From: Bacillus sp. es.036
Lineage (GTDB): Bacteria > Bacillota > Bacilli > Bacillales > Guptibacillaceae
NCBI RefSeq assembly: GCF_002563635.1
Contig: NZ_PDIZ01000001.1
Coordinates: 3,472,001 to 3,536,000, forward strand
Direction: 5' to 3'
Length of the DNA: 64,000 nucleotides
Part shown: positions 1 to 64,000 of the stretch, one piece after another
Layout of the letters: each line of letters begins with the position of its first letter
How positions within the stretch are numbered: position 1 is the first letter of the stretch
Program-made: the position numbers and the translations under genes
The notes under the pieces: model-generated
Told to the model about the DNA's origin: nothing
The model's input: only the letters and a program-made list of their open reading frames with translations
The model's database searches: none

Positions 1-214
1 CAGCGGCGCCAATTAACGCTCGCGGTACGCGATTTTCAATAATAATAATATGGGCATTGCTTCCATCAAATTGCGTAAACGCCCGCCAGGCGGTTGACCA
101 GGTAATGCTCGTTAGTCCATATACAACGCTTGCCACCATCAACATCATGACAAGCAGTAAGCCAATCACAATCCCGAACCATTTTCTATTTACTGAATGT
201 AATTTATGTGTCAT
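1..214 (-). CDS. FecCD-type siderophore ABC permease, N-terminal part
   Basis: The reading frame runs off the left edge, so only the first 71 codons are visible. It begins MTHKLHSVNRK, has one long hydrophobic segment at about residues 13-34, then the ENRVPRALIGAA stretch, which is the R-x-PR-x-L-x-G-A signature found after helix 1 in FecCD permeases such as FhuB, FeuB and BtuC. The family imports ferric siderophores or cobalamin across the membrane together with a lipoprotein and an ATPase. It is divergent from the FecB lipoprotein gene at 381, with Fur-like sites between them, so iron-siderophore uptake is the likely role. A GGGATT ribosome site precedes the ATG. The specific siderophore cannot be told. 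Confidence 0.8.
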   Translation of the reverse strand, partial: MTHKLHSVNRKWFGIVIGLLLVMMLMVASVVYGLTSITWSTAWRAFTQFDGSNAHIIIIENRVPRALIGAA

Positions 215-247
215 AAAGGTTAATCCCTTTCTTCATCATCCTTTATA

Positions 248-276
248 AGTGTAAAAAAAGAATGAAAACGTGTCAA
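248..276 (-). promoter_or_regulatory. SigA-type promoter of the FecCD permease
   Basis: Reading on the minus strand, TTGACA (271-276) and TACACT (248-253) are separated by 17 bp, 34 bp ahead of the permease ATG. A Fur-like site (283-297) lies just upstream of the -35. Confidence 0.6.
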
Positions 277-282
277 TGAATT

Positions 283-297
283 TGAGAATCAATCTCA
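283..297. promoter_or_regulatory. Fur-like box between divergent iron-uptake genes
   Basis: TGAGAATCAATCTCA matches the 7-1-7 Fur consensus TGATAATNATTATCA at 11 of 14 positions. It sits between the two divergent promoters, where one repressor could affect both. Confidence 0.55.
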
Positions 298-305
298 TTT
301 AACTA

Positions 306-334
306 TTGACTCTTGTGTGACAATTCAGTATGAT
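306..334 (+). promoter_or_regulatory. SigA-type promoter of the FecB lipoprotein gene
   Basis: TTGACT (306-311) and TATGAT (329-334) are separated by exactly 17 bp. The start point should fall just before the second Fur-like box. Confidence 0.65.
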
Positions 335-345
335 TACATCGTAAA

Positions 346-360
346 TGAAAACGATTATCA
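346..360. promoter_or_regulatory. Fur-like box at the fecB transcription start
   Basis: TGAAAACGATTATCA matches the 7-1-7 Fur consensus at 12 of 14 positions. It lies immediately downstream of the -10 element, where bound Fur would block transcription when iron is plentiful. Confidence 0.6.
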
Positions 361-380
361 CTAATAAGGAGGAAATACAT

Positions 381-1337
381 ATGTTCAAAAAAAGTTGGCT
401 CATCGTTTGCCTCGCAGCATTTATGATTCTAGCTGCTTGTGGAACGAACGGAAATAATGAAAATAGCAGCTCAGGTGAAAAACAGGAAGAGGAAACAACC
501 CGAACAGTCAAGCACGCGATGGGGGAAACAGAAGTTCCACAGAATCCTGAAAAAGTTGTTATTTTAACAAATGAAGGAACGGAAGCTTTACTTGCTATGG
601 ATGTAAAACCTGTCGGTGCAGTGCAATCATGGCTCGGTGATCCGTGGTACGATCATATTTCTGACGACATGAAAGACGTTGAAGTTGTTGGAACGGAAAG
701 TGAAGTAAACCTTGAAGCTGTTGCCGCATTAAAACCTGATCTCATTATCGGAAATAAGCTTCGTCAGGAAGACATTTATGATCAGCTTAGTGCAATCGCT
801 CCAACGGTTTATTCCGAAACGTTAAAAGGTGACTGGCAGGAGAACTTCGAATTTTATGCCAAAGCACTAAACAAAGAAGATAAAGGCGAAGAAGTAATGA
901 ATGCCTATAGTGATCGCATTGATTCAATGAGCGAGGAGCTAGGTGATCAGCTAGACAAAAAGGTCTCCGTTGTACGTTTCCTAGCTGGCCAAACGAGAAT
1001 TTACTACAAAGACTCTTTCTCAGGGGTTATTCTTGAGCAGCTCGGCTTTGCTCGTCCAGAATCTCAGCAAAAAGATGACTTTATGGCAGAAGCAACAAAA
1101 GAACGCATCCCAGAAATGGATGGCGACGTCCTTTTCTACTTCACATATGAAGCTGGAGACGGTGAAGCGAATTCCACTGCTGAAGAATGGACGAATGATC
1201 CGCTTTGGAACAATCTACAGGTTGTAAAAGACGGAAATGTTCATGAAGTAAGTGATGCGATTTGGAATACGTCTGGTGGCGTACTTTCCGCTAACTTGAT
1301 GCTCGATGATATCAAAGACGTCTTTTTAGGTGAATAA
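381..1337 (+). CDS. Iron-siderophore ABC transporter substrate-binding lipoprotein (FecB family)
   Basis: A 318-residue extracellular lipoprotein that should capture ferric siderophore and hand it to the divergent FecCD permease. The start at 381 is chosen because AAGGAGG stands 8 bases upstream; an in-frame ATG at 345 has no ribosome site. Residues 1-20 form a lipoprotein signal with lipobox LAAC and Cys20 as the lipidated residue. The rest fits the periplasmic-binding fold of the TroA/FecB type: VPQNPEKVVILTNEGTEALLAM near the front, LKPDLIIG, and a WNNLQVVKDGNV segment near the end. It resembles Bacillus YfiY-like binding proteins for hydroxamate or citrate-type siderophores, but ligand identity is not readable here. 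The promoter and the two Fur-like boxes upstream indicate iron repression. A terminator follows directly. Confidence 0.88.
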   Translation: MFKKSWLIVCLAAFMILAACGTNGNNENSSSGEKQEEETTRTVKHAMGETEVPQNPEKVVILTNEGTEALLAMDVKPVGAVQSWLGDPWYDHISDDMKDVEVVGTESEVNLEAVAALKPDLIIGNKLRQEDIYDQLSAIAPTVYSETLKGDWQENFEFYAKALNKEDKGEEVMNAYSDRIDSMSEELGDQLDKKVSVVRFLAGQTRIYYKDSFSGVILEQLGFARPESQQKDDFMAEATKERIPEMDGDVLFYFTYEAGDGEANSTAEEWTNDPLWNNLQVVKDGNVHEVSDAIWNTSGGVLSANLMLDDIKDVFLGE

Positions 1338-1346
1338 ATTTTAATG

Positions 1347-1375
1347 AAAGCTCGGCTAATGCCGGGCTTTTTTTT
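1347..1375 (+). terminator. Rho-independent terminator after fecB-type gene
   Basis: A nine-pair stem AAGCTCGGC / GCCGGGCTT (one G-U wobble) with loop TAAT is followed by a T tract. Confidence 0.85.
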
Positions 1376-1499
1376 GATTATCCTTTCACAAAAAAGGGAA
1401 TTGGATCAGGAGAAGGTTTTCTTTTCATAAGAAAGTGGCAAGAAGACAGGTTCTCATCAGGTATACTAGTAGAAAGACACATAAGGAGGGGATCAATCG

Positions 1500-2417
1500 A
1501 TGCCAAATGTCTGGACACATATTTTATTCGGTGAAGAAGCTGCGATGGAAGCCGGCATATGGAACACGATCAAAGGTGACCTGCCTTACTTTCGACTTGG
1601 TGCTCAGGGACCTGACCCTTTCTTTTACCATAATTTCTGGCCGTGGAAAAAAAATAAGCCGGTGCAGGAAGTTGGTTCTGCTCTTCATCAAGATCATTGC
1701 GGCCCATTCCTCATGGAAATGATTGAATATGGAAAGCAAGATGATCCGATGCTGCGAGCTTATATTCTTGGCTTTGTGACGCATCATATTCTGGATCGAA
1801 ACACTCACCCCTATATCCACTACCGTTCTGGCCTTGAAGGCAACAGACATCAGCAGCTTGAAATTATTATTGATACCATTTTGATGAAAGAATATAAAGA
1901 TGTGGAAACTTGGAAAACCCCCGTTTATCAAGAAATCCAAATTGGAAAATCACTCTATCCTCCCATTGAGCTGATGCTTTATGAATGTATTCAATCCTTT
2001 TATCCTGAGACAGCTGAACGCATGCCAGAGGATTACATTAACCAATCTTATCGCGATATGGTGCTTGCGCTTAAACTATTATTTGACCCGCACGGCTGGA
2101 AAAATCAGCTTTTAAAGAAACAAGTCTCCTCTTTTTCCTATCGAAAACAAATCGGTGATGAAGATTATTTAAATCGAGAAGGTACGCCATGGATTCACCC
2201 CGCAGTGAAAGACGAGGAATCAACCGCAACTTTTGAAGAGCTGCTTGAGCAAGCGAAAGAAGAAGCAACGAACATCCTCCCTCTCATCCAAGACTACTGG
2301 CATAACGAAGAAAATTGTATGACGGAACTGAAGACACAAATTGGCAACCGCTCGTATGACACAGGAAAAGATAGCACCCTTCCACTTGAATTAAAACACT
2401 TCGACCCCATTTTGTAA
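1500..2417 (+). CDS. Zinc-dependent phospholipase C-like hydrolase
   Basis: A 305-residue cytoplasmic protein without signal peptide. The N-terminus MPNVWTHILFG, then GAQGPDPFFYH, HQDH, and GFVTHHILDRNTHPY give the His/Asp-rich pattern of the zinc-dependent phospholipase C / P1-nuclease-like fold (PF00882), whose metals are held by the N-terminal residue region and the later H-D-H cluster. Members in Bacillaceae are common but uncharacterised. The start is set by AAGGAGGGG 12 bases upstream. It stands alone: the upstream gene ends in its own terminator, and the next gene faces it. Substrate is unknown, and because no export signal is seen a role as secreted lecithinase is unlikely. Confidence 0.7.
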   Translation: MPNVWTHILFGEEAAMEAGIWNTIKGDLPYFRLGAQGPDPFFYHNFWPWKKNKPVQEVGSALHQDHCGPFLMEMIEYGKQDDPMLRAYILGFVTHHILDRNTHPYIHYRSGLEGNRHQQLEIIIDTILMKEYKDVETWKTPVYQEIQIGKSLYPPIELMLYECIQSFYPETAERMPEDYINQSYRDMVLALKLLFDPHGWKNQLLKKQVSSFSYRKQIGDEDYLNREGTPWIHPAVKDEESTATFEELLEQAKEEATNILPLIQDYWHNEENCMTELKTQIGNRSYDTGKDSTLPLELKHFDPIL

Positions 2418-2432
2418 GGGGTTTCAAGATAG

Positions 2433-2470
2433 AAAAAGGCTCAGAGCAGGTGGATATGCTGCTCTGAGCC
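2433..2470. terminator. Bidirectional terminator between convergent genes
   Basis: A perfect 12-pair stem GGCTCAGAGCAG / CTGCTCTGAGCC spans 2438-2470 with a nine-base loop. The T run is on the minus-strand side (TTTTTCT), and TCATTT follows on the plus side. Confidence 0.7.
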
Positions 2471-2515
2471 TCATTTGTGGCCTGGGAACTGACTTTTACG
2501 TTCGATGATCGGTAA

Positions 2516-2606
2516 TTCCGCTGATTTTCTGGATAATTCCGCGATATTTCATTTTTTTTCCGCGAAAAGTACGATTAATCCCGCGAATTTAAGATTTTTT
2601 CCGCGA
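2516..2606. repeat. Phased CCGCG-cored short repeat array
   Basis: Five copies of an A/T-flanked CCGC(G/T)A core begin at 2518, 2539, 2560, 2581 and 2601, a spacing of 21, 21, 21 and 20 bp. The first copy is degenerate (TTCCGCTGA), the others read TTCCGCGA or TCCCGCGA. The sequence between cores is AT-rich and not conserved. It lies in the convergent gap between the phospholipase-like gene and the UMF1 transporter gene and codes for nothing obvious. Confidence 0.7.
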
Positions 2607-2618
2607 TTCCATCAACCC

Positions 2619-3905
2619 CTACACATCCAGCCCTTCATTTGCCATAACAACCTTCGCCTGCTCTTTCCCTTGATCGATGTTTACTTTGTTAAGTAAATAG
2701 ATGCCTGCTAGGAAAAAGACGACGAGTGAAACGATACCAAGACGGCTTGATCCAGTTACTTGGCCAACGAAGGCAAAGAGAAAAGGACCGAAAATCGCTG
2801 AAAATTTAGCGGAAATACCGTAAAATCCGTAAAACTCTGCATGTCTGTGATCGGGAACCATGCTTCCAAAAATCGATCGACTTAATGCCTGAGCGCCTCC
2901 CTGAACAATGCCGACCATTATGGCAAGCAGATAGAAATGCGTGGCAGTAGTCATGAAATAACCGAGAAAAACAATCCCAACGTAAATCCACAGTGCGAGC
3001 ATAAGTGCTCGCTTAGGGCGAATTTTTTTAGCCAAGTAGCCAAATAAAAACGCGAAGGGAATTCCTACAAACTGCGTGATAAGGAGCGCTGCGATTAAAT
3101 CATTCGCATCGATGCCGATATCCCTGCCATAAATCGTCGCCATTTTTATAATGGTCGATATTCCATCGTTAAATAACCAGAAAGCGACAAGGAAAAGAAG
3201 AAGCTGTTTGTAGTGGTTTAACTCCTTGAACGTCGTGCGAAGCCTTTTAAACCCGATCGTCGCGTAGGAGCCACTTAACTTAGGCTGAGTATGTTCCACT
3301 TCTTTCACGTTTTTGAACATGGGGATGGAGAAGATAAACCACCATACGCCAACGCTTGCGAATGAAAGTTGCGTTGCGACAAGCGTGTTCGGAAGAAAAA
3401 ACCAGGATGGATTTAGGATCATCATCAGATTCACGAGAAGGAGCAGGCCACCGCCAATATACCCAAACGCATAACCTCTTGCTGAAATGCGATCAATCTC
3501 TTCTCCTTTTGCGATTTCCGGTAAAAACGCATCGTAAAAGACGTTGCTTCCCGAGAAACCGATCGTACCAAAGATTAATAGAATTGAAGCAAACAGGTAG
3601 CCTCCCTCGCCAACAAACGCCATTAAGATGCTTGCGATCATTCCCATGTAGGCAAAAAAGCGCAAAAATACTTTTTTAGAATTGGAGTAATCGGCAATGG
3701 CACCGAGTACAGGTGCCAAAATCGCAACAATTAAAACAGCGATCGATTGCGAATAGCCCCAGTAAGAAGTAGCAAGACTTTGATCAATGTTTTTGGCAGC
3801 AACATCATAATAGAAGACGGGTAAAACGGCTGCCATCATTGTTGTTGCGAAAGCAGAATTGGCAAAGTCATACATCATCCAGCTACGAATCTCTTTTTTC
3901 CTCAT
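2619..3905 (-). CDS. MFS transporter, UMF1/Atg22-like family
   Basis: A 428-residue integral membrane protein with about 12 hydrophobic segments. The N-terminus RSWMMYDFANSAFATTMMA and the later GFYGISAKFSAIFGPFLFAF are characteristic of the UMF1 (Atg22-like) branch of the major facilitator superfamily; LGAIADYSNSKK is the loop 2-3 motif. In fungi Atg22 exports amino acids from vacuoles; the substrate of bacterial members is unknown. ATG at 3905 is taken as the start because GGGGG lies eight bases before it; longer in-frame starts at 3953 and 3941 lack a ribosome site. It is a single-gene unit facing the phospholipase-like gene. Confidence 0.8.
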   Translation of the reverse strand: MRKKEIRSWMMYDFANSAFATTMMAAVLPVFYYDVAAKNIDQSLATSYWGYSQSIAVLIVAILAPVLGAIADYSNSKKVFLRFFAYMGMIASILMAFVGEGGYLFASILLIFGTIGFSGSNVFYDAFLPEIAKGEEIDRISARGYAFGYIGGGLLLLVNLMMILNPSWFFLPNTLVATQLSFASVGVWWFIFSIPMFKNVKEVEHTQPKLSGSYATIGFKRLRTTFKELNHYKQLLLFLVAFWLFNDGISTIIKMATIYGRDIGIDANDLIAALLITQFVGIPFAFLFGYLAKKIRPKRALMLALWIYVGIVFLGYFMTTATHFYLLAIMVGIVQGGAQALSRSIFGSMVPDHRHAEFYGFYGISAKFSAIFGPFLFAFVGQVTGSSRLGIVSLVVFFLAGIYLLNKVNIDQGKEQAKVVMANEGLDV

Positions 3906-4067
3906 TTCTTTGCCCCCATGATGTTCATTTTCTTTCAGCATATCAGGTCTCAACGTGTCATTCTTCGCGATGGAATATTCTTCATAAACCTTTTACAACG
4001 AGCAGACTTGCCACACATTCTTGGTGCGAGTACACTAACGGTAGAGTGATGAAACGGAGGTCGTCCT

Positions 4068-4376
4068 ATGGACCAAAATGATATTCAAAACAAAGTGATC
4101 GAAAACTATCAGCGTGATGAAAACATGATGATTCTCGTCTTTGCCCAGTGGTGCGTCAACAATGACTTGAATCCAGAAACGCTTTACGAGAAAGCTTATC
4201 CTGATCAAATCAACAACCCTGCTCTCAAGCAAAGCATCGAGCTCGTCGTGCCGAAAGAAGAATCAGAACATATCCCTGATCAAACGGTAATGGGTGTCCT
4301 TTCCCTCTTTGGTAATGATGATCTTGCATTTGTCGTATCTGAAGAAATCGAAAAACGTTCAAAACCCGAGAAGTAG
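4068..4376 (+). CDS. Small conserved cytoplasmic protein, function unknown
   Basis: A 102-residue acidic soluble protein with no signal peptide or membrane segment. ACGGAGG stands nine bases before the ATG, and codon use matches the neighbours, so it is very likely real. It contains ENYQRDENMMILVFAQWC, an NDLNPETLYEKAYPD segment and a C-terminal FVVSEEIEKR helix; these look like an all-helical fold but I do not recognise a family with known function. It is monocistronic, flanked by a divergent transporter gene and a strong bidirectional terminator. Confidence 0.75.
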   Translation: MDQNDIQNKVIENYQRDENMMILVFAQWCVNNDLNPETLYEKAYPDQINNPALKQSIELVVPKEESEHIPDQTVMGVLSLFGNDDLAFVVSEEIEKRSKPEK

Positions 4377-4432
4377 TTGTTTCATAGAGTTTATTCGATA
4401 GGAGAGGGAAACTTCCCTTTTAATCTCAATGA

Positions 4433-4465
4433 AAGCCCCGGAGCATAAGCTCCGGGGCTTCGTTT
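4433..4465. terminator. Bidirectional terminator
   Basis: A perfect 12-pair stem AAGCCCCGGAGC / GCTCCGGGGCTT with loop ATAA separates two convergent genes. CGTTT follows on the plus side and TTTC on the minus side. Confidence 0.8.
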
Positions 4466-5342
4466 AGTTTGTATCGCGAAATAACTTTACGAGTGCCTGC
4501 GTGCCACTATCTTCCTCGCCACGCTCAGCAAGATCTTCATATAATTTCTTCGACAGTTCAAGTCCTGGAGTTAGCATTCCCATTTGTTTGGCGGACTCAA
4601 GAGCAATCGTCATATCTTTTATAAAATGCTTTACATAAAAGCCAGGCTCGAACCGATTAGAGATCATTCTTGGTGCCAGATTGCTTAGTGACCAGCTTCC
4701 AGCAGCACCGAATTCAATGCTCTCAAGGACCGTTGTCGGATTTAATCCTGCTTTTTCAGCATAAACAATCGCTTCAGAAACGCCAATCATGTTACTCGCG
4801 ATCGCGATTTGGTTGCACATTTTCGTATGTTGGCCTGCTCCAGCTGGCCCTTGGAGAACGATGTTTTGACCAATTACTTCAAAAATAGGCTGTACCTTTT
4901 CAAAGACTTCTAATTCGCCACCGACCATAATCGATAGCTTTCCTTCCCTGGCACCAACGTCTCCCCCTGATACAGGCGCATCGAGAGCGTAGAGCTGCTT
5001 AGACAAAGCATGCTGATAGATTTCTTCGGCTAGCGCGGGGCTTGAGGTGGTCATATCAATTAAAATAGAATGTGCTCGTGCATGTTCAAGGAGCCCATTC
5101 TCACCTATGTAGACCTCTTCCACATCTTTCGGGTAACCGACCATCGTGATCATCACGTCAGCATTCGCTGCCACATCCTTCACTTCGTCGTACCATTCTG
5201 CCCCTTCTTGAATAAGGGCTTCAGCCTTCTGTTTTGTTCGCGTTGAGATAAGGGTCCGGTATCCTGCTTTGATCAAGTTTCGAACCATGCTTTCTCCCAT
5301 AACGCCGATTCCAATAAACCCGAGTACTGGCTTTTTCTCCAT
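4464..5342 (-). CDS. NAD(P)-dependent 3-hydroxyisobutyrate dehydrogenase-family oxidoreductase (YkwC-like)
   Basis: A 292-residue cytoplasmic dehydrogenase. The N-terminus GFIGIGVMGESMVRNL is the family's dinucleotide-binding motif GxGxMGxxMxxNL. DAPVSGGDVGAREGKLSIMVGG is the substrate-binding loop, and GAGQHTKMCNQIA carries the catalytic lysine (K in HTKMCNQ) of beta-hydroxyacid dehydrogenases. Length is normal for the family. It resembles Bacillus YkwC. Family members act on 3-hydroxyisobutyrate, tartronate semialdehyde, gamma-hydroxybutyrate or succinic semialdehyde, and the exact substrate cannot be assigned. A GAGAGGCG ribosome site precedes the ATG. It stands alone, divergent from the YndJ-like gene. 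Confidence 0.87.
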   Translation of the reverse strand: MEKKPVLGFIGIGVMGESMVRNLIKAGYRTLISTRTKQKAEALIQEGAEWYDEVKDVAANADVMITMVGYPKDVEEVYIGENGLLEHARAHSILIDMTTSSPALAEEIYQHALSKQLYALDAPVSGGDVGAREGKLSIMVGGELEVFEKVQPIFEVIGQNIVLQGPAGAGQHTKMCNQIAIASNMIGVSEAIVYAEKAGLNPTTVLESIEFGAAGSWSLSNLAPRMISNRFEPGFYVKHFIKDMTIALESAKQMGMLTPGLELSKKLYEDLAERGEEDSGTQALVKLFRDTN

Positions 5343-5420
5343 AGTAAATCGCCTCTCTTCCCAGAATTTCCTTTTCTAACACTTGTCTTCATCGTACACT
5401 AAAGAAGAGGTGAATTCCTA

Positions 5421-6377
5421 ATGAAAACAAGTAGTTTTGCCGGTCTATTTATATGGATTGCGTTCGTTGTAACAAAATTGATCACTACCCCGATCGATAC
5501 GCTTCAATATGTGATGATTTTATTAATGTTCGCCTATCTGGTACTCGTTCCGCTAACGCTGAACCTCGTACCGCAAAAAAAGAATGTTTTCTACCATCAT
5601 GCCACCCGTTTACAACTTGTTTCAGCTGTACTAGCGGGCAACTCTTTCTTTCTTGAACAAGGAATGTTAGCGGTTCTACTAGCCGTTCCATGGTTACTTA
5701 CAACCATTTTAATTGCGCTTTATGGATTCACGCGCCTCTTGCAAACATGGAAAAAAAGCACGATTTTTGATGTGTTAATCCAACTTGGATTGATGTACAT
5801 TTGCATCGGTGGACTCTGGCTTATTTTGCATCGTTCAGGTATGCAAATTCTTCATTTTAGCGATGTTATCGTACTGCTTACATCCATTCATTTTCATTAT
5901 GCGGCATTTATTACACCGATCACGATGGCGTTCATTGGAAAACGTCTGCTTGCAAAAGCTCCAAACTTAAAACCCTGGTTTAAACTGATCGCCATCCTTG
6001 TCTTATTTGGCCCACCGTTTATCGCAGCAGGAATTACGCTTTCAGATTCATTACCTATTCTTGAGTTTATTTCAGTCGTTGAATTTGTTACGCCGCTGAT
6101 TGTTTTTTCAATCCTTTGCCTCGTCTACTTAGTGCCAACACTTGAGTATTCGGTGCAAATGCTGTTGTCAATTTCATTCGCTTCTCTCCTGTTTTCAATG
6201 AGCTCCGCGATGATCTATGGATTTGCTCATATTAATGAAACGGTGATTCTCGGCATCCCTTTAATGGTCTTTTTTCATGGTTTTGTGAATACATTCGGCT
6301 TTTCACTCTTTGGACTGCTAGGCGTAACAGCGATGCAGGAGACGAAGCAAATCAAAAAAACCAGCCTCTCGTTGTAG
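5421..6377 (+). CDS. YndJ-like integral membrane protein
   Basis: A 318-residue protein with roughly eight to nine hydrophobic segments spread over its whole length and almost no soluble domain. The central stretch HFSDVIVLLTSIHFHYAAFITP recalls the Bacillus YndJ family, which is conserved but of unknown function. The ATG at 5421 has AGAGGTGA 12 bases upstream. The stop codon lies inside the loop of the following bidirectional terminator. YndJ assignment is from a remembered motif and is moderate; membrane nature is certain from composition. Confidence 0.6.
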   Translation: MKTSSFAGLFIWIAFVVTKLITTPIDTLQYVMILLMFAYLVLVPLTLNLVPQKKNVFYHHATRLQLVSAVLAGNSFFLEQGMLAVLLAVPWLLTTILIALYGFTRLLQTWKKSTIFDVLIQLGLMYICIGGLWLILHRSGMQILHFSDVIVLLTSIHFHYAAFITPITMAFIGKRLLAKAPNLKPWFKLIAILVLFGPPFIAAGITLSDSLPILEFISVVEFVTPLIVFSILCLVYLVPTLEYSVQMLLSISFASLLFSMSSAMIYGFAHINETVILGIPLMVFFHGFVNTFGFSLFGLLGVTAMQETKQIKKTSLSL

Positions 6378-6397
6378 AATGTGAGAAGCTGGTTTTT
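6356..6397. terminator. Bidirectional terminator overlapping a gene end
   Basis: AAAAACCAGC..TCTC pairs with GAGA..GCTGGTTTTT. The stop codon of the membrane protein (6375-6377) sits in the loop, and T runs occur on both strands. Confidence 0.75.
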
Positions 6398-6400
6398 CGC

Positions 6401-7030
6401 CTATTTTATATTTTTTAAGGCGCCTGCAACCTTTGCAACGCGTGCACCAAGGCGGGAAGCCATCGTTCGTTCAGCTTCAACTGGCGTTCTTGAACCATCG
6501 CCACCCGCAAGAGTTGAAGCGGCATAAGGAGAGCCTCCAATCCCATCTGTTGTTAGCTGCTCAGGATTCTCGCCATATGGCAGCCCAACATAGATCAAAC
6601 CAAAGTGCATAAGCGGAACAAATGTTGTGAGTGCTGTCGTTTCTTGTCCCCCATGAATCGAAGCGGTACTTGTAACAACCGCCGTCGCTTTCCCTTCTAA
6701 TTCACCATTCATCCAAAGTGATCCCGCTGAATCAAGGTATTGTTTCATTTGAGCAGGCATGGAACCATAGCGAGTTGGGACTCCCCAGATAATCCCGTCA
6801 GCCCAGCGTAAATCATCAAGCGTCGCTTCAGAAATACTGTTTTGTGCTTCTTGTGCTTCAACGTAAGGTGGTTGATCCGACATCGCTTGTTTCACGACAT
6901 CAAATTCTGGTATCTTCACGATTTTCACTTCTACATCTCCAGCGCCTTTTGCACCTTCAGCTACTGACTGAACCATTTCGTAAATATGACCATACGCGCT
7001 GTAATACGGAATTAAAATCTTTGTACTCAT
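6401..7030 (-). CDS. wrbA: NAD(P)H:quinone oxidoreductase, WrbA type
   Basis: A 209-residue flavodoxin-fold enzyme that reduces quinones by two electrons and so avoids semiquinone radicals. MSTKILIPYYSAYGHIYEM carries the FMN phosphate loop, WADGIIWGVPTRYGSMPAQMK and TSTASIHGGQETT are typical WrbA FMN-binding loops, and GSPYAASTLAGGDGSR is the C-terminal signature. The start at 7030 follows GGAGTGG; an in-frame upstream ATG at 7069 lacks a ribosome site. An MhqR-type operator (7086-7103) lies just upstream, and the MarR-family gene at 7166-7606 is its immediate neighbour, so repression lifted by quinones is the likely control. Confidence 0.92.
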   Translation of the reverse strand: MSTKILIPYYSAYGHIYEMVQSVAEGAKGAGDVEVKIVKIPEFDVVKQAMSDQPPYVEAQEAQNSISEATLDDLRWADGIIWGVPTRYGSMPAQMKQYLDSAGSLWMNGELEGKATAVVTSTASIHGGQETTALTTFVPLMHFGLIYVGLPYGENPEQLTTDGIGGSPYAASTLAGGDGSRTPVEAERTMASRLGARVAKVAGALKNIK

Positions 7031-7085
7031 TTTTCCACTCCTTTTCACTCGGATCGTTTTGTTCGCCATTTACTTTGAATTCACT

Positions 7086-7103
7086 TATCTCTACTTCGAG
7101 ATA
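7086..7103. promoter_or_regulatory. MhqR-like operator upstream of wrbA
   Basis: TATCTCTACTTCGAGATA differs at two positions from the full palindrome TATCTCGAATTCGAGATA. It matches the form of the MhqR box known from Bacillus quinone-stress genes. Confidence 0.65.
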
Positions 7104-7149
7104 TACCCTTCTCTTCTTAATTCAAACATTTAAAAGGGTAAAAATGGAT

Positions 7150-7178
7150 AAAAAAAGAGAAGCTTTTACAGCTCCTCC
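7150..7178 (-). terminator. Terminator of the MarR regulator gene
   Basis: On the minus strand GAGGAGCT and AGCTTCTC pair around GTAAA and are followed by seven T. The stem starts inside the last codons of the gene. Confidence 0.7.
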
Positions 7179-7606
7179 GCGTAATGACCCAATTTTTTCA
7201 GTAATGTAATAGCCGTTTCTTTCTCTTGTTCGTCCAATCCGGCAAAAATGGATTGTACTTGTTTCTCATGGTTAGGGAAAATACGATCCATTAACTTTTT
7301 ACCTTCATCTGTGATAACGGCATGTGTAATCCGACGATCGTTCGGGCATGGATTACGCGTTAAGTACCCTTTTCCTTCAAGTTTATCGACCACATACGTA
7401 ATGCTTCCACTTGCGAGTAAAATTTTCTCACCAATTTGTTGTAATGGCTGATTACCTTTGTGATAAAGCAATTCGAGAACAGCAAATTCCGTTGGATTCA
7501 GTCCATAGCTTTGAATATCTGTTTTAATATGATCGGTAACAGAGCGATTCGATCTAGCCAGGACAATGAATAGCTTTAGTGAAAGCTCACGATCTTTTTC
7601 ATTCAT
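7166..7606 (-). CDS. MarR-family repressor, MhqR-like
   Basis: A 146-residue winged-helix regulator. The helix-turn-helix and wing read LQQIGEKILLASGSITYVVDKLEGKGYLTRNPCPNDRRITHAVITDEGK, with the DRR wing motif of MarR proteins. It resembles MhqR (YkvE), the repressor of catechol and quinone detoxification. Start ATG 7606 is preferred because AAGGGTG is eight bases upstream; a GTG at 7615 is the alternative. A near-perfect palindrome matching the MhqR box lies just ahead of it (7629-7646), and another ahead of the downstream wrbA, which points to autorepression and control of wrbA. A cysteine (Cys in NPCPNDRR) sits in the wing. Confidence 0.85.
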   Translation of the reverse strand: MNEKDRELSLKLFIVLARSNRSVTDHIKTDIQSYGLNPTEFAVLELLYHKGNQPLQQIGEKILLASGSITYVVDKLEGKGYLTRNPCPNDRRITHAVITDEGKKLMDRIFPNHEKQVQSIFAGLDEQEKETAITLLKKLGHYAEEL

Positions 7607-7628
7607 AACGTTCACCCTTAACTTCTAA

Positions 7629-7646
7629 TATCTTGAATTCGAGATA
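7629..7646. promoter_or_regulatory. MhqR-like operator, autoregulatory
   Basis: TATCTTGAATTCGAGATA is an 18-bp palindrome with one mismatch, 22 bp upstream of the MarR start codon. Confidence 0.7.
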
Positions 7647-7696
7647 ATTATACTTAATTCCAATTCCTTCTGTCAACTCTTTCAAAAAAGAAGGTA

Positions 7697-8143
7697 CTAT
7701 TTTTCATTAACAGAGTGAATATGATCGAGCAGCTGTTGAAATCCTGTTAGTGCTTTCTTGAATTCTTCTTTCGATAAGCCACTATTTGCCGCCATCGCGT
7801 CAGGAATAATGGAGGCTTTATCTCTTAACTCTTCCCCTTTTGGCGTTAAATGAACCATCACTCTACGCTCATCTTCTTTTGAACGTTCTCGTTTCACAAG
7901 ACCCGCTTCTTCCATCCTTTTTAACAGCGGCGTTAACGTACCGGAATCTAAGTAAAGTTCGGCACCGAGCGCTTTTACCGTTGTTTCATGATGCTCCCAA
8001 AGAACAAGTAAGACAAGATATTGCGGATACGTCAGGCCAAGCTGATCTAAATATGGACGATACATCTTCGTAATTTCTCTTGAACAGGCATATACAGAAA
8101 AACAGAGCTGATTCTCTAGTTTTAATTGTTCATTATGGTTCAT
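7697..8143 (-). CDS. ohrR: Organic hydroperoxide sensor-repressor OhrR
   Basis: A 148-residue MarR-family repressor. The N-terminal segment KLENQLCFSVYACSREITK holds the peroxide-reactive Cys14, equal to Cys15 of B. subtilis OhrR; LTYPQYLVLLVLWEH and LYLDSGTLTPLLKRMEEAGLVKRERSKEDERRV form the HTH and wing. Start ATG 8143 follows GAAGGGA; the longer frame from 8176 lacks one. Cys20 is an additional cysteine close to Cys14, where many OhrR proteins have serine. It should repress ohr and itself until Cys14 is oxidised by organic hydroperoxide. Matching operators lie at both promoters in the divergent region. Confidence 0.93.
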   Translation of the reverse strand: MNHNEQLKLENQLCFSVYACSREITKMYRPYLDQLGLTYPQYLVLLVLWEHHETTVKALGAELYLDSGTLTPLLKRMEEAGLVKRERSKEDERRVMVHLTPKGEELRDKASIIPDAMAANSGLSKEEFKKALTGFQQLLDHIHSVNEK

Positions 8144-8162
8144 AGTAATCCCTTCTTTACAA

Positions 8163-8183
8163 TAAGTTGTGCACAATCAACTT
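8163..8183. promoter_or_regulatory. OhrR operator at ohrR promoter
   Basis: AAGTTGTGCACAATCAACTTA is a dyad centred on TTGTGCACAA, the same core as upstream of ohr. It overlaps the -10 of the ohrR promoter. Confidence 0.7.
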
Positions 8184-8207
8184 ATCCCGATTTAGCCGTG
8201 TTGTCAA
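8179..8207 (-). promoter_or_regulatory. Promoter of ohrR
   Basis: Minus-strand TTGACA (8202-8207) and TAAGTT (8179-8184) are separated by 17 bp. Confidence 0.55.
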
Positions 8208-8253
8208 CATGAGCATTTCCTAACTTTTTACAAGAAGAACGAGTTCCCCTTTG

Positions 8254-8282
8254 TTGACAGATGAAAAGTGGTGCGTTATATT
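8254..8282 (+). promoter_or_regulatory. Promoter of ohr
   Basis: TTGACA (8254-8259) and TATATT (8277-8282) are separated by 17 bp. The OhrR dyad begins ten bases downstream, across the start point. Confidence 0.75.
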
Positions 8283-8291
8283 TAATCTTGT

Positions 8292-8319
8292 AAAATTAAA
8301 TTGTGCACAACTTAAATAA
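8292..8319. promoter_or_regulatory. OhrR operator at ohr promoter
   Basis: An AT-rich dyad with core TTGTGCACAA flanked by AAATTAAA and CTTAAATAA, like the OhrR operators of Bacillus (AATTGTA-rich inverted repeats). Confidence 0.75.
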
Positions 8320-8336
8320 CAAGGAGGAATTTTATT

Positions 8337-8759
8337 ATGAATTCACTATACACAGCAAAAGCATCTGCTCACGGCGGTAGACAGGGTAAAGTAGAATCTT
8401 CAGACGGCGTAATCAATATGGATCTTCGTATGCCAAAGGAACTTGGTGGTCAGGGGGGAGAAGCAACAAATCCTGAACAACTGTTTGCAGCTGGATATGC
8501 CGCTTGTTTCGATAGCGCATTAAACATGGTTGCCCGCATGAAACGTATTAAAATTAAAGATACGGTAGTTGAAGCTCACATTTCGATCGGAAAAGAAGAG
8601 GACGGCGCAGTTGGCCTTAGCGCGAAACTTCACGTTACGATCCCTGGCGTTGATCAAGCAACTGCCGAGGAGCTTGTCGAAGCTGCGCACCAAACGTGCC
8701 CTTACTCAAGAGCAACGCGTGGAAATATGGAAGTTGAATTAGAGACCATCGCGAAATAA
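8337..8759 (+). CDS. ohrA: Organic hydroperoxide resistance protein Ohr
   Basis: A 140-residue thiol peroxidase of the OsmC/Ohr family that reduces organic and lipid hydroperoxides in the cytoplasm. The catalytic pair is Cys57 in AAGYAACFDSAL and Cys121 in HQTCPYSRATRGN; Arg15 in AHGGRQG is the conserved activating arginine. Length is typical. AAGGAGG precedes the ATG. It is divergent from its repressor gene ohrR, with a strong promoter and an OhrR dyad between, so induction by hydroperoxides is expected. Confidence 0.96.
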   Translation: MNSLYTAKASAHGGRQGKVESSDGVINMDLRMPKELGGQGGEATNPEQLFAAGYAACFDSALNMVARMKRIKIKDTVVEAHISIGKEEDGAVGLSAKLHVTIPGVDQATAEELVEAAHQTCPYSRATRGNMEVELETIAK

Positions 8760-8769
8760 GTGAAATGCG

Positions 8770-8801
8770 AAAGAGCTGCCGATCGTCGGCAGCTCTTTTT
8801 T
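8770..8801 (+). terminator. Terminator of ohr
   Basis: Stem AAGAGCTGCCGA / TCGGCAGCTCTT, loop TCG-centred, followed by a T run. Confidence 0.85.
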
Positions 8802-8914
8802 AAGGTTTGGCCAATAAAATCAAACTTTAGCCAAAATCCACTCTTCCCCCCAACAGTTCACCTTTATTTCTACGCTAAAATCGCTATACTAGAAGTAGAT
8901 TAGTGGAAGGTGTG

Positions 8915-9718
8915 ATGAATTTGCTCACCGTTTCAGAATTTGATGGGGTTCAAGCGGTAAAAGGAACCTTTCAACTTGGCGGCGTTCGAATGAATGTCTA
9001 TATGTACCTTGTTGACGAACTTTTAATCGACTGTGGTCCAAGTCGTCTTCAAAAAGAAATCAGTGATTTTCTTTCAAATGAACGCTATACCCAAATAATC
9101 TTAACGCATCACCATGAAGATCATACTGGAAATGCTTCAATCGTATCTGGGTCGATTCCAATCTACATCCATCCGACTGGGATTCCCCTTTGTCGCGATA
9201 AGCCTCATCTTCCACTGTACCGAAGAGTATTTTGGGGATCTAGAAAGCCTTTTGCCCCAAAGGGAATTGAGCATCGCATTAAAACGAAGCATTATACATT
9301 TGAATTGCTTCATACGCCGGGGCATGCTCCTGATCATCTTGCTCTACTAGAACAGAATCAGGGATGGCTGTTTACTGGTGATCTTTATGTGATGAGTCAC
9401 CCTAAAAGCATTTTCGCGTTTGAATCCATTCCGGACGTGATTCAATCGCTTCATCATGTTTTACGTTATGATTTTGACACCGTTTTTTGTTCTCATGCCG
9501 GCATTTTGCAAAATGGACGGAAGCGACTGGAGGAAAAGCTTCATTATCTTCTTTCCATACAGAACCAGGTGCTCCAAAAACACAGTGATGGAAAGCCTGC
9601 CTCTGTTATTCAGAAGGAACTTTTTCCTGATCGACATGTCCTCAATTACTTTTCTCTCTTTGAGAATTCATCCAAGCATATTATTACGTCGATCTTACAT
9701 AAAAACGGATTACAATAA
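8915..9718 (+). CDS. MBL-fold metallo-hydrolase
   Basis: A 267-residue metallo-beta-lactamase-fold protein. LTHHHEDHTGN is the metal-binding HxHxDH motif; HTPGHAPDHL gives the next histidine; LFTGDLY supplies the bridging aspartate and CSHAG the last histidine. No export signal is visible, so it should act in the cytoplasm. The start at 8915 follows GGAAGG; an in-frame GTG at 8903 overlaps that site and is less likely. The enzyme class covers glyoxalase II-like thioesterases and many others, and substrate cannot be deduced. It forms a single-gene unit that ends in a bidirectional terminator shared with the GGDEF gene. Confidence 0.85.
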   Translation: MNLLTVSEFDGVQAVKGTFQLGGVRMNVYMYLVDELLIDCGPSRLQKEISDFLSNERYTQIILTHHHEDHTGNASIVSGSIPIYIHPTGIPLCRDKPHLPLYRRVFWGSRKPFAPKGIEHRIKTKHYTFELLHTPGHAPDHLALLEQNQGWLFTGDLYVMSHPKSIFAFESIPDVIQSLHHVLRYDFDTVFCSHAGILQNGRKRLEEKLHYLLSIQNQVLQKHSDGKPASVIQKELFPDRHVLNYFSLFENSSKHIITSILHKNGLQ

Positions 9719-9765
9719 CAAAAAGCTCACGTCTTCCTTTTTAAGGTCTGAGACGCGAGCTTTTA
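9719..9765. terminator. Bidirectional terminator between MBL and GGDEF genes
   Basis: AAAAGCTC.CGTCT pairs with AGACG.GAGCTTTT. The last codons of the GGDEF gene form part of one arm. Confidence 0.7.
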
Positions 9766-10817
9766 TCTATATATTGGTCATACCAGTAAATGATATTTCT
9801 CCCCTGTTTCTTCGCTAAATACAAACGTTCATCTGCCAGTTTCAAACAAGGCGTCATGCCATTTTCGAATGGGAAAAGTGCTGTGCCAAAGCTCATTGTT
9901 ATGCTAAAGCGATCACCGTCCGCCGTAAACGTCGTATTTCGAATTGCTAGTTGAATCGTTTCAAGACGCTCTTTCGCTTCTTCTATATTTGTTGCATCAA
10001 GTAGAATAGCAAGTTCTTCTCCTCCATATCGATATGCTCTTCCACTCGTTCCGATTTGGTTTTTGAAAATGTCACCAATTTTACGCAATACATGATCGCC
10101 AACCATATGTCCGAATTGATCATTCACCGCTTTAAAATAATCAATATCGGAAAGAACAACAAGTACCGGATTCCCCTGTTCAGCACAGTAACGTAAATCT
10201 TCTTGGAATGACCTGTGATTGTAGAGTTCTGTTAAAAAATCTTTTCGAGCGATGTCCTCTAGCTGCGTGTTTTTCGAGCGCATCATTCGCTCTCTCGAAA
10301 CGATAATCCCCCCTAATAACCCAATAAACATTAAAAACATTAAGTCTAAAAGATAAACAAAAAGCCCTTCGTCGGTAAACGAATAACCACTAAAGATAAG
10401 AACACCGGTATATCCACCGCCAAGTAAAAGAGCTGCAACCATACCACCGATAAATTTCCAATATACGGCAACATGTAAAATAATTAAGTAAGCGATGGGA
10501 AACAAAGAACTTTCTGCACCACCAGTAAGGGCAATCAACCAGAGAAACGCAACGTAATCAAAAACCACGCTTAATTTAGTCATATATTGATATCTTTTTG
10601 TGTTCAAAGGAGTACGGTGAAGCGCAAATTCAGCAATCGTCATATAAACGACACCAAATAAAAACAAAACTAAAAAAGAGAGGCTCGTTCCTTGTAAAAG
10701 TAAGTAGTAATATCCACCTGCAATAACGAGAAAAACCCATCGAAATAGGGATAAAATCGTTTCTATCGAATGATCGCTTTGTGTTCTCACATTCACTTCA
10801 TTTTCAACCCTTTTCAT
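9741..10817 (-). CDS. Membrane diguanylate cyclase (GGDEF)
   Basis: A 358-residue protein that should make cyclic di-GMP at the membrane. Residues 20-175 contain about five to six transmembrane helices; residues about 185-340 form a GGDEF domain. The active-site motif is intact as GGEEL (265-269), SDIDYFKAVNDQFGHMVGD carries the metal-binding aspartate, and no RxxD inhibitory site is evident five residues ahead of the motif (the residues there are RAYRY). ATG 10817 is chosen because AAAAGG stands six bases upstream; an in-frame GTG at 10850 is the alternative. The membrane part resembles no sensor domain I can name. Two HD-GYP proteins elsewhere in the window could degrade the product. Confidence 0.85.
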   Translation of the reverse strand: MKRVENEVNVRTQSDHSIETILSLFRWVFLVIAGGYYYLLLQGTSLSFLVLFLFGVVYMTIAEFALHRTPLNTKRYQYMTKLSVVFDYVAFLWLIALTGGAESSLFPIAYLIILHVAVYWKFIGGMVAALLLGGGYTGVLIFSGYSFTDEGLFVYLLDLMFLMFIGLLGGIIVSRERMMRSKNTQLEDIARKDFLTELYNHRSFQEDLRYCAEQGNPVLVVLSDIDYFKAVNDQFGHMVGDHVLRKIGDIFKNQIGTSGRAYRYGGEELAILLDATNIEEAKERLETIQLAIRNTTFTADGDRFSITMSFGTALFPFENGMTPCLKLADERLYLAKKQGRNIIYWYDQYIDKSSRLRP

Positions 10818-10932
10818 GTTGACCTTTTTCAATAATGAAATTTTTTCCACATATTCTATTATAACGAAAATCGACTAGACAATCGATTGTTTTCATAACT
10901 TTCTAAAACATTCCAATAAAAAAAAGAAGGCT

Positions 10933-11928
10933 TCACGTAGAAGCCTTCCCGTTCAAAAACTGCTGCATGGCATCGGCGACAGATAGCCCTGATATGACCG
11001 CACTTTCGATTCGCGTTTTTCCTGTTTCATCCTCTTCATGTAAGAAAGCATCTCCTGCCACGAAAACAGCTTCACTCATAGACATCTGTAGAAACGGATG
11101 AGGATAGACGCGGTCTGTCTGAGCGTAGCGCCATCTTTTTAACTGCCGATCATTAATAAATTCATTTGGAAGGAGAAAATCTAACCTCGATACTATTTCA
11201 TCTAGGATATCATCATCGCCATGATCATAATAAGCTTTTGAGAAATCAGACGTTGCATAAATGGTTAGGATTTTTTCCTCAGAAATTCCCTTAGCATGAC
11301 TATCCACAACACGCTCAATGCCATCAGGTAAATCGGTGTCCTTGTGACCGTCAGGCACGAGAAAAGCGAGTTCACCCTTTAACGTCATAAGACAAACGAG
11401 CGCAGGATCGAAATGGATGTTCCTAAGTGATTTCATTGTAACTTCTGAAAAAAGCACATCGCTTCTTTCCAATAACTGTACCGTTTGAGGTGCTGGTGGC
11501 GTTAGAAGAATCGCATTGGATGTTACTTGCTCACCTTCCTCAGAAATGACCACATATTTTTCATCATCGCGAATGATGCGGTTCACTTTAAACGTGTGCT
11601 GAATCGGGACTTCACTTGCTAAATTTTTCACTAGTTGATTCATTCCGTTTGTTGCTTTATATCTTGCATGTTTCTGTCCGAACCACTTTGATACCCAGCC
11701 GTTTGTCTCCCATTCATTGACTAGCTGCTGAAACGAATCGGTTCGAACGGTAAAGAATTGCGCCCCATGATCAGCGCGGCCACCGTCAATTCTCCTTGTT
11801 GCGAGACGACCACCGACGCTTTTGCTTTTATCAAGTACAAGTACTTCAAATCCAGCTTTCATTAGCTTTCTAGCCGCCAAAATTCCAGCAATACCGCCAC
11901 CTATGATGGCAACATCAACTTCTCTCAT
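10933..11928 (-). CDS. NAD(P)/FAD-dependent amine oxidase-like (renalase-type) oxidoreductase
   Basis: A 331-residue flavoprotein. [20 protein letters not shown] is the Rossmann FAD-binding GxGxxG motif, followed by the acidic [16 protein letters not shown], which is the GGR element of amine oxidase and renalase-type enzymes. DHGAQFFTV and a C-terminal [11 protein letters not shown]-contact motif agree. Its ATG overlaps the stop of msrAB by four bases, so translation is coupled. This pairing suggests a role in oxidative damage repair, perhaps as a reductase, but that is inference. Family substrate is unknown. Confidence 0.8.
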
Positions 11929-12881
11929 TCAAATAATACTCGGTATTCGCCGTATCCTTCTTCTTCTAGACTTTCTTTCGGAACGAATTTCATCGCTGCT
12001 GAATTGATGCAGTAGCGTAGGCCATTTTCTCCGGGTCCATCATTAAAGACGTGACCGAGATGAGAATCCGCTTCCTTACTTCGCACTTCTGTTCGAATCA
12101 TAAAGTGACTGAAGTCTTTCTTTTCTTTTACAAAATGGTTGTTGATCGGCTGAGTAAAACTTGGCCAGCCGCATCCTGCGTCATACTGATCGGTTGAGCT
12201 AAACAACGGTTCACCCGATACGATATCCACATAGATACCTGCTTTTGCATTATCGTAATACTCGTTCTGGAACGGACGCTCTGTACCGTTTTTTTGTGTT
12301 ACTTCATATTGAATGTCTGTAAGACGGCTACGAAGCTCGTCATCGTTCTTTTCAAAAGCCCAGTTTTTTTCTATAAAATCAGCACGACCTGATCCTTTTT
12401 TGTAGCGATTGTAGTGAGCAGGATTTTTCTTATGGTAATCCTGGTGATAATCCTCAGCAGGGTAAAATGGTTTAGCTGGAAGAATTTTTGTCACGATCGG
12501 TTTTGAAAAACGACCGCTTGCTTCTAAATCTTTGCGTGACTGTTCAGCAAGCAGCTCTTGCTCTTCATTATGGGTGTAGATCGCTGTAATATACGTATCA
12601 CCGCGATCAAAGAACTGCCCTCCTGCATCTGTCGGGTCAATTTGACGCCAGAACAGATCAAGCAATTTACTATATGGGAAAACATTTGGGTCAAATGTGA
12701 TTTGGACAGCCTCTACGTGCCCTGTCGATTTTGAAATCACTTCCTCGTATGTTGGATAAGGCTTTTCTCCACCTGTATAGCCCGATACGATGCTTTGAAT
12801 GCCGGGCATTTCTTCAAATGGTTCAACCATACACCAGAAACAACCTCCAGCAAATGTTGCAAGCTCATAATTCGTACTCAT
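11925..12881 (-). CDS. msrAB: Bifunctional methionine sulfoxide reductase MsrA-MsrB
   Basis: A 318-residue cytoplasmic fusion that repairs both S- and R-methionine sulfoxide. The MsrA domain (about 1-160) has the catalytic GCFWC motif with Cys14 and Cys17 as well as GYTGG and HAEVQ-like GHVEAVQI. The MsrB domain (about 170-318) has [16 protein letters not shown] and the catalytic [11 protein letters not shown] (Cys291). The two zinc-binding CxxC pairs of many MsrB proteins are missing, so this is a zinc-free form. TTGGAGTG lies before the ATG. It overlaps the downstream FAD oxidoreductase by four bases. The leader of about 100 nt contains two inverted repeats (see separate entry). Confidence 0.95.
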
Positions 12882-12910
12882 TCTCTATCACTCCAATATA
12901 GAAGATTTAT

Positions 12911-12976
12911 CCTCACCTCAAGTGAGGGTGATTGTCGGTCCCTGCTCAACTAACCTCTGGGGAAAATCTCCCTCAG
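12911..12976 (-). other. Inverted repeats in the msrAB leader
   Basis: Two short stems lie 30-95 bases ahead of msrAB: CCTCAC/GTGAGG with a five-base loop (12911-12927) and CTGGGGA/TCCC-CAG with one bulge (12957-12976). Neither is followed by T runs. They could be leader structures or repressor sites; I match them to no known riboswitch. The rest of the 249-bp gap up to 13130 shows nothing clear. Confidence 0.3.
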
Positions 12977-13130
12977 TTCAAAGTTTCACTATCTATAACA
13001 TATCCGAAATGGACGGTTTATTGCCAGAAACTTGCTTTAGCAATAGGTAATCAGGGAATAATTTACTAAAATTATTGAAATCTGCTACAATTTAGTTGTA
13101 TGACTATTTGGAAAAAGGAGACCTTTAACT

Positions 13131-14363
13131 ATGGATACGTTTCAAGAGAATCTTCAGAAATACGCAGATCTAGCGGTTAAAGTTGGCGTAAATATTCAAA
13201 AAGGACAAACGCTTGTCGTAAACGCTCCTCTCACATCAGCTGAATTTGTGCGTAATATTGCAGAAAGTGCTTATGAAGCTGGTGCAAAGAATGTTCACGT
13301 TGAGTGGAATGACGAAAGCTTAACTCGTATTAAGTATGACAAGGCACCAGATGAAGCATTCAAGGAGTTTCCAACATGGAAAGCAAAAGGATTTGAGGAG
13401 TTGGCTGAAAACGGTGCAGCATTCCTTTCGATTACATCTTCCAACCCAGATCTTTTAAAAGGAGTCGATCCTGAACGAATTTCGAATGCTAGCAAAACAG
13501 CAGGAAAGGCAATGGAAGGCTACCGTAACTACATTATGTCTGATCACAACAGCTGGTCTGTTGTCGCAGTTCCTTCGAAAGCATGGGCAGAGAAAGTATT
13601 CCCTGATACACCTGAAGACGAACAAGAAGCAAAGCTGTGGGAAGCCATTTTTCAGGCGACTCGTGTATCAACAGGAAATCCGGTTCAAGCATGGAAAGAA
13701 CATAGCGCAAACCTTGAACAAAAAGTGGACTATTTAAATGCGAAACATTACAGCAAGCTACACTACCGTGCGCCAGGCACTGATCTTACAATTGATCTTC
13801 CACAGGCTCATCAGTGGGTAGGTGGTATTAGTGAAAATGTGAAAGGCAATCATTTTGTCGCAAACATGCCGACAGAAGAAGTGTTCACCATTCCACATAA
13901 AAACGGTGTAAACGGCGTTGTTTCTTCAACAAAGCCGCTAAGCTATGGTGGAACAGTGATTGAAGACTTTACACTTACATTTGAAGAAGGTCGCATCATT
14001 AAAGCTGAAGCGAAGCAAGGCAATGAAACGCTTCAACATCTTATCGAAACAGATGAAGGCGCACACTACCTCGGTGAAGTAGCGCTCGTTCCTCATGATT
14101 CACCTATTTCAAATGCGGGAATCATTTTCTTTAACACGCTTTTCGACGAAAATGCTTCGAATCACCTTGCGATTGGGAATGCTTATTCTTTCTGCCTAGA
14201 AGGTGGTAAAACCATGTCGAAAGAAGAGCTTGAAGCAGCAGGAGCGAACGAAAGCGTCACGCACGTTGACTTTATGATCGGGTCCGCTGAAATGGACATT
14301 GATGGAATCAAAGAAGATGGAACTAGTGAGCCGGTCTTCCGTAAAGGAAACTGGGCAATCTAG
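13131..14363 (+). CDS. ampS: M29-family metallo-aminopeptidase (AmpS-like)
   Basis: A 410-residue cytoplasmic aminopeptidase releasing N-terminal residues from peptides. All six family residues are present: Glu250 (NMPTEEVF), Glu316 (LGEVALVPHDSPI), His345 and Tyr352 (NHLAIGNAYSF), His378 and Asp380 (THVDFMIGS), each exactly three positions before the AmpS numbering I recall (253, 319, 348, 355, 381, 383). Two divalent metals are expected. AAAGGAG precedes the ATG. It is a single-gene unit closed by a strong terminator. Length is normal. Confidence 0.94.
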   Translation: MDTFQENLQKYADLAVKVGVNIQKGQTLVVNAPLTSAEFVRNIAESAYEAGAKNVHVEWNDESLTRIKYDKAPDEAFKEFPTWKAKGFEELAENGAAFLSITSSNPDLLKGVDPERISNASKTAGKAMEGYRNYIMSDHNSWSVVAVPSKAWAEKVFPDTPEDEQEAKLWEAIFQATRVSTGNPVQAWKEHSANLEQKVDYLNAKHYSKLHYRAPGTDLTIDLPQAHQWVGGISENVKGNHFVANMPTEEVFTIPHKNGVNGVVSSTKPLSYGGTVIEDFTLTFEEGRIIKAEAKQGNETLQHLIETDEGAHYLGEVALVPHDSPISNAGIIFFNTLFDENASNHLAIGNAYSFCLEGGKTMSKEELEAAGANESVTHVDFMIGSAEMDIDGIKEDGTSEPVFRKGNWAI

Positions 14364-14369
14364 CTCTTT

Positions 14370-14397
14370 AAGCAGAGCGCGTGCGCTCTGCTTTTTT
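14370..14397 (+). terminator. Terminator of the M29 aminopeptidase gene
   Basis: AGCAGAGCGC / GCGCTCTGCT stem followed by TTTTTT. Confidence 0.88.
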
Positions 14398-14498
14398 GGT
14401 GCTTTGACAAAACGTTTTTACTAGGATTCTAACCGAAACTCCTTTATACTTGAGTAAAATGATAGGTTTTAACGGTTATAAATGAAGGAGGTCATGAA

Positions 14499-15443
14499 AT
14501 GAGCGCGAAAGTGTTTATCATCCATGAAAACGAAGAATGGACAAAGCCTCTCAAGCAAGAACTTGAGGCGCTTCATGTCCCATACGAAGACTGGTTTCTT
14601 AGTGAAGGAAGCCTTGATTTAAGTGATGTACCGCCAGACGGTATTTTTTATAATCGCATGAGTGCCTCTTCTCATACGCGTGATCATCGTTATGCTCCTG
14701 AATACACGGCAGCAGTACTCGAATGGTTGGAGAGTCACGGTCGAAGAGTATTAAATGATAGCCGTGCCCTTGCTCTTGAAGTAAGCAAAGTGGCACAATA
14801 TGCAGCCCTGAGAAAACATGGCATCGTTACACCAAAAACCATTGCTTCCGTTGGGAAGGAGCATCTTGCAAAAGCAGCGGATGCGTTTTCTGAACCGTTT
14901 ATTACAAAACACAACCGAGCAGGTAAAGGGCTCGGCGTTCAGCTATTTAACAATCCTGAGACGCTGAAAGCTTATGTTAAGAGCGATGCTTTTGAAGATT
15001 CAATTGACGGGATTACATTGCTTCAACAGTACATTTCTTCACCTGACGCATCCATAACGCGATGTGAATTCGTAGGTGGTAAGTTTCTATATGCTGTTCG
15101 CGTTGATACGTCAGAAGGCTTTGAACTTTGCCCTGCAGATGCGTGCCAGGTTGGCGATACTTTCTGTCCTACAACGGAGGAGCCGAAGCCTAAATTCGAA
15201 GTGATCGAAAACTTCGATCATCCTGTTCTCGCTAATTACGAAGCTTTCTTAAAAGCGAACGGCATTGCTTTCGCAGGGATTGAATGCATTCAAAATGAAC
15301 GTGGTGATCTCTTTACTTACGATGTGAACACAAATACAAACTACAATGCAGAAGCAGAAAGAAAAGCAGGGGTTTCTGGTATGAAAGCGATCGCTAACAC
15401 GCTCGCTCAAGAACTTTCTAACCTCCATTCTCTACAAAAATAA
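14499..15443 (+). CDS. RimK-like ATP-grasp ligase
   Basis: A 314-residue soluble ATP-grasp protein. FITKHNRAGKGLGVQLF is the ATP-binding lysine and glycine-rich loop, ITLLQQYI the adenine-contact strand, and GIECIQNERGDLFTYDVNTNTNYN the metal-binding acidic/Asn motif near the C-terminus. This order is that of alpha-L-glutamate ligases such as RimK and of related carboxylate-amine ligases. The reaction is ATP-driven amide bond formation; neither acceptor nor donor can be named. GAAGGAGGT precedes the ATG. No partner gene is adjacent, as terminators flank it. Confidence 0.8.
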   Translation: MSAKVFIIHENEEWTKPLKQELEALHVPYEDWFLSEGSLDLSDVPPDGIFYNRMSASSHTRDHRYAPEYTAAVLEWLESHGRRVLNDSRALALEVSKVAQYAALRKHGIVTPKTIASVGKEHLAKAADAFSEPFITKHNRAGKGLGVQLFNNPETLKAYVKSDAFEDSIDGITLLQQYISSPDASITRCEFVGGKFLYAVRVDTSEGFELCPADACQVGDTFCPTTEEPKPKFEVIENFDHPVLANYEAFLKANGIAFAGIECIQNERGDLFTYDVNTNTNYNAEAERKAGVSGMKAIANTLAQELSNLHSLQK

Positions 15444-15470
15444 AGAGCGCCGAGTGCGCTCTTTATTTTT
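15440..15470. terminator. Bidirectional terminator
   Basis: AATAAAGAGCGC / GCGCTCTTTATT stem with five-base loop and T runs on both strands, between the convergent ATP-grasp and HD-GYP genes. Confidence 0.85.
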
Positions 15471-15474
15471 CTTT

Positions 15475-16593
15475 TTAATCTTCGTATCGTTTTTTTATTT
15501 GGAGAAAACCATGCAGATTTTCTAAAAAGACGTCAATTAACGCTGGATCAAACTGCTTTCCTTTTTCATTTTGAAAATGAGCGAGAATATCTTCTAAAGC
15601 CCACGCTTTTTTGTAAGGGCGATCCGTGGCAAGGGCATCAAATACATCGGCTACAGCGACAATTCGGCCATAAATATGAATTTCCTCTCCACTTAGTCCT
15701 TCAGGATAACCTTTACCATCCCAACGTTCATGATGTTCTTTTGCGATGATCGCTGCTGCTTTTAGTATCGTTCGTTTTGAATTTTCAAGAAGGTGATAGC
15801 CGATGCTCGCATGGGCCTGCACTTCAAGAAATTCCTGTTTCGACAGTTTGCCTGGCTTATTTAGTATCGCATCGGCAATCGCTACTTTGCCGATATCATG
15901 CATGGGGGAGGCGACTTTGATAAGATCTGCTTCTTCTTCGCTTAAACCAGATTTAATAGCAAGAAGCTTTGCATACTCTGCTACACGCTTGACGTGAGAG
16001 CCTGTTTCCTTTGAACGAACTTCACCGATTTCTCCCATTTTGAAGATAATTTCTTTTTGTGCTTCCTCCATCTCCATATTCATAAGTACCGCTTCAAGCG
16101 CCTGGGCAGTATAAGAGGCGGCGAGGCTTAATTTTTTAACGTCACGGCTCGTAAATACTCCCTCTTTCGTTAATTTATTAATCACTTGATATACCCCTAG
16201 CGTCTGGTTCTTCTTATTTTTAAGTGGAATCACCATAACGGACTTCGTTCGATAGTTGTAAGTCAGATCCATGTCTGCATGAAACCGATCGTCATGATGG
16301 GCATCTTCAATCACAAGCGGTTCTGCCGTCTGAAAAACATACCCCGCTAAACCGCTTGAAGCAGGTATACGAACCTCCTTCGCCTTTTCTTCCACTTTTG
16401 CCCATAACTCGTCTTTTTGTTCATCATATAACCACAGCATACAGCGATCGGCAACCGTCATATCCCGCCCCATATCTGCCATCAGCAACAAAAAGCGATC
16501 AAGATTGTTCTCAATCGTAATACGCGATGCATAAGCAAAGATGATATCGAGAAGTTCCTCTGATTCAAGTTCTTTCTTCCAGCGGCCATTCAT
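15475..16593 (-). CDS. GAF-HD-GYP protein, likely cyclic di-GMP phosphodiesterase
   Basis: A 372-residue cytoplasmic protein. Residues about 15-170 form a GAF sensor domain (ADRCMLWLYDEQKDELWAKV, GLAGYVFQTAEPLVIEDA). Residues about 185-365 form an HD-GYP domain with HDIGK (His232, Asp233), AHASIGYHLLE, HHERWDGKGYP (GYP at 295-297) and ADVFDALATDRPYK, so all main metal and signature residues are present. It should hydrolyse cyclic di-GMP in response to a small ligand bound by GAF. AGGGAGG stands before the ATG. The 289-bp gap upstream holds no convincing gene; a hairpin with a T run (about 16786-16810) lies in it. Confidence 0.87.
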   Translation of the reverse strand: MNGRWKKELESEELLDIIFAYASRITIENNLDRFLLLMADMGRDMTVADRCMLWLYDEQKDELWAKVEEKAKEVRIPASSGLAGYVFQTAEPLVIEDAHHDDRFHADMDLTYNYRTKSVMVIPLKNKKNQTLGVYQVINKLTKEGVFTSRDVKKLSLAASYTAQALEAVLMNMEMEEAQKEIIFKMGEIGEVRSKETGSHVKRVAEYAKLLAIKSGLSEEEADLIKVASPMHDIGKVAIADAILNKPGKLSKQEFLEVQAHASIGYHLLENSKRTILKAAAIIAKEHHERWDGKGYPEGLSGEEIHIYGRIVAVADVFDALATDRPYKKAWALEDILAHFQNEKGKQFDPALIDVFLENLHGFLQIKKRYED

Positions 16594-16882
16594 CTAGGAG
16601 TCGGCCTCCCTTTATAGGATCATTGCAAAGTGTTTGGAGAAAAATCTCCCAGCTACCTCGTTCTAATCGATTAAATACTTCTATCATACACGTATATACC
16701 ATTTGGTGGTAGATTAAGGAAGATGAAATGCAACTACGATTTGTACCTTCATGATTGCCATTAATAAACTGTCTGGACTTGCTACAACCATCAGATGGTT
16801 TTGGTTTTTGATAAAAACAGTCTTCTTTCCTAAATTCACTGACATAGGTATATAAAAACAAGGCATCAGGAGGGAAATCGGT

Positions 16883-17980
16883 GTGAAATTATCGTTCCCC
16901 TTATTTCAATCAGCGAGTAAAAAGGAAATGCCTCTTATGAAGGAATTGAAAGAGGCCTGCCATTTATCACCTCCCACCCTCACTTTAACGGGTGAAGAAG
17001 TAAAGCTAACACGAATCATTCGCGAACAAACAGAGCAAGCCAATCGAAATAATGTTACGCGCACCAAAGCGTATCTTGATTTTTATTTAAAGCACCCTGA
17101 AGTTCACTGGGCTTTCCTTGCCCACCTGGTTTCGCGGAATGCTGGATGGACCATGACTGATTTAAGAGGTGAATATCTCCCTCGCTTCCTATCACCAGAT
17201 GATCAGCACGCTTTCTTTTCCTTTCTAGAACGAGGGAATTGGCTTATTTTTCAAGATGCGTATCCGCAGCTGCTGATCTATGAAGAAAGTCTTAAGGTGA
17301 ATAAGCCGCTTTTCCACCTTCTATCAGCCTTTCACGTTTCTTCTTTTATGAAAGTCATTTGGAACCGCTTCTGGAAAGACAAAGCCTCAGACACCCTTTC
17401 AGTGGCCCTCATCATTAACGAGCAGCACTACATCGATTCACGTGTCATAAATGATCAGCACTTTCACCAAACCGTGTTTAACACACTTCCTTTTCAAATC
17501 CAAAATGTTTTCAATATGAACGTGCTCCTTTTCCCACTGATTCGGAACGGCTCGATTCAACTCATTGGAGAACCTGCCAATCATTTTCTTTTCGTGAAAG
17601 AACGGATTGTACTTGGAAAACGGCTATATCAGCTTGTTTTTTCTAACGAGTCGACTCTAAATGAGATTTTGGAGTGGTCAACATGCCACTCTCATACTGG
17701 GTCACGAAAAGACTTCTGGCCTGAGCTTTTTCACTTTATAAAAGAAGGGCAACCAGACGAAAAACGCGTCCTCGATCAATGCACGCTCAAAAAGGGACCG
17801 CGTCTTTATAGTCCTCTTCTATCTGTATGGAAAGATGTACAACATGATTCGCCTGATCGCAAGGATTGGTTCGTCAACACTTCTGCGCTTTCACTTTTCA
17901 AATTACCCGATCCTGATTTTTCAGGAAATGCAGCAAAGATCTACTGCCGATCTCTTCACTTACTAGAAAGCCTATTATGA
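16883..17980 (+). CDS. DUF2515 protein (YppC-like)
   Basis: A 365-residue soluble protein starting with GTG, set by AGGAGGG upstream. Features such as EQANRNNVTRTKAYLDFYLKHPEVHWAFLAHLVSRNAGWTMTDL early on and a C-terminal FKLPDPDFSGNAAKIYCRS match my memory of the YppC/DUF2515 family of spore-forming Bacillaceae, whose function is unknown. No signal peptide or membrane segment is seen. It is monocistronic and ends in a terminator shared with the convergent DUF3100 pair. Confidence 0.72.
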   Translation: MKLSFPLFQSASKKEMPLMKELKEACHLSPPTLTLTGEEVKLTRIIREQTEQANRNNVTRTKAYLDFYLKHPEVHWAFLAHLVSRNAGWTMTDLRGEYLPRFLSPDDQHAFFSFLERGNWLIFQDAYPQLLIYEESLKVNKPLFHLLSAFHVSSFMKVIWNRFWKDKASDTLSVALIINEQHYIDSRVINDQHFHQTVFNTLPFQIQNVFNMNVLLFPLIRNGSIQLIGEPANHFLFVKERIVLGKRLYQLVFSNESTLNEILEWSTCHSHTGSRKDFWPELFHFIKEGQPDEKRVLDQCTLKKGPRLYSPLLSVWKDVQHDSPDRKDWFVNTSALSLFKLPDPDFSGNAAKIYCRSLHLLESLL

Positions 17981-17996
17981 ACCTGTATTTCTACAC

Positions 17997-18024
17997 AAAA
18001 AAACTTCCGCGAGGGAAGTTTTTT
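17997..18024. terminator. Bidirectional terminator
   Basis: AAAAACTTCC / GGGAAGTTTTTT stem with loop GCGA and T runs on both strands. Confidence 0.85.
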
Positions 18025-18025
18025 G

Positions 18026-18481
18026 TTAAATGATCTTTTGCATTCGTAACACCACTTCAGCGATTAACGCTGAACCAAGAAATGTCCCAACCATAACGAA
18101 CATGGCTACGACAATGCTTCGCCAGCCAAGCTTCACAAAATCGGTCCATGAGCGTCCAATTGCGATACCAGCATATGCAAGAATCGGCGTTGCCAGAGCC
18201 AGAATATTAATATTTTCAGTCCACTTTACGATATACTCAGAGCCGGGCATGACGGGCATAGATACAAGAATCCCAATAATTCCTATGTAAGCCACGCTCG
18301 GAATATTCACAGGAAGAACGTACTGAAGAATAAGGCCAGCTAAACAAATCACAATTAAAACCGCCATACCAGGTAAAGCAGCAACAGGAAAAACGCTGTA
18401 GCCAATCCAGTTCCCAATGGCAGCAATCAAACCGAAGATGAGTAACAACAACGTCCACTCTTGTACATTTTTTAGTAACAT
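18026..18481 (-). CDS. Small membrane subunit partnering the DUF3100 protein
   Basis: A 151-residue protein of about five transmembrane helices (from VQEWTLLLLIFGLIAAIGNWIGY to the C-terminal GSALIAEVVL). It starts one base after the stop of the DUF3100 gene with a GGAGC ribosome site, so the two are almost certainly co-translated. The GTFLGSALIAEVVL end and internal GIAIGRSWTDF recall the paired membrane domains of CidA/LrgB-like or sodium-dependent carriers. Function is unknown; a two-subunit transporter is the natural inference. Confidence 0.62.
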   Translation of the reverse strand: MLLKNVQEWTLLLLIFGLIAAIGNWIGYSVFPVAALPGMAVLIVICLAGLILQYVLPVNIPSVAYIGIIGILVSMPVMPGSEYIVKWTENINILALATPILAYAGIAIGRSWTDFVKLGWRSIVVAMFVMVGTFLGSALIAEVVLRMQKII

Positions 18482-18482
18482 A

Positions 18483-19292
18483 TTAAGCTCCTTTCCTCAC
18501 GCCTGGTTTGGATGATTTTTCTCTGGTCATGAGCTGATACATCTTTTCTGTTAGTGGAAGACCAATAAAAATACTCATGTATAGTCCTGTTGATAACGAC
18601 AGTAAATTGCTCGCGCCTGCAAATGCGATAATATCATCGGAAAATGCAGGAAAAGCAGCAACGAGCGAGCCACTTGCAGCCGCCATCATACTTCCACTTC
18701 CTATCCCAGACGCCATCGCAAATGAAAGCGGATGTATTGGTGTAATCGTTGCAAGGAATCCGGAGATAACGCCCATAAACACCGCCCCAAATACTGTACC
18801 AAAAATATAAATCGCCATTACGCCTCTTCCTTCAGGTGAATTGAATCCATATTTATCAACAATCAACCCAACGTTTGGCTCTCGTGCTACAGAATGTGTC
18901 ATACCAATGCTTTCTCTTTTCAATCCAAGTAAAACAGCGATTGGAAGAGCAATGAAAATCGTGCCTAAATTTCCGAATTCCTGAAGAAGCAAGGCCGGAC
19001 CTGCTTCAATTAACTTTGGTAGTGAAGGACCAATAATCACCCCTATTTTCGCAATAAGCAAGGTCACACCTAATACAATAAGCGGTTCAGCATTTAGCGC
19101 CTGTGCTTTTTTAATCACCGGGGTAAAAAACAAACCAAGTCCAATGAGCATGGCATATAGCATCGGTAACAGCAGGATTACTCCTGGTCCAACCGTAAAC
19201 TGAAAAACGCCTATCCACTCCGTTAACGCTACAATGACTAAGACAAGTAAATGTAGTCGCCAATCCTTCCAAATTCCCTTGAGTTCTGTCAC
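18483..19292 (-). CDS. DUF3100 family membrane protein
   Basis: A 269-residue integral membrane protein with about eight hydrophobic segments. EPNVGLIVDKYGFNSPEGRGVMAIYIFGT and MASGIGSGSMMAAASGSL resemble the DUF3100 family as I remember it, a predicted transporter group often encoded beside amidohydrolases. GTG 19292 is chosen because GGGGGAT stands in front; the longer ATG start at 19319 has no ribosome site. It is the first gene of a two-gene operon with the 151-residue membrane protein. Substrate unknown. Confidence 0.65.
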   Translation of the reverse strand: MTELKGIWKDWRLHLLVLVIVALTEWIGVFQFTVGPGVILLLPMLYAMLIGLGLFFTPVIKKAQALNAEPLIVLGVTLLIAKIGVIIGPSLPKLIEAGPALLLQEFGNLGTIFIALPIAVLLGLKRESIGMTHSVAREPNVGLIVDKYGFNSPEGRGVMAIYIFGTVFGAVFMGVISGFLATITPIHPLSFAMASGIGSGSMMAAASGSLVAAFPAFSDDIIAFAGASNLLSLSTGLYMSIFIGLPLTEKMYQLMTREKSSKPGVRKGA

Positions 19293-19518
19293 CCTTATCC
19301 CCCATTTCCTTTTCCACATGAAAGCTCTAAAGTTATTGTTATCTTAATATTTTGATTCTTAAAAGTAAATGGATTATTCTTACACACTACTCAAATGAGG
19401 ACAGATTTCGAAATCGTAAGCGAATACAAACACCTAAACGACAATCTTTTCTTCAAAATCAAATTTTAAGCAAAATAAAAAGCCAGGCATCATGCCTGAC
19501 TTTCTTTGAATATTATAT

Positions 19519-20730
19519 TTACTGGTCTTTTTTTCGATTAATAATGCTCGCGCCAACAAGATCCCCCGTTACGTTAAGACCAGTGGCCCCCATTCCAACT
19601 AAAGCATCCACGGCTGTTAATAACGCAACGGTTTCCATTGGTAATCCTACTTGTGCAAACACGGTTGCAATCATAACAATACCTGCACCTGGAACACCTG
19701 CTGTACCAATCGATGCAAGTGTACCAACAATCACGACCATCACCATATCTGTAAAACTAAGCGGTGAGCCAACGACGTTCGCCGCAAAGACTGCAGAAAT
19801 CGCAATTCGTATAGCTGCTCCGTCCATATTAATCGTTGCGCCAAGTGGTAAGCTAAAGCTATAAAGACTTTTCGAGACACCTAATCCCTTAGCTGCATTC
19901 ATGGTGAGTGGCAATGTTCCAGAGCTACTTTGCGTCACGAATGCCGTAATCATCGGTTTGTTTGCATGACTGAAAAACTTCTTTGGACTTACTTTAAACA
20001 ACAGTAAGAACAGAACGTAGATACCGATTTGTACAATCAATGCAATATAGAGCACGGCAATCATATTTCCGAGCGAGAGAATTGTATCCAATCCCTGATT
20101 ACCAATTGTTTTCGCAATGATTGCAAAGATCCCAATGGGAACATATTGCAGAATAACGTTCATGATTTTAAATGTGGCTTCATTTAAGCCTTCAACCACT
20201 TTATAAAGGTGTTCGCCAAGCGCCCCATGTTCTTCTGAGTTCCGTAACGCAGCAATGGCGATCCCAAAAGCAAAGGCAGTAAAGATAATCCCAAGGAGAT
20301 TCATCTCGTTAAATGCCGTAACAATGTTGGATGGCACAATGTTTAACAGCACGCTGACGATACCTGGATTATCCGGTACATCAAACGATTGATCTGGATC
20401 TATTGATAAACCCGTACCTGGATTAAACAAGTTCGCGACGGTTAATCCAACAATAATCGCTAGTGCAGATGTTAAGACGTAATAAAGAAACACCTTTCCG
20501 CCCATGCGACCAAGGTTACTTAGTTTCGTTTGATTGACACCAACGATTAATGTAAATAGAATAAGTGGAATGATCAGAAACGATAGCAATTTAATTAGTA
20601 AGTCTCCAAATGGCGCAAGAACTGCTGCATTTTCACCAAATATGAGTCCGACTGCAATTCCGAGCACAAGCGCAACCGTAATTTTTATAATCAACGAAGC
20701 ATTTAAATAGCCTCTCACAATTTTCTTCAT
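19519..20730 (-). CDS. DAACS-family sodium/proton-coupled symporter with altered binding site
   Basis: A 403-residue membrane protein with the GltPh/GltT architecture. The first re-entrant loop SSSGTLP (268-274), the NMDG motif (301-304) and the NVTGD motif (386-390) are intact. However, where GltPh has Asp394 and Arg397 holding the amino group and side-chain carboxylate of aspartate, this protein has Gly379 and Ala382, and the Thr after NMDG is Ala305. Acidic amino acids or C4-dicarboxylates are therefore unlikely substrates; a neutral or other solute is inferred. It is a single-gene unit in which the terminator region shows no clear hairpin. GGAGGGGAACG precedes the ATG. Confidence 0.85.
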   Translation of the reverse strand: MKKIVRGYLNASLIIKITVALVLGIAVGLIFGENAAVLAPFGDLLIKLLSFLIIPLILFTLIVGVNQTKLSNLGRMGGKVFLYYVLTSALAIIVGLTVANLFNPGTGLSIDPDQSFDVPDNPGIVSVLLNIVPSNIVTAFNEMNLLGIIFTAFAFGIAIAALRNSEEHGALGEHLYKVVEGLNEATFKIMNVILQYVPIGIFAIIAKTIGNQGLDTILSLGNMIAVLYIALIVQIGIYVLFLLLFKVSPKKFFSHANKPMITAFVTQSSSGTLPLTMNAAKGLGVSKSLYSFSLPLGATINMDGAAIRIAISAVFAANVVGSPLSFTDMVMVVIVGTLASIGTAGVPGAGIVMIATVFAQVGLPMETVALLTAVDALVGMGATGLNVTGDLVGASIINRKKDQ

Positions 20731-20938
20731 CGTTCCCCTCCTTCAAACGCTAATTATTCGTATATATTTACTAGGAAATAAGATACAGCACAATTCCTTG
20801 AAAGTCAAAAGGTTAGCTTTATCATCCAACTAAATTCCATTATCAAACTTTCAATCTCTTATTCTCGTTTTCAAGTATAAAGAACAGCTTACTTGGTTAG
20901 ACTGCTTCTTAAAGTCTAGTAAAAGTTGGAGGATGAAT

Positions 20939-21226
20939 ATGAATAATTTAAAAGGTTTCCCTGTCACCCCCTTTGAAACATATCTTGAGATGACGCAATA
21001 CGGAACTGAAGTACACTTCGAGTACGACAAGTACGAGCTCTTATCAGGAACAGTTGAAGATGGAAAAATGTATTTTCTCATCGATTACAACACAGGTCTC
21101 ACTTATGAAGTAGAAGAAAGCACTGCACTCCATTTCGTTCAGTTAAATGAGCAAGGTAACGGTAAGCAGCTTGTAGAAACTATTACCCCGCGATTACGCC
21201 CAACTATCACACTTTCTCACACGTAA
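20939..21226 (+). CDS. Small acidic protein of unknown function
   Basis: A 95-residue soluble protein. GGAGG lies six bases before ATG 20939; an in-frame ATG at 20933 touches the ribosome site and is less likely. The sequence has YLEMTQYGTEVHFEYDKYELLSGTVEDGKMYFLIDYNTG, suggestive of a small beta-rich fold, with no motif that I recognise. It ends at a bidirectional terminator shared with the sortase gene. The 208-bp gap upstream shows no other feature. Confidence 0.65.
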   Translation: MNNLKGFPVTPFETYLEMTQYGTEVHFEYDKYELLSGTVEDGKMYFLIDYNTGLTYEVEESTALHFVQLNEQGNGKQLVETITPRLRPTITLSHT

Positions 21227-21257
21227 AAAGTCCTGCTCGATGGCAGGACTTTTTACT
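21224..21257. terminator. Bidirectional terminator
   Basis: AAAAAGTCCTGC / GCAGGACTTTTT with loop TCGATG, T runs on both strands. Confidence 0.88.
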
Positions 21258-21272
21258 TTTATAGACTAGTAG

Positions 21273-21902
21273 TTACATATCCGACACATGAACTAATTCA
21301 GATTGAATCACATACCGCTCAGGCGCACTTCCGATAAAATTAAATGGATAGCACGTTGTTAACGTTAAGGTCGCTTCCTCTTTATCAACAATAACGGTTC
21401 GGTCGCTTTCATCTACGATCTGCATGTTAACCACAGCATATTCATAGCGTTTTCCGTCATATTCAAGAAAGACGGCATCCCCTTTTTTTACGTCTTGTAG
21501 ACCAGTAAAAACCGTATCGCGATGACCGCTCAGAACGGTGTGGCGCTTCTGATCTGGCGTGGTTGTAAATTGACTTACATACATGCCAACTCCCTGACTT
21601 AATGTATCATCATCTGTTCCCCAATACGTCGTAAAACCTTTTTCAATCGTAGGGATGACTAACCTGCCTACTTCTTGTCCAGGATCAAACTGCTTAATTT
21701 GATCACTCATTAAAACCTCTTGAATCTTCACGCTCTCTTCCGTTGTAACCTCAGATGCTTTATCACTTCTCCACTTCTTTGTTTCTTCAGCAGAAACTTC
21801 TTCTACTCCTTGTGTGCCCTGCCACCATTCATACCCGTAGTAGCCCGCCATCGCGATTCCTACACACATGATCAAAGCATATAATTTATTCAAAATCTTC
21901 AC
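21273..21902 (-). CDS. srtD: Class D sortase
   Basis: A 209-residue membrane-anchored transpeptidase that fixes surface proteins to the cell wall. Residues 5-25 form an N-terminal membrane anchor. The catalytic triad is His127 (LSGHRDTVF), Cys184 (LTLTTCYPF) and Arg196 (APERYVI). TLTTCYPF and the short length fit class D sortases such as Bacillus YhcS. The gene directly upstream on the same strand encodes a protein with an MPETA sorting signal, the likely substrate. A GTGAGG site precedes the ATG. A terminator hairpin separates the two genes, so the sortase may be expressed at a lower level or from its own promoter. Confidence 0.92.
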   Translation of the reverse strand: MKILNKLYALIMCVGIAMAGYYGYEWWQGTQGVEEVSAEETKKWRSDKASEVTTEESVKIQEVLMSDQIKQFDPGQEVGRLVIPTIEKGFTTYWGTDDDTLSQGVGMYVSQFTTTPDQKRHTVLSGHRDTVFTGLQDVKKGDAVFLEYDGKRYEYAVVNMQIVDESDRTVIVDKEEATLTLTTCYPFNFIGSAPERYVIQSELVHVSDM

Positions 21903-21918
21903 CTCACTTAAGACAGCG

Positions 21919-21945
21919 AAAAAACCGCGTGAGAGGCGGTTTTTT
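21919..21945. terminator. Terminator between sortase substrate and sortase genes
   Basis: AAAAAACCGC / GCGGTTTTTT stem; on the minus strand it follows the stop of the wall protein gene by nine bases. Both flanks carry T runs. Confidence 0.75.
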
Positions 21946-21953
21946 ATGCCATA

Positions 21954-22877
21954 TTAACAGCTAACGGAACGTCTTCTATAAAGCAGCAAACCACCTGCAG
22001 CAACAGCTAAAGCAGCGCCACCAATAGCAAGCATCGGATTGGCTGAAGCTGTTTCAGGCATTTCTCCGCCCTCTTCCATTCCATCCAGTGGTTTAGCTGA
22101 ATCAATCACGTTTTGTGGAACGGTAATCGTATCAACTTGATTAAAATTGTCGATCGACATTTCCATTGATTGCTTCATGTTCATGCTTTCATCTTCAATC
22201 TTCATATCCATATCAATATCCATCGTTAAATGCTTCATGTAATACGAATCTTTATCAACCGTCACTTTATAGTTAAAATCATTAATCGTCATTTGCTCCA
22301 TAAGACCTTTCATCGATCCGGAACCTTCTTCACCTGACACGCTCTCTTGGAACATCTTCATGGACGCTTCCATTAACGTTTTGCCGTCCCCTTCGTACGT
22401 TAACACAAAACCATCATCCGTCTCTTCTACGCTCATCTCTTTGCCAAGCTCTTCAGCCTGAGCCATTTGTGCTTCTACCGACGACATGCTTTGGAGTTCC
22501 TCTAAACCCTTTGTGAGTTCTTCCGGCATCTTAATCCAGCCTTTTTCAGGATCTTCTTGATAAAAACCTTCCTCTGTCCAATAAGATTCTAACGAAATTT
22601 CACCTTCTTCAGGTGATGTTGTTGTTACCACCTGATGCATAGCGAAAGGCTTTAACGTAATGTCTGCTTCAGATTGGCTAGAGATCATCATCGTTTCTCC
22701 TTCAAGAGGCATCGACTGTTCCATATTCGTTTTTGTAGAATAGCTCTCCACTTCCATCATCGCTTCATTTGACTGCTTTAAAATGTCTGTTGCACTCATT
22801 TCCTTTGCTGATGTGTGAAACGGAGCTCCTACAAAAACAACTGCTGCTACCGATAGAGGGACTAACTTCTTTAACAT
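21954..22877 (-). CDS. Secreted DUF6612-like protein with MPETA cell-wall sorting signal
   Basis: A 307-residue surface protein. Residues 1-25 form a signal peptide (MLKKLVPLSVAAVVFVG..HTSA). The body is Met- and Glu-rich and resembles LppX/LolA-like DUF6612 proteins (SNEAMMEVESYSTKTNMEQS). The C-terminus has MPETA (273-277), a hydrophobic helix (282-299) and RRR, the layout of a sortase sorting signal with M in place of L. ATG 22877 is chosen because TTGGAG lies eight bases upstream; an in-frame ATG at 22895 sits before it. Sortase D is encoded next, so covalent wall attachment is inferred. Confidence 0.83.
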   Translation of the reverse strand: MLKKLVPLSVAAVVFVGAPFHTSAKEMSATDILKQSNEAMMEVESYSTKTNMEQSMPLEGETMMISSQSEADITLKPFAMHQVVTTTSPEEGEISLESYWTEEGFYQEDPEKGWIKMPEELTKGLEELQSMSSVEAQMAQAEELGKEMSVEETDDGFVLTYEGDGKTLMEASMKMFQESVSGEEGSGSMKGLMEQMTINDFNYKVTVDKDSYYMKHLTMDIDMDMKIEDESMNMKQSMEMSIDNFNQVDTITVPQNVIDSAKPLDGMEEGGEMPETASANPMLAIGGAALAVAAGGLLLYRRRSVSC

Positions 22878-23067
22878 CAAAACACTCCAATTCATTTTTT
22901 TGGCAAGAGAAGGCTAGGGATGTGATCACAAAGTACAGTGCTGCCGGATGGGAATCTTCAAATCACCAGTTTCTTTCACCTGTTCCTTATTTTCCCAAAC
23001 TAGTAAAAATGAAACTCTTTTTTTATAATCTTGAAAAGAATTCTCTCAAAAATACACTCTAACAAGC

Positions 23068-23097
23068 AAAAAAGACTTCCAAGCAGGAAGTCTTTTT
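23068..23097 (-). terminator. Terminator of the acetyltransferase operon
   Basis: AAAAGACTTCC / GGAAGTCTTTT stem with loop AAGCA; minus strand is followed by a T run. Confidence 0.83.
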
Positions 23098-23098
23098 A

Positions 23099-23683
23099 CT
23101 AGTCGATATATTGATCGGCCTTCACTACATAAACCAACTGATCTGTCCACTTCTCATTCTCATAAATGAACCCTTTCCTCACACCCTCATTTACCATGCC
23201 TACACTTTGGGCTAGCTGAGTCGATGGGCTGTTATCCAGGTTAATGTGTGCTTCGATGCGATGAAAACCAAGATTATGAAAAGCAATCTGAAGCGCTGCG
23301 CTCACCGCTTCTTTTCCATATCCTTTACGCCAATATTGATTATGTATCGTATAGCCGATTCGTGCCCATTGAAAATTCATTCTCGCTAATGTTGAGAAAT
23401 CAACCATTCCAATATGCGTGCCATCTGCTTTATGAAAAACACCAAATACGTGGGCGGTGTCACTTATAGCTAAGTTTTGATGCTTATATACTAAGTCTTT
23501 AAACCACTCTTCTGTACACTCACTCATATCCATCTTCCCAGGATCAAAGGCGTGTTGCGAAGGACGCCTTGCATTAAATTCGCGTAACCAGTTTTGATAG
23601 TCTTCCATTTTTAATGGTCTGATTACTAATCTTGCCGATTCTTTTTGCAGATTAAACTCACTCAATTGAACACTTCTACTCAT
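23099..23683 (-). CDS. GNAT-family N-acetyltransferase (RimJ/RimL type)
   Basis: A 194-residue acetyltransferase. RLVIRPLKMEDYQNWL opens the domain, QYWRKGYGKEAVSAAL is the acetyl-CoA pyrophosphate-binding loop (Q/RxxGxG/A), and FHRIEAHINLDNSPSTQLAQSVGMVNEG is the RimJ-type C-terminal part. Acceptor is unknown; ribosomal protein or small-molecule N-acetylation are both possible. Its ATG overlaps the stop of the upstream alpha/beta hydrolase by four bases, so the pair is translationally coupled. Confidence 0.85.
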   Translation of the reverse strand: MSRSVQLSEFNLQKESARLVIRPLKMEDYQNWLREFNARRPSQHAFDPGKMDMSECTEEWFKDLVYKHQNLAISDTAHVFGVFHKADGTHIGMVDFSTLARMNFQWARIGYTIHNQYWRKGYGKEAVSAALQIAFHNLGFHRIEAHINLDNSPSTQLAQSVGMVNEGVRKGFIYENEKWTDQLVYVVKADQYID

Positions 23684-24360
23684 TTGTTAATAAACTGTTG
23701 AACCATGCTGTTATATAGATCAGGTTGATCCATATTGGCCGTATGACCAGCATCAGGAATTAGGCCAACGTTTATTTTATCATTGCTTCTTTTCAAAAAT
23801 TGAACAGCTTCTACTTCATAAAGCTCATTTCCTCCGTTAAGCACCATAAGCGGTACTTCAAGTTCAGCAATCTCATTTTCTGAAACGCTCGGATAATGAA
23901 AAGTCATTATTTTATTTACTTTCTGTAACGTATCGAACCATTTATCGCCGTGAATTTGTTTAAAAGAAGCGGCAGTCTCTTGATCGTTTTCTTGAATGTT
24001 ATTGAAATATGTATATTGCTCTTCCATGACGCTCTTTAAATTATCCGGTATAAACGGTGTATAGCCTGTTAAAACTGCACCCTTTACAAGCTCTGGTCTC
24101 TTTAAGGCTAGATGGATCGCTAATGAAGCTCCTAAAGATAATCCAACGACATATCCTGGTCCTTTGTTGGTTACTTCCTCTATTAACCACTCTAAAGCCC
24201 TTTCAAAATAGTTTTCACCTGCTGGAATAGTTGAATGGCCATGACCTGGTAAGGGCAACGCGATGACCTCCATATCACGTTCAAAAAAAGCTTTCTGATG
24301 CTCAAAGTGTAAATCCCTTGTCCCCATAAATCCGTGAAGAAAATAAATTCTTTTCGTCAA
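23680..24360 (-). CDS. Alpha/beta-fold hydrolase
   Basis: A 226-residue soluble hydrolase. HGFMGTRD forms the oxyanion region, GLSLGAS the nucleophile elbow with Ser75, and PDAGHTANMD the catalytic histidine. The usual acid position reads NGGNELYEVE, where Glu or Asn stands in place of Asp, so the acidic residue is uncertain. It resembles MenH-like and carboxylesterase-like small hydrolases. Co-translated with the acetyltransferase; substrate is unknown. Confidence 0.8.
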   Translation of the reverse strand: MTKRIYFLHGFMGTRDLHFEHQKAFFERDMEVIALPLPGHGHSTIPAGENYFERALEWLIEEVTNKGPGYVVGLSLGASLAIHLALKRPELVKGAVLTGYTPFIPDNLKSVMEEQYTYFNNIQENDQETAASFKQIHGDKWFDTLQKVNKIMTFHYPSVSENEIAELEVPLMVLNGGNELYEVEAVQFLKRSNDKINVGLIPDAGHTANMDQPDLYNSMVQQFINK

Positions 24361-24525
24361 AACACAGCCCCCTATTGATTCACATTTTAATAGAATACTT
24401 ATCTCCCTTTAAACTTTAACATAAAATGGTATTACAGCTCGCTGGATGGTAAAATCTTGATGGTGATATGTAACTTATTTAAGGGAACAACCCAGTTCGG
24501 TCTTAAACTACTCAACTTTAAAAAC

Positions 24526-24693
24526 TTATTTCTTTCCTAAATCAAGCTTACGATTAATCTCATGAAGTAAATATAGCCCTCGAAGCAAGCAACCTACAAT
24601 CATACCAAAGCCAATGACGAGCCCGATTTCATGCAAGGGTAATAATAAAAGTCCAACTACGCTGCTAGCGACGATCAAAAACAAGAGAAACAT
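24526..24693 (-). CDS. Small two-helix membrane protein
   Basis: A 55-residue protein with two hydrophobic helices (FLLFLIVASSVVGLLLL and IGLVIGFGMIVGCLL) and a charged C-terminal tail LLHEINRKLDLGKK. TAGGAGGTG stands eight bases before ATG 24693, a strong site that favours this start over an in-frame ATG at 24717. Function unknown. Confidence 0.68.
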   Translation of the reverse strand: MFLLFLIVASSVVGLLLLPLHEIGLVIGFGMIVGCLLRGLYLLHEINRKLDLGKK

Positions 24694-24843
24694 CTCGCAC
24701 CTCCTAAATTCATACAAAACAAATTTATCATTTCTTCAGTTTAAAATGGTGTTTTGAGCAAAATTAAAAAGATGCTTCAATTGTTTCATTACAAACCTAA
24801 ATAAGTGATTTGCGCCTATTGTTATCTACATCCAAACCAAAAA

Positions 24844-24875
24844 GAGCAGCTGCCCTAAGGGCAGCTGCTTTTTTT
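24844..24875. terminator. Terminator of the aldehyde dehydrogenase gene
   Basis: AGCAGCTGCCC / GGGCAGCTGCT, loop TAA, T runs on both strands. The 150 bases between it and 24694 show nothing clear. Confidence 0.85.
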
Positions 24876-24894
24876 CATACTTGATTAATTTTAC

Positions 24895-26319
24895 TTAAGA
24901 CGGGAATCCTAGTACTGCTTTTGTTTCAAGGTACTCTTCAATTCCAAAGTCTCCCCACTCACGGCCAATACCAGATTGCTTGTATCCACCGAATGGTGCT
25001 GAGAAGTCCATATCAGCATTGTTCACTTTAATACGACCGGCGCGGATGCTTGTTGCCACTGTGCGAAGTGTTTCTTTATCTTCACCAAAGACATAACCAG
25101 CAAGACCGTAAACAACGTCGTTTGCAATTTCGATCGCTTCATCAATTGTCTCATATGTGATGATTGACATAACAGGACCAAAGATCTCTTCTTGTGCAAT
25201 CACCATGTCATTTTTCACATCTGTAAAGATGGTTGGTTTTGCATAGTAGCCTTTCTCCAGACCTTCAGGTTTACCAGTTCCACCTGCAATGAGTGTCGCG
25301 CCTTCGTCAATTCCCTTTTGAATGTAAGACTGCACGGTATTCCATTGCTTTTCAGAAACAAGTGGTCCTACATAGTTGTTTCCATTCGGATCACCTACTG
25401 GGAATTCCGGAAGTACGTTTTTCACAGCCTCTTCAAATTCTTCTTTTCGAGACGCTGGAATGATCATTCGAGTCCCAGCCGAGCAAACCTGACCTGAGTT
25501 TGTTGCAATATGGCTAACCGCAGCTTTAGCCGCTTTAGTAATATCTGCATCTTCTAGCATGACAAATGGAGATTTACCACCAAGTTCAAGTGCTACTGTC
25601 TTGATCGTTTCTGCAGCGTTCTTCATTACTTTTTCACCAACACCTGCTGAACCAGTGAAAGATACAAAGTCGATATCAGGGTGTGAGCTAATGCCGTCAC
25701 CAATCGTCTCGCCTGTTCCGTTCACAAGGTTAAATACACCTTTTGGCACGCCTACTTTATCAAAGATTTCTGTTAAAATAATCGCCGCAAATGGTGTAAT
25801 TTCAGCAGGTTTTAAGACAACTGTGCTTCCTGCTGCAAATGCGCTCGCAATTTTCGTTGACGATTGGTTTGTTGGGAAGTTCCATGGCGTAATAAGGCCA
25901 CTGACGCCAACTGGCTCTTTAAAGATTGTATGATCGCCACGATCTTCTGAGAAAGAGTACTCTTTCAATGCTTTTGCTGCTTCGGAGAAATGCTGGTAGC
26001 CCATGTTGTAATGAACTTTCTCTGAAATTGAACGTGGAGAACCGAGTTCTTGTGTAATCACGTCAATGATTTCTTCCTTACGGTTGGCATATTCCTCCGC
26101 AATGTCTTCAAGCATTTTCACACGTTCTTCTCGGCTTGTTTGTGAGAAAGAAGGGAATGCCGCACGTGCTGCTTTCACCGCTTTATCTAAATCTTCCTTT
26201 GTTCCTAGACTAACTTTACCGATCACTTCTTCTGTCGCTGGATTGATTACTTCATGTGTTTCTGAACCTGTTGATTCAACCCATTCGCCATTGATGTAAT
26301 GTTTTAATTGGTTACGCAT
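24895..26319 (-). CDS. NAD(P)-dependent aldehyde dehydrogenase
   Basis: A 474-residue cytoplasmic enzyme that oxidises aldehydes to acids. [34 protein letters not shown] binds the cofactor; [11 protein letters not shown] is the Rossmann loop; the general base is Glu in [10 protein letters not shown] and the nucleophile is Cys in [20 protein letters not shown] and the C-terminal [15 protein letters not shown] complete the family pattern. It resembles Staphylococcus AldA and related broad-range enzymes. GGAG precedes the ATG. It is divergent from the YoxD-like SDR, which may also act on carbonyls. Confidence 0.92.
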
Positions 26320-26521
26320 GATGTAAAAACTCCTTTTTTATGTTTAATCGATTTATATTGATTTAGCTTTTCTTTGCTTCCACAGTAACTGTAACCGTTA
26401 AGGACTATAGTTAAACATGCGGATGCTTTTATGAAACTTAGAAAGCGGTTGCTTATCTTTGAATCTCTGCTCTGCTAGCTATAGACTAGAAAGTAGTAAA
26501 TTGGAGAAAGGATGATACAGA

Positions 26522-27244
26522 ATGGGACAAACAATTAAAGGGAAAATTGCGTATATTACAGGCGCAAGTAGCGGTATCGGACGCGCGACAGCTCTTCAGC
26601 TTGCAAGTGAAGGGGTTCATGTTGGCTTGATTGCTAGAACTGAAAGCAAGCTAAACGAAGTCGCTAAGGAAGCAGAATCTTACGGAGTTAAAGCGATCGT
26701 CGCCCCTGCTAACATTGCAGAGATTGAGGAAGTCAATAAAGCCATCGATCACTTGAAAAACGTACTCGGCTCGGCAGATATTCTGATCAATAATGCTGGA
26801 ATGGGGCGTTACGGATCGTTCTTAGAGATTGAACCCGATGATTGGAAGGAAACATTCGAAGTAAATGTTTATGGAACGTATCATGTAACACGGGCTGTTC
26901 TTCCACAAATGATCGAAAAAGACAGCGGTGATATTATCACAATCTCCTCAAGTAGTGGTCTAAAAGGAACGGCTGGCTCCACCTCTTATAGTGCTTCTAA
27001 GTTTGCTATTCAAGGCATGACCGAAGCACTTATGCAAGAAGTTCGTCGAAATAACATTCGCGTATTTACTCTTAATCCAAGCCTTGTGGCGACTGAGCTC
27101 GTCTTTGGTGACAAGCTTGATGAGCAAGATAAAGAGAAATACATGCAGCCTGAGGACCTCGCTGAATATATGGTAGGTCAATTGAAGTTGCACCCACGGA
27201 TTTTCATAAAGCAGTCATTGCAGTGGGCGACGAATCCGTTTTAA
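26522..27244 (+). CDS. yoxD: Short-chain dehydrogenase, YoxD-like (FabG family)
   Basis: A 240-residue Rossmann-fold oxidoreductase. TGASSGIGRATAL is the NADP-binding TGxxxGxG motif, NNAGM the NNAG motif; the catalytic residues are Ser in ISSSSGL, Tyr and Lys in YSASKFA. The C-terminus MQPEDLAEYMVGQLKLHPRIFIK is nearly identical to what I recall for B. subtilis YoxD. Substrate is unknown, although the family usually reduces 3-oxoacyl thioesters. A-rich GGAGAAAGGA precedes the ATG. Divergent from the aldehyde dehydrogenase gene. Confidence 0.88.
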   Translation: MGQTIKGKIAYITGASSGIGRATALQLASEGVHVGLIARTESKLNEVAKEAESYGVKAIVAPANIAEIEEVNKAIDHLKNVLGSADILINNAGMGRYGSFLEIEPDDWKETFEVNVYGTYHVTRAVLPQMIEKDSGDIITISSSSGLKGTAGSTSYSASKFAIQGMTEALMQEVRRNNIRVFTLNPSLVATELVFGDKLDEQDKEKYMQPEDLAEYMVGQLKLHPRIFIKQSLQWATNPF

Positions 27245-27255
27245 ACTAAATTCAC

Positions 27256-27300
27256 TAAATAAAAGGAGGTAACGGGACAGCCGTTATCTCCTTTTATTTG
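27256..27300. terminator. Bidirectional terminator
   Basis: AAATAAAAGGAG.TAACGG pairs with CCGTTA.CTCCTTTTATTT, between convergent yoxD-like and mmuM genes. Confidence 0.8.
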
Positions 27301-27305
27301 ATTTT

Positions 27306-28250
27306 CTACTGTCGCCATTTTTCATAAAGTCGCTTGATTTGTTCAGGACTTGTCCGACAGCATCCACCAATTAATCGTGCCCCTGCTTGAAACCATTCAT
27401 TTGATCCATCGACAATTCCATCACACGACTCACCCTCCTGCCATGTTTTGGTCTTAGGGTCATAAAACTCTCCTGAATTAGGATACACAATAATCGGTTT
27501 ATCTGTTTGAGAAGCTAATTGATGAATTGCATTTGTCACAAACGAAGGTGACGCACAGTTAATGCCGATTGCCACAATCTGGTCATTTTCATTAAAGTAT
27601 TGAGAAGATGCTTTTAAAGACGTTCCATCGCTCATTTTTTCTTCACTTTGAATGGTGAAGGAAAGCCAAGCATAATTGGATGGAAACTCTTGTAATAGGG
27701 AACCTAAAACTTTCGCTTCTTGAAAAGACGGAATGGTTTCAAACGCCAAAACATCAGCACCTGCCTCAATCAATGCTTCTAATCTCGGACGATGAAACTC
27801 GGTAAGCACCTCATCGCTAACCTTGTAATCGCCCCGATACTCCGAGCCATCAGCTAAGTACGCTCCATAAGGTCCAACGGAAGCTGCGATAAAAGGTTTT
27901 GGGCGATTCAACTGACCTTCCTGTTCCCAGAAATCATCACGTGCCTGGCGCGCAAGAAAAACCGTTTTCTTTATTAGCTCCACTGCCTCCCCTTCACTTA
28001 AACCACGAGATGTTAATCCTTCCATTGTAGCTTGATAACTTGATGTTATCGCGCAATCAGCTCCAGCACGGAAATAATCTAAGTGAACCTGATAGATAAG
28101 TTCTGGATTTTCAAGCAAAACGCGCGCAGACCATAGTGGGTCATTTAAGTTACACCCATATTTTTCAAGCTCTGTCGCAAGGGCTCCATCCAATATCACC
28201 AAATTATAATCTACTAAAATTGCCTTAATAGGATTCTGTTTCTGCCACAT
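27306..28250 (-). CDS. mmuM: Homocysteine S-methyltransferase
   Basis: A 314-residue zinc enzyme that transfers the methyl group of S-methylmethionine (or SAM) to homocysteine, giving methionine. [16 protein letters not shown] is the N-terminal signature; zinc ligands are Cys in GINCASP and the Cys pair in [12 protein letters not shown]. Its start lies within the last codons of mmuP (26-base overlap), with AAGGAG ahead of the ATG, so the two are coupled. The SAM-I riboswitch ahead of mmuP therefore controls both. Length is normal. Confidence 0.94.
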
Positions 28251-29628
28251 TACTTATTCTCCTTTTCTTTACTCGTTTTGTTAAATAGTAACTTCCATAA
28301 CATAGTGCAATAAACGGTATCCCACAGTACAATGCCACTCGCTGGGTCGGATCAAAAGCAATGCCAATCAAGGAAGCCAAACATAACAAGAAGGCTAGAA
28401 TCGGAACGACAGGATAGAAAGGCGTTCGATAACTAAGGTTTTTAATGGATTTTCCTTCTTTTACATATTTCTTTCTAAAAAGAAATTGTGACGCACTAAT
28501 ACTCATCCATACAATGACAACAGCAAGCCCGGAAATAGAGACAAGCACCACATAAACGGTATCTGGCGCAATGATGCTTGAAAGTAGTGCTAGTGCTCCG
28601 CCTAACATACTTAATATCACAGCAGGAAGAGGGACACCATTTTTGTTGAGCCTAGCAAAAATAGGAGAAATCATTTGCTTGTCTGAAAGTGACCAGAGCA
28701 TTCTCGACGAAGCATATAACCCTGAATTTGCAGCGGATAAAATGGCTGTAAGAATAACAAAATTCATTATATCTGCCGCATATGGAATCCCAATTATTTC
28801 AAGTACTGCAACAAATGGGCTTTCTAGAACTCCAGCTTCTGATGCTGGGAGAAGAGCTGATAAAATAAAGATTGAACCGACAAAGAATAGAATTAGCCGA
28901 ACTAACGTGGTGCGAATGGCTTTTGGTATGGTTTTCGCAGGATTTTCTGTTTCTCCAGCTGCAATTCCAATGAGTTCAGTTCCAGAGAAAGCAAAATTCA
29001 CTGCTAGCATCGTCATTAATATGGCAAATACCCCGTTCGGAAAGATCCCTTCATTTGTAAAGTTAGCAAATAACGATGCATTCTCACCAGATTCCATTGG
29101 AATAAACCCTACGATTGCTGCCGCACCTAAAATAATGAACAACACAATAGCCAGAACCTTTACAAGGGCAAACCAGAACTCACTCTCCGCAAAAAATTTC
29201 ACAGTCAAAATATTTAAAATGAAGATCATTGCAACAAACAAGCCGCTCCAAATCCATACACTAATAAGTGGAAACCACCTCTGCATGAGCATACCCGCAG
29301 CTGTAAACTCAGAACCTAGCGCAACTGTCCAGGTTAGCCAGTACAACCAGGCAACTGTATAACCGGTTCCTCCGCCAATGTATTGAGCCGCATAGCTATG
29401 AAACGCACCTGTCTCAGGCATATGAACCGCTAGCTCTCCCAAGCACAGCATGACCAGGTAAACGACAAGTGCACCTACCAGATAAGAAAGGATCGTCCCA
29501 ACAGGACCAGCTTGTTGGATCGTGTAGCCAGAACTTAAAAACAATCCCGTACCGATGACCCCTCCGAGTGAGAGCATCACTACATGTCTTGATTTCATCT
29601 CCCTTTTAAAACCCTGTTTGCTTTCCAT
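28225..29628 (-). CDS. mmuP: S-methylmethionine / amino acid permease (APC family)
   Basis: A 467-residue membrane protein with 12 predicted helices. [32 protein letters not shown] is the APC amino-acid permease signature, and [19 protein letters not shown] is the conserved segment of the AAT group. Coupling to mmuM and the S-box leader point to S-methylmethionine import (Bacillus YbgF/YbxG relatives are alternatives for a general amino acid). The start at 29628 follows AAGGAGAAAT; the frame extends upstream to 29718, but that part is the riboswitch terminator region. Confidence 0.88.
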
Positions 29629-29661
29629 ATTATTTCTCCTTACTTTTCCATCCAGAAAAAC

Positions 29662-29690
29662 AAAAAAACGCACTCGAATGGAGTGCGTAA
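29662..29690 (-). terminator. Intrinsic terminator of the SAM-I riboswitch
   Basis: On the minus strand ACGCACTC / GAGTGCGT with loop CATTC is followed by seven T. It lies between the aptamer and the mmuP ribosome site and is the expression platform. Confidence 0.88.
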
Positions 29691-29702
29691 CTGACAAAAT
29701 AA

Positions 29703-29815
29703 AACCGAAGGCTCTCATCTATCAGGTTTATCACCCGCTGGAGTTAGCACAGTATCCAATGGACCTGTTGCTGAGGTTTCAAAGGGCCAGTCCCTCCACC
29801 TCTCTGGATAAGAAA
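29703..29815 (-). promoter_or_regulatory. SAM-I (S-box) riboswitch controlling mmuP-mmuM
   Basis: Read on the minus strand it has CTTATCCAGAGAGGTGGAGG, then GACTGGCCC, GAAACCTCAGCAACAGG, the variable P3 arm, and TGATAGATGAGAG, which are the conserved blocks of the SAM-I aptamer. The terminator follows at 29662-29690. When SAM is abundant, transcription should stop before mmuP. Confidence 0.95.
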
Positions 29816-29883
29816 ATATATTTTAACAAAAATATCAATTTACTCACGGTTTGTCAAGGTAGGATAGCAACAACGACGCTTCA

Positions 29884-30030
29884 CTAAATATCCTTTTTCC
29901 ACTGACGACTACCTTGCATTTGTCTTTGGACAATTGTCTTCATTCCATTTCTTTTCTTCATTTTTGAAAATCGCGTCATCGCTTCCCTCATATCTTTCTC
30001 CATTTGCTCCAACACGTACTCATTTTCCAT
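29884..30030 (-). CDS. Small basic protein of 48 residues, function unknown
   Basis: An open frame on the minus strand with GGAGGAGGG seven to eight bases ahead of its ATG, one of the strongest ribosome sites in the window. The product begins MENEYVLEQMEKDMREAM and continues with TRFSKMKKRNGMKTIVQRQM, ending in QWKKDI; it is basic, rich in Met, Lys and Arg, and probably one long helix. It has no hydrophobic segment. It lies between the S-box leader of mmuP and the esterase gene. I do not recognise a family. Confidence 0.6.
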   Translation of the reverse strand: MENEYVLEQMEKDMREAMTRFSKMKKRNGMKTIVQRQMQGSRQWKKDI

Positions 30031-30049
30031 TCTCTTTCCCTCCTCCAAA

Positions 30050-30093
30050 AAAAGATGGCTCCCCCTAAGAAAGTGGAAGCCATACCATGATGT
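30050..30093 (-). terminator. Terminator downstream of the esterase gene
   Basis: On the minus strand ATGGCTTCC and GGGAGCCAT pair imperfectly and are followed by seven T. It precedes the 48-codon gene's ribosome site by only six bases. Confidence 0.65.
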
Positions 30094-30120
30094 GAGAACG
30101 TATATTCGGTTGATAACCTA

Positions 30121-30149
30121 AGTTTAGCGAACATTAGTTCTTTTAGCAA
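30121..30149 (-). promoter_or_regulatory. Possible promoter for the 48-codon gene
   Basis: Minus-strand TTGCTA (30144-30149) and TAAACT (30121-30126) are 17 bp apart, each matching the consensus at four of six bases, just past the esterase stop codon. Confidence 0.3.
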
Positions 30150-30152
30150 GGA

Positions 30153-31391
30153 TTACTTTTGTTTAAATATCGAAAAATCAACTGTATCTGCCATTTTATT
30201 ATATCCTTTATCATTTGGATGCAAATGATCCCCAGAATCATACTTCGAGAGAAACTTTTCTGGATCATTTGGATCTCTCAATGCTTTATCAAAATCAATG
30301 ACCGCATCAAATTCTCCGCTCGTTCGAATCCACTCGTTCACTTCCTGGCGCGTCTTTTCTCCTTCTTCAGTAAACATACTAGAATCTTTATAAGGTGTTA
30401 ATGTACCTCCATAAATAGGAAGCCCCTTTTCGTGAGTTGCTTTGATGATTTTCTTCATTCGATTAATGATTTTCTTTGAATCATATTCAGGATAGTGTCT
30501 CAAATCATTAATGCCTTCATGTAGAATAACGCCATTGATTCCTTCTTGGCTAAGCACATCTCGTTCTAATCTCGCAAAGGCGTTCTGTCCTTTTCCTTCT
30601 TCACTATTAATCAGGTGATTGGCAGAAATCCCTGCATTTAAAACCGACATTTTTACCTCAGCGTTTTCCGAATTCATACGATTCGCTAAATAATCAGGCC
30701 AACGGCGGTTTGCGTTTAACGTGGAATAGTTGCCATTTGCAATTGAGCTTCCCATTACTACGACAGAACCGTTTACAGATTCATCAGGCACAACCTCTAA
30801 ACGTTCTAACCAGAACCATGCTTCTTCTTTTGACGTGTATGCAGAGTCTTTTTCATCTCCGGCATGGTTTCCTTCTTCAGACATATACACCGTTTGATTT
30901 GAACGCTGATGCCACGTTGTTGGGCCAGTTTCACGATCTACGTACAAACTAACCGTTATATTTTGATCGGCGTTTACCGGAAAATCAATTGCATCACTAT
31001 ATTGCGTTTCTCCTTGAGGAATCGTTACAGCTTCTTTACCATCAAAGGTAATCAGCTGGTCCGTCTCCTTATCAATACTTGCACCTTCCTTGGATATTGC
31101 AACTCTCACTTCTTTTATAGATAAAGGGAGTGAACCAAATTCATTGGATAATCGAATCCGCATTTTCTCCCCTTCCATATGTGGGCGAAGAATTAACCTG
31201 ATTGTTTGATCCTTAAATCCTTCATGAGAGTTTCCATCTTTAGCAGGAGCCTGCATGCTTGCTGTCCATGAACCGACCCATTCACTCTTTTCGGATGCAT
31301 TCTTCATTGAAGAAGGCCATCCTTTTGCGCTTACTACACTTAATAATCCAGCTATAAGAATCAGTACGAATAATGTTAGGATACGTGTCAT
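30153..31391 (-). CDS. Secreted SGNH/GDSL-type esterase
   Basis: A 412-residue exported hydrolase. Residues 1-22 are a signal peptide (LTLFVLILIAGLLSVVSAKG). An N-terminal beta domain (to about residue 205) with GSWTASMQAP is followed by the SGNH domain: block I reads VVMGSSIANG, where GDS is usual, so Asp is replaced by Ser while the nucleophile position is kept; block II NAGISANHL; block III GIND; block V DHLHPND with the catalytic Asp and His. It probably deacylates a polysaccharide or lipid outside the cell. AGAGGCGAG precedes the ATG. Monocistronic. Confidence 0.85.
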   Translation of the reverse strand: MTRILTLFVLILIAGLLSVVSAKGWPSSMKNASEKSEWVGSWTASMQAPAKDGNSHEGFKDQTIRLILRPHMEGEKMRIRLSNEFGSLPLSIKEVRVAISKEGASIDKETDQLITFDGKEAVTIPQGETQYSDAIDFPVNADQNITVSLYVDRETGPTTWHQRSNQTVYMSEEGNHAGDEKDSAYTSKEEAWFWLERLEVVPDESVNGSVVVMGSSIANGNYSTLNANRRWPDYLANRMNSENAEVKMSVLNAGISANHLINSEEGKGQNAFARLERDVLSQEGINGVILHEGINDLRHYPEYDSKKIINRMKKIIKATHEKGLPIYGGTLTPYKDSSMFTEEGEKTRQEVNEWIRTSGEFDAVIDFDKALRDPNDPEKFLSKYDSGDHLHPNDKGYNKMADTVDFSIFKQK

Positions 31392-31641
31392 TGTTTACTC
31401 GCCTCTCGTTTACAGTTTCATTCAACCTCTATTAGTTATCCTTACAAAAGGCTTCGTCCATCATAACTAGCCTCAGTTGGTCTTAATCTTTCTGTCTCTA
31501 AATTGTTAATAAACAGAATACCCCTATTTGGATGGATTGATGCTCTATGTAACCGAATGTAAAGAAATTGCAAACGAAAGAACTATAGATAAAATATCTC
31601 TGAAATATAAGCACCTCTAGCACTTTTGTTATCATACGAAT

Positions 31642-31678
31642 AAAACCCCTATTCTCATATGTGAGATTAGGGGTTTTT
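31642..31678 (-). terminator. Terminator of the Eis-like gene
   Basis: AAAACCCCTA.TCTCA pairs with TGAGA.TAGGGGTTTT; T run on the minus strand. The 290-bp gap up to 31391 holds nothing else that I can support. Confidence 0.82.
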
Positions 31679-31681
31679 GGG

Positions 31682-32857
31682 TTAAAAGAAGTCCATGAAA
31701 TTTGTCGCCTTTGCGGAACGTATGCGTTGCAACCGTGTTACATCTTCCTTTGATCCTTCTAATAAACCAGCTTCATAAAGAAAGAAAGGGTCCTGGTACC
31801 CAGTCAATACAGAAGTCAGCGTATTAATGTTACATCGAAGGCCTCGTTTTGGTGGATGAGCACACGCTGCATTCGCTTTATCTCCCATGAAGACCCTCAC
31901 GCCTTCATAATCGATCAGGTAGCTGCCATTGTTCCACTCTGCCTGATCATCTGTAATATGGAGAAAAAGAGTCTCGTCCGACTTGAATGTAAATGGATAT
32001 TCCTTAAGAAAATTCTCGACATCAACAATGCGTGCCATAAAGTACGGCTCGACCGTTGTTTTCACTTTTGGATTTGCTAATAAAAAAGCGAGCTGGTCAC
32101 TTTCGTTTGTTAGAATCGTAGCGTGATCTACCATAGAATCGTGCTGACAGAGATAATTCCACAATCCTCTTCTTGCTTCCCCATCTAAACAAACCATTTC
32201 TTCAACCTCTAATGTTCGATCCTCTATTTTGTAATAAATGTATCCGGTTATATTCCCCTCTTCATTTGTATAAGTAGCAAAACGAAATCCTTTCGAATAA
32301 ACGCGTTCCTTCCACCAATTTTCCGTTCGAACGAGCATGCCATTAAAGCGAGTCGCAAACGCTTCGTAAACAGGATTCAGAACTTCAAAGACGTGATCAA
32401 GTTCAACACGCCTTACTTTTCCACTTACAGCAAGAAGAGGCTCAAGATCATGCGCGTTCAACTCTACCTTCTTCCAGTTATTCAAAACTTCATACCCAAA
32501 TTTTCGATAAAAGGAAATCTGAAAGGGATGGAGAAAAGAGATTGTTTGGCCTTTTTGTTTCATTTCAAAAAGACCATTTCTAAGCAGACGTGCTACCCTT
32601 CCCCCTCTTCTGTGTTCCGGATAGGTTGCGACTGACGCAACGCCACCCATTTTTATTTTCTTTCCGCTTAGCCAAGTTTCAAAATCGATTAAATGTAGCT
32701 TCGCAGCAAGTTCATCCCCCTCGAAATCGCCCCATATTTCATGCTCGCTATATCCTTTGATTTTGTCATCTAACTCTTCTTTAGGCACTGTATATTGGAA
32801 CGCATATTCTGAAAGTCGTACAGCATCGATTACTTCGTTTTTTTCTAATTTACGCAT
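31682..32857 (-). CDS. Eis-like GNAT acetyltransferase
   Basis: A 391-residue protein with the Eis architecture: an N-terminal GNAT domain with GGVASVATYPEHRRGGRVARLLR (acetyl-CoA loop), HPFQISFYRKFGYEV, a second degenerate GNAT domain, and a C-terminal SCP2-like domain ending TNFMDFF, where the terminal carboxylate serves in catalysis in this family. ATG 32857 follows AAGGAGCG and overlaps the stop of the upstream membrane protein by eight bases. Eis relatives acetylate amines including aminoglycosides; the natural substrate here is unknown. Confidence 0.87.
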   Translation of the reverse strand: MRKLEKNEVIDAVRLSEYAFQYTVPKEELDDKIKGYSEHEIWGDFEGDELAAKLHLIDFETWLSGKKIKMGGVASVATYPEHRRGGRVARLLRNGLFEMKQKGQTISFLHPFQISFYRKFGYEVLNNWKKVELNAHDLEPLLAVSGKVRRVELDHVFEVLNPVYEAFATRFNGMLVRTENWWKERVYSKGFRFATYTNEEGNITGYIYYKIEDRTLEVEEMVCLDGEARRGLWNYLCQHDSMVDHATILTNESDQLAFLLANPKVKTTVEPYFMARIVDVENFLKEYPFTFKSDETLFLHITDDQAEWNNGSYLIDYEGVRVFMGDKANAACAHPPKRGLRCNINTLTSVLTGYQDPFFLYEAGLLEGSKEDVTRLQRIRSAKATNFMDFF

Positions 32858-33473
32858 GTTTTCGCTCCTTACCGTTTTTAGTAATGACAAGAGATAATGG
32901 GCCGATAATTGGAAGCAACCCGATCCACCCCGCTACCCCATCTCGATTTCTTAAAGCAACGATTGAAAGCCCGGTTAATACAAGAAAATCAATTGTCATC
33001 ACATGAACAAAATTTGATTCCAGAAAAGCTTTTTGGTACATAGTCGCCTCTCCTGCCAAAAGCCCATACACCATTAAACCGAAAGCTAGTCCAATTAGAA
33101 CAATAGACAGACCTCTCGATTGAAGAAATTTCTTCACCTTATTTGGTGTTCGATTCGAACGTTCTTTATTTTTATTTAATATAAAGTAGGGAAGCAAACT
33201 AAAAGCACCTAACACAAAAGAGCTTAAAACAAATGGCCAGGCTGGAACTGATCCACTATCATTCCGTAGAAGAAGAATGGCAAATACCGCTGGAAAAACG
33301 CCAAGTAAGGAAAACATAGCAAGTAAACCTGCGTCTGGATCATTCATCGTTAGGAGGTCTGAGAGATAAGAACCATTGCTATCCGGTGCTAGAAATACAG
33401 AATATAAAATTAATCCAAGCCATAAAATAAGGAATGAAACCCTGCTCATCATCAACCCTACTTTCTCATTCAT
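32850..33473 (-). CDS. Integral membrane protein of unknown function
   Basis: A 207-residue protein with about six transmembrane helices: FLILWLGLILYSVFLAP, LLAMFSLLGVFPAVFAILLL, PFVLSSFVLGAFSLLPYFIL, a basic cytoplasmic loop (NKNKERSNRTPNKVKK), then three more. The start is uncertain: ATG 33473 has no clear ribosome site, whereas ATGs at 33452 and 33449 lie behind GTAGGG. It is co-translated with the Eis-like gene. No family recognised. Confidence 0.6.
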   Translation of the reverse strand: MNEKVGLMMSRVSFLILWLGLILYSVFLAPDSNGSYLSDLLTMNDPDAGLLAMFSLLGVFPAVFAILLLRNDSGSVPAWPFVLSSFVLGAFSLLPYFILNKNKERSNRTPNKVKKFLQSRGLSIVLIGLAFGLMVYGLLAGEATMYQKAFLESNFVHVMTIDFLVLTGLSIVALRNRDGVAGWIGLLPIIGPLSLVITKNGKERKHA

Positions 33474-33630
33474 TTTCTTAAATCATAAAGTGATCGCAAA
33501 AAATTCTCAAACATGTGTAGAATTTTCAAACAATTGTGGTATACTAATTGTAACAAAACATTCACAAATTATCCTTTATTTCGACACATGTTTAATTTGT
33601 AAGCGGTATCACTAAAAGGAGTTGTTCACT

Positions 33631-33915
33631 ATGGATGTCTATATGGTCTATCTTTTCGTTATCACGGCTACACCGTTGTTTCTGTGGCAGGATTATAAGA
33701 AGCTTGCATTCGTTCACACACCGTTTATTGTGGCAATCTGGGCACTGCTAATTTTCTACATTGGTGGCGGTATGACTCCGGTAGCACATACACTCTTCAT
33801 TACACTTTTTGCGATTAACGTTTTATTTGCACACATAGCTGCTTACCTAATCTTTGCTCGTCCATTCCTTAAGGAACGTCAGCTTGCAAAGAAGATGCCA
33901 CAAACAGAAGAATAA
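33631..33915 (+). CDS. Small membrane protein of unknown function
   Basis: A 94-residue protein with three hydrophobic helices (VYMVYLFVITATPLFLW, PFIVAIWALLIFYIGGG, LFITLFAINVLFAHIAAYLIF) and a charged C-terminal tail. ATG 33631 lies nine bases after AAAGGAG; an in-frame TTG at 33622 sits too close to that site. It faces the qox operon and shares a terminator with it. A partner role for the oxidase is possible but only by position. Confidence 0.62.
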   Translation: MDVYMVYLFVITATPLFLWQDYKKLAFVHTPFIVAIWALLIFYIGGGMTPVAHTLFITLFAINVLFAHIAAYLIFARPFLKERQLAKKMPQTEE

Positions 33916-33933
33916 ACAACTTAACTGTTAAAC

Positions 33934-33973
33934 AAAAACCGTTGTTTCCCTCTAAGGGAAACAACGGTTTTTT
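33934..33973. terminator. Bidirectional terminator at the end of qoxD
   Basis: AAAAACCGTTGTTTCCC / GGGAAACAACGGTTTTT, a 17-pair stem with loop TCTAA and T runs on both strands. Confidence 0.9.
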
Positions 33974-33975
33974 AA

Positions 33976-34299
33976 TTACATGTTCATATTGTGCATGCCG
34001 AATGACATAACCCAGATTGTACCTGCAACAACTGCCACGGCAATAAAGACCGCATATAAAATCGTTCCAACTTGAATCCGACTACTATCACTCTCTGTAA
34101 TATGCATAAACATCAAGAGCTGAATCGCCGCTTGAATCAATGCCAGGATCACGACAATAATCATAATCGTTCTAAGGCTAAAGTCTGAAGCAAAGCCTAC
34201 CCATAAAGCAAGTAACGTTAAGAAGATCGAAAGTCCGAAACCAATTAAGTGACTCCATGGGAAGTGGCTATGACTGCTTGTCTGCTCGTTGTTGGACAT
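33976..34299 (-). CDS. qoxD: Cytochrome aa3 quinol oxidase subunit IV
   Basis: A 107-residue membrane subunit with three helices. SHSHFPWSHLIGFGLSIFLTLLALWVGF and IQAAIQLLMFMHITES closely follow B. subtilis QoxD. It starts one base after the stop of qoxC and closes the operon. The subunit stabilises the oxidase core. Confidence 0.94.
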   Translation of the reverse strand: MSNNEQTSSHSHFPWSHLIGFGLSIFLTLLALWVGFASDFSLRTIMIIVVILALIQAAIQLLMFMHITESDSSRIQVGTILYAVFIAVAVVAGTIWVMSFGMHNMNM

Positions 34300-34300
34300 C

Positions 34301-34909
34301 TTACATCACCATCCCATACAAGTAGACTGCTGTGAAGATAAAGATCCACACAACGTCAAGGAAGTGCCAGTAAAGACTTGAAATAAAGACCTTCCTTGTT
34401 GTGTCAGGTGTTAACCCGCGCTGTTTTAACTGAATCAAGATAAGAATGATCCATGCAATACCCATTGTAACGTGGGCACCGTGCGTTCCAACTAATACGA
34501 AGAAGGCAGACCAGTATGCACTCGTTGTTAGTGCCGCACCTTCATGAATGTAATGAACAAATTCATAAATTTCAAATCCTAAGAAACCTAGACCTAATGC
34601 AAGTGTAATGCCTAACCAGAGAAACAAACCTTTAAGAGAATGATTTCTCATATAGTGTATGGCAAGTCCACATGTGAAACTACTCGTTAGTAGCAAAAAC
34701 GTTTCAATTAACACACCACTTAATTCAAAAAGCTCTTCTGGTCCTGGACCGCCCGCTGTACGACCTACCAATACTAAGTAAGTTGCAAACAACGTTGAAA
34801 ATAGTGCAATTTCGGCGCCGAGAAAAATCCAGAAGCCTAGAATATTCAGTCGGCCAGTTTCCGACTGATATTCTAAAGGCGTGTTAGGAGAATATTCGAC
34901 TGATTCCAT
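34301..34909 (-). CDS. qoxC: Cytochrome aa3 quinol oxidase subunit III
   Basis: A 202-residue five-helix membrane subunit. LGFWIFLGAEIALFSTLFATYLVL, TSSFTCGLAIHYMRN and GTHGAHVTMGIAW are typical of heme-copper oxidase subunit III, and the C-terminal SLYWHFLDVVWIFIFTAVYL of QoxC. AAAGGAGG precedes the ATG. Third gene of qoxABCD. Confidence 0.95.
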   Translation of the reverse strand: MESVEYSPNTPLEYQSETGRLNILGFWIFLGAEIALFSTLFATYLVLVGRTAGGPGPEELFELSGVLIETFLLLTSSFTCGLAIHYMRNHSLKGLFLWLGITLALGLGFLGFEIYEFVHYIHEGAALTTSAYWSAFFVLVGTHGAHVTMGIAWIILILIQLKQRGLTPDTTRKVFISSLYWHFLDVVWIFIFTAVYLYGMVM

Positions 34910-34923
34910 GCTTCACGCCTCCT

Positions 34924-36867
34924 TTATAAAGTAGTCCTTTTTTGATCTTCTTCTATTTCTTCTACGCTCACGTAGAAACCTTTATCATAATCAAACGAAC
35001 GAATGACCATTGTGGCTAGTACACCAATAAGTCCAAGGATCGACATCCAGTGCCAGGAGAAGACCATACCGAACCCGGCGATAAAGAAGAAGACACTCAT
35101 TACAACCGGCACACCAGAGTAACTTGGCATATGAATTGGTTTATAAGGTTTCTTCTCTTGTAACTTTCCTTGCTTTCTTTCTTGTTTCATAATCCAGAAC
35201 GCATCATGTCCTTTTGACTCAGGAAGATGAGCGAAATTATAATGCGGTACTGGAGCTGGTGTTGACCATTCAAGCGTTCTTGCATCCCATGGATCTCCAG
35301 TTGTTTCACGTGGAGAGTAACGGAAGCTGTAATAGATGTTATAGACAAGAATCAGGAATCCGATTCCCATTAACACGCCACCCATTGTGGCAAGTACGTT
35401 CAAGCTCATCCAGCCGTCTGCAACCCCATACGTATAAACGCGACGTGGCATTCCTGCAAGTCCTAGGAAATACATCGGGAAGAAACATAAGTTGAAGCCT
35501 GCTACAAAAATCCAGAAAGTCCATTTTCCTAAGCGCTCGTTCAAACGATGATTGAACATCTTCGGGTACCAGAAATGTAAGCCTGCGAAACAAGCATAAA
35601 CTGTACCAGAAATGAGCACATAGTGGAAGTGGGCTACAAGGAAGTACGTATTATGGTATTGATAGTCAGCTGCCGCCATGGCAAGCATAACACCTGTTAC
35701 CCCACCAATAACGAAGTTTGGGATAAAGGCAAGTGACCAAAGCATTGGCGTCGTAAATCGTATTCGTCCCTTGTACAGAGTGAATAACCAGTTAAAGATC
35801 TTCACACCTGTCGGAACGGCGATTAACATCGTTGTGATAGAGAAGAACGAGTTAACTGCTCCACCTGCTCCCATCGTAAAGAAGTGGTGAACCCATACTA
35901 GGAAGCTTAGTCCGGCAATAACAACCATGGAGTAAACCATTGCTTTATAACCGAAAAGCGTTTTACGAGCAAAAGTACTAATAATTTCTGAGAACATACC
36001 AAACGCTGGAAGTATAACAATATACACTTCAGGGTGACCCCAAATCCAGAAGAGGTTTGCCCAAAGCATTGGCATACCGCCATCCATCATTGTAAAGAAA
36101 TGACTTCCGAACAAACGGTCAAACGTCATAAGTGCAAGCGCTACAGTTAGTACCGGAAATGCAAAGATGATGATAACCATTGTAATTAATGAAGACCATG
36201 TGAACATAGGCATATGCATGAGCTTCATGGATGGTACTCTCATTTTTAAAATCGTTACTAGGAAGTTAATCCCTGTTAATAATGTACCGATACCGGCAAT
36301 CTGTAACCCTAGTAAATAATAGTTCTGTCCTACTGATGGACTTAGTTCTAGACCAGCTAAAGGAACATAGCTTGTCCAACCAGCTGATGGCGATCCTCCA
36401 ATAACAAAAGAAATGTTAAAGAGCATTGCCCCCATGAAGAAAGTCCAGAAACTTACTGCGTTCAAAAACGGATAAGCGACGTCGCGTGCTCCAATTTGTA
36501 GCGGAACAACAACGTTAATTAAACCAATTAAGAACGGCATCGCCATGAAAATAATCATGATCGTTCCGTGAGTTGTAAAAATTTCGTTATAGTGGTTGGC
36601 GTCTAGGAAGCCTGCATCTGGGACCGTCAATTGCGCCCTCATGAGCATGGCATCTACACCACCGCGGAATAGCATCAGAACGGCTGCGATGATATACATG
36701 ATACCGAGTTTCTTATGGTCAACTGTTGTTAGCCATTCTGTCCACAACCATTTCCACTTTTTAAAATACGTTAGTGCAAAAATGGCACCGATCAACGTTA
36801 AGGCGATCGAAACATCCGCACCGTAAATAAGCGGGTCCCCGGTGACAAAAAATTCATCCAATTTCAT
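34924..36867 (-). CDS. qoxB: Cytochrome aa3 quinol oxidase subunit I
   Basis: A 647-residue subunit with 14-15 helices that holds the heme a and heme a3-CuB centre and reduces O2 to water while pumping protons. The [15 protein letters not shown] segment holds a heme ligand, [18 protein letters not shown] the CuB His and cross-linked Tyr, VWVHHFFT the CuB His pair, and VAHFHYVL the heme His pair. Length fits QoxB rather than the shorter CtaD. AGAGGAGG precedes the ATG. Confidence 0.97.
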
Positions 36868-36884
36868 GGTGTCTTCCTCCTCTC

Positions 36885-37829
36885 TTAATGCGAGTGTTCC
36901 TCGGAATCTTTCTCAGAATCATCATGGTTCATTTCTGAGTGATCCATCTCTGAGGAATCATCTTCATCAGTTGATTCGCCGTTACGAACCTTTGTTGCAT
37001 ATTCAGCATCCATTCCATGATCAACCCACTGAAGGTGAGTTTCTGAGAATGTCTGCTCTTCTGTATGACCTTTCAGCATTAACTCATTGTATTTCTCTTG
37101 AGTAAGTTTAGGTGCGTCTTGCGCCTCTTCCACCCACTCTTCATAATCTTCTTCCGATTCAGCTGTTACAGTAAATACCTGTTCCGTAAATCCTTCACCA
37201 GTGAAGTTGGCGTTACGTCCACGATATTCACCTACTTCATCTGCTTGCAAATAAAGTTCATTCATCATGCCAGACATCGTGTACTCCTGCCCACCAAGCG
37301 ATGGAATCCAAAAAGATCCCATTGAATCTGCAGAAGCTAGTTTAAACAAAATCGGATGATCTTCAGGAATGTGAATATAGTTCACCGTTTCGATATTTTC
37401 CTCTGGATAGCTAAAGACCCATTTCCAATCGACTGATGTTGCATGAATAACGATTGGATCTTTATGAGACGTTGCTTCCGGTGCCTCTTCTAGTGCAAAA
37501 ATCGTTTGTACAGTTGGCACTGCAAGGACAATGAGAATAATTACCGGAATAACGGTCCAAACAATTTCAAGAAAAACATTCCCCTCGATGTGAGGAGGCT
37601 CATATTCAGGACCACTCTTACGTTCACGATATTTAACAAGGATGAGTGTAAATAGCACGAACACGACCAAAACAATAAACAGCATAAATCCAATAGAGAA
37701 AAGAATTAAATTCGCTTGTTGTTCTGCTACAGGTCCTTTTGGATCAAGCACGGTTAAGTTACTACAGCCACTCAATACCATCACTGCTAGAAACATACTG
37801 AGTGCAAAAAATGATTTCATTCGCTTCAC
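36885..37829 (-). CDS. qoxA: Cytochrome aa3 quinol oxidase subunit II, lipoprotein
   Basis: A 314-residue lipoprotein subunit. Residues 1-22 end in lipobox LSGC; two helices follow ([23 protein letters not shown] and [20 protein letters not shown]). The cupredoxin domain lacks the CuA cysteines ([10 protein letters not shown] replaces the Cys motif), as expected for a quinol rather than cytochrome c oxidase. The tail is rich in Asp, Glu and His. The start is GTG 37829 after GGAAGGTGG. First gene of qoxABCD. Confidence 0.95.
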
Positions 37830-37871
37830 CGCCAGGCCACCTTCCTTTCTTCCTATATAATAGTTAAGTAG

Positions 37872-37899
37872 ATTTTAAACAATAAATGACAGGGAACAA
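37872..37899 (-). promoter_or_regulatory. Possible qoxA promoter
   Basis: Minus-strand TTGTTC (37894-37899), 16 bp, TAAAAT (37872-37877). A second reading TTGTTT-17-TATATA lies closer to the gene, so the choice is open. Confidence 0.35.
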
Positions 37900-37938
37900 C
37901 TGTTACCATTGGCTATTGTAGCAGGTTCATCGTATAAA

Positions 37939-37954
37939 TGTGACACGTGTCACA
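37939..37954. promoter_or_regulatory. Fnr- or Rex-like dyad upstream of qoxA
   Basis: TGTGACACGTGTCACA is a perfect 16-bp palindrome of the form TGTGA-N6-TCACA, which is the Fnr/CRP half-site spacing and also fits the inner part of a Rex site. Confidence 0.5.
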
Positions 37955-38065
37955 AAGTGTCAAAACTTGCTCATGCATTTATCACTTTTTCGACACATTT
38001 CATTCATAATTCGTTCATATTTGTGGATTTTTTTAACACTACTGGATAAAACAGCGCTTGCTTGT

Positions 38066-38081
38066 TGTGACATATGTCGCA
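38066..38081. promoter_or_regulatory. Second Fnr- or Rex-like dyad
   Basis: TGTGACATATGTCGCA has the same TGTGA-N6-TCRCA layout with one mismatch. Together with the site at 37939 it fills the 325-bp gap between qoxA and the sacA terminator, which holds no gene. Confidence 0.4.
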
Positions 38082-38154
38082 TCGTGTTTCACTCGTGTTA
38101 TCTTTTTGATTAAGATCACATATTAGTTATTAGAAATCGTGAGTTTAAGAAAAC

Positions 38155-38182
38155 AAAATCCCACTGGATCCAGTGGGATTTT
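38155..38182 (-). terminator. Terminator of sacA
   Basis: A perfect 28-bp palindrome: AAAATCCCACTGGA followed directly by its complement TCCAGTGGGATTTT, with no separate loop sequence. Confidence 0.78.
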
Positions 38183-38191
38183 GTACCTGCA

Positions 38192-39631
38192 TTAATTTAA
38201 CAACCATTTCGTCACTTGAAATTTTGAATCGCCAACAGCTTCAAATACAAGACTCTCGTTGCTTTCCTCAGGGAAGAACCTCGATGTAAATACCTCTTCG
38301 CCATCGTTCACAAACACTTCAATGGAAGAAGAATCAACATAAAAACGGAGCTCTTTCACGCTGTTAATCAAGCAGCTGCGCGTTTCTTCTCTCCCGTCTA
38401 CAAAGCTTTTTCTCTTAAATGTTAACAATGCTTTTGTAGAATCATATGTCAGAGAGGCGTTGTTTCGTAAGTTTACCGAAAACGTTCCTTTTATTTCTTC
38501 TAGTTGGACAAGCAGCTCGTATACCGCACCGTTCAGCTCACTCCACTGTTTTAGCTCATTCGACAGATTCGCTTCTTTTGTCATTTCGGTATGTCGCATC
38601 GCTTCTAGTTCCACGGCAGGTCGCTGAATGAGTCGCTCGTCCTCGTAATGAAGTTCCCGAGGAACTGTCAAAATATGAATCCATTTATGAGCGATCGTAG
38701 GGTGATGCCCTTCTCCCTGCTCCGGTACACCCATCCAACCGATGACCAACCTTCTTCCATTCTCATCAAGCGTTGTTTGCGGTGCATAAAACTCAAAACC
38801 GCGGTCAAGCTCTGTAAATCCTCCGTGACCCATCTTCCCACTTTCATAATCGAGTTCGCCAGATACGTATCCTGTTTGATAAATGTTTTGATACAAGTAT
38901 CCTTCTGCCTCTATCCCTTGAGGTGAAAAGAGGAGAATATCCTTACCATCTAATTCGAATAAATCTGGGCATTCCCACATAAATCCTAGATCACCAATCG
39001 CTTCTTCCCCCGAAGCAGTTACGTCACCTTTAAACGTCCAATCCATTAAGTTGGCTGACTCAAATAAGACGACCCGTCCTTCTTCATTTAAGTTCTGCGT
39101 GCCAATTACCATATACCATTTACCTAAATGCTGCCACACTTTTGGATCACGAAAATGCGGTGTATATCCCTCTGGTAAGTGAAGTACCACACCTTTTTTC
39201 TCGAAGTGAATGCCATCTTCAGATACGGCTACACACTGATAAGTTTCTCGATTGCCTTCTTCGTCCTTCACATTCCCTGTATAAAATAGATACATTTTAT
39301 CTTCATAAACCACTGCACTTCCTGAATAACAACCATTCTTGTCATACCAGTCTCCTGGAGCCAAGGCAATTGGTTGAAGTTCCCAGTTCACGAGATCTGT
39401 CGACGTATAATGACCCCAGAATTTTGCCCCATGATCCGTTTTGAACGGCATCCATTGAAAGAAAACATGATAAACGCCTTTCCAATGAATAAAGCCGTTT
39501 GGATCATTTAATAATCCAACGGGCGGCATTAAGTGAAATGCGGAACGATAATGATCTTTTTCAACCGTATTGCGATGTTCATTTATTTCTTTTATTGCTA
39601 ACTCTTTTAATTCATCATTTCGATCGATCAT
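38192..39631 (-). CDS. sacA: Sucrose-6-phosphate hydrolase (GH32)
   Basis: A 479-residue cytoplasmic enzyme that splits sucrose-6-phosphate, delivered by the PTS, into glucose-6-phosphate and fructose. Catalytic motifs are LLNDPNG (nucleophile Asp43), FRDPKVW (transition-state Asp) and WECPDLF (acid-base Glu). The C-terminal beta-sandwich with SSIEVFVNDGEEVFTSRFFP is typical of GH32. ATG 39631 follows TTAGGTGG; an in-frame GTG at 39640 overlaps that site. Second gene after the sucrose PTS permease. Confidence 0.95.
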   Translation of the reverse strand: MIDRNDELKELAIKEINEHRNTVEKDHYRSAFHLMPPVGLLNDPNGFIHWKGVYHVFFQWMPFKTDHGAKFWGHYTSTDLVNWELQPIALAPGDWYDKNGCYSGSAVVYEDKMYLFYTGNVKDEEGNRETYQCVAVSEDGIHFEKKGVVLHLPEGYTPHFRDPKVWQHLGKWYMVIGTQNLNEEGRVVLFESANLMDWTFKGDVTASGEEAIGDLGFMWECPDLFELDGKDILLFSPQGIEAEGYLYQNIYQTGYVSGELDYESGKMGHGGFTELDRGFEFYAPQTTLDENGRRLVIGWMGVPEQGEGHHPTIAHKWIHILTVPRELHYEDERLIQRPAVELEAMRHTEMTKEANLSNELKQWSELNGAVYELLVQLEEIKGTFSVNLRNNASLTYDSTKALLTFKRKSFVDGREETRSCLINSVKELRFYVDSSSIEVFVNDGEEVFTSRFFPEESNESLVFEAVGDSKFQVTKWLLN

Positions 39632-39658
39632 ATAAACCACCTAATTCGTCAAAATTTT

Positions 39659-39696
39659 GAAAAAGGGGACCCGCTTTTAATGAGGCCCCCCTTTTC
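39659..39696 (-). terminator. Hairpin between PTS and sacA genes
   Basis: AAAAGGGG..GCC and the GGGTCCCCTTTTT side pair with interruptions; a T run follows on the minus strand. It may attenuate sacA or be a processing site. Confidence 0.45.
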
Positions 39697-39697
39697 T

Positions 39698-41092
39698 TTA
39701 TTTATCTAGCATACCGTCTTTGTAGCCAAATGCCCAAGTCAGACCGAACGCAACACCGATTGAAATGATATTCACAAGAAGGTATAAAACGATCTGGCTG
39801 TTTAAGAACAAAAGGGTACCTGGAATAACCGTAACTGCAAGACCAGTTGCTTTAAGCTTAAAGAGTGATGCAAGGAATCCACCAACTGCCCCACCAATGA
39901 GTCCCATAATAAATGGCTTCATATAGCGAAGGTTTACGCCGAAGATTGCCGGCTCTGTAATCCCAAGAAAAGCAGATAATGAAGATGGAAGTGCTAGTGC
40001 TTTTAGTTTCTTCGATTTTGTTTTCATTCCGACTGCAAGCGCTGCCCCACCTTGAGCTGCGATGGCAGCTGAAATGATTGGGTTAAACGGATTATAACCA
40101 AGGTTTTCAAACAACTGAATTTCAAGGAAGTTGAAAATATGGTGAACACCCGTAATAACGATAATCTGATGGAAGAAACCAATGATCAGTCCGCTTAGTC
40201 CGAATGGAAGATCAAGAATGAAAATCGTACCATCCATAATGTACTCTTCTACTGTATGGAAAATCGGTCCGATCGCAAACAATGACAAAGTAATCATAAT
40301 TAACAGGACTAGAAATGGCGTTAAAATAAGGTCCAGTGCTTCAGGAACCATTTTACGAATACGCTTTTCTAATTTTGCACCGAGAAAACCAGCAACAAAT
40401 GCCGGAATAACTGAACCTTGATAGCCAACGACCGGAATAAATCCTAGAAACTTCAGAGGTTCTGCATTTCCTGCTGCTACTTCCCATGCGTTCGGAAGAG
40501 CTGGTGTGACAAGCATCAATCCGAGAACGAGACCAATAGTTGGATTACCTCCGAACACTCGGAATGTCGACCATGCTACAAGCGCTGGTAAGAAAATAAA
40601 CGCTGTATCAGTTAGAACTTGAGTGAATAGAATAAAGTTTTCCGAAATGTCCCCTGGCGTTAAACCGAAAAGGGCGAGGATTTCTTCTTGTAAAACAAGA
40701 CCACGAAGTCCCATAAACAGTCCAGTTGCAACTAGTGCCGGAATGATTGGAACGAACACGTCACCAAATGAGCGAATCGCACGTTGAAATGCATTTCCCT
40801 GTTTAGCGGACTCTTCTTTAATTTCGGACTTCGTTGAACCAGTCGCTCCTAGAGCCGTCACTTCATCATAAATTCGGTTAACTGTTCCTGTTCCAAAGAT
40901 AACTTGATATTGTCCGGAATTATAAAAGGCACCCTTTACTTTCTCAACCCCTTCTACTCTTTCCTGATCGATTTTTTCCTGATCATGCACCATTATTCTA
41001 AGTCGTGTTGCACAATGAGCAACCGATTGGATATTTTCCTGGCCTCCAATAGCATCAATGACTTCCTGTGCAATCTCACGGTTTGTAGCCAT
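39698..41092 (-). CDS. Sucrose-specific PTS EIIBC
   Basis: A 464-residue membrane permease that imports and phosphorylates sucrose. The N-terminal IIB domain has the phosphocysteine Cys27 in VAHCATRLR; the IIC domain (from about residue 110) has ten helices with GVHHIFNFLEIQLF and the GITEPAIFGVNLRYMKPFI motif of the glucose-sucrose superfamily. No IIA domain is fused or adjacent, so it must borrow an EIIA from elsewhere, as SacP does. ATG 41092 follows GAAGGGAG. It lies between its repressor and sacA. Confidence 0.92.
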   Translation of the reverse strand: MATNREIAQEVIDAIGGQENIQSVAHCATRLRIMVHDQEKIDQERVEGVEKVKGAFYNSGQYQVIFGTGTVNRIYDEVTALGATGSTKSEIKEESAKQGNAFQRAIRSFGDVFVPIIPALVATGLFMGLRGLVLQEEILALFGLTPGDISENFILFTQVLTDTAFIFLPALVAWSTFRVFGGNPTIGLVLGLMLVTPALPNAWEVAAGNAEPLKFLGFIPVVGYQGSVIPAFVAGFLGAKLEKRIRKMVPEALDLILTPFLVLLIMITLSLFAIGPIFHTVEEYIMDGTIFILDLPFGLSGLIIGFFHQIIVITGVHHIFNFLEIQLFENLGYNPFNPIISAAIAAQGGAALAVGMKTKSKKLKALALPSSLSAFLGITEPAIFGVNLRYMKPFIMGLIGGAVGGFLASLFKLKATGLAVTVIPGTLLFLNSQIVLYLLVNIISIGVAFGLTWAFGYKDGMLDK

Positions 41093-41123
41093 ATTATTAA
41101 CTCCCTTCAAGGTTTATCTTGCT

Positions 41124-41141
41124 CGTGGTATCGATTCCACA
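41124..41141. promoter_or_regulatory. LacI-type operator O1 of the sucrose operon
   Basis: CGTGGTATCGATTCCACA is an 18-bp dyad (seven of nine pairs) sharing CGATTCCACA with the second site 94 bp away. Confidence 0.6.
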
Positions 41142-41217
41142 TTCTGCGAATAAGAATGCGAGCGTTTTCATTTACTCGCTCTTCTTTGCTAAATAATTCA
41201 GTATTAATTTTATTCGA

Positions 41218-41235
41218 TGTGTGAACGATTCCACA
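41218..41235. promoter_or_regulatory. LacI-type operator O2 of the sucrose operon
   Basis: TGTGTGAACGATTCCACA, an 18-bp dyad centred on CG. Two operators at 94-bp spacing (about nine helical turns) would allow looping. Confidence 0.6.
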
Positions 41236-41250
41236 TTGATTAAAAAGAAA

Positions 41251-41279
41251 TTGACATCGTTTTCACTAGTTACTATACA
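41251..41279 (+). promoter_or_regulatory. Possible antisense promoter at the lacI end
   Basis: TTGACA (41251-41256), 17 bp, TATACA (41274-41279) on the plus strand, reading into the 3' end of the repressor gene. No plus-strand gene follows. Confidence 0.35.
41252..41265. promoter_or_regulatory. cre-like CcpA site
   Basis: On the minus strand TGAAAACGATGTCA matches the cre consensus TGWAARCGNTWNCA at 13 of 14 positions, upstream of the PTS gene. Glucose repression is expected. Confidence 0.6.
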
Positions 41280-42262
41280 CTATCTCTCTCGATAAGTCTA
41301 TAATCAAGCTTAATTTTTTCTTTCTCCAAAACTTTCCCTGATAACTGTTCTAAAATGAGCTGGGCCGTCTTCTGTCCAGCATCTTCATTAAAATAGTCCA
41401 CTGTGGATAGTGGTGGGGTCACATGTCGTGATAAATCTGATGCCCCAATCCCAAATAAAGCGATGTCCTCAGGGATTCGAATATTTTGTTCCTTCAAAAA
41501 GCCAAGCGCTCCGATCGCCATTCGGTCTGTTACAGCGAAGATCGCGGTTGGTCGTCGCTCTGATTGTTCCACTAGTTGACTTGCCGCTTCATAACCTGAT
41601 TCAAACGTAAAGTTACCATATTGAACCCATCCTTTTTCAACTGGGAAACCGTGCTTTTCCATTGCATCAAGATAGCCTTGTTTTCGAACAACCCCAACAG
41701 AGTGGTCAGTCTCTTGTACACCAATAAACCCAATGTTACGATGACCTTTTTCAATAAGCAACTCGGTTACACTAAAAGCAGAATGATAATCGTCGTATAC
41801 CACAGAAGTTACTCCGCTCAGCTCCTGTCCAATGGCAACAAAAGGGATCGAAGCTTCAGAAATCGTATCAAGTAAATCTTGATTGCGATTTGTGGCAAGC
41901 AAAATAATGCCGTCAACTTGACGACTTTTTAGTAGTTTAATATTTTGTATTTCTTTCTCCGGCTGTAGTTGTGTATTTGTTAAAAGAATTTGATACCCGT
42001 TGGCTGCAAGTTCTTTCTCAATGCCATTCACAACGCGACTGGCTGTTTCCGTACTAATTCTTGGCAAAATAACGCCAATGACACCAGAGCGCTTCGTTCG
42101 CATCGTTTTAGCATGTGCACTTGGGATATATCCCATTTCCTCAACGGCTTCAACGACGCGCTGCCTTGCTTCATGACTTACATAGCCATTGTCATTAAGT
42201 ACTCGTGAAACTGTTGTGCGAGAGACTCCAGCACGTTTTGCTACATCTTTAATTGTTGGCAT
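41273..42262 (-). CDS. LacI-family sucrose operon repressor
   Basis: A 329-residue repressor. TIKDVAKRAGVSRTTVSRVLNDNGYVSHEARQRV is the LacI helix-turn-helix with hinge helix, followed by a periplasmic-binding-like effector domain (IGVILPRISTETASRVVNGIE, AIFAVTDRMAIGALGFL, TTVDYF-like STVDYFNE). GGAGG stands in front of the ATG. It sits first in the row of repressor, PTS and sacA, and two matching 18-bp dyads lie between it and the PTS gene, so it most likely senses sucrose-6-phosphate or fructose and represses the operon. Confidence 0.88.
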   Translation of the reverse strand: MPTIKDVAKRAGVSRTTVSRVLNDNGYVSHEARQRVVEAVEEMGYIPSAHAKTMRTKRSGVIGVILPRISTETASRVVNGIEKELAANGYQILLTNTQLQPEKEIQNIKLLKSRQVDGIILLATNRNQDLLDTISEASIPFVAIGQELSGVTSVVYDDYHSAFSVTELLIEKGHRNIGFIGVQETDHSVGVVRKQGYLDAMEKHGFPVEKGWVQYGNFTFESGYEAASQLVEQSERRPTAIFAVTDRMAIGALGFLKEQNIRIPEDIALFGIGASDLSRHVTPPLSTVDYFNEDAGQKTAQLILEQLSGKVLEKEKIKLDYRLIERDSV

Positions 42263-42482
42263 AACCGTTCCTCCATTAATGCAGTCTTTCCTTATTTCAT
42301 CATAATCGATATAACCTCTAATGTCTATAACTGGGAAAATATGTACGGTTGAATCGTTTAGACAGGCAACTTAGTTTACAACTCCCTATTAGCCCTCTAT
42401 GATTATATGGAGTGTGTATTATTTCGGGTTGCTAAATAAAATCTTGTTAACCGAATTTAACAATAACTAAAGGAGGGCAGCT

Positions 42483-43880
42483 ATGTCAGACGACTATGAA
42501 CACGAAAAATTGGATGCCTCGGCACGCAAAAAGTTAATTATCCTTGTTTGTACAATATTAGCTTTTGCTGTTATGAATGGAACGATGTTTAACGTAGCCA
42601 TTCCCGATATTGCAGCATCTTTCAATCTTAGCCCTTCAGAAGTAAGCTGGGTCTTAACTGGATATATTCTTGTGTTTGCGATTGGATCTCTCATGTACGG
42701 CAAGTTGGCCGATATTTACCCAATTAAAACACTTTTCACTATAGGAATTAGTATCTTTGCTACTGGGGCTTTTATTGGCTTTCTTTCTCCAAACTACCCG
42801 ACTTTATTAGCCGCGCGAATCCTTCAAGCGATTGGTGGTGCAACAATCCCAGCCCTTGCCTTTATCGTACCAATTCGATTCCTGCCTAATGAAAAAGGTA
42901 GAGTATTCGGACTGATTTCTTCTACGGTTGCATTTGCTTCAGGAGTTGGCCCGATCATTGGTGGCGTTGTAGGCGGCACTTTGAACTGGCGTTTTCTTTT
43001 TCTATTTTCTGTTGCCACAGTGTTCGCAATACCACTCTTTCGAAAATGGTTGCCGAATGAAGAAAAGCGATCAGGCTCAATTGATTTACCAGGCGCCGCT
43101 TTAATGGCTGTATCGGTTGCCTCACTGCTGTTCTATATTACAACGTTCCTATGGTACTTACTTGTAATCTTTATCGTCTTTTTCATTCTGTTTTTATGGC
43201 GGACATTTACGATCACCCACCCGTTTATCGATCCTGTGATATTAAAGAACACGAAATATACGATAACCGTTCTAACAAGCTTTCTAGGTACATCAGCGCT
43301 TTTCGGCCTGATTTTTGTGATTCCGATCATGTTGCGCGAACTAAATGGTTTATCCACCTTAAAGATCGGCCTTGTCTTATTTCCTGGCGCCATGGCAGCC
43401 GGATTGATTGGACAAATAGGCGGTAAAATTATTGAACAGCGTGGCGCCATTCTTGTCGTTAAAATTGCTCTGCTCCTAATTGCGAGCGGCACATTTTTTA
43501 TCTCAACGTTTTCAGGTTACAACGCGTGGGTCATCGCACCTTGTTTATTAATTGCTTATCTTGGATTCCCGCTCATCCAAAGCTCAACTGCCGATTTACT
43601 ATCTTCTATTCTACCTGACAACCAAAACGGCGTAGGGATGGGCGTTTTCAATTTACTGAACTTCCTTGCAGGGGCATTTAGCTCAGCTATTTTCGGAAGA
43701 CTTCTTGAAATGAAAAACGTGTCATTTTCCATGAATCCCTTATCACTAACGGGAGAAAATCTTATCTTTAGTAACCTATACCTAGGGTTAACGTGTATTG
43801 CGCTAATTGCTTTTTCAATCTTCACGTTGAAGTTCTTAACGAAACGTGAAAAAGCACTATCAGAATCATCTGCTTCGTAA
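42483..43880 (+). CDS. MFS drug-efflux-like transporter (DHA2, 14 helices)
   Basis: A 465-residue membrane transporter. VMNGTMFNVAIPDIAASFNLSPSEVSWVLTGYILVFAIGSLMYGKLAD is the N-terminal DHA signature with motif A, RILQAIGGATIPALAF motif B, and GPIIGGVVGG motif C of antiporters. The overall form is like Tet(K/L) and EmrB/QacA proteins. Efflux of a drug or organic cation in exchange for protons is likely; substrate is unknown. AAAGGAGGGCAGCT precedes the ATG. Monocistronic. Confidence 0.85.
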   Translation: MSDDYEHEKLDASARKKLIILVCTILAFAVMNGTMFNVAIPDIAASFNLSPSEVSWVLTGYILVFAIGSLMYGKLADIYPIKTLFTIGISIFATGAFIGFLSPNYPTLLAARILQAIGGATIPALAFIVPIRFLPNEKGRVFGLISSTVAFASGVGPIIGGVVGGTLNWRFLFLFSVATVFAIPLFRKWLPNEEKRSGSIDLPGAALMAVSVASLLFYITTFLWYLLVIFIVFFILFLWRTFTITHPFIDPVILKNTKYTITVLTSFLGTSALFGLIFVIPIMLRELNGLSTLKIGLVLFPGAMAAGLIGQIGGKIIEQRGAILVVKIALLLIASGTFFISTFSGYNAWVIAPCLLIAYLGFPLIQSSTADLLSSILPDNQNGVGMGVFNLLNFLAGAFSSAIFGRLLEMKNVSFSMNPLSLTGENLIFSNLYLGLTCIALIAFSIFTLKFLTKREKALSESSAS

Positions 43881-43889
43881 CACTCACTA

Positions 43890-43919
43890 AAGAGATCGGC
43901 CATAGTGCCGATCTTTTTT
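43890..43919 (+). terminator. Terminator of the MFS gene
   Basis: AGATCGGC / GCCGATCT with loop CATAGT, then TTTTTTT. Confidence 0.85.
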
Positions 43920-45250
43920 TATATCATTTTTGCTACATATAAACCGCTTGCTGCTGCCTGTGATAAGGAATGCGTTTCTCCTGAGCAATCTCCAATTAAA
44001 AAGAGTCCGGTTACATCTGTTTCAAAGGAATCATTCGTTGGTATTTTTGCTTCATAAAACTTTCCATCTATGCCATATAACAAGGTTTCTTCATCAATAG
44101 GCTCTCCTATCAACTTTTCGAGACTATCAAAAAACTCCCGAAGAGCATCCAGATAGATGTTTGGCAATTCATCTATAAGGTTACCAGCTTCTCCATCAAG
44201 AGAAGGAACAATTGAATTTGAACTCAGAATGTGAGACGTTGTCGCCTGCTGTTTTTTTAAATCTTGAAGACGCTGAACAACGATTCGATCTCTTCCCCTA
44301 TTGATTCCACCTATCACCTGTTGCGCAACAAGGTCGGCCTCCTCTTTCGAAGAATAAAAAGATGGTACAAATAAAGTAAAATTTATATTGTTTCCTGCGT
44401 TATCTTTTTCTCTCTTATTTTGCCCATCAGGCATCACAAGGCCATGTTGATATTTCCTTATTATTCTGCCGTTCGGGTTCATGCAATACGTCGTTCCTTC
44501 GAATGCCTCTCTTTTGATATGAAGTTTCGTTTCAAACGTATCTTTTAAGATTGCCTCAAGCTGGTTCCCTCGCATTTCAACGCGAATCCCTAAATCTAGA
44601 CGAGCAGGACCAGGTAGGAGACCAAGCTGTTCACATTGACGATACATCCACTCACTCCCGCTGTTACCCGTTGATAGCACAACTTTCTTTGTTTTTATGT
44701 TTCCTTTTGAGGTATTTATTTCAAAGGAATCGCTTTTTTCAATCGAATACACGTCCGTTTCAAACAACAAATCAATTCGTTTCGTAAGAACCTCATATAA
44801 GCTTTGAAACACATGGTGAGATCGTTTCGTTCCAAGGTGTCTTACCGAAGTCGTCAACACCTCTAATCCTACGCTTTTTGCACTCACCTCTAACTCTGGG
44901 CTATGAGTATGATAGAGCTCAGCCTCTTCTCCACCAAAAGAACAAAGAATGCGGTCGACTTCCCACATCAGCTTTTCTGCTTGAACTGTTCCTATTTTTC
45001 TACCGAGATTACCACCAAAATCATTCGTATAATTAAACTTGCCTTCTGATTTACCAAGTCCAGCAAAACCAATGTATTGATCACAAACGTCACATGAACA
45101 TTCTTGTTTGGAACGAGCCTTACAGTTCCGTTCTGAGAGTTTCTTCCCTTTATCAATCAACATAATTTTGGATTCTGGGTATCGCTTTATCAGCTCGTAT
45201 GCCATAAAAATCCCGCTTACCCCAGCTCCGATGATGGTTACATCATACAT
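43919..45250 (-). CDS. FAD-dependent dehydrogenase (COG2509-like)
   Basis: A 443-residue flavoprotein. MYDVTIIGAGVSGIFMAYEL is the FAD-binding Rossmann motif; KARSKQECSCDVCDQYIGFAGLGKSEGKFNYTNDFGG carries a Cys cluster (CSCDVC) and GKF-Y-ND segment typical of COG2509-type dehydrogenases; LFLIGDCSGETHSLSQAAASGLYVA is the C-terminal FAD contact. ATG 45250 follows GGGAGGG; the longer frame from 45283 is not supported. Substrate unknown. Stands alone. Confidence 0.8.
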   Translation of the reverse strand: MYDVTIIGAGVSGIFMAYELIKRYPESKIMLIDKGKKLSERNCKARSKQECSCDVCDQYIGFAGLGKSEGKFNYTNDFGGNLGRKIGTVQAEKLMWEVDRILCSFGGEEAELYHTHSPELEVSAKSVGLEVLTTSVRHLGTKRSHHVFQSLYEVLTKRIDLLFETDVYSIEKSDSFEINTSKGNIKTKKVVLSTGNSGSEWMYRQCEQLGLLPGPARLDLGIRVEMRGNQLEAILKDTFETKLHIKREAFEGTTYCMNPNGRIIRKYQHGLVMPDGQNKREKDNAGNNINFTLFVPSFYSSKEEADLVAQQVIGGINRGRDRIVVQRLQDLKKQQATTSHILSSNSIVPSLDGEAGNLIDELPNIYLDALREFFDSLEKLIGEPIDEETLLYGIDGKFYEAKIPTNDSFETDVTGLFLIGDCSGETHSLSQAAASGLYVAKMI

Positions 45251-45344
45251 GATCAACCCTCCCACTTTAAAGTAGCATATCATTACGGTACCCTATCAGT
45301 CTCTAGCTTTAGCACCCTTTCTATCGGACTGTTGCTTTGCACAT

Positions 45345-45372
45345 GAAAAAAGCCCCACGCCGGGGGCTTTTT
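45345..45372 (-). terminator. Terminator of the antiporter gene
   Basis: AAAAAGCCCC / GGGGCTTTTT with loop ACGCCG; T run on both strands. Confidence 0.85.
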
Positions 45373-47254
45373 ACTCATCTTCTAAATGACGTTCTTTTTC
45401 TTTCTCGCTTTTCTCATCGGTACGCTGCTTATCAAGCTTTTCACGGATACGATTAAATTCCTTACTTGGTGGCATCAGGCTTACAAGTACATCGCCTGCT
45501 TCCGCTCTCGTTTGAGAATCGTGAGCGAAAAATTCTAAGCTACCAGAAGGTTTCTTCACAAAGAGCATGATTGTTTCTTCATCTCGTTCTTTCAAATACC
45601 GATCATACGTATACTGCTGAGTAATGTTTGTTTTACGAAAAACATAGCCACTCTCTACTTTACGATTCAAGGTCTCCCACGTTGCTCCTTCTTTAAACGC
45701 CACGCGTCCACCAATCGTATGAACAAGCTCTTCAAGATCGTCGCCTCGATCGTTTCGTAAACTTAACTGGAAGAGGTTGTTCCGTCCAATTTCAGGAACG
45801 AATGTTGTACAAACAAGGGCGTTATAAGAATCGAGCTCAGTTGCCGCAATCATATACTCGTAAGGCGTTAAATCCAGACGATATTCGGTTTGTTCAGAAA
45901 GAATTTCTCCTCTATAAAACGGTACGCCTGCTTTTCTCGTTGTAAGCAGCCTTTGCCATGATGAATCCGTGATTAATACTGGGATCTTTAATTCTTTTAA
46001 TGTTTTAGAAAGCGCCGTTGAGAACGTACTTCCTCCAACGATTAGAACTCCCGGTTGACCGTCACTTGCAAGTCCAAGCTTCTCTGCCGTCCAACGAATA
46101 GAAAATCCATGAACAACAACCGTTGCAAATACTAATGCAAATGTGAGAGACATTAGGATTTTTGCATCTTCAAATCCAGCATCAAGCAACACACTTGCAA
46201 AGTAACTTGCGACAGTTAATGCGACGATTCCTCGTGGCGCAATCCAACCAACAAGCGTTTTTTCCTGCCAGGATAAATCCGTTCCAATCGTGGATAACCA
46301 GATCGAAATTGGTCTTACCACAAATAGCATAAGTAGGACAAACGCAAGGATTTGCCAATGGAAGATTTCAAGCAATGTGTCAACGGATAAGGAAGCGGTT
46401 AGCATGATGAAGATCGTTGAGATTAAAAGAACTGAAATGTTTTCTTTAAAATGTCTCATATCATCAATCGATGAAATATGCATGTTCGCTAGCGTAATCC
46501 CCATTGCCGTAACAGCAAGCAATCCTGTTTCATGCGTAATTTCATCAGATACCGCAAAACAAAGGATCACGACAGCGAAAACGACTGGAGATTTTAAGAA
46601 TTCAGGAACATATCCCTTCTCAAACATCCACCCAATACCACGTCCACATAGGAAACCAAATAGCGTTGCAAAAAGAGATCCTAAGAAAAAGACAAGAAGA
46701 ACGGTAGCCGTTGCTTCCTCTACTTTTAGAAATTTAATAATTTCAAATGCAAAAACAGCAAGAAGTGCTCCAAGCGGATCGACGATGATTCCTTCCCACT
46801 TTAATATTTTTGCTGGTCTTGGCTTTAGTTTGGCTTGTCGTAGTAGCGGTAAGATAACGGTTGGACCCGTTACAATAAACAACCCGCCTATCACGAACGC
46901 AACACCCCAGGATAACCCTGCGACATAGTGCGCTGACAGTGAACCTAACAACCATGCTAGAAAAGCGCCTACCGTTACAATTCTTCCAACCGGTCGACCA
47001 AGACCCTTAATTTCTCTAAAATCAAGATTTAGACTGCCTTCAAATAAAATGATAGCTACTGCAATCGATACGAATGGATCGAATAAATCTCCAAATACAT
47101 CTTCTGGATGAAGAAAGCCAAAAATCGGCCCGACAAGCAAACCAATAATAGACATAACGACAATGGCAGGGAAGTGAAAACGCCAGGCAACCCATTGCGA
47201 AAAGATGCCGAGGGCACCAACAAGCATAATATTAAATAATATCGAATCGACCAT
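45371..47254 (-). CDS. CPA1 cation/proton antiporter with C-terminal RCK domains (NhaP type)
   Basis: A 627-residue membrane protein. About 12 helices (residues 5-395) contain AIILFEGSLNLDFREIKG, VTGPTVILPLLRQ and EGIIVDPLGALLAVFAFE, where the DP pair is the CPA1 ion-binding site. Residues about 405-520 form a TrkA-N/RCK domain (GVLIVGGSTFSTAL), and about 540-605 an RCK-C domain, so nucleotide or redox gating is likely. Na+/H+ or K+/H+ exchange for pH and salt tolerance is the expected role. ATG 47254 follows AAGGAGG. Confidence 0.9.
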   Translation of the reverse strand: MVDSILFNIMLVGALGIFSQWVAWRFHFPAIVVMSIIGLLVGPIFGFLHPEDVFGDLFDPFVSIAVAIILFEGSLNLDFREIKGLGRPVGRIVTVGAFLAWLLGSLSAHYVAGLSWGVAFVIGGLFIVTGPTVILPLLRQAKLKPRPAKILKWEGIIVDPLGALLAVFAFEIIKFLKVEEATATVLLVFFLGSLFATLFGFLCGRGIGWMFEKGYVPEFLKSPVVFAVVILCFAVSDEITHETGLLAVTAMGITLANMHISSIDDMRHFKENISVLLISTIFIMLTASLSVDTLLEIFHWQILAFVLLMLFVVRPISIWLSTIGTDLSWQEKTLVGWIAPRGIVALTVASYFASVLLDAGFEDAKILMSLTFALVFATVVVHGFSIRWTAEKLGLASDGQPGVLIVGGSTFSTALSKTLKELKIPVLITDSSWQRLLTTRKAGVPFYRGEILSEQTEYRLDLTPYEYMIAATELDSYNALVCTTFVPEIGRNNLFQLSLRNDRGDDLEELVHTIGGRVAFKEGATWETLNRKVESGYVFRKTNITQQYTYDRYLKERDEETIMLFVKKPSGSLEFFAHDSQTRAEAGDVLVSLMPPSKEFNRIREKLDKQRTDEKSEKEKERHLEDE

Positions 47255-47566
47255 AGATAGCCTCCTTATGTTTAACAACTGCTCGTGCTTCATTCCTTAT
47301 TCTGTCCTTCGTACTAACTTCACTATAATCGAACTGAACAGAAATGTTTGAAAATATGCTCACAATTGGCGTAATTAGTAAAAAATGAAACGCCTTTTAC
47401 ATGTCGTCATTTTATATGCAATTGGTCCGATTAGGCAACTATCTACTCTTTTCAATCAAAAGAACTATTATCAAGGAAATATGTAAAAGAAATAGTACCC
47501 TTTTATTAGTTAAACCAATCCATTTCCATACTATATTATTTTTTGTTAGATGAATAATAGCTAGAT
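47255..47566. other. Intergenic stretch, mostly featureless
   Basis: About 310 AT-rich bases between the antiporter start and the topB terminator. I find no open frame with a ribosome site and no riboswitch. A minus-strand TATAGT near 47318-47323 may be the -10 of the antiporter promoter, but its -35 is weak. Confidence 0.4.
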
Positions 47567-47591
47567 GAAAAAAGAAGCAGGTCACCCTGCT
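47567..47591 (-). terminator. Terminator of topB
   Basis: Minus-strand AGCAGG / CCTGCT with loop GTGA, followed by TCTTTTTTC. Confidence 0.7.
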
Positions 47592-47596
47592 CCCTG

Positions 47597-49759
47597 TTAT
47601 TTATCTTGATCTAATTTTAATTTCGCTAATGCATCAGCTAGAGCTGTATTAACCGGCTCGTCTTTCTGCTGGTTTTTCATATAGCTTGAAACATCTTTCT
47701 TCGTCGCTTTTGTATTTTTTTCTTTTTTGCGTCGTTCATTAAATGTCGACAGTTTTTCACGATGACCGCATTTGCATATAAAGGTTTGGGCATCACCTTG
47801 TCCATGAAGCTCAAGTTTCTTTTTACACTTTGGACACCTTGCGTTAGTTACTTTGCTTTTCCCTTTACGATAGCCACATTCACGATCCTGACAAACAAGC
47901 ATTTTACCTTTTTTACTTTTCACTTCAAGCATCAAATTCCCACAATCAGGACATTTCGTTCCTGTTACGTTATCATGCTTATATTTCTTCGAACTGGACT
48001 TGATTTTCTGAACGGTTTCGTTCGCATAGGCTTTCATCTCTTCAATAAATGCCTGCTTTGAAAGGTTACCTTTGCCAATCGCTTCAAGCTTTTGCTCCCA
48101 TTCTGCAGTTAAAGCAGGTGATTGCAATTCATCCGGAACGATATCAAGCAATTGCTTCCCTTTTGATGTGATCGTTAAATCTTTTCCATTCTTTTCAATT
48201 AAAAAGCTATTAAATAATTTCTCGATAATATCCGCACGCGTTGCAACGGTTCCGAGTCCACCGGTTTCACCAAGCGTTTTTGCAAGCTTGTTATCTTGCA
48301 TGCTTAAAAATTGAGCTGGCTTTTCCATCGCAGTTAAGAGTGTTCCTTCGTTAAAACGAGGCGGAGGGTTGGTTTTCCCTTCTGTTCTTGTTAGAGAGAG
48401 CACGCGAAGTTCCTGGCCCTCTTTAAGCTCAGGAAGCACGACATCCGCTTCCTCTGTCTCGTATATTTCTTTCCAACCGGCAGAAAGCACTCTCTTTCCT
48501 TTGGCATCAAAGTTTGCTTCACCAATCTTAGCCTTTACCGTCACTTGCTCGTATTCAAATGGCTCGTATAATGCGGCTACAAACCGTTTAACAATCAAAT
48601 CATATACTTTCCGATCCTTATCACTAAGTTCTCGAATAACGGGCGTTTGCTCTGTCGGAATAATCGCATGATGATCGGATACTTTTCGATCATCAATAAT
48701 ATGCTTCCCCGTTTGAATCGTTTTACCGAGTACTTTTCGCGCTGCTTTCTCATAAGGCGCTACAGCTTCTAATCTTTCTTTCAACGTGTCTTTCATATCA
48801 GAAGAAAGGAAGCGTGAATCTGTTCTCGGATACGTAACTAGTTTGTGCTGTTCATACAAACGCTGGGTAGCTGAAAGTGTTTCTTTCGCTGAAAATCCAA
48901 AACGTTTGTGCGCGTCTCTTTGTAGTTCAGTTAAGTCATACAATCCAGGTGCAAACGTCTTTTTCTTTGCTTTCTTCACTTCTTCTATCTTGGCTACCTT
49001 TCCTGATAACTGCTTAAGGTTAGAATCAATTCGCTCTCGGTCGAAGACACGTGAATCATTCGATTTTGGATCACGATACGTTAACGTAAAGCCATCCACC
49101 ACTGCCGCCATTCCATAATAAGATTCAGGTTGGAAGGATTTAATTTCTTCCTCTCGCTTCGCAATCATCGAAAGCGTAGGCGTTTGCACTCTTCCACTTG
49201 AAAGCTGTGCATTGTATTTTGTAGTGAGCGCACGAGTTGCATTAAGACCAACATACCAATCTGCTTCTGACCTTGCTGCAGCTGCTTGATAAAGGTTTGT
49301 GTATTGATTCGCATCTTTTAAATTTTTAAATCCATCTCGAATCGCTTTGTCTGTGACGGATGAAATCCACAACCTCTTTAGTGGTTTTTTAGCTCGCGCT
49401 TTTTCAATAATCCAACGCGCCACTAACTCTCCTTCTCTTCCGGCATCCGTTGCAATGACAATTTCACTTACATCATTACGGTTCATTTGCGTTTTCACAA
49501 CGCTAAATTGTTTTCCACTTCTTTTAATAACGACAAGTTTTAACGGGGCAGGAAGCATCGGCAAATCTTCTAACTTCCACGTCTTGTATGCCTCATTATA
49601 AATTTCAGGATCAGCAAGCGTCACTAGATGACCAAGTGCCCACGTTACGATGTAGCGATCTCCTTCAAGAAAACCATTTCCACCTTTTGTACAATTTAAT
49701 ACCCTCGCGATATCACGTCCAACAGAGGGCTTTTCTGCAAGAATGAGTTGTTTACCCAC
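47597..49759 (-). CDS. topB: DNA topoisomerase III
   Basis: A 720-residue type IA topoisomerase that relaxes and decatenates DNA through single-strand passage. The Toprim domain has LAEKPSVGRDIA and TDAGREGELVA; the active-site tyrosine is Tyr310 in LVTYPRTDSRFL; SSGRVQTPTL and GTVATRADIIE are conserved gate motifs. The C-terminus (about 600-680) has two zinc-ribbon CPxC motifs (KCPDCGNLM, CPKCKKKLELHG). The start is GTG 49759 behind GAGGAG. Monocistronic, length normal for Bacillus TopB. Confidence 0.97.
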   Translation of the reverse strand: MGKQLILAEKPSVGRDIARVLNCTKGGNGFLEGDRYIVTWALGHLVTLADPEIYNEAYKTWKLEDLPMLPAPLKLVVIKRSGKQFSVVKTQMNRNDVSEIVIATDAGREGELVARWIIEKARAKKPLKRLWISSVTDKAIRDGFKNLKDANQYTNLYQAAAARSEADWYVGLNATRALTTKYNAQLSSGRVQTPTLSMIAKREEEIKSFQPESYYGMAAVVDGFTLTYRDPKSNDSRVFDRERIDSNLKQLSGKVAKIEEVKKAKKKTFAPGLYDLTELQRDAHKRFGFSAKETLSATQRLYEQHKLVTYPRTDSRFLSSDMKDTLKERLEAVAPYEKAARKVLGKTIQTGKHIIDDRKVSDHHAIIPTEQTPVIRELSDKDRKVYDLIVKRFVAALYEPFEYEQVTVKAKIGEANFDAKGKRVLSAGWKEIYETEEADVVLPELKEGQELRVLSLTRTEGKTNPPPRFNEGTLLTAMEKPAQFLSMQDNKLAKTLGETGGLGTVATRADIIEKLFNSFLIEKNGKDLTITSKGKQLLDIVPDELQSPALTAEWEQKLEAIGKGNLSKQAFIEEMKAYANETVQKIKSSSKKYKHDNVTGTKCPDCGNLMLEVKSKKGKMLVCQDRECGYRKGKSKVTNARCPKCKKKLELHGQGDAQTFICKCGHREKLSTFNERRKKEKNTKATKKDVSSYMKNQQKDEPVNTALADALAKLKLDQDK

Positions 49760-49885
49760 AATACCAATCTCCTCAAATTTCGATTATTTCTCTATCATAC
49801 CAGCTTCAATGTTACACGTGAAACATTGCAAATCAATTGTCCTGTTTAACAAACAAAAAAGAAGATGTCTTCCATCTCCCTTCGG

Positions 49886-50794
49886 CTAGTTGCTATTCAG
49901 AATGCCTTCTTCAATTAAAACCGCTTCAAGAGCATCAACCACTTCAGCATCGTATAAGACGCCTGAAAGACGCTTTAATTCATTCATAGCATATTCAGGT
50001 GTATAGGCTTTTCGATATGAACGGTCGTCCGTCATCGCATCATAGGAATCGCTAACTCCAATAATTTTTGCACCAATCGTGATCTCTTCACCCTTCAAAC
50101 CATCTGGGTAACCAGAACCGTTGAGGCGCTCGTGGTGCTGATGAATAATCGTGCTAATATCAGAATAATAAGAGTCTTTCACCATCTCTGCACCATCGGC
50201 TGGATGCTTTTTTATAATCTCATATTCCTCATCCGTAAGACCGCCTGTCTTATTAAGAATTTCTTCAGGAACTTTAATTTTACCTACGTCGTGGAGGACT
50301 GAAGCGACAATTAGTGTATCTAACTCATCTTTTAAAAGGTTGAGTTTTTTTCCTATTTTTATACTACTATTTTGAACCCTAACGCTATGTTTAAAAGTAT
50401 ATCTATCCTTTTCTTCAACCTTACTAACTACTTCTAGTAATAATGATACCTTTTGACTAATTAAATGGAAAACGGACTCATTTATCATCCAAATCATCGA
50501 GACTTCAGAAGCAGCTTCAAAAAAAACGATTTCTTTGAGATCTTTCACAAAAAAGTAATCGTCTTTTTTCAAAGTAATGGATAGTTCTTCACATACCAGT
50601 TCACCTTCTAAAATATAAAAGAATTCAAAACTTTCGGGGTTGTTACCTGGATATAGATAAAAAGTGGTTCCTTCATATACCACTTGTTTCATAACCTCAA
50701 TACCAGAACCTCTTGCTAATAAACTAAGTTTGGCAGATTCTTGCACAACTTCTTCCATACACTCCTGCTTACGCCCTATAGATAAGCCGTCCAA
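49886..50794 (-). CDS. Cupin-like sensor fused to HD-GYP domain
   Basis: A 302-residue cytoplasmic protein. Residues about 35-105 look like a single cupin barrel (YEGTTFYLYPGNN, FEFFYILEGELVCEE, LKKDDYFFVKDL). Residues about 125-295 are an HD-GYP domain with HDVGK (His168, Asp169), HPADGAEMV, HHERLNGSGYP (GYP at 228-230) and SDSYDAMTDDRSYRK, all intact. Cyclic di-GMP hydrolysis controlled by a ligand in the cupin is inferred. TTG 50794 is preferred: AGAGGTG stands five bases ahead and the likely -10 TATAAT is so close to an upstream ATG (50824) that little leader would remain. Confidence 0.78.
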   Translation of the reverse strand: MDGLSIGRKQECMEEVVQESAKLSLLARGSGIEVMKQVVYEGTTFYLYPGNNPESFEFFYILEGELVCEELSITLKKDDYFFVKDLKEIVFFEAASEVSMIWMINESVFHLISQKVSLLLEVVSKVEEKDRYTFKHSVRVQNSSIKIGKKLNLLKDELDTLIVASVLHDVGKIKVPEEILNKTGGLTDEEYEIIKKHPADGAEMVKDSYYSDISTIIHQHHERLNGSGYPDGLKGEEITIGAKIIGVSDSYDAMTDDRSYRKAYTPEYAMNELKRLSGVLYDAEVVDALEAVLIEEGILNSN

Positions 50795-50860
50795 ATTTAC
50801 ACCTCTTTTTCCCCTAACGTACATTTTCTATATATCTTATTATATAGTACTAGACATATA

Positions 50861-50890
50861 ATAAAAAGCATCTCAAAAGAGATGCTTTTT
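50861..50890 (-). terminator. Terminator of the coiled-coil protein gene
   Basis: AAAAAGCATCTC / GAGATGCTTTTT with loop AAAA. Confidence 0.88.
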
Positions 50891-50893
50891 CAG

Positions 50894-51376
50894 TTAAACT
50901 CCTACGATTTGAATCGGATCAACCCATACCCAACGGTCTGCAATCTGCACATATACCCATGAACATTCTGCTTGTATGCCTTCTTTTGCAGCTTCCTCAA
51001 TCATGTCTGCAGTCATTTTGTTCGTTTTGTCGATTAGATCACCGATTAGTTTATCAAGGTCCTTGTTGTACTTTGCAGTAAGCTCTGCTTTTTTTGTCTT
51101 TACTTCCTTTTCAAGCTTCGCAATGTCCGCTTCTGATGCTCCATTTTGTCTAGCCGTTTCTAGTTTTGCATCTAGCTTTGCTGCTTTTAGAGAAAGCGCT
51201 GACAATAGTTTGTCACCTTTAGCCTGTGCTGCTTGAATTTCTTGTTCAATTGCTACATTTGTTTCTTCAATCTTTTGTAATATCTCAGCGTTGTCATTTT
51301 CTGCTGCGAAAGCCCCAGTACCCATAAACGTAAAGAGCGCTACTACTGAAAATAAGGCGACAAAGAACTTTTTCAT
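50894..51376 (-). CDS. Secreted coiled-coil protein of unknown function
   Basis: A 160-residue exported protein. Residues 1-25 are a signal peptide ending AFA-AEND (MKKFFVALFSVVALFTFMGTGAFA). Residues 26-130 are strongly helical and heptad-like (EILQKIEETNVAIEQEIQ..LSLKAAKLDAKLETARQ), and the end ECSWVYVQIADRWVWVDPIQIVGV is a compact Trp-rich tail. ATG 51376 follows GGGAGG; the frame runs further upstream but without support. It may be a wall-associated or chaperone-like protein; no family recognised. Confidence 0.7.
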   Translation of the reverse strand: MKKFFVALFSVVALFTFMGTGAFAAENDNAEILQKIEETNVAIEQEIQAAQAKGDKLLSALSLKAAKLDAKLETARQNGASEADIAKLEKEVKTKKAELTAKYNKDLDKLIGDLIDKTNKMTADMIEEAAKEGIQAECSWVYVQIADRWVWVDPIQIVGV

Positions 51377-51559
51377 TTTAATCCTCCCTAATAAACTAGT
51401 ATGTGTGAAAAGATAGATCTGGGTCATACCTCCCACTAACCAACACTATACGGTAAATTTTTCTAGAAATCTATTCATATTTACCCTAATGATTCGACAA
51501 TTTTGGTAAATTATAGATAACAAAACGACTTTGGTGTGTATTTCCACCTGTAAACCTAG

Positions 51560-51589
51560 CAAAATAGACAGCCGTAAAGCACGGCTGCC
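51560..51589 (-). terminator. Terminator of the GH13 glucosidase gene
   Basis: Minus-strand GCAGCCGT / ACGGCTGT with loop GCTTT, followed by CTATTTTG. Confidence 0.65.
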
Positions 51590-51604
51590 TTCTAATGAAA
51601 TATA

Positions 51605-53260
51605 TTAAAGACGATAGACTCTTGCCTCATAAGGCTTTAATACAATAGAATCATTCACTTCTTCAATAACAGGATAGTTGTTCAAAAGCAGTTGGTTCAT
51701 CTCCAACGTAAGATTCGAATCAAATACAGCTGGCTCGATCGATAGATTTGTGAGAACAAGAACTTTGTCATGCGCTGTTGTTCTTGTATAAGCATAAATT
51801 TGCGGATCTTCTTCAAGTAGTAAATCATAGCTTCCGTAAGTGAAAACAAGATTGTTTTTCTTCAGCTCAATCATCTTCTTATAGAAAGATAGAATTGAAT
51901 GATCATCAGCTTCTTGCCTCTCAACATTTATATCCGTATAGTTTGGATTTACTTTCAACCACGGTGTGCCAGAAGAAAAGCCAGCGTTATTATCGGCATT
52001 CCACTGCATTGGTGTTCGGCTATTATCACGAGAAGATGCCCAAATTACTTTCATAATAGCATCATGAGCTACTCCTGCTTCTCGCTGAATGCGGTAGCGA
52101 TTTTTGTCAGCTACATCATCATAATCTTCAATAGAAGGGTATTGAACATTGGTCATACCAATTTCTTGCCCCTGGTAAATAAATGGCGTTCCTTGCATAA
52201 GGAAATACATCGCTCCCATTGAAGTGGCACTTTCTCTCCAATATTCCTGATCGTTCCCCCAGGTTGACACAACACGTGGCTTATCGTGATTCTCAACAAA
52301 CAAGGCATTCCACCCTTTGTTTTCAAGGCCCTTTTGCCAACGTGTTAGCACTTTTTTTAGTGAGACAATATCAAGATCAGGTTTCTCTTCGGCATCCCAT
52401 AATCCAAGATGTTCGAATTGAAAAATCATGTTCATTTTGCCGTCTTTTTCATCTACCCATTGATCAGCTTCATCAATGCTTACACCATTCGCTTCTCCAA
52501 CCGTCATCACATCGTACTTCGAATACGTTTCATCCTTAAATTCCTGAAGGAACTGCTGAATTCCCTTTTGGTTCATATGCATATCAAATGAAGAAACATA
52601 CTTTTCATTTTTGGGGTTCGGCATATCAGGAAAACCTGAACGCTTCTTAATGTGGCTGATGGCGTCGATACGGAAACCATCAATCCCCTTATCGAGCCAC
52701 CAGTTCACCGTGTCATACAGGGCATCGCGAACATTAGGATTTTCCCAGTTCACATCTGGCTGTTTCGTTGAGAAGACGTGGAGAAAATACTGATCTGTTT
52801 TCTTATCATATTCCCATGCCGAGCCTCCGAAAATGCTTTCCCAGTTATTTGGCTCCTTACCATTCTTTCCATCGCGCCAAATGTACCAATCACGCTTCGG
52901 ATCTTCTTTCGATGAACGGGATTCAATAAACCACTGGTGCTCATCACTTGTGTGGTTTAAAACGAGATCAATGATCAATTTCATATCCCGTTTGTGAACT
53001 TCTTTTAACAACAAATCAAAGTCTTGCATTGTACCGAAATCTTCCATAATATCCTGGTAATCAGAAATGTCATACCCATTATCATCGTTAGGAGATTTGT
53101 ACATTGGACATATCCAAATCACATCGATGCCAAGATCTTTAATATAATCTAACCTCTGAATGACGCCTTGTAAGTCACCAATACCATCACCGTTTGAATC
53201 CTGGAAGCTTCGTGGATAAATTTGATAGCCTACAGCTTCTTTCCACCAGATTCTTTTCAT
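51605..53260 (-). CDS. GH13 alpha-glucosidase / oligo-1,6-glucosidase
   Basis: A 551-residue cytoplasmic hydrolase. WWKEAVGYQIYPRSFQDSNGDGIGDL is the family N-terminus with the calcium/Mg site; DLVLNHTSDEH (region I), GFRIDAISHI (nucleophile Asp, region II), MTVGEANG (acid-base Glu, region III) and FVENHDKPR (region IV) are all present. QPDVNWENP is the oligo-1,6-glucosidase subfamily marker. It hydrolyses isomaltose, sucrose or maltose-type oligosaccharides. ATG 53260 follows GAGGTG. An LacI-type operator lies upstream, but no regulator is adjacent. Confidence 0.9.
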   Translation of the reverse strand: MKRIWWKEAVGYQIYPRSFQDSNGDGIGDLQGVIQRLDYIKDLGIDVIWICPMYKSPNDDNGYDISDYQDIMEDFGTMQDFDLLLKEVHKRDMKLIIDLVLNHTSDEHQWFIESRSSKEDPKRDWYIWRDGKNGKEPNNWESIFGGSAWEYDKKTDQYFLHVFSTKQPDVNWENPNVRDALYDTVNWWLDKGIDGFRIDAISHIKKRSGFPDMPNPKNEKYVSSFDMHMNQKGIQQFLQEFKDETYSKYDVMTVGEANGVSIDEADQWVDEKDGKMNMIFQFEHLGLWDAEEKPDLDIVSLKKVLTRWQKGLENKGWNALFVENHDKPRVVSTWGNDQEYWRESATSMGAMYFLMQGTPFIYQGQEIGMTNVQYPSIEDYDDVADKNRYRIQREAGVAHDAIMKVIWASSRDNSRTPMQWNADNNAGFSSGTPWLKVNPNYTDINVERQEADDHSILSFYKKMIELKKNNLVFTYGSYDLLLEEDPQIYAYTRTTAHDKVLVLTNLSIEPAVFDSNLTLEMNQLLLNNYPVIEEVNDSIVLKPYEARVYRL

Positions 53261-53297
53261 ATCTCTACACCTCATCTATTTAGTAAGTTCGTAAAGT

Positions 53298-53309
53298 GCA
53301 AACGTTTGC
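53298..53309. promoter_or_regulatory. LacI-family operator (cre/MalR-like)
   Basis: GCAAACGTTTGC is a perfect 12-bp palindrome 38 bp ahead of the GH13 gene. It fits LacI-family regulators of maltodextrin genes or CcpA. Confidence 0.6.
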
Positions 53310-53488
53310 CTAAAAATCGATAAAAAAAGCGCTTTCTTTTTTGCGTATTTACTTCTACCTACTTGTAGTTTACTTGGATTTATCTCATTTATCAATATGA
53401 ATTTGAAAGTATTTTTTAGGTCGTAATGTTAGATGCTATTGACGAGCGCCCAAGACATGTATAAAATACGCTAATAATACGTACCAGG

Positions 53489-53557
53489 TTTCGTATAATT
53501 TTGGAGATATGGTCCAAAGGTTTCTACCAAACTACCGTAAATGGTTTGACTACGATG
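53489..53557 (+). promoter_or_regulatory. Purine riboswitch aptamer, guanine class
   Basis: P1 pairs TCGTA (53491-53495) with TACGA (53551-53555). P2 (TTGGA/TCCAA) carries loop GATATGG, P3 (CAAAC/GTTTG) carries loop TACCGTAAATG, and the junction has TATAAT and GTTTCTACC, all canonical. The base between P3 and P1 that pairs with the ligand is C (GACTACG), the guanine/hypoxanthine class, not U as in adenine aptamers. It precedes the adenine deaminase gene. Confidence 0.93.
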
Positions 53558-53584
53558 ACAATTCTGGCAATGTGAATCTGTCAT

Positions 53585-53606
53585 CCTCTGTCTAGACTGA
53601 GAGGAG
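53585..53606 (+). promoter_or_regulatory. Shine-Dalgarno-sequestering hairpin of the ade riboswitch
   Basis: CCTCT (53585-53589) pairs with AGAGG (53600-53604), covering most of the ribosome site GAGGAG that serves the ATG at 53614. A TGACA/TGTCA pair (53556-53560/53580-53584 region) lies between it and P1. No T run follows, so control looks translational. Confidence 0.6.
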
Positions 53607-53613
53607 CAAAGCA

Positions 53614-55329
53614 ATGGATAAACTAATCCAACGAATTCAAACAGCTGCTGGAGAGCTCCCAGCCGATTGTGTAATTAAAAATGGACTTGTTTTAGATAGT
53701 TACAACCTCGAGTTTATCCAGGCTGACGTCGCGATCGTCGGTGGCGTTTTTGCAGGAATAGGAAAATTCGAAGGAAAGCACGTGATTGATGCAAGGGGAA
53801 AGTATGTTGTTCCTTCTTTAATAGATGCCCACGTTCATATTGAATCCGCAATGGTTCCTCCATCTGAATTTGCAAAAGCCGTCCTTCCTTGTGGGGTAAC
53901 GACGATCATCACTGACCCTCATGAAATCGCAAATGTTTCAGGGACTGAAGGCATTTCGTATATGCTTCAAGATTCTGAGAATGTCCCAATGGACATATAC
54001 TTTATGCTTCCCTCAAGCGTTCCTTCTACACCGTTTGAAAACTCAGGAGCGATTCTTTTGGCTGAAGACTTGAAGCCTTTCTATGAACATAACCGCGTTC
54101 TCGGTCTAGCTGAAGTGATGGATTATCCATCAGTCGCTAATACATCCCCTTCTATGATGCACAAATTGCATGACGCACAAAACAGAAAGATAGATGGCCA
54201 CGCAGCAGGTCTTGATGCCCGTGCTTTGAATGTTTATAAAACGGCTGGCATTGGAACTGACCATGAATGTATCACGGCCGAAGAAGCACTTGAGCGAATT
54301 AAACGAGGAATGTATGTTTTTATTCGTGGAGGCTCCGTCGCGAAGAACTTAAAGCAGCTCCTTCCCGCTGTAACCGAGCGAAATGCAAGACGATTCATGT
54401 TCTGTACAGACGATAAGCATATTGACGACCTGATCACAGAGGGAAGCGTGGACCATAATGTTCGACTCGCTATCCGAGAAGGGCTAGATCCTCTCGTAGC
54501 GATTCAAATGGCCTCACTAAACGTAGCAGAGTGCTTTGGTTTAACAACGAAAGGAGCGATCGCACCAGGTCTTGATGCTGATTTCCTTCTCCTAGATGAC
54601 GTCGAATCATTTTCTGTTGCAAACGTTTATCGAGCTGGAGAGCTTGTTGCAGAAAAAGGTAAAACGAAGAGGATCGCGAAGGTAACGCCTTCGAAAAGAA
54701 TAACCAATTCCGTTCATTTACCAACGCTTCAAAAAGAACACCTTCATTTACCAGTAACGGACAAAGAAGCAAATGTCATTAAATTGATTCCTAATCAGAT
54801 TGTGACAAAAGCAAAAAAGCTCATTGTTGATCGCAACGCGAACAATGGTTTTGTCTCAAGTGCTGAAAAGGACCTAATGAAACTAGCCGTTATTGAACGG
54901 CATCACCGTACGGGAAACATCGGACTTGGCATTGTAGAGGGTTTTCAGTTTCAAGATGGAGCGATAGCGACAACCGTTGGACACGACTCCCACAACTTAA
55001 TTATGACCGGAACAAACGATGAAGATATGATGAAAGCGGCAGAAGTTATTCAAGAAATGCAGGGGGGCTTAGCGGTTGTGCGAAATCAGGAAGTGATTGC
55101 GAAATTACCACTTCCCATTGCGGGACTTCTTTCAACTAACGATTACCCATCTGTGGTGAGAGAACTAGAAGAAATCGATCTGGCGCTACAAGAAATAGGT
55201 GCCCCGAGGGATTTTAATCCTTTTTTAACACTCTCCTTTCTAAGTCTTCCGGTCATACCAGAGCTTAAATTAACCGACATGGGACTTTTTAATGTTCAAG
55301 AATTTCGCCACATTTCCATTAATGAGTAA
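53614..55329 (+). CDS. ade: Adenine deaminase
   Basis: A 571-residue amidohydrolase that converts adenine to hypoxanthine and ammonia in purine salvage. IDAHVHIESAM and DPHEIANVSG are the metal-binding motifs, DGHAAGL and DHECITAEE the later His/Asp ligands, and the C-terminal domain has TVGHDSHNLIMTGTNDEDM, typical of Ade. Length is normal. The ribosome site GAGGAG is part of a hairpin governed by the guanine-class riboswitch upstream. Monocistronic, with a strong terminator. Confidence 0.95.
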   Translation: MDKLIQRIQTAAGELPADCVIKNGLVLDSYNLEFIQADVAIVGGVFAGIGKFEGKHVIDARGKYVVPSLIDAHVHIESAMVPPSEFAKAVLPCGVTTIITDPHEIANVSGTEGISYMLQDSENVPMDIYFMLPSSVPSTPFENSGAILLAEDLKPFYEHNRVLGLAEVMDYPSVANTSPSMMHKLHDAQNRKIDGHAAGLDARALNVYKTAGIGTDHECITAEEALERIKRGMYVFIRGGSVAKNLKQLLPAVTERNARRFMFCTDDKHIDDLITEGSVDHNVRLAIREGLDPLVAIQMASLNVAECFGLTTKGAIAPGLDADFLLLDDVESFSVANVYRAGELVAEKGKTKRIAKVTPSKRITNSVHLPTLQKEHLHLPVTDKEANVIKLIPNQIVTKAKKLIVDRNANNGFVSSAEKDLMKLAVIERHHRTGNIGLGIVEGFQFQDGAIATTVGHDSHNLIMTGTNDEDMMKAAEVIQEMQGGLAVVRNQEVIAKLPLPIAGLLSTNDYPSVVRELEEIDLALQEIGAPRDFNPFLTLSFLSLPVIPELKLTDMGLFNVQEFRHISINE

Positions 55330-55334
55330 AGAAG

Positions 55335-55367
55335 AAAGCAGCATGGCGCCGGCGCCATGCTGCTTTT
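55335..55367. terminator. Terminator after ade, perfect 32-bp palindrome
   Basis: AAAGCAGCATGGCGCC is followed at once by its complement GGCGCCATGCTGCTTT with no spacer, and then TG. It lies between convergent genes. Confidence 0.75.
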
Positions 55368-55370
55368 GCA

Positions 55371-56534
55371 TTAAAGGGAGCGTTTTAGAATATCTCGAAC
55401 GCTTTCCCGATCAAGTTCTTTGTATGTGCCAACGCCTGGCTTAATAAAGGTTTTTTCAACCATACTTTCGAATTCAGCATCATCGATCTCATAATCTGCG
55501 AGACGAGATGGTGCACCAAGAGAGTTCCAGAACGTACGAAGTGCTTTCGCTCCTTCTACAGCCACTTCGTAATCACTTTTCCCTTCTGGCGATACGCCAA
55601 GAACGTTCACGGCTAACTGTTTCACTCGAGAAGGATCTTCTTCAAGGACATGTTCCAACCAGTTCGGGAATAAAATCGCCAATCCACCACCGTGAGGAAT
55701 ATCGTAAACGGCTGATACAGCATGTTCGATTCGGTGTGTGGCCCAATCACCGCCATCAGTGCCATTGCTCAATGTTCCGTTAAAAGCCGTCGTACTAATA
55801 TACATCATCGTTTCACGATGATCATATGATTCTAGATCACTTAGTAGCTTTCGACCTGTTTGAATCGCCGTACGGAGAAGGGATTCAATAAATCCATCGA
55901 CCATCGGCGTATTGCTTGTGCGGTGAAAATAATGCTCTAGCGCATGCGACATGCTATCAACAATGCCATAAACAGTGTGGTTTTCTGGAACTGAAAATAA
56001 GTATGTAGGATCAAGTACAGAAAACGTTGGAAATACGTGCGGTGATCCCCATCCTAGCTTTTCTTTCGTTTCCCAATTCGTAATAACCGAGACGGAGTTC
56101 ATCTCCGAACCTGTAGCAGCAAGGGTTAGCACTGTCCCAAATGGTAGAGCTGATTCAATTGGTTCCTTTTGTGTAATCAAATCCCACGCTGAGCCTTCAT
56201 AGTGCGCACCTGCAGCTATCGCTTTTGTGCAGTCAATGACGCTACCGCCACCTACTGCAAGAAGAAAATCAATGCCTTCTTTTTTACAAATGGCAGAGCC
56301 TTTTTCGACTGTGGTGAGACGAGGATTCGGTTCTACTCCCGAAAGCTCGTGCACTTCTGCATTTACTTTCTTAAGTTCAGTCATGACAGCGTCATAAACG
56401 CCGTTTCGTTTAATGCTTCCACCACCATATACCACAAGAACTTTCACCCCATAATGAAGTTCTCCTGTTAATTCCTTTATTTTGTCTTTGCCAAAATAAA
56501 GACGGGTCGGATTGTATTGTAAAAATGGTTTCAT
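55371..56534 (-). CDS. Iron-containing alcohol dehydrogenase (YugJ/BdhA-like)
   Basis: A 387-residue group III alcohol dehydrogenase. [16 protein letters not shown] opens the NAD(P) domain; [14 protein letters not shown] and [15 protein letters not shown] bind the cofactor; the metal ligands are in [12 protein letters not shown] and [26 protein letters not shown] (His residues). Closest to NADH-dependent butanol dehydrogenase / YugJ. It reduces aldehydes such as butanal or methylglyoxal-type compounds. ATG 56534 follows GAGGTG; the longer frame to 56552 is not supported. Confidence 0.9.
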
Positions 56535-56600
56535 AAGGCACCTCATTGTCATTAGTCGAAGCTAGTGTACCATACTCCAATCGCCAAACTGTAGGATTGA

Positions 56601-57572
56601 CTATCGGGGATTGATGACAACTTCAGACTTAGTTTTCTCTGCTTGATAAGCCGCTTCCATTAACACGGTTAGATCAAGAGCAAGCGCAAGGTTTTCATCT
56701 GTCCCTTTATCCGTTTGGATGTGGTCAACCCACTGTGAAAATGGAGAAGGTTTATCCGTTGGTATCATAACTTCTTCCCATTTCTCCGAAACTTTTTTGA
56801 TTAGCTTTTTATCAGGTATGCCGTAGATAGCTGACCCTTTTGTGCCGTGTATTTCAATGGTAAATGGAGAGTGAGTCGTTACAAAACCCGTTTCTGCTAT
56901 TCCATAAGAGCCATTCCTATACCCGAATGTTACGATAGCCTGATCCTCTACATCTTTCTTCGTTAAATATCCGAACTGAGCTGTAACTCGTTCAGGCATT
57001 CCAAGAAAAAGTCTCGTTAAGTACACTGGGTGACAACCAAGGTCAATTAATGCTCCCCCCTGACACTCCTCTTTGTTATAGAAATGGTTTGGAAGCCAAT
57101 CAGCAATCGCTCCATTATGAGCAAGTCGCACGCGCGTCTGCGTCAGTTCTCCTAGCTCACCTGATTCAATCAAGTTTTGAACAGCTTCCGTATAGCCATC
57201 ATAAACGCGCGGCAATGAAACAAATAACTTTACTCCAGCTTCTTTCACTGCATTCAGTATTAGGATCGCTTCTTCTTCAGTAGACGCCAGAACTTTTTCG
57301 GTAAAAATATGCTTCCCTGCTTGAGCTGCTTGTACCATTACTTCTTTATGACGATTTGTCGGTGAACTAACAACAACCCCCTCTATTTCTTTTCGGTTGA
57401 GAAGATCTTCTAAATCACTTATGTACTCTACTTCTCTTATTTGGGCTTCTTTTCTTCCACGCTCTTCATTCTCGTCCCAGATAGCTGCAATTTCCACATC
57501 AGGATGAATCCGCGCTTCTTCTGCATAATCTTTTGCATGGACGTGCCAGAAACTAATCATTCCAATCTTCAT
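56601..57572 (-). CDS. Gfo/Idh/MocA-family oxidoreductase
   Basis: A 323-residue dehydrogenase. IGMISFWHVHAKDYAEEA starts the Rossmann domain, GVVVSSPTNRHKEVMVQAAQAGKHIFTEKVLA holds the EK-P-like sugar-dehydrogenase motif (here EKVLA instead of EKP), and GGALIDLGCHPVYLTRLFLG is the substrate-binding GG-x-x-D-x-G-x-H motif. Probably NAD(P)-linked oxidation of a sugar or cyclitol. ATG 57572 is chosen from the alignment start MKIGMIS; GGAGGCGG is 12 bases upstream. Divergent from carD. Confidence 0.85.
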   Translation of the reverse strand: MKIGMISFWHVHAKDYAEEARIHPDVEIAAIWDENEERGRKEAQIREVEYISDLEDLLNRKEIEGVVVSSPTNRHKEVMVQAAQAGKHIFTEKVLASTEEEAILILNAVKEAGVKLFVSLPRVYDGYTEAVQNLIESGELGELTQTRVRLAHNGAIADWLPNHFYNKEECQGGALIDLGCHPVYLTRLFLGMPERVTAQFGYLTKKDVEDQAIVTFGYRNGSYGIAETGFVTTHSPFTIEIHGTKGSAIYGIPDKKLIKKVSEKWEEVMIPTDKPSPFSQWVDHIQTDKGTDENLALALDLTVLMEAAYQAEKTKSEVVINPR

Positions 57573-57746
57573 TTTTGTAACCGCCTCCATAGTTGGCCAA
57601 AACCAGATTTGTCTATAATTGTAATGGAATTTGCATCGATCAATCAATCAAAGTGCCATATCGAAAAAAATATTCCATTCGTACAAATTAATTGTTTATG
57701 TTATAATAGGAGATGTGCTATAATTTATAAATTTGGGGGTGGGCGC

Positions 57747-58232
57747 TTGTTTGAGGTAGGCGATAAGATTTTTTATCCCATGTACGGTGCAGGTATAGTC
57801 GAAGCAATCGAGGAAAAAGAAATACTGGGTGAAACTCAGATCTATTATATTCTTAATATGCCTTTTCGTGACATTCAGGTGATGATTCCAAAAGGAAAGA
57901 CGGAAAACCTGAAAATCCGTGAAGTGTCTGACGTCAGCACAATGGATCAAGTACTTACTTCTTTTAACGAAGAAGTTGACGTAGAAGAACCCAGTGCAAA
58001 TAGAAACCAGCGTTACAGGGATAATATGAACAAGCTTAAAACAGGAGACATCCACAATCATGTGGAAGTAATCCGTGAGCTCGTTGCCCTAAACAAGAAA
58101 CGACCACTCGGAACTGACGATAAAAAACTACTGGAAAACGCCCAGCAGTTTCTCATAAGCGAGATCGTTTTGACAAAAGATGTTGAGTTAGATCAAGCAA
58201 CTGTTATCTTAAAAGAAGCGATTAAACATTAA
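57747..58232 (+). CDS. CarD-family RNA polymerase-binding transcription factor
   Basis: A 161-residue regulator. FEVGDKIFYPMYGAGIVEAIEEKEILGE is the N-terminal Tudor-like RNA polymerase-interacting domain, with the C-terminal helical DNA-binding part (VIRELVALNKKRPLGTDDKKLLENAQQFL..EIVL). The start is TTG 57747 behind GGGGGT: the frame extends upstream but the family begins just before FEVGD. It stabilises open promoter complexes, notably of rRNA genes, in the CdnL/CarD model; the Bacillus YdeB homologue is the nearest. Two TATAAT sequences (57702-57707 and 57719-57724) lie upstream. Confidence 0.9.
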   Translation: MFEVGDKIFYPMYGAGIVEAIEEKEILGETQIYYILNMPFRDIQVMIPKGKTENLKIREVSDVSTMDQVLTSFNEEVDVEEPSANRNQRYRDNMNKLKTGDIHNHVEVIRELVALNKKRPLGTDDKKLLENAQQFLISEIVLTKDVELDQATVILKEAIKH

Positions 58233-58240
58233 TTTTAGCT

Positions 58241-58282
58241 ATACAAAAAGGGACAGCCTAATGAGGCTGTCCCTTTTTGTAT
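58241..58282 (+). terminator. Terminator of carD
   Basis: TACAAAAAGGGACAGCC / GGCTGTCCCTTTTTGTA, an extended perfect stem with loop TAATGA. Confidence 0.9.
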
Positions 58283-58296
58283 AGGTGAAGGCTTGA

Positions 58297-58556
58297 CACA
58301 TACGCTTTAGCTTGGGCTAGCTTCTGTGCCACAGACCCTCGGTCACTTCAGCCTTCAATCTGAACACAAAGAGCGTGTTCATTTTGAAGGCTTCCAGTGC
58401 CTGCCGGGTCTAAACGTGGCACATACGCTTTAGTTTGTGCTAGCTACAAAACCCCAGACCCTCGGCCACTTCACCTTTCAACCTGAACACAAAGGGCGTG
58501 TTCATTTTGAAAGGCTCCAGTGTCTGCCGGGTCTAAACGGGGTTTTTCCGCTTTAC
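58297..58556. repeat. Tandem pair of covarying 99-nt hairpin units, possible new element
   Basis: Two units with a 123-bp period lie in the convergent gap between carD and gntK. Each is a 24-nt linker (TACGCTTTAG then TTGxGCTAGCT) plus a 99-nt hairpin: unit 1 at 58325-58423, unit 2 at 58448-58546. Helices from outside in: 8 bp variable, AGACCC/GGGTCT with an AAAC bulge on the 3' side, CACT/AGTG, 8 bp variable, GAACAC/GTGTTC, seven-base loop AAAGRGC. Outer helix is TGTGCCAC/GTGGCACA in unit 1 and AAAACCCC/GGGGTTTT in unit 2; inner variable helix is GCCTTCAA/TTGAAGGC and CCTTTCAA/TTGAAAGG. All 32 pairs are kept in both. A partial third linker (58547-58556) supplies the gntK stop codon. No open frame. 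Confidence 0.85.
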
Positions 58557-60106
58557 TTATTCCCCAATGTTTTGTTTTGAAAATTGGCTATGGCGGTGTA
58601 TTCTTCGGTTAATTTTCTTGAGATTCTGATGTAGATTGGGAGTAGTTCTGAGTAGATTTGGACGTTTTCTTTTTTGGGTTCATGGCTAAATGTATCTCCT
58701 ACTAGGTCTGAGACGATGCTTAGTGAGTCGATTTCGCCGAGCGCTTTTTTACCGAGAACGATGGCACCAAGGCAGGAGCTTTCATAGCTTTCTGGAACGG
58801 TTACTTCTTGGTTAAAGATGTCGGCCATCATCTGTCTCCAAAGAGCTGATCGAGCAAATCCACCTGTTGCTTTAATTTGCTTCGGTTCACCAATTAGCTC
58901 TTCAAGTGCAAGCAGGACACTGTATAAGTTATAAATAACCCCTTCAAGTACTGCACGGATCATGTGCTCTTTTTTATGATGCATCGCAAGCCCAAAGAAA
59001 CTTCCGCGCGCATCAGAATTCCATAATGGAGCACGTTCGCCAGCAAGATAAGGATGGAAAAGAAGACCGTCAGATCCAGGATTCACCTGCTCGGCAATTC
59101 GAGTTAGAATTTCATACGTATCAATGCCAAGGCGTTTTGCTGTTTCTGTTTCAGATGCTGCAAACTGATCACGTACCCAGCGGAACGTGATGCCTCCGTT
59201 ATTTACAGGACCACCTACAACCCACTTATCTTCTGTAAGAGCGTAGCAGAAGATGCGTCCTTTTGGATCTGTGACGGGACGGTCGGTTACGGCTCTAATT
59301 GCTCCGCTTGTCCCAATTGTTACGGCTACAACCCCTGGCTCAATGGCATTAACACCAAGGTTTGATAAGACACCATCACTTGCCCCAATGATGAAGTTGG
59401 TTTCAGAAGTAAGCCCTGTCTCTTCAATATAAGGTGCTTTTAATCCAGACATCATCTGTGTTGTGGACACCGGTTTAGACAGTTTGTCAGCTGTAATACC
59501 AGCGATTTTTAGCGCTTCCTCATCCCAATTAAGTTGCTCTAGATTAAATAAGCCTGTTGCTGAGGCGATTGAATAGTCAATCACGTATTCATGGAAAAAG
59601 CGATAGAAAACGTATTCTTTAATTGAAATGAACTTTGCAACTGATTGAAATAATTCTTTTTCATCATTTTTAAGCCAAACGAGTTTCGAGAGCGGAGACA
59701 TTGGATGAATAGGTGTTCCTGTTCGGCGATAAATTTCGTGTCCATCCATATCATTTTTTATTTTCTCAGCCCACTGTGCACTTCGGTTGTCTGCCCATGT
59801 GATGCATTTTGTAAGCGGCTTTCCGTTTTCATCTACTCCAATTAAACTATGCATCGCTGAGCTAAATGAAACAAATTTCACTTGCTCCCCACGTAACTGA
59901 TTATCCTGAATTACCGTCCGAATCGACTCTACGACGGCTAGTAGAATTTGCTCTGGGTCCTGTTCTGCCGTCGCGGGTGTTGGTGTAAAGAGAGGGTATT
60001 CCACATTATGTTTTGAAACAGGCTGACCGTCATCATTAAATAGAACGGCTTTTGTACTCGTTGTCCCGATATCGACACCAATCATAAATTGCTCTTTCAT
60101 CGTCAT
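58553..60106 (-). CDS. gntK: Gluconokinase (FGGY family)
   Basis: A 517-residue cytoplasmic kinase making 6-phosphogluconate. MIGVDIGTTSTKAVLFNDDG is the ATP-phosphate motif; VSFSSAMHSLIGVDENGKPLTKCITWADNRS is typical of gluconokinases; TIGTSGAIRAV and ATGGFARSALWRQMMADI are the FGGY ATPase elements. GGAGGAATGGCTT precedes the ATG. It follows the 6-phosphogluconate dehydrogenase gene on the same strand; a cre-like site and a TATAAT lie between, so it may also have its own promoter. The last codons run into the tandem hairpin element. No gluconate permease is in the window. Confidence 0.93.
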   Translation of the reverse strand: MTMKEQFMIGVDIGTTSTKAVLFNDDGQPVSKHNVEYPLFTPTPATAEQDPEQILLAVVESIRTVIQDNQLRGEQVKFVSFSSAMHSLIGVDENGKPLTKCITWADNRSAQWAEKIKNDMDGHEIYRRTGTPIHPMSPLSKLVWLKNDEKELFQSVAKFISIKEYVFYRFFHEYVIDYSIASATGLFNLEQLNWDEEALKIAGITADKLSKPVSTTQMMSGLKAPYIEETGLTSETNFIIGASDGVLSNLGVNAIEPGVVAVTIGTSGAIRAVTDRPVTDPKGRIFCYALTEDKWVVGGPVNNGGITFRWVRDQFAASETETAKRLGIDTYEILTRIAEQVNPGSDGLLFHPYLAGERAPLWNSDARGSFFGLAMHHKKEHMIRAVLEGVIYNLYSVLLALEELIGEPKQIKATGGFARSALWRQMMADIFNQEVTVPESYESSCLGAIVLGKKALGEIDSLSIVSDLVGDTFSHEPKKENVQIYSELLPIYIRISRKLTEEYTAIANFQNKTLGNK

Positions 60107-60191
60107 AAGCCATTCCTCCTACTTGATTGATCTTCCACTTTTTTATTATAGCTTCTAGGAACGCATGTTACGAAAGTTGTCTTAAAACAAC

Positions 60192-60205
60192 TGTAAGCGC
60201 GTTCA
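60192..60205. promoter_or_regulatory. cre-like CcpA site ahead of gntK
   Basis: TGTAAGCGCGTTCA matches the cre consensus at 13 of 14 positions; it is about 86 bp ahead of the gntK start. Confidence 0.55.
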
Positions 60206-60237
60206 AATAAAGCAAACCAGTAGTCATTAAACTATCA

Positions 60238-60265
60238 GGAAGCATGTTTACGTCAACATGCTTCC
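60238..60265 (-). other. Hairpin downstream of the 6-phosphogluconate dehydrogenase gene
   Basis: GGAAGCATGTT / AACATGCTTCC, 11 perfect pairs with loop TACGTC, lies 14 bases past the stop. No T run follows, so it looks like an RNA-stabilising or weak termination structure. Confidence 0.5.
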
Positions 60266-60278
60266 CACGTCTATCTAT

Positions 60279-61178
60279 TTAATTGCTTTTTTCAGTTGCG
60301 TGACCGCCGAATTCATTACGAAGAGCTGCAACGACTTTACCAGTGAAAGTATCGTCTTCTAATGAACGATAGCGCATCATTAGGGAAAGTGCGATAACAG
60401 GAGTTGCTGTTTGGAGATCAAGAGCTGTCTCTACTGTCCATTTCCCTTCACCTGATGAGTTCATCACACCACGAATTTCATCAAGATTAGCATCTTTTGA
60501 GAAAGCCTGCTCGGTTAATTCCATTAACCAAGAACGAATAACAGAACCGTTATTCCATACGCGTGCCACTTTTTCGTAGTCAAAATCGTACTCACTTTTA
60601 CTTAATAAATCAAAACCTTCTGCAATGGACTGCATCATGCCATATTCTACGCCATTATGAACCATTTTCAAAAAGTGACCGCTACCCAACTCACCAGTAT
60701 AGAGGTAGCCATCTTCAACGCAAATGTCTTTAAATAATGGCTCAATGGTTTCAAACACAGTGCTATCTCCACCGATCATCGTACAAGCGCCATTGCGTGC
60801 ACCTGACTTCCCACCGCTTGTGCCTACATCAAAGAAATAAATGCCTTTTTCTAAAAGCATTTCGCCTCTGCGCTTTGAATCCTTATAGTGGGAATTCCCG
60901 CCATCAATGATTATATCACCACGGTCGAGAAGGCCCGACAATTCAGTTGTAACAGCTTCAGTGATATCGCCTGAAGGAACCATCATCCAAAGAATACGTG
61001 GTGATTCTAGTGATGCTACCACTTCTTTAAGAGAGTGCTTTCCTGTAAAGCCCTCTTCATTCATTTTCTGAACCTGCTCATCATTTGCATCGTGTACGAT
61101 CACGTTATGTTCATGATCACGTAAGTTTAGAGCAAGGTTGTATCCCATTTTGCCAAGACCAATTAATCCGACGTTCAT
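60279..61178 (-). CDS. 6-phosphogluconate dehydrogenase, decarboxylating (short form)
   Basis: A 299-residue enzyme giving ribulose-5-phosphate and CO2. MNVGLIGLGKMGYNLALNL is the cofactor-binding motif, DIIIDGGNSHYKDSKRRGE and DVGTSGGKSGARNGACTMIGG the substrate loops, and HFLKMVHNGVEYGMMQSIAEG carries the catalytic lysine and the KMVHNGIEY signature. The short length marks the NAD-preferring YqeC/GntZ-like type. It is first in the gluconate row, transcribed from a promoter next to the RpiR operator. GGAG precedes the ATG. Confidence 0.94.
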   Translation of the reverse strand: MNVGLIGLGKMGYNLALNLRDHEHNVIVHDANDEQVQKMNEEGFTGKHSLKEVVASLESPRILWMMVPSGDITEAVTTELSGLLDRGDIIIDGGNSHYKDSKRRGEMLLEKGIYFFDVGTSGGKSGARNGACTMIGGDSTVFETIEPLFKDICVEDGYLYTGELGSGHFLKMVHNGVEYGMMQSIAEGFDLLSKSEYDFDYEKVARVWNNGSVIRSWLMELTEQAFSKDANLDEIRGVMNSSGEGKWTVETALDLQTATPVIALSLMMRYRSLEDDTFTGKVVAALRNEFGGHATEKSN

Positions 61179-61223
61179 ATGAAAAACTCCTTATACGAAT
61201 GAAATATTTTTTCTTATATACTA

Positions 61224-61251
61224 ATTATACATTAAATATTTTTTGTTTCAA
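61224..61251 (-). promoter_or_regulatory. Promoter of the 6-phosphogluconate dehydrogenase gene
   Basis: Minus-strand TTGAAA (61246-61251), 16 bp, TATAAT (61224-61229). Confidence 0.65.
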
Positions 61252-61280
61252 TTGGTTGAGCGGAATCTATTTTCATCTTA

Positions 61281-61298
61281 ATTGTAATCGGTTACAAT
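61281..61298. promoter_or_regulatory. Operator of the RpiR-family regulator
   Basis: ATTGTAATCGGTTACAAT has perfect seven-base arms around TCGG, 34 bp ahead of the regulator and upstream of the divergent gluconate promoter. Confidence 0.6.
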
Positions 61299-61332
61299 GA
61301 TAAAATCAGGAGTGATAGAGAGGAGAATGAAC

Positions 61333-62190
61333 ATGTCCGATACGGAAACCCGTCATTGCCTTCCAAGAATCCGCTCTTCTTATTCGCAATTTAGCGAAAA
61401 AGAACGACAGGTGGCGGATTATATATTAAACAATTCGAATAAGATTATCCACAGCACAATTAATCAGGTTGCAGAAGACTTGAATGTAGCTGATGCAACA
61501 GTTTTTCGTTTTTGTAAGCGAATCGGTTTCAAAGGCTTTCAAGCGATGAAAATTGCCCTGGCTGCAGAAATTGTTAATCCGATTCAGGATATTCATGAAA
61601 CCATCACAGAAACGGACTCCCCGAAAGAGGTTGCCGAAAAGGTGCTTCGATCAAACATTCGAACGCTAGAGGATACGTACCACATATTGGATGATGCGAC
61701 GATTGATCAGGCCGTTCAAATTTTATTAAAAGCAACACATATTGAATTTTACGGAAATGGTGGTTCTGGAATTATTGCGATGGACGCACAGCATAAGTTT
61801 ATTCGAACAGGATTACGCTCTACGTCATATAGCGATGCACATTTGCAAATCATGTCAGCCTCTCAGCTATCAAGTAGCGATGTGGCCGTCTTGATTTCTC
61901 ATTCTGGTACGAATAAAGATATGCTTCGCGTAGCTGACATCGCACGTGAAACTGGGGCAACCACGATCGCTATCACGAATCTGGCTACCTCGCCACTAAG
62001 TAAAAAAGTTGATATTCCTCTCTATACCGTTTCACAAGAAACAGACTTTCGCTCTGAAGCTCTCGCATCTAGGATTGCACAGCTAAGTCTCGTTGATGCG
62101 CTTTATGTAAATATTATGATTGCGAGAAAAGAAAAATCAAAGCACTCACTGCAACTTATGCGTGAAGCCATCTCTTCAAAGCGAATTTAA
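61333..62190 (+). CDS. MurR/RpiR-family transcriptional regulator of gluconate genes
   Basis: A 285-residue regulator. The N-terminal HTH reads SEKERQVADYILNNSNKIIHSTINQVAEDLNVADATVFRFCKRIGFKGFQAMKIAL, and a SIS sugar-phosphate-binding domain follows (IEFYGNGGSGIIAMDAQHKF, ISHSGTNKDMLRVADIARETGATTIAITN). ATG 61333 follows AGAGGAG; the frame from 61297 overlaps the operator. Divergence from the gluconate genes suggests it senses 6-phosphogluconate or gluconate. Confidence 0.9.
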   Translation: MSDTETRHCLPRIRSSYSQFSEKERQVADYILNNSNKIIHSTINQVAEDLNVADATVFRFCKRIGFKGFQAMKIALAAEIVNPIQDIHETITETDSPKEVAEKVLRSNIRTLEDTYHILDDATIDQAVQILLKATHIEFYGNGGSGIIAMDAQHKFIRTGLRSTSYSDAHLQIMSASQLSSSDVAVLISHSGTNKDMLRVADIARETGATTIAITNLATSPLSKKVDIPLYTVSQETDFRSEALASRIAQLSLVDALYVNIMIARKEKSKHSLQLMREAISSKRI

Positions 62191-62201
62191 CTTAAACGAC
62201 T

Positions 62202-62226
62202 ACCGCCGATCCTGGCGGTTTTTTTA
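62202..62226 (+). terminator. Terminator of the RpiR gene
   Basis: ACCGCC / GGCGGT with loop GATCCT, then TTTTTTT. Confidence 0.83.
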
Positions 62227-62340
62227 TTTGAATGTTCCTTACTTCCAATAAAATCAAAGCACATCGTAAGACAAATTAAGAATCGTCGTGCTAAACTGTA
62301 AGGGTTAGAATTACAGTACGTGTACAAAAGGAGGAACACA

Positions 62341-63459
62341 ATGACTTCAAATCGAAAAATGCTACAAACTTATACGCTACCTTCCGGGGTAGAATTAAAG
62401 AACCGTGTCATGCTTGCTCCAATGACCAATTTCTTATCAAATGATGACGGCACTGTATCCGCACAGGAACTTGCTTATTATGAAAAGCGCTCTGGCGGTG
62501 TAGGTGCAGTTATTACCGCTTGTGCTTATGTGCTTCCGCACGGAAAAGGCTTCGCTGGTGAAATTGGAGCGAACCGCGATGAACAGGTTCCAGGTCTCAA
62601 AAAATTAGCAGACACCATTCACTCTGAAGGGGCAAAAGCCATTCTACAAATCTTCCATGGCGGAAGAATGTGCCCTCCAGAGCTCGTTCCAGATGAAGAA
62701 ATCCTTAGCGCAAGTGCTGTCCCAGCTGAGCGTGAAGGTTCGAAAACACCTCGTGCTATGACAGAAGATGAAATTCAAGAAACCATTCAAGCTTTCGGTG
62801 AAGCAACGCGAAGAGCTATTGAAGCGGGGTTTGATGGAGTAGAACTTCATGGTGCAAATACGTACCTTCTCCAACAGTTCTTTTCTCCTCATTCAAACCG
62901 AAGAGAAGATGCATGGGGTGGAAGCCTTGAAAATCGCATGAAATTCCCATTAGCTGTCTTAGAATCTGTCCAAGAAGCAATTAAAAAACACGCTAGTGGT
63001 GCTTTCGTTCTTGGTTATCGCATCTCACCTGAAGAACGTGAAAATCCTGGCATCACAATGGACGATACCCTTCAGCTTGTAGATGTGCTTGCCACACGCA
63101 ATCTGGATTATGTTCACGTTTCACTATCCGATTTCTATCAAGGTTCGATGCGTGAGGAAGACCCTACACCACGCATGGAAATGATCAAAGAACGAATCGG
63201 TCACATTGTTCCTGTCATCGGTGTCGGCTCTCTTCATACTCCAGATGAAGTAGAAAAAGCACTTGATACAGGCGTACCTCTCATTGCCCTTGGTCGCGAA
63301 ATGATCATGGAACCGAACTGGGTAGAGAAAGTCCAAAACGGAGACGAAGAAAACATTCGTGTAACGTTACGGAAAGATGCACAGCAAGAACTCGTTTTAC
63401 CTGATCCGCTTTGGAACGCGATATTTAGCGTACCTGGCTGGTTCCCAATCGAAGAATAA
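62341..63459 (+). CDS. NADH-dependent flavin oxidoreductase, old yellow enzyme family (YqiG-like)
   Basis: A 372-residue FMN enzyme with a TIM-barrel fold. LKNRVMLAPMTNFLSNDDG is the N-terminal FMN site, LQIFHGGRMCPPEL and GFDGVELHGANTYLLQQFFSPHSNRREDAWGGSLENRMKFPL are OYE signatures (HxxN pair that binds the substrate), VIGVGSL and ALGREMIMEPNW the phosphate loop. It reduces activated C=C bonds with NAD(P)H. Resembles B. subtilis YqiG. ATG 62341 follows AAAGGAGG. Confidence 0.9.
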   Translation: MTSNRKMLQTYTLPSGVELKNRVMLAPMTNFLSNDDGTVSAQELAYYEKRSGGVGAVITACAYVLPHGKGFAGEIGANRDEQVPGLKKLADTIHSEGAKAILQIFHGGRMCPPELVPDEEILSASAVPAEREGSKTPRAMTEDEIQETIQAFGEATRRAIEAGFDGVELHGANTYLLQQFFSPHSNRREDAWGGSLENRMKFPLAVLESVQEAIKKHASGAFVLGYRISPEERENPGITMDDTLQLVDVLATRNLDYVHVSLSDFYQGSMREEDPTPRMEMIKERIGHIVPVIGVGSLHTPDEVEKALDTGVPLIALGREMIMEPNWVEKVQNGDEENIRVTLRKDAQQELVLPDPLWNAIFSVPGWFPIEE

Positions 63460-63505
63460 AATGAAGAAAGCCCCCACATTTTTTTGCGGGGGCTTTCTTC
63501 ATTTC
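63460..63505. terminator. Bidirectional terminator overlapping a gene end
   Basis: AATGAAGAAAGCCCCC pairs with GGGGGCTTTCTTCATT; the loop contains the T run. The stop codon of the DUF1330 gene lies in the right arm. Confidence 0.75.
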
Positions 63506-63816
63506 AATACAGGGCGCAGATTTTCTAGCTTTTCAAACAAATGCCAAACAAAATCATCGACACCAAGCTCACGATGTGGATGCAAATCTTCAAGATGAGG
63601 ATCATTCACGTAGTTGTAAATGCCCTCTTTCGACTCCCATTCAACAAGCATCATCACCTGCCTCGGCGCAATGTCCCCTTCTGGAGAGGAATCGAGCTTC
63701 CCAATAGCCACAACTTTTCCACCATATTGACGCAGCGGTTCTTCTGCCCTTCTAGCATATTCAGCATATTCTTCCCCGTCTTTTACATTAAATAGATTCA
63801 GTGCGTACAGTGCCAT
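63499..63816 (-). CDS. DUF1330-type dimeric alpha-beta barrel protein
   Basis: A 105-residue cytoplasmic protein. MALYALNLFNVKDGEEYAEYARRAEEPLRQYGGKVVAIGKL, PRQVMMLVEWESKEGIYNYVNDP and LEDLHPHRELGVDDFVWHLFEKL fit the ferredoxin-like DUF1330 / antibiotic monooxygenase fold. ATG 63816 follows GGGAGGGAG. It overlaps the 3' end of the upstream molybdopterin oxidoreductase gene by 29 bases, so co-expression is likely. Confidence 0.78.
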   Translation of the reverse strand: MALYALNLFNVKDGEEYAEYARRAEEPLRQYGGKVVAIGKLDSSPEGDIAPRQVMMLVEWESKEGIYNYVNDPHLEDLHPHRELGVDDFVWHLFEKLENLRPVLK

Positions 63817-64000
63817 GCTTCTCCCTCCCACTCTTTGTTTTACTAACTGTTATTGGAATCCCATTTAAAACGGCGGTTCCGGAGACAGCATCACGTCTTT
63901 TTTCATCGCTTAATAGATTGGTATTCACGCCTTTGTTATCCTTTGCTACCGCCATTTTCACACCGCTAAGACCATGCCCATAGCCGTGGGGAATACTTCC
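63788..64000 (-). CDS. Molybdopterin-dependent oxidoreductase, C-terminal end
   Basis: Only the last 70 codons are visible, entering from the right edge. GSIPHGYGHGLSG and the later DEKRRDAVSGTAVLNGIPITVSK resemble the C-terminal molybdopterin-dinucleotide-binding domain of DMSO reductase-type oxidoreductases, which ends in a SG-x-x-x-LNG-x-P-V-x-V segment. The stop overlaps the DUF1330 gene. The identity of the enzyme cannot be told from this piece. Confidence 0.6.
   Translation of the reverse strand, partial: GSIPHGYGHGLSGVKMAVAKDNKGVNTNLLSDEKRRDAVSGTAVLNGIPITVSKTKSGREKHGTVRTESI

Follow-up and report, generated by a model that had tools for sequence, protein, structure and literature searches.

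Covarying tandem hairpins beside a gntK-like gene of Bacillus sp. es.036 belong to a dispersed palindromic repeat

Several dispersed or insertion-prone elements have been described that resemble the element reported here. REP sequences are described as short imperfect palindromes with a GT(A/G)G head (PMC2817692). The bcr1 element of the Bacillus cereus group is presented as a small insertion repeat of MITE-like, non-coding, dispersed and mobile-looking character (PMC3733652). Bhal-1 of Bacillus halodurans is a stem-loop repeat of unnamed function, listed with 36 copies and a length of 74 bp (PMC2267715). Group IIC introns are reported to insert at terminators (PMC4424553).

The window is the whole stretch of DNA that was analysed, 64,000 nucleotides long. 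It contains an array of two tandem hairpin units, which lies between a CarD-like gene and a gntK-like gene. The features of this locus are as follows.

57747..58232, + strand: CarD-like gene on the left, reading towards the array (gene call; Pfam CarD_C, CarD_TRCF_RID)
58234..58289, + strand: long inverted repeat with a T-run, terminator-like, just left of the array (26-nt arms, 92% complementary)
58291..58317, + strand: short truncated unit (right-arm end only) and linker (weak local match from about unit position 97-100)
58318..58433, + strand: repeat unit 1 (model R1, 114.7 bits; genome C1:3530318-3530433)
58434..58440, + strand: linker separating the units (gap between the two model matches)
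58441..58556, + strand: repeat unit 2 (model R1, 113.5 bits; genome C1:3530441-3530556)
58553..60106, - strand: gntK-like carbohydrate kinase gene (reading frame; Pfam FGGY_N, FGGY_C)

An earlier sequence-only reading had described two 99-nt hairpins with a period of 123 bp, separated by 19 substitutions that include seven compensated swaps. This was borne out: 58325-58423 and 58448-58546 are 85% identical and differ at 19 of 99 positions, 14 of which make up seven double-sided pair changes; of these, five lie in the outer helix and two in the inner helix. When 19 changes were placed at random, seven or more double-hit pairs arose in 0 of 100,000 trials. The same reading had held that none of 32 pairs is broken and that the other five differences fall in loops, which needs correction, as unit 1 has 37 predicted pairs and one of these is lost in unit 2, where A-T becomes A-C; four differences are unpaired. 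The folding z-scores of the two units are -7.9 and -5.9 on the + strand and -8.3 and -5.4 on the - strand. In the family alignment the AGC at the start pairs with a GCT in the former linker, and the unit is therefore longer, spanning 58318-58433 and 58441-58556. The gntK stop codon (58553-58555) does lie within the element, as had been proposed, but in the end of unit 2 and not in a third, partial linker.

The inverted repeat at 58234..58289 is absent from the list of a simple terminator scan and was picked up by a purpose-made detector. Within the array the simple scan gives one weak + strand match (58538-58550), where 0.5 is expected by chance. Elsewhere in the window the Rfam scan identifies a SAM riboswitch (29712-29814, - strand) and a purine riboswitch (53471-53572, + strand). 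A short motif, ATTCCGCGA / TCGCGGAAT, occurs at window positions 2536 and 17132 and also near arrays elsewhere in the genome. It is mostly paired or tripled with a spacing of 20-80 nt, and is found just 5' of arrays L110, L112, L132 and L139 and beyond the 5S gene in L114 and L115.

The units of the window are members of a family that is dispersed through the genome. Model R1 has 87 matches here at E up to 0.01, grouped into 34 head-to-tail arrays; the search with a covariance model had been proposed as a check for many genomic copies, and these were found. Searched at the DNA level with E up to 10, the genome yielded 58 rows, and 44 of these reached 2.3e-5 or better. Units within one array lie on the same strand; the few rows on the opposite strand reflect weaker antisense matching of that palindrome. 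About 114 nt long, the unit forms an imperfect palindrome, TGTC|YAGCT ... CGCTTTTC, and its ends are shared across the order, with TGTC preceding YAGCT and CGCTTTTC closing the unit. TTA follows the unit directly at 43 of 100 array ends.

Covariation extends from the two window units across the family. Thirty loci were fetched and yielded 63 nhmmer hits as the starting set for an alignment. Five partial or antisense hits, ten chimeric or damaged ones, five missed by the trimming rule and four identical copies were removed to leave 39, and the two window units, which were among the five missed by trimming, were added back by hand to give 41. In these selected units the 37 pairs are formed in 94.2% of 1,514 cells, and 26 of the 37 show changes on both sides; the omission of chimeras biases the pairing figures upwards. 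Double-changed cells number 270, compared with 82.4 in shuffles and 18-51 with slid partners, and further pair types are not above shuffles (49 against 51.1) in the 41 units. A broken helix is present in 14 of 84 units of the fuller set. Helix types are reshuffled between units: the 41 units contain 27 four-helix combinations, and the outer helix type GTGGG occurs with six inner helices.

The family shares features with REP and BIME elements, which are likewise palindromes dispersed between genes, clustered and present in many copies per genome. A REP/BIME-like placement had been suggested for the window array, and the arrays of this genome do lie between called genes. The repeat differs from REP as described in having a unit of about 114 nt with TGTC before YAGCT, in place of a short palindrome with a GT(A/G)G head, and from BIMEs, which alternate in inverted orientation, in having arrays of one orientation. 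The genome has six Y1_Tnp matches, and the best repeat-model match within 1.5 kb of them scores 17 bits; the link to a nearby TnpA-REP gene that had been suggested for checking was not borne out. Among relatives with a Y1_Tnp match 71 of 87 carry the repeat. It is also carried by nine of the 14 relatives in which no Y1_Tnp match was found, four of these nine having 29-37 matches, and a RAYT is therefore unlikely as a present requirement. Membership of the REP/RAYT system was rejected, the extragenic position and high copy number being as in REP and the palindrome type, orientation and RAYT linkage being otherwise.

Like bcr1 as described, the repeat is non-coding, dispersed and mobile-looking; it differs from this MITE-like element, on the published description, in showing no terminal inverted repeat beyond the whole palindrome and no target duplication visible at its blurred borders. 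Bhal-1 is also a stem-loop repeat of a Bacillus relative; it is set apart by its listed length of 74 bp, again by description, and may be related. Bacillaceae-1 RNA (RF01690) is likewise a small hairpin element of Bacillaceae, but matches another stretch and not the repeat units; in one place (L087:1434-1499) it fills the gap between two of them. Group IIC introns are comparable in target choice only, as far as they are described, since the arrays often follow terminators; the repeat unit is far smaller, and the Rfam scan of the window gave no group II intron match. In Rfam 15 neither the window units nor units of 18 other loci have a match at or above the gathering score. The literature searched, which excluded most subscription papers, holds no name for the family. 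The element had been put forward as a candidate undescribed structure, which these searches support as far as they reach: it is a dispersed palindromic repeat that lacks an Rfam entry or a name in the papers searched, Bhal-1 and bcr1 having been compared by description only.

Model R1 has matches in every one of the 14 genomes of the genus, in 80 of 101 relatives and in 48 of 65 genera, with at most 37 candidates scored per genome; the sister genomes G007 and G009 have 68 and 100 matches. In a class sample with 15 candidates scored, 28 of 250 genomes match at E up to 1e-6, 15 belonging to the same order, 12 to one other family (f49) and one to another (f56). Two of 199 genomes match in a phylum sample with 18 candidates scored, both from the same order. 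An order-wide pattern scan of named genomes returned at least 120 stretches, and of 80 names among the matches listed 78 are what we take to be Bacillales. The remaining two (L292, L296) are labelled Chryseobacterium sp. ISL-80, perhaps a misnamed record. A search of unit 1 against plasmids and phages gave no match. A viral contig of 222,888 bases has an exact match to the order-wide pattern at L344:2666-2699. As far as these sequence samples reach, the family is restricted to one lineage.

Occupancy of individual sites varies within the genus. At the gntK site, judged by eye in 14 genomes, 11 have full units, one has a half unit (L105) and two (G003, G010) have none. At a second site, also inspected by eye in the 14 genomes, six have none and five a full unit; G005 and G009 retain a right-arm remnant and G006 a rearranged unit. 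In the empty state, again by eye, the end of a terminator lies close to the opposing stop codon, and arrays occupy the space between these two. Nine arrays of this genome have no counterpart among the arrays fetched from G007. Five of the nine were placed in G007, where three sites hold right-arm remnants (L117, L134, L140) and two hold rearranged pieces (L120, L123); at a sixth, L128, a unit is present in G007. No fresh single-unit insertion with clean ends was seen at the sites compared across the genus, and no target-site duplication was seen by eye at the empty sites, where the borders are blurred.

Some units lie in rRNA operons, where the unit begins 4 nt after the end of the 23S gene (L114, L115, L082, L085); L084 is similar, with only 10 nt of flank visible. 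By eye, 25 rRNA operons of three genomes divide into nine with one unit type, three with another, nine with a short different hairpin and four with nothing, and no clean empty site was found among them. The short hairpin in these 23S-5S spacers is about 35 nt long. In the spacers of G000, G007 and G009 (L345-L369) the contents after the 23S gene vary among operons of one genome.

That some species of the genus have sites with no unit speaks for a repeat that spreads. Against this, the places of the five own arrays sought in G007 hold a remnant or rearranged piece, which points to loss, and the presence of units at the gntK site in 11 of the 14 genomes means that sites are old. These observations bear on a reading in which transposition plays no part: sites would be old, gene conversion and array recombination would spread sequence among them, and hairpin-templated repair would re-match the arms. 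We consider this unlikely. Old and shared sites, remnants instead of empty sites in G007, chimeric units, the scarcity of G.T and A.C, and the occurrence within one genome of two unlike units at equivalent rRNA positions are all in keeping with it, but one-sided changes persist unrepaired at a neutral pace, and both the unit-free sites of some species and the many unrelated sites in many genera need some arrival.

The fate of copies in place was followed by comparing terminal units with those at orthologous sites in G007 and G009. The 44 comparisons, in which some sites count twice, gave the same unit (at least 85% identical) in 17, another unit in 23 (three of them at 82-84%) and four not placeable, so arrays turn over between close species, with units gained, lost and exchanged. 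In the 17 orthologous units 67 of 1,220 paired sites differ (5.5%), as do 32 of 686 unpaired sites (4.7%) and 78 of 1,700 sites in the flank, taken as the next 100 nt (4.6%). Changes at pairs include 26 from Watson-Crick to mismatch, 12 the reverse, six to G.U and seven to another Watson-Crick pair. Stems thus drift about as fast as loops and flanks, and landed copies are not visibly kept for their fold; selection on folded structure at each site, which had been offered to explain the covariation, is not supported.

Units are also exchanged between sites. In this genome 44 of 68 units are nearer to a unit at another site than to the orthologous G007 array, 37 of them by more than 3 points, and 34 of 87 are at least 95% identical to a unit at another site. 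The two units of the window are exceptions and are nearer to their orthologues. This exchange may be gene conversion instead of transposition. The family is well paired despite the drift of single copies, so copies must be renewed.

Wobble pairs provide a further test of whether RNA or DNA pairs. In four overlapping sets, counted in helices with at least 75% Watson-Crick pairs, G.T occupies 5 of 900, 13 of 1893, 2 of 1067 and 17 of 2507 cells at covarying pairs (0.2-0.7%). A.C occupies 4, 24, 20 and 21 cells in these sets and other mismatches 52, 115, 55 and 153; one repeat alignment has 22 G.T cells at pairs classed as non-covarying. Thirty SAM riboswitches, drawn from 13 genomes that comprise the present one, eight of its genus and four of its order, have G.T in 19 of 268 cells (7.1%) and A.C in none. 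The contrast is about tenfold and approximate, the helix filter having been applied to the repeat only and three of the four repeat alignments being model-fitted. The near absence of G.T means that DNA must pair, or that both strands count, or that repair re-matches the arms. Cruciform-templated repair, the other explanation first given for the covariation, is one form of such DNA-level pairing and fits the counts, which stop short of proving it.

In whole minimum-energy folds G-U makes up 7.0% of pairs on the - strand, 2.4% on the + strand and 5.0% in the SAM set, and two of the four repeat alignments have more A.C than G.T (24 against 13, 20 against 2). These could hint at a functional - strand RNA, and little weight is placed on them, since the counts are low and the folds are governed largely by constant positions. 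It seems to us very improbable that the element is a structured small RNA or a riboswitch-like RNA with a role in trans or in cis. The deep covariation in a long rod would suit such an RNA, as would the copies in 23S-5S spacers, which are presumably transcribed, but arrays that bring the copies of a genome into the tens, gene neighbourhoods of several kinds, intolerance of wobble pairs and drift in place do not sit well with it. An RNA structured on one strand was likewise judged unlikely from the scarce wobble pairs and the drift at orthologous sites. Taken together, the scarcity of G.T, the drift of stems and the similarity between sites point to a DNA repeat that spreads rather than to an RNA under selection in place.

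Arrays take up a preferred position relative to genes. Among 100 named sites 16 lack a gene on one side; the other 84 are codirectional in sense (37) or antisense (25), convergent (15) or divergent (7). A gene reads into the array from the left at 25 of 32 arrays here and 52 of the 84 named sites. The 3' end of the array and an opposing stop codon are separated by -1 to 6 nt at 22 of the 40 named sites with such a neighbour, the stop being TAA in 17; in this genome the array ends within 4 nt of such a stop in 12 of 17. The purpose-made detector finds a terminator within 90 nt upstream of 17 of the 34 arrays (0.3 in shuffles) and downstream of four. Genes end in terminators, and the upstream terminators may therefore reflect no more than the placement of arrays behind genes. 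Of the 34 arrays, 27 are preceded by a partial unit, which starts at position 50 or beyond, in the loop or right arm, in 26 of the 27, several of these matches being short and weak.

Such positions would be expected of a 3'-end structure useful to the host, in which the hairpins would be retained because they terminate or insulate transcription between adjacent genes, or shield mRNA ends, in both directions. The array ends at opposing stops argue for it, as does the direction of the left-hand gene here, though less so at the named sites, and function on both strands would also forbid G.T and A.C. We regard it as unlikely: stems drift like flanks at orthologous sites, a terminator is usually already present upstream by the purpose-made detector, and the simple terminator scan finds no more than chance in the window array.

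The position behind terminators also brings to mind a bacterial SINE-like retroelement, whose folded unit RNA would be reverse transcribed in place behind terminators, the reverse transcriptase being borrowed, perhaps from an element of group IIC type. We hold this to be improbable. If it were true, a fixed 3' end would follow, as would 5' truncation at or beyond the loop, which is the point at which an enzyme working from the 3' end would be unwinding the rod; such truncation is seen in 26 of the 27 arrays that have a partial unit. The hairpin with TTTTC would make each copy a new landing site, leading to one-way arrays of unlike units.

We think it probable that the hairpins are copies of a dispersed non-coding DNA repeat that spreads between sites with no gene of its own, as a non-autonomous selfish repeat. 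A single-stranded stage, folded as a hairpin, would let copies of this repeat spread or convert one another. Only foldable copies would go on spreading, which would preserve pairing in the family even as individual landed copies decay. Arrays would grow, shrink and become mixed through recombination between units. Counting against this reading are pair types no more numerous than in shuffles, the broken helix of 14 of 84 units and the closeness of the two window units to their orthologues. A mobilising enzyme would be expected, and a present-day Y1 (RAYT) transposase seems not to be required; the searches found no mobile enzyme for the repeat.

The genus thus carries a repeat with tens to about a hundred copies per genome, present in many genera of the order, that has neither an Rfam entry nor a name in the papers searched. 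It raises the tractable question of what spreads the palindrome in relatives that show no Y1_Tnp gene. It also offers a caution for RNA discovery, since strong covariation can stem from the propagation of a repeat whose individual copies drift. Two simple tests, one for absent wobble pairs and one for drift between orthologous sites, can separate such repeats from functional RNAs.
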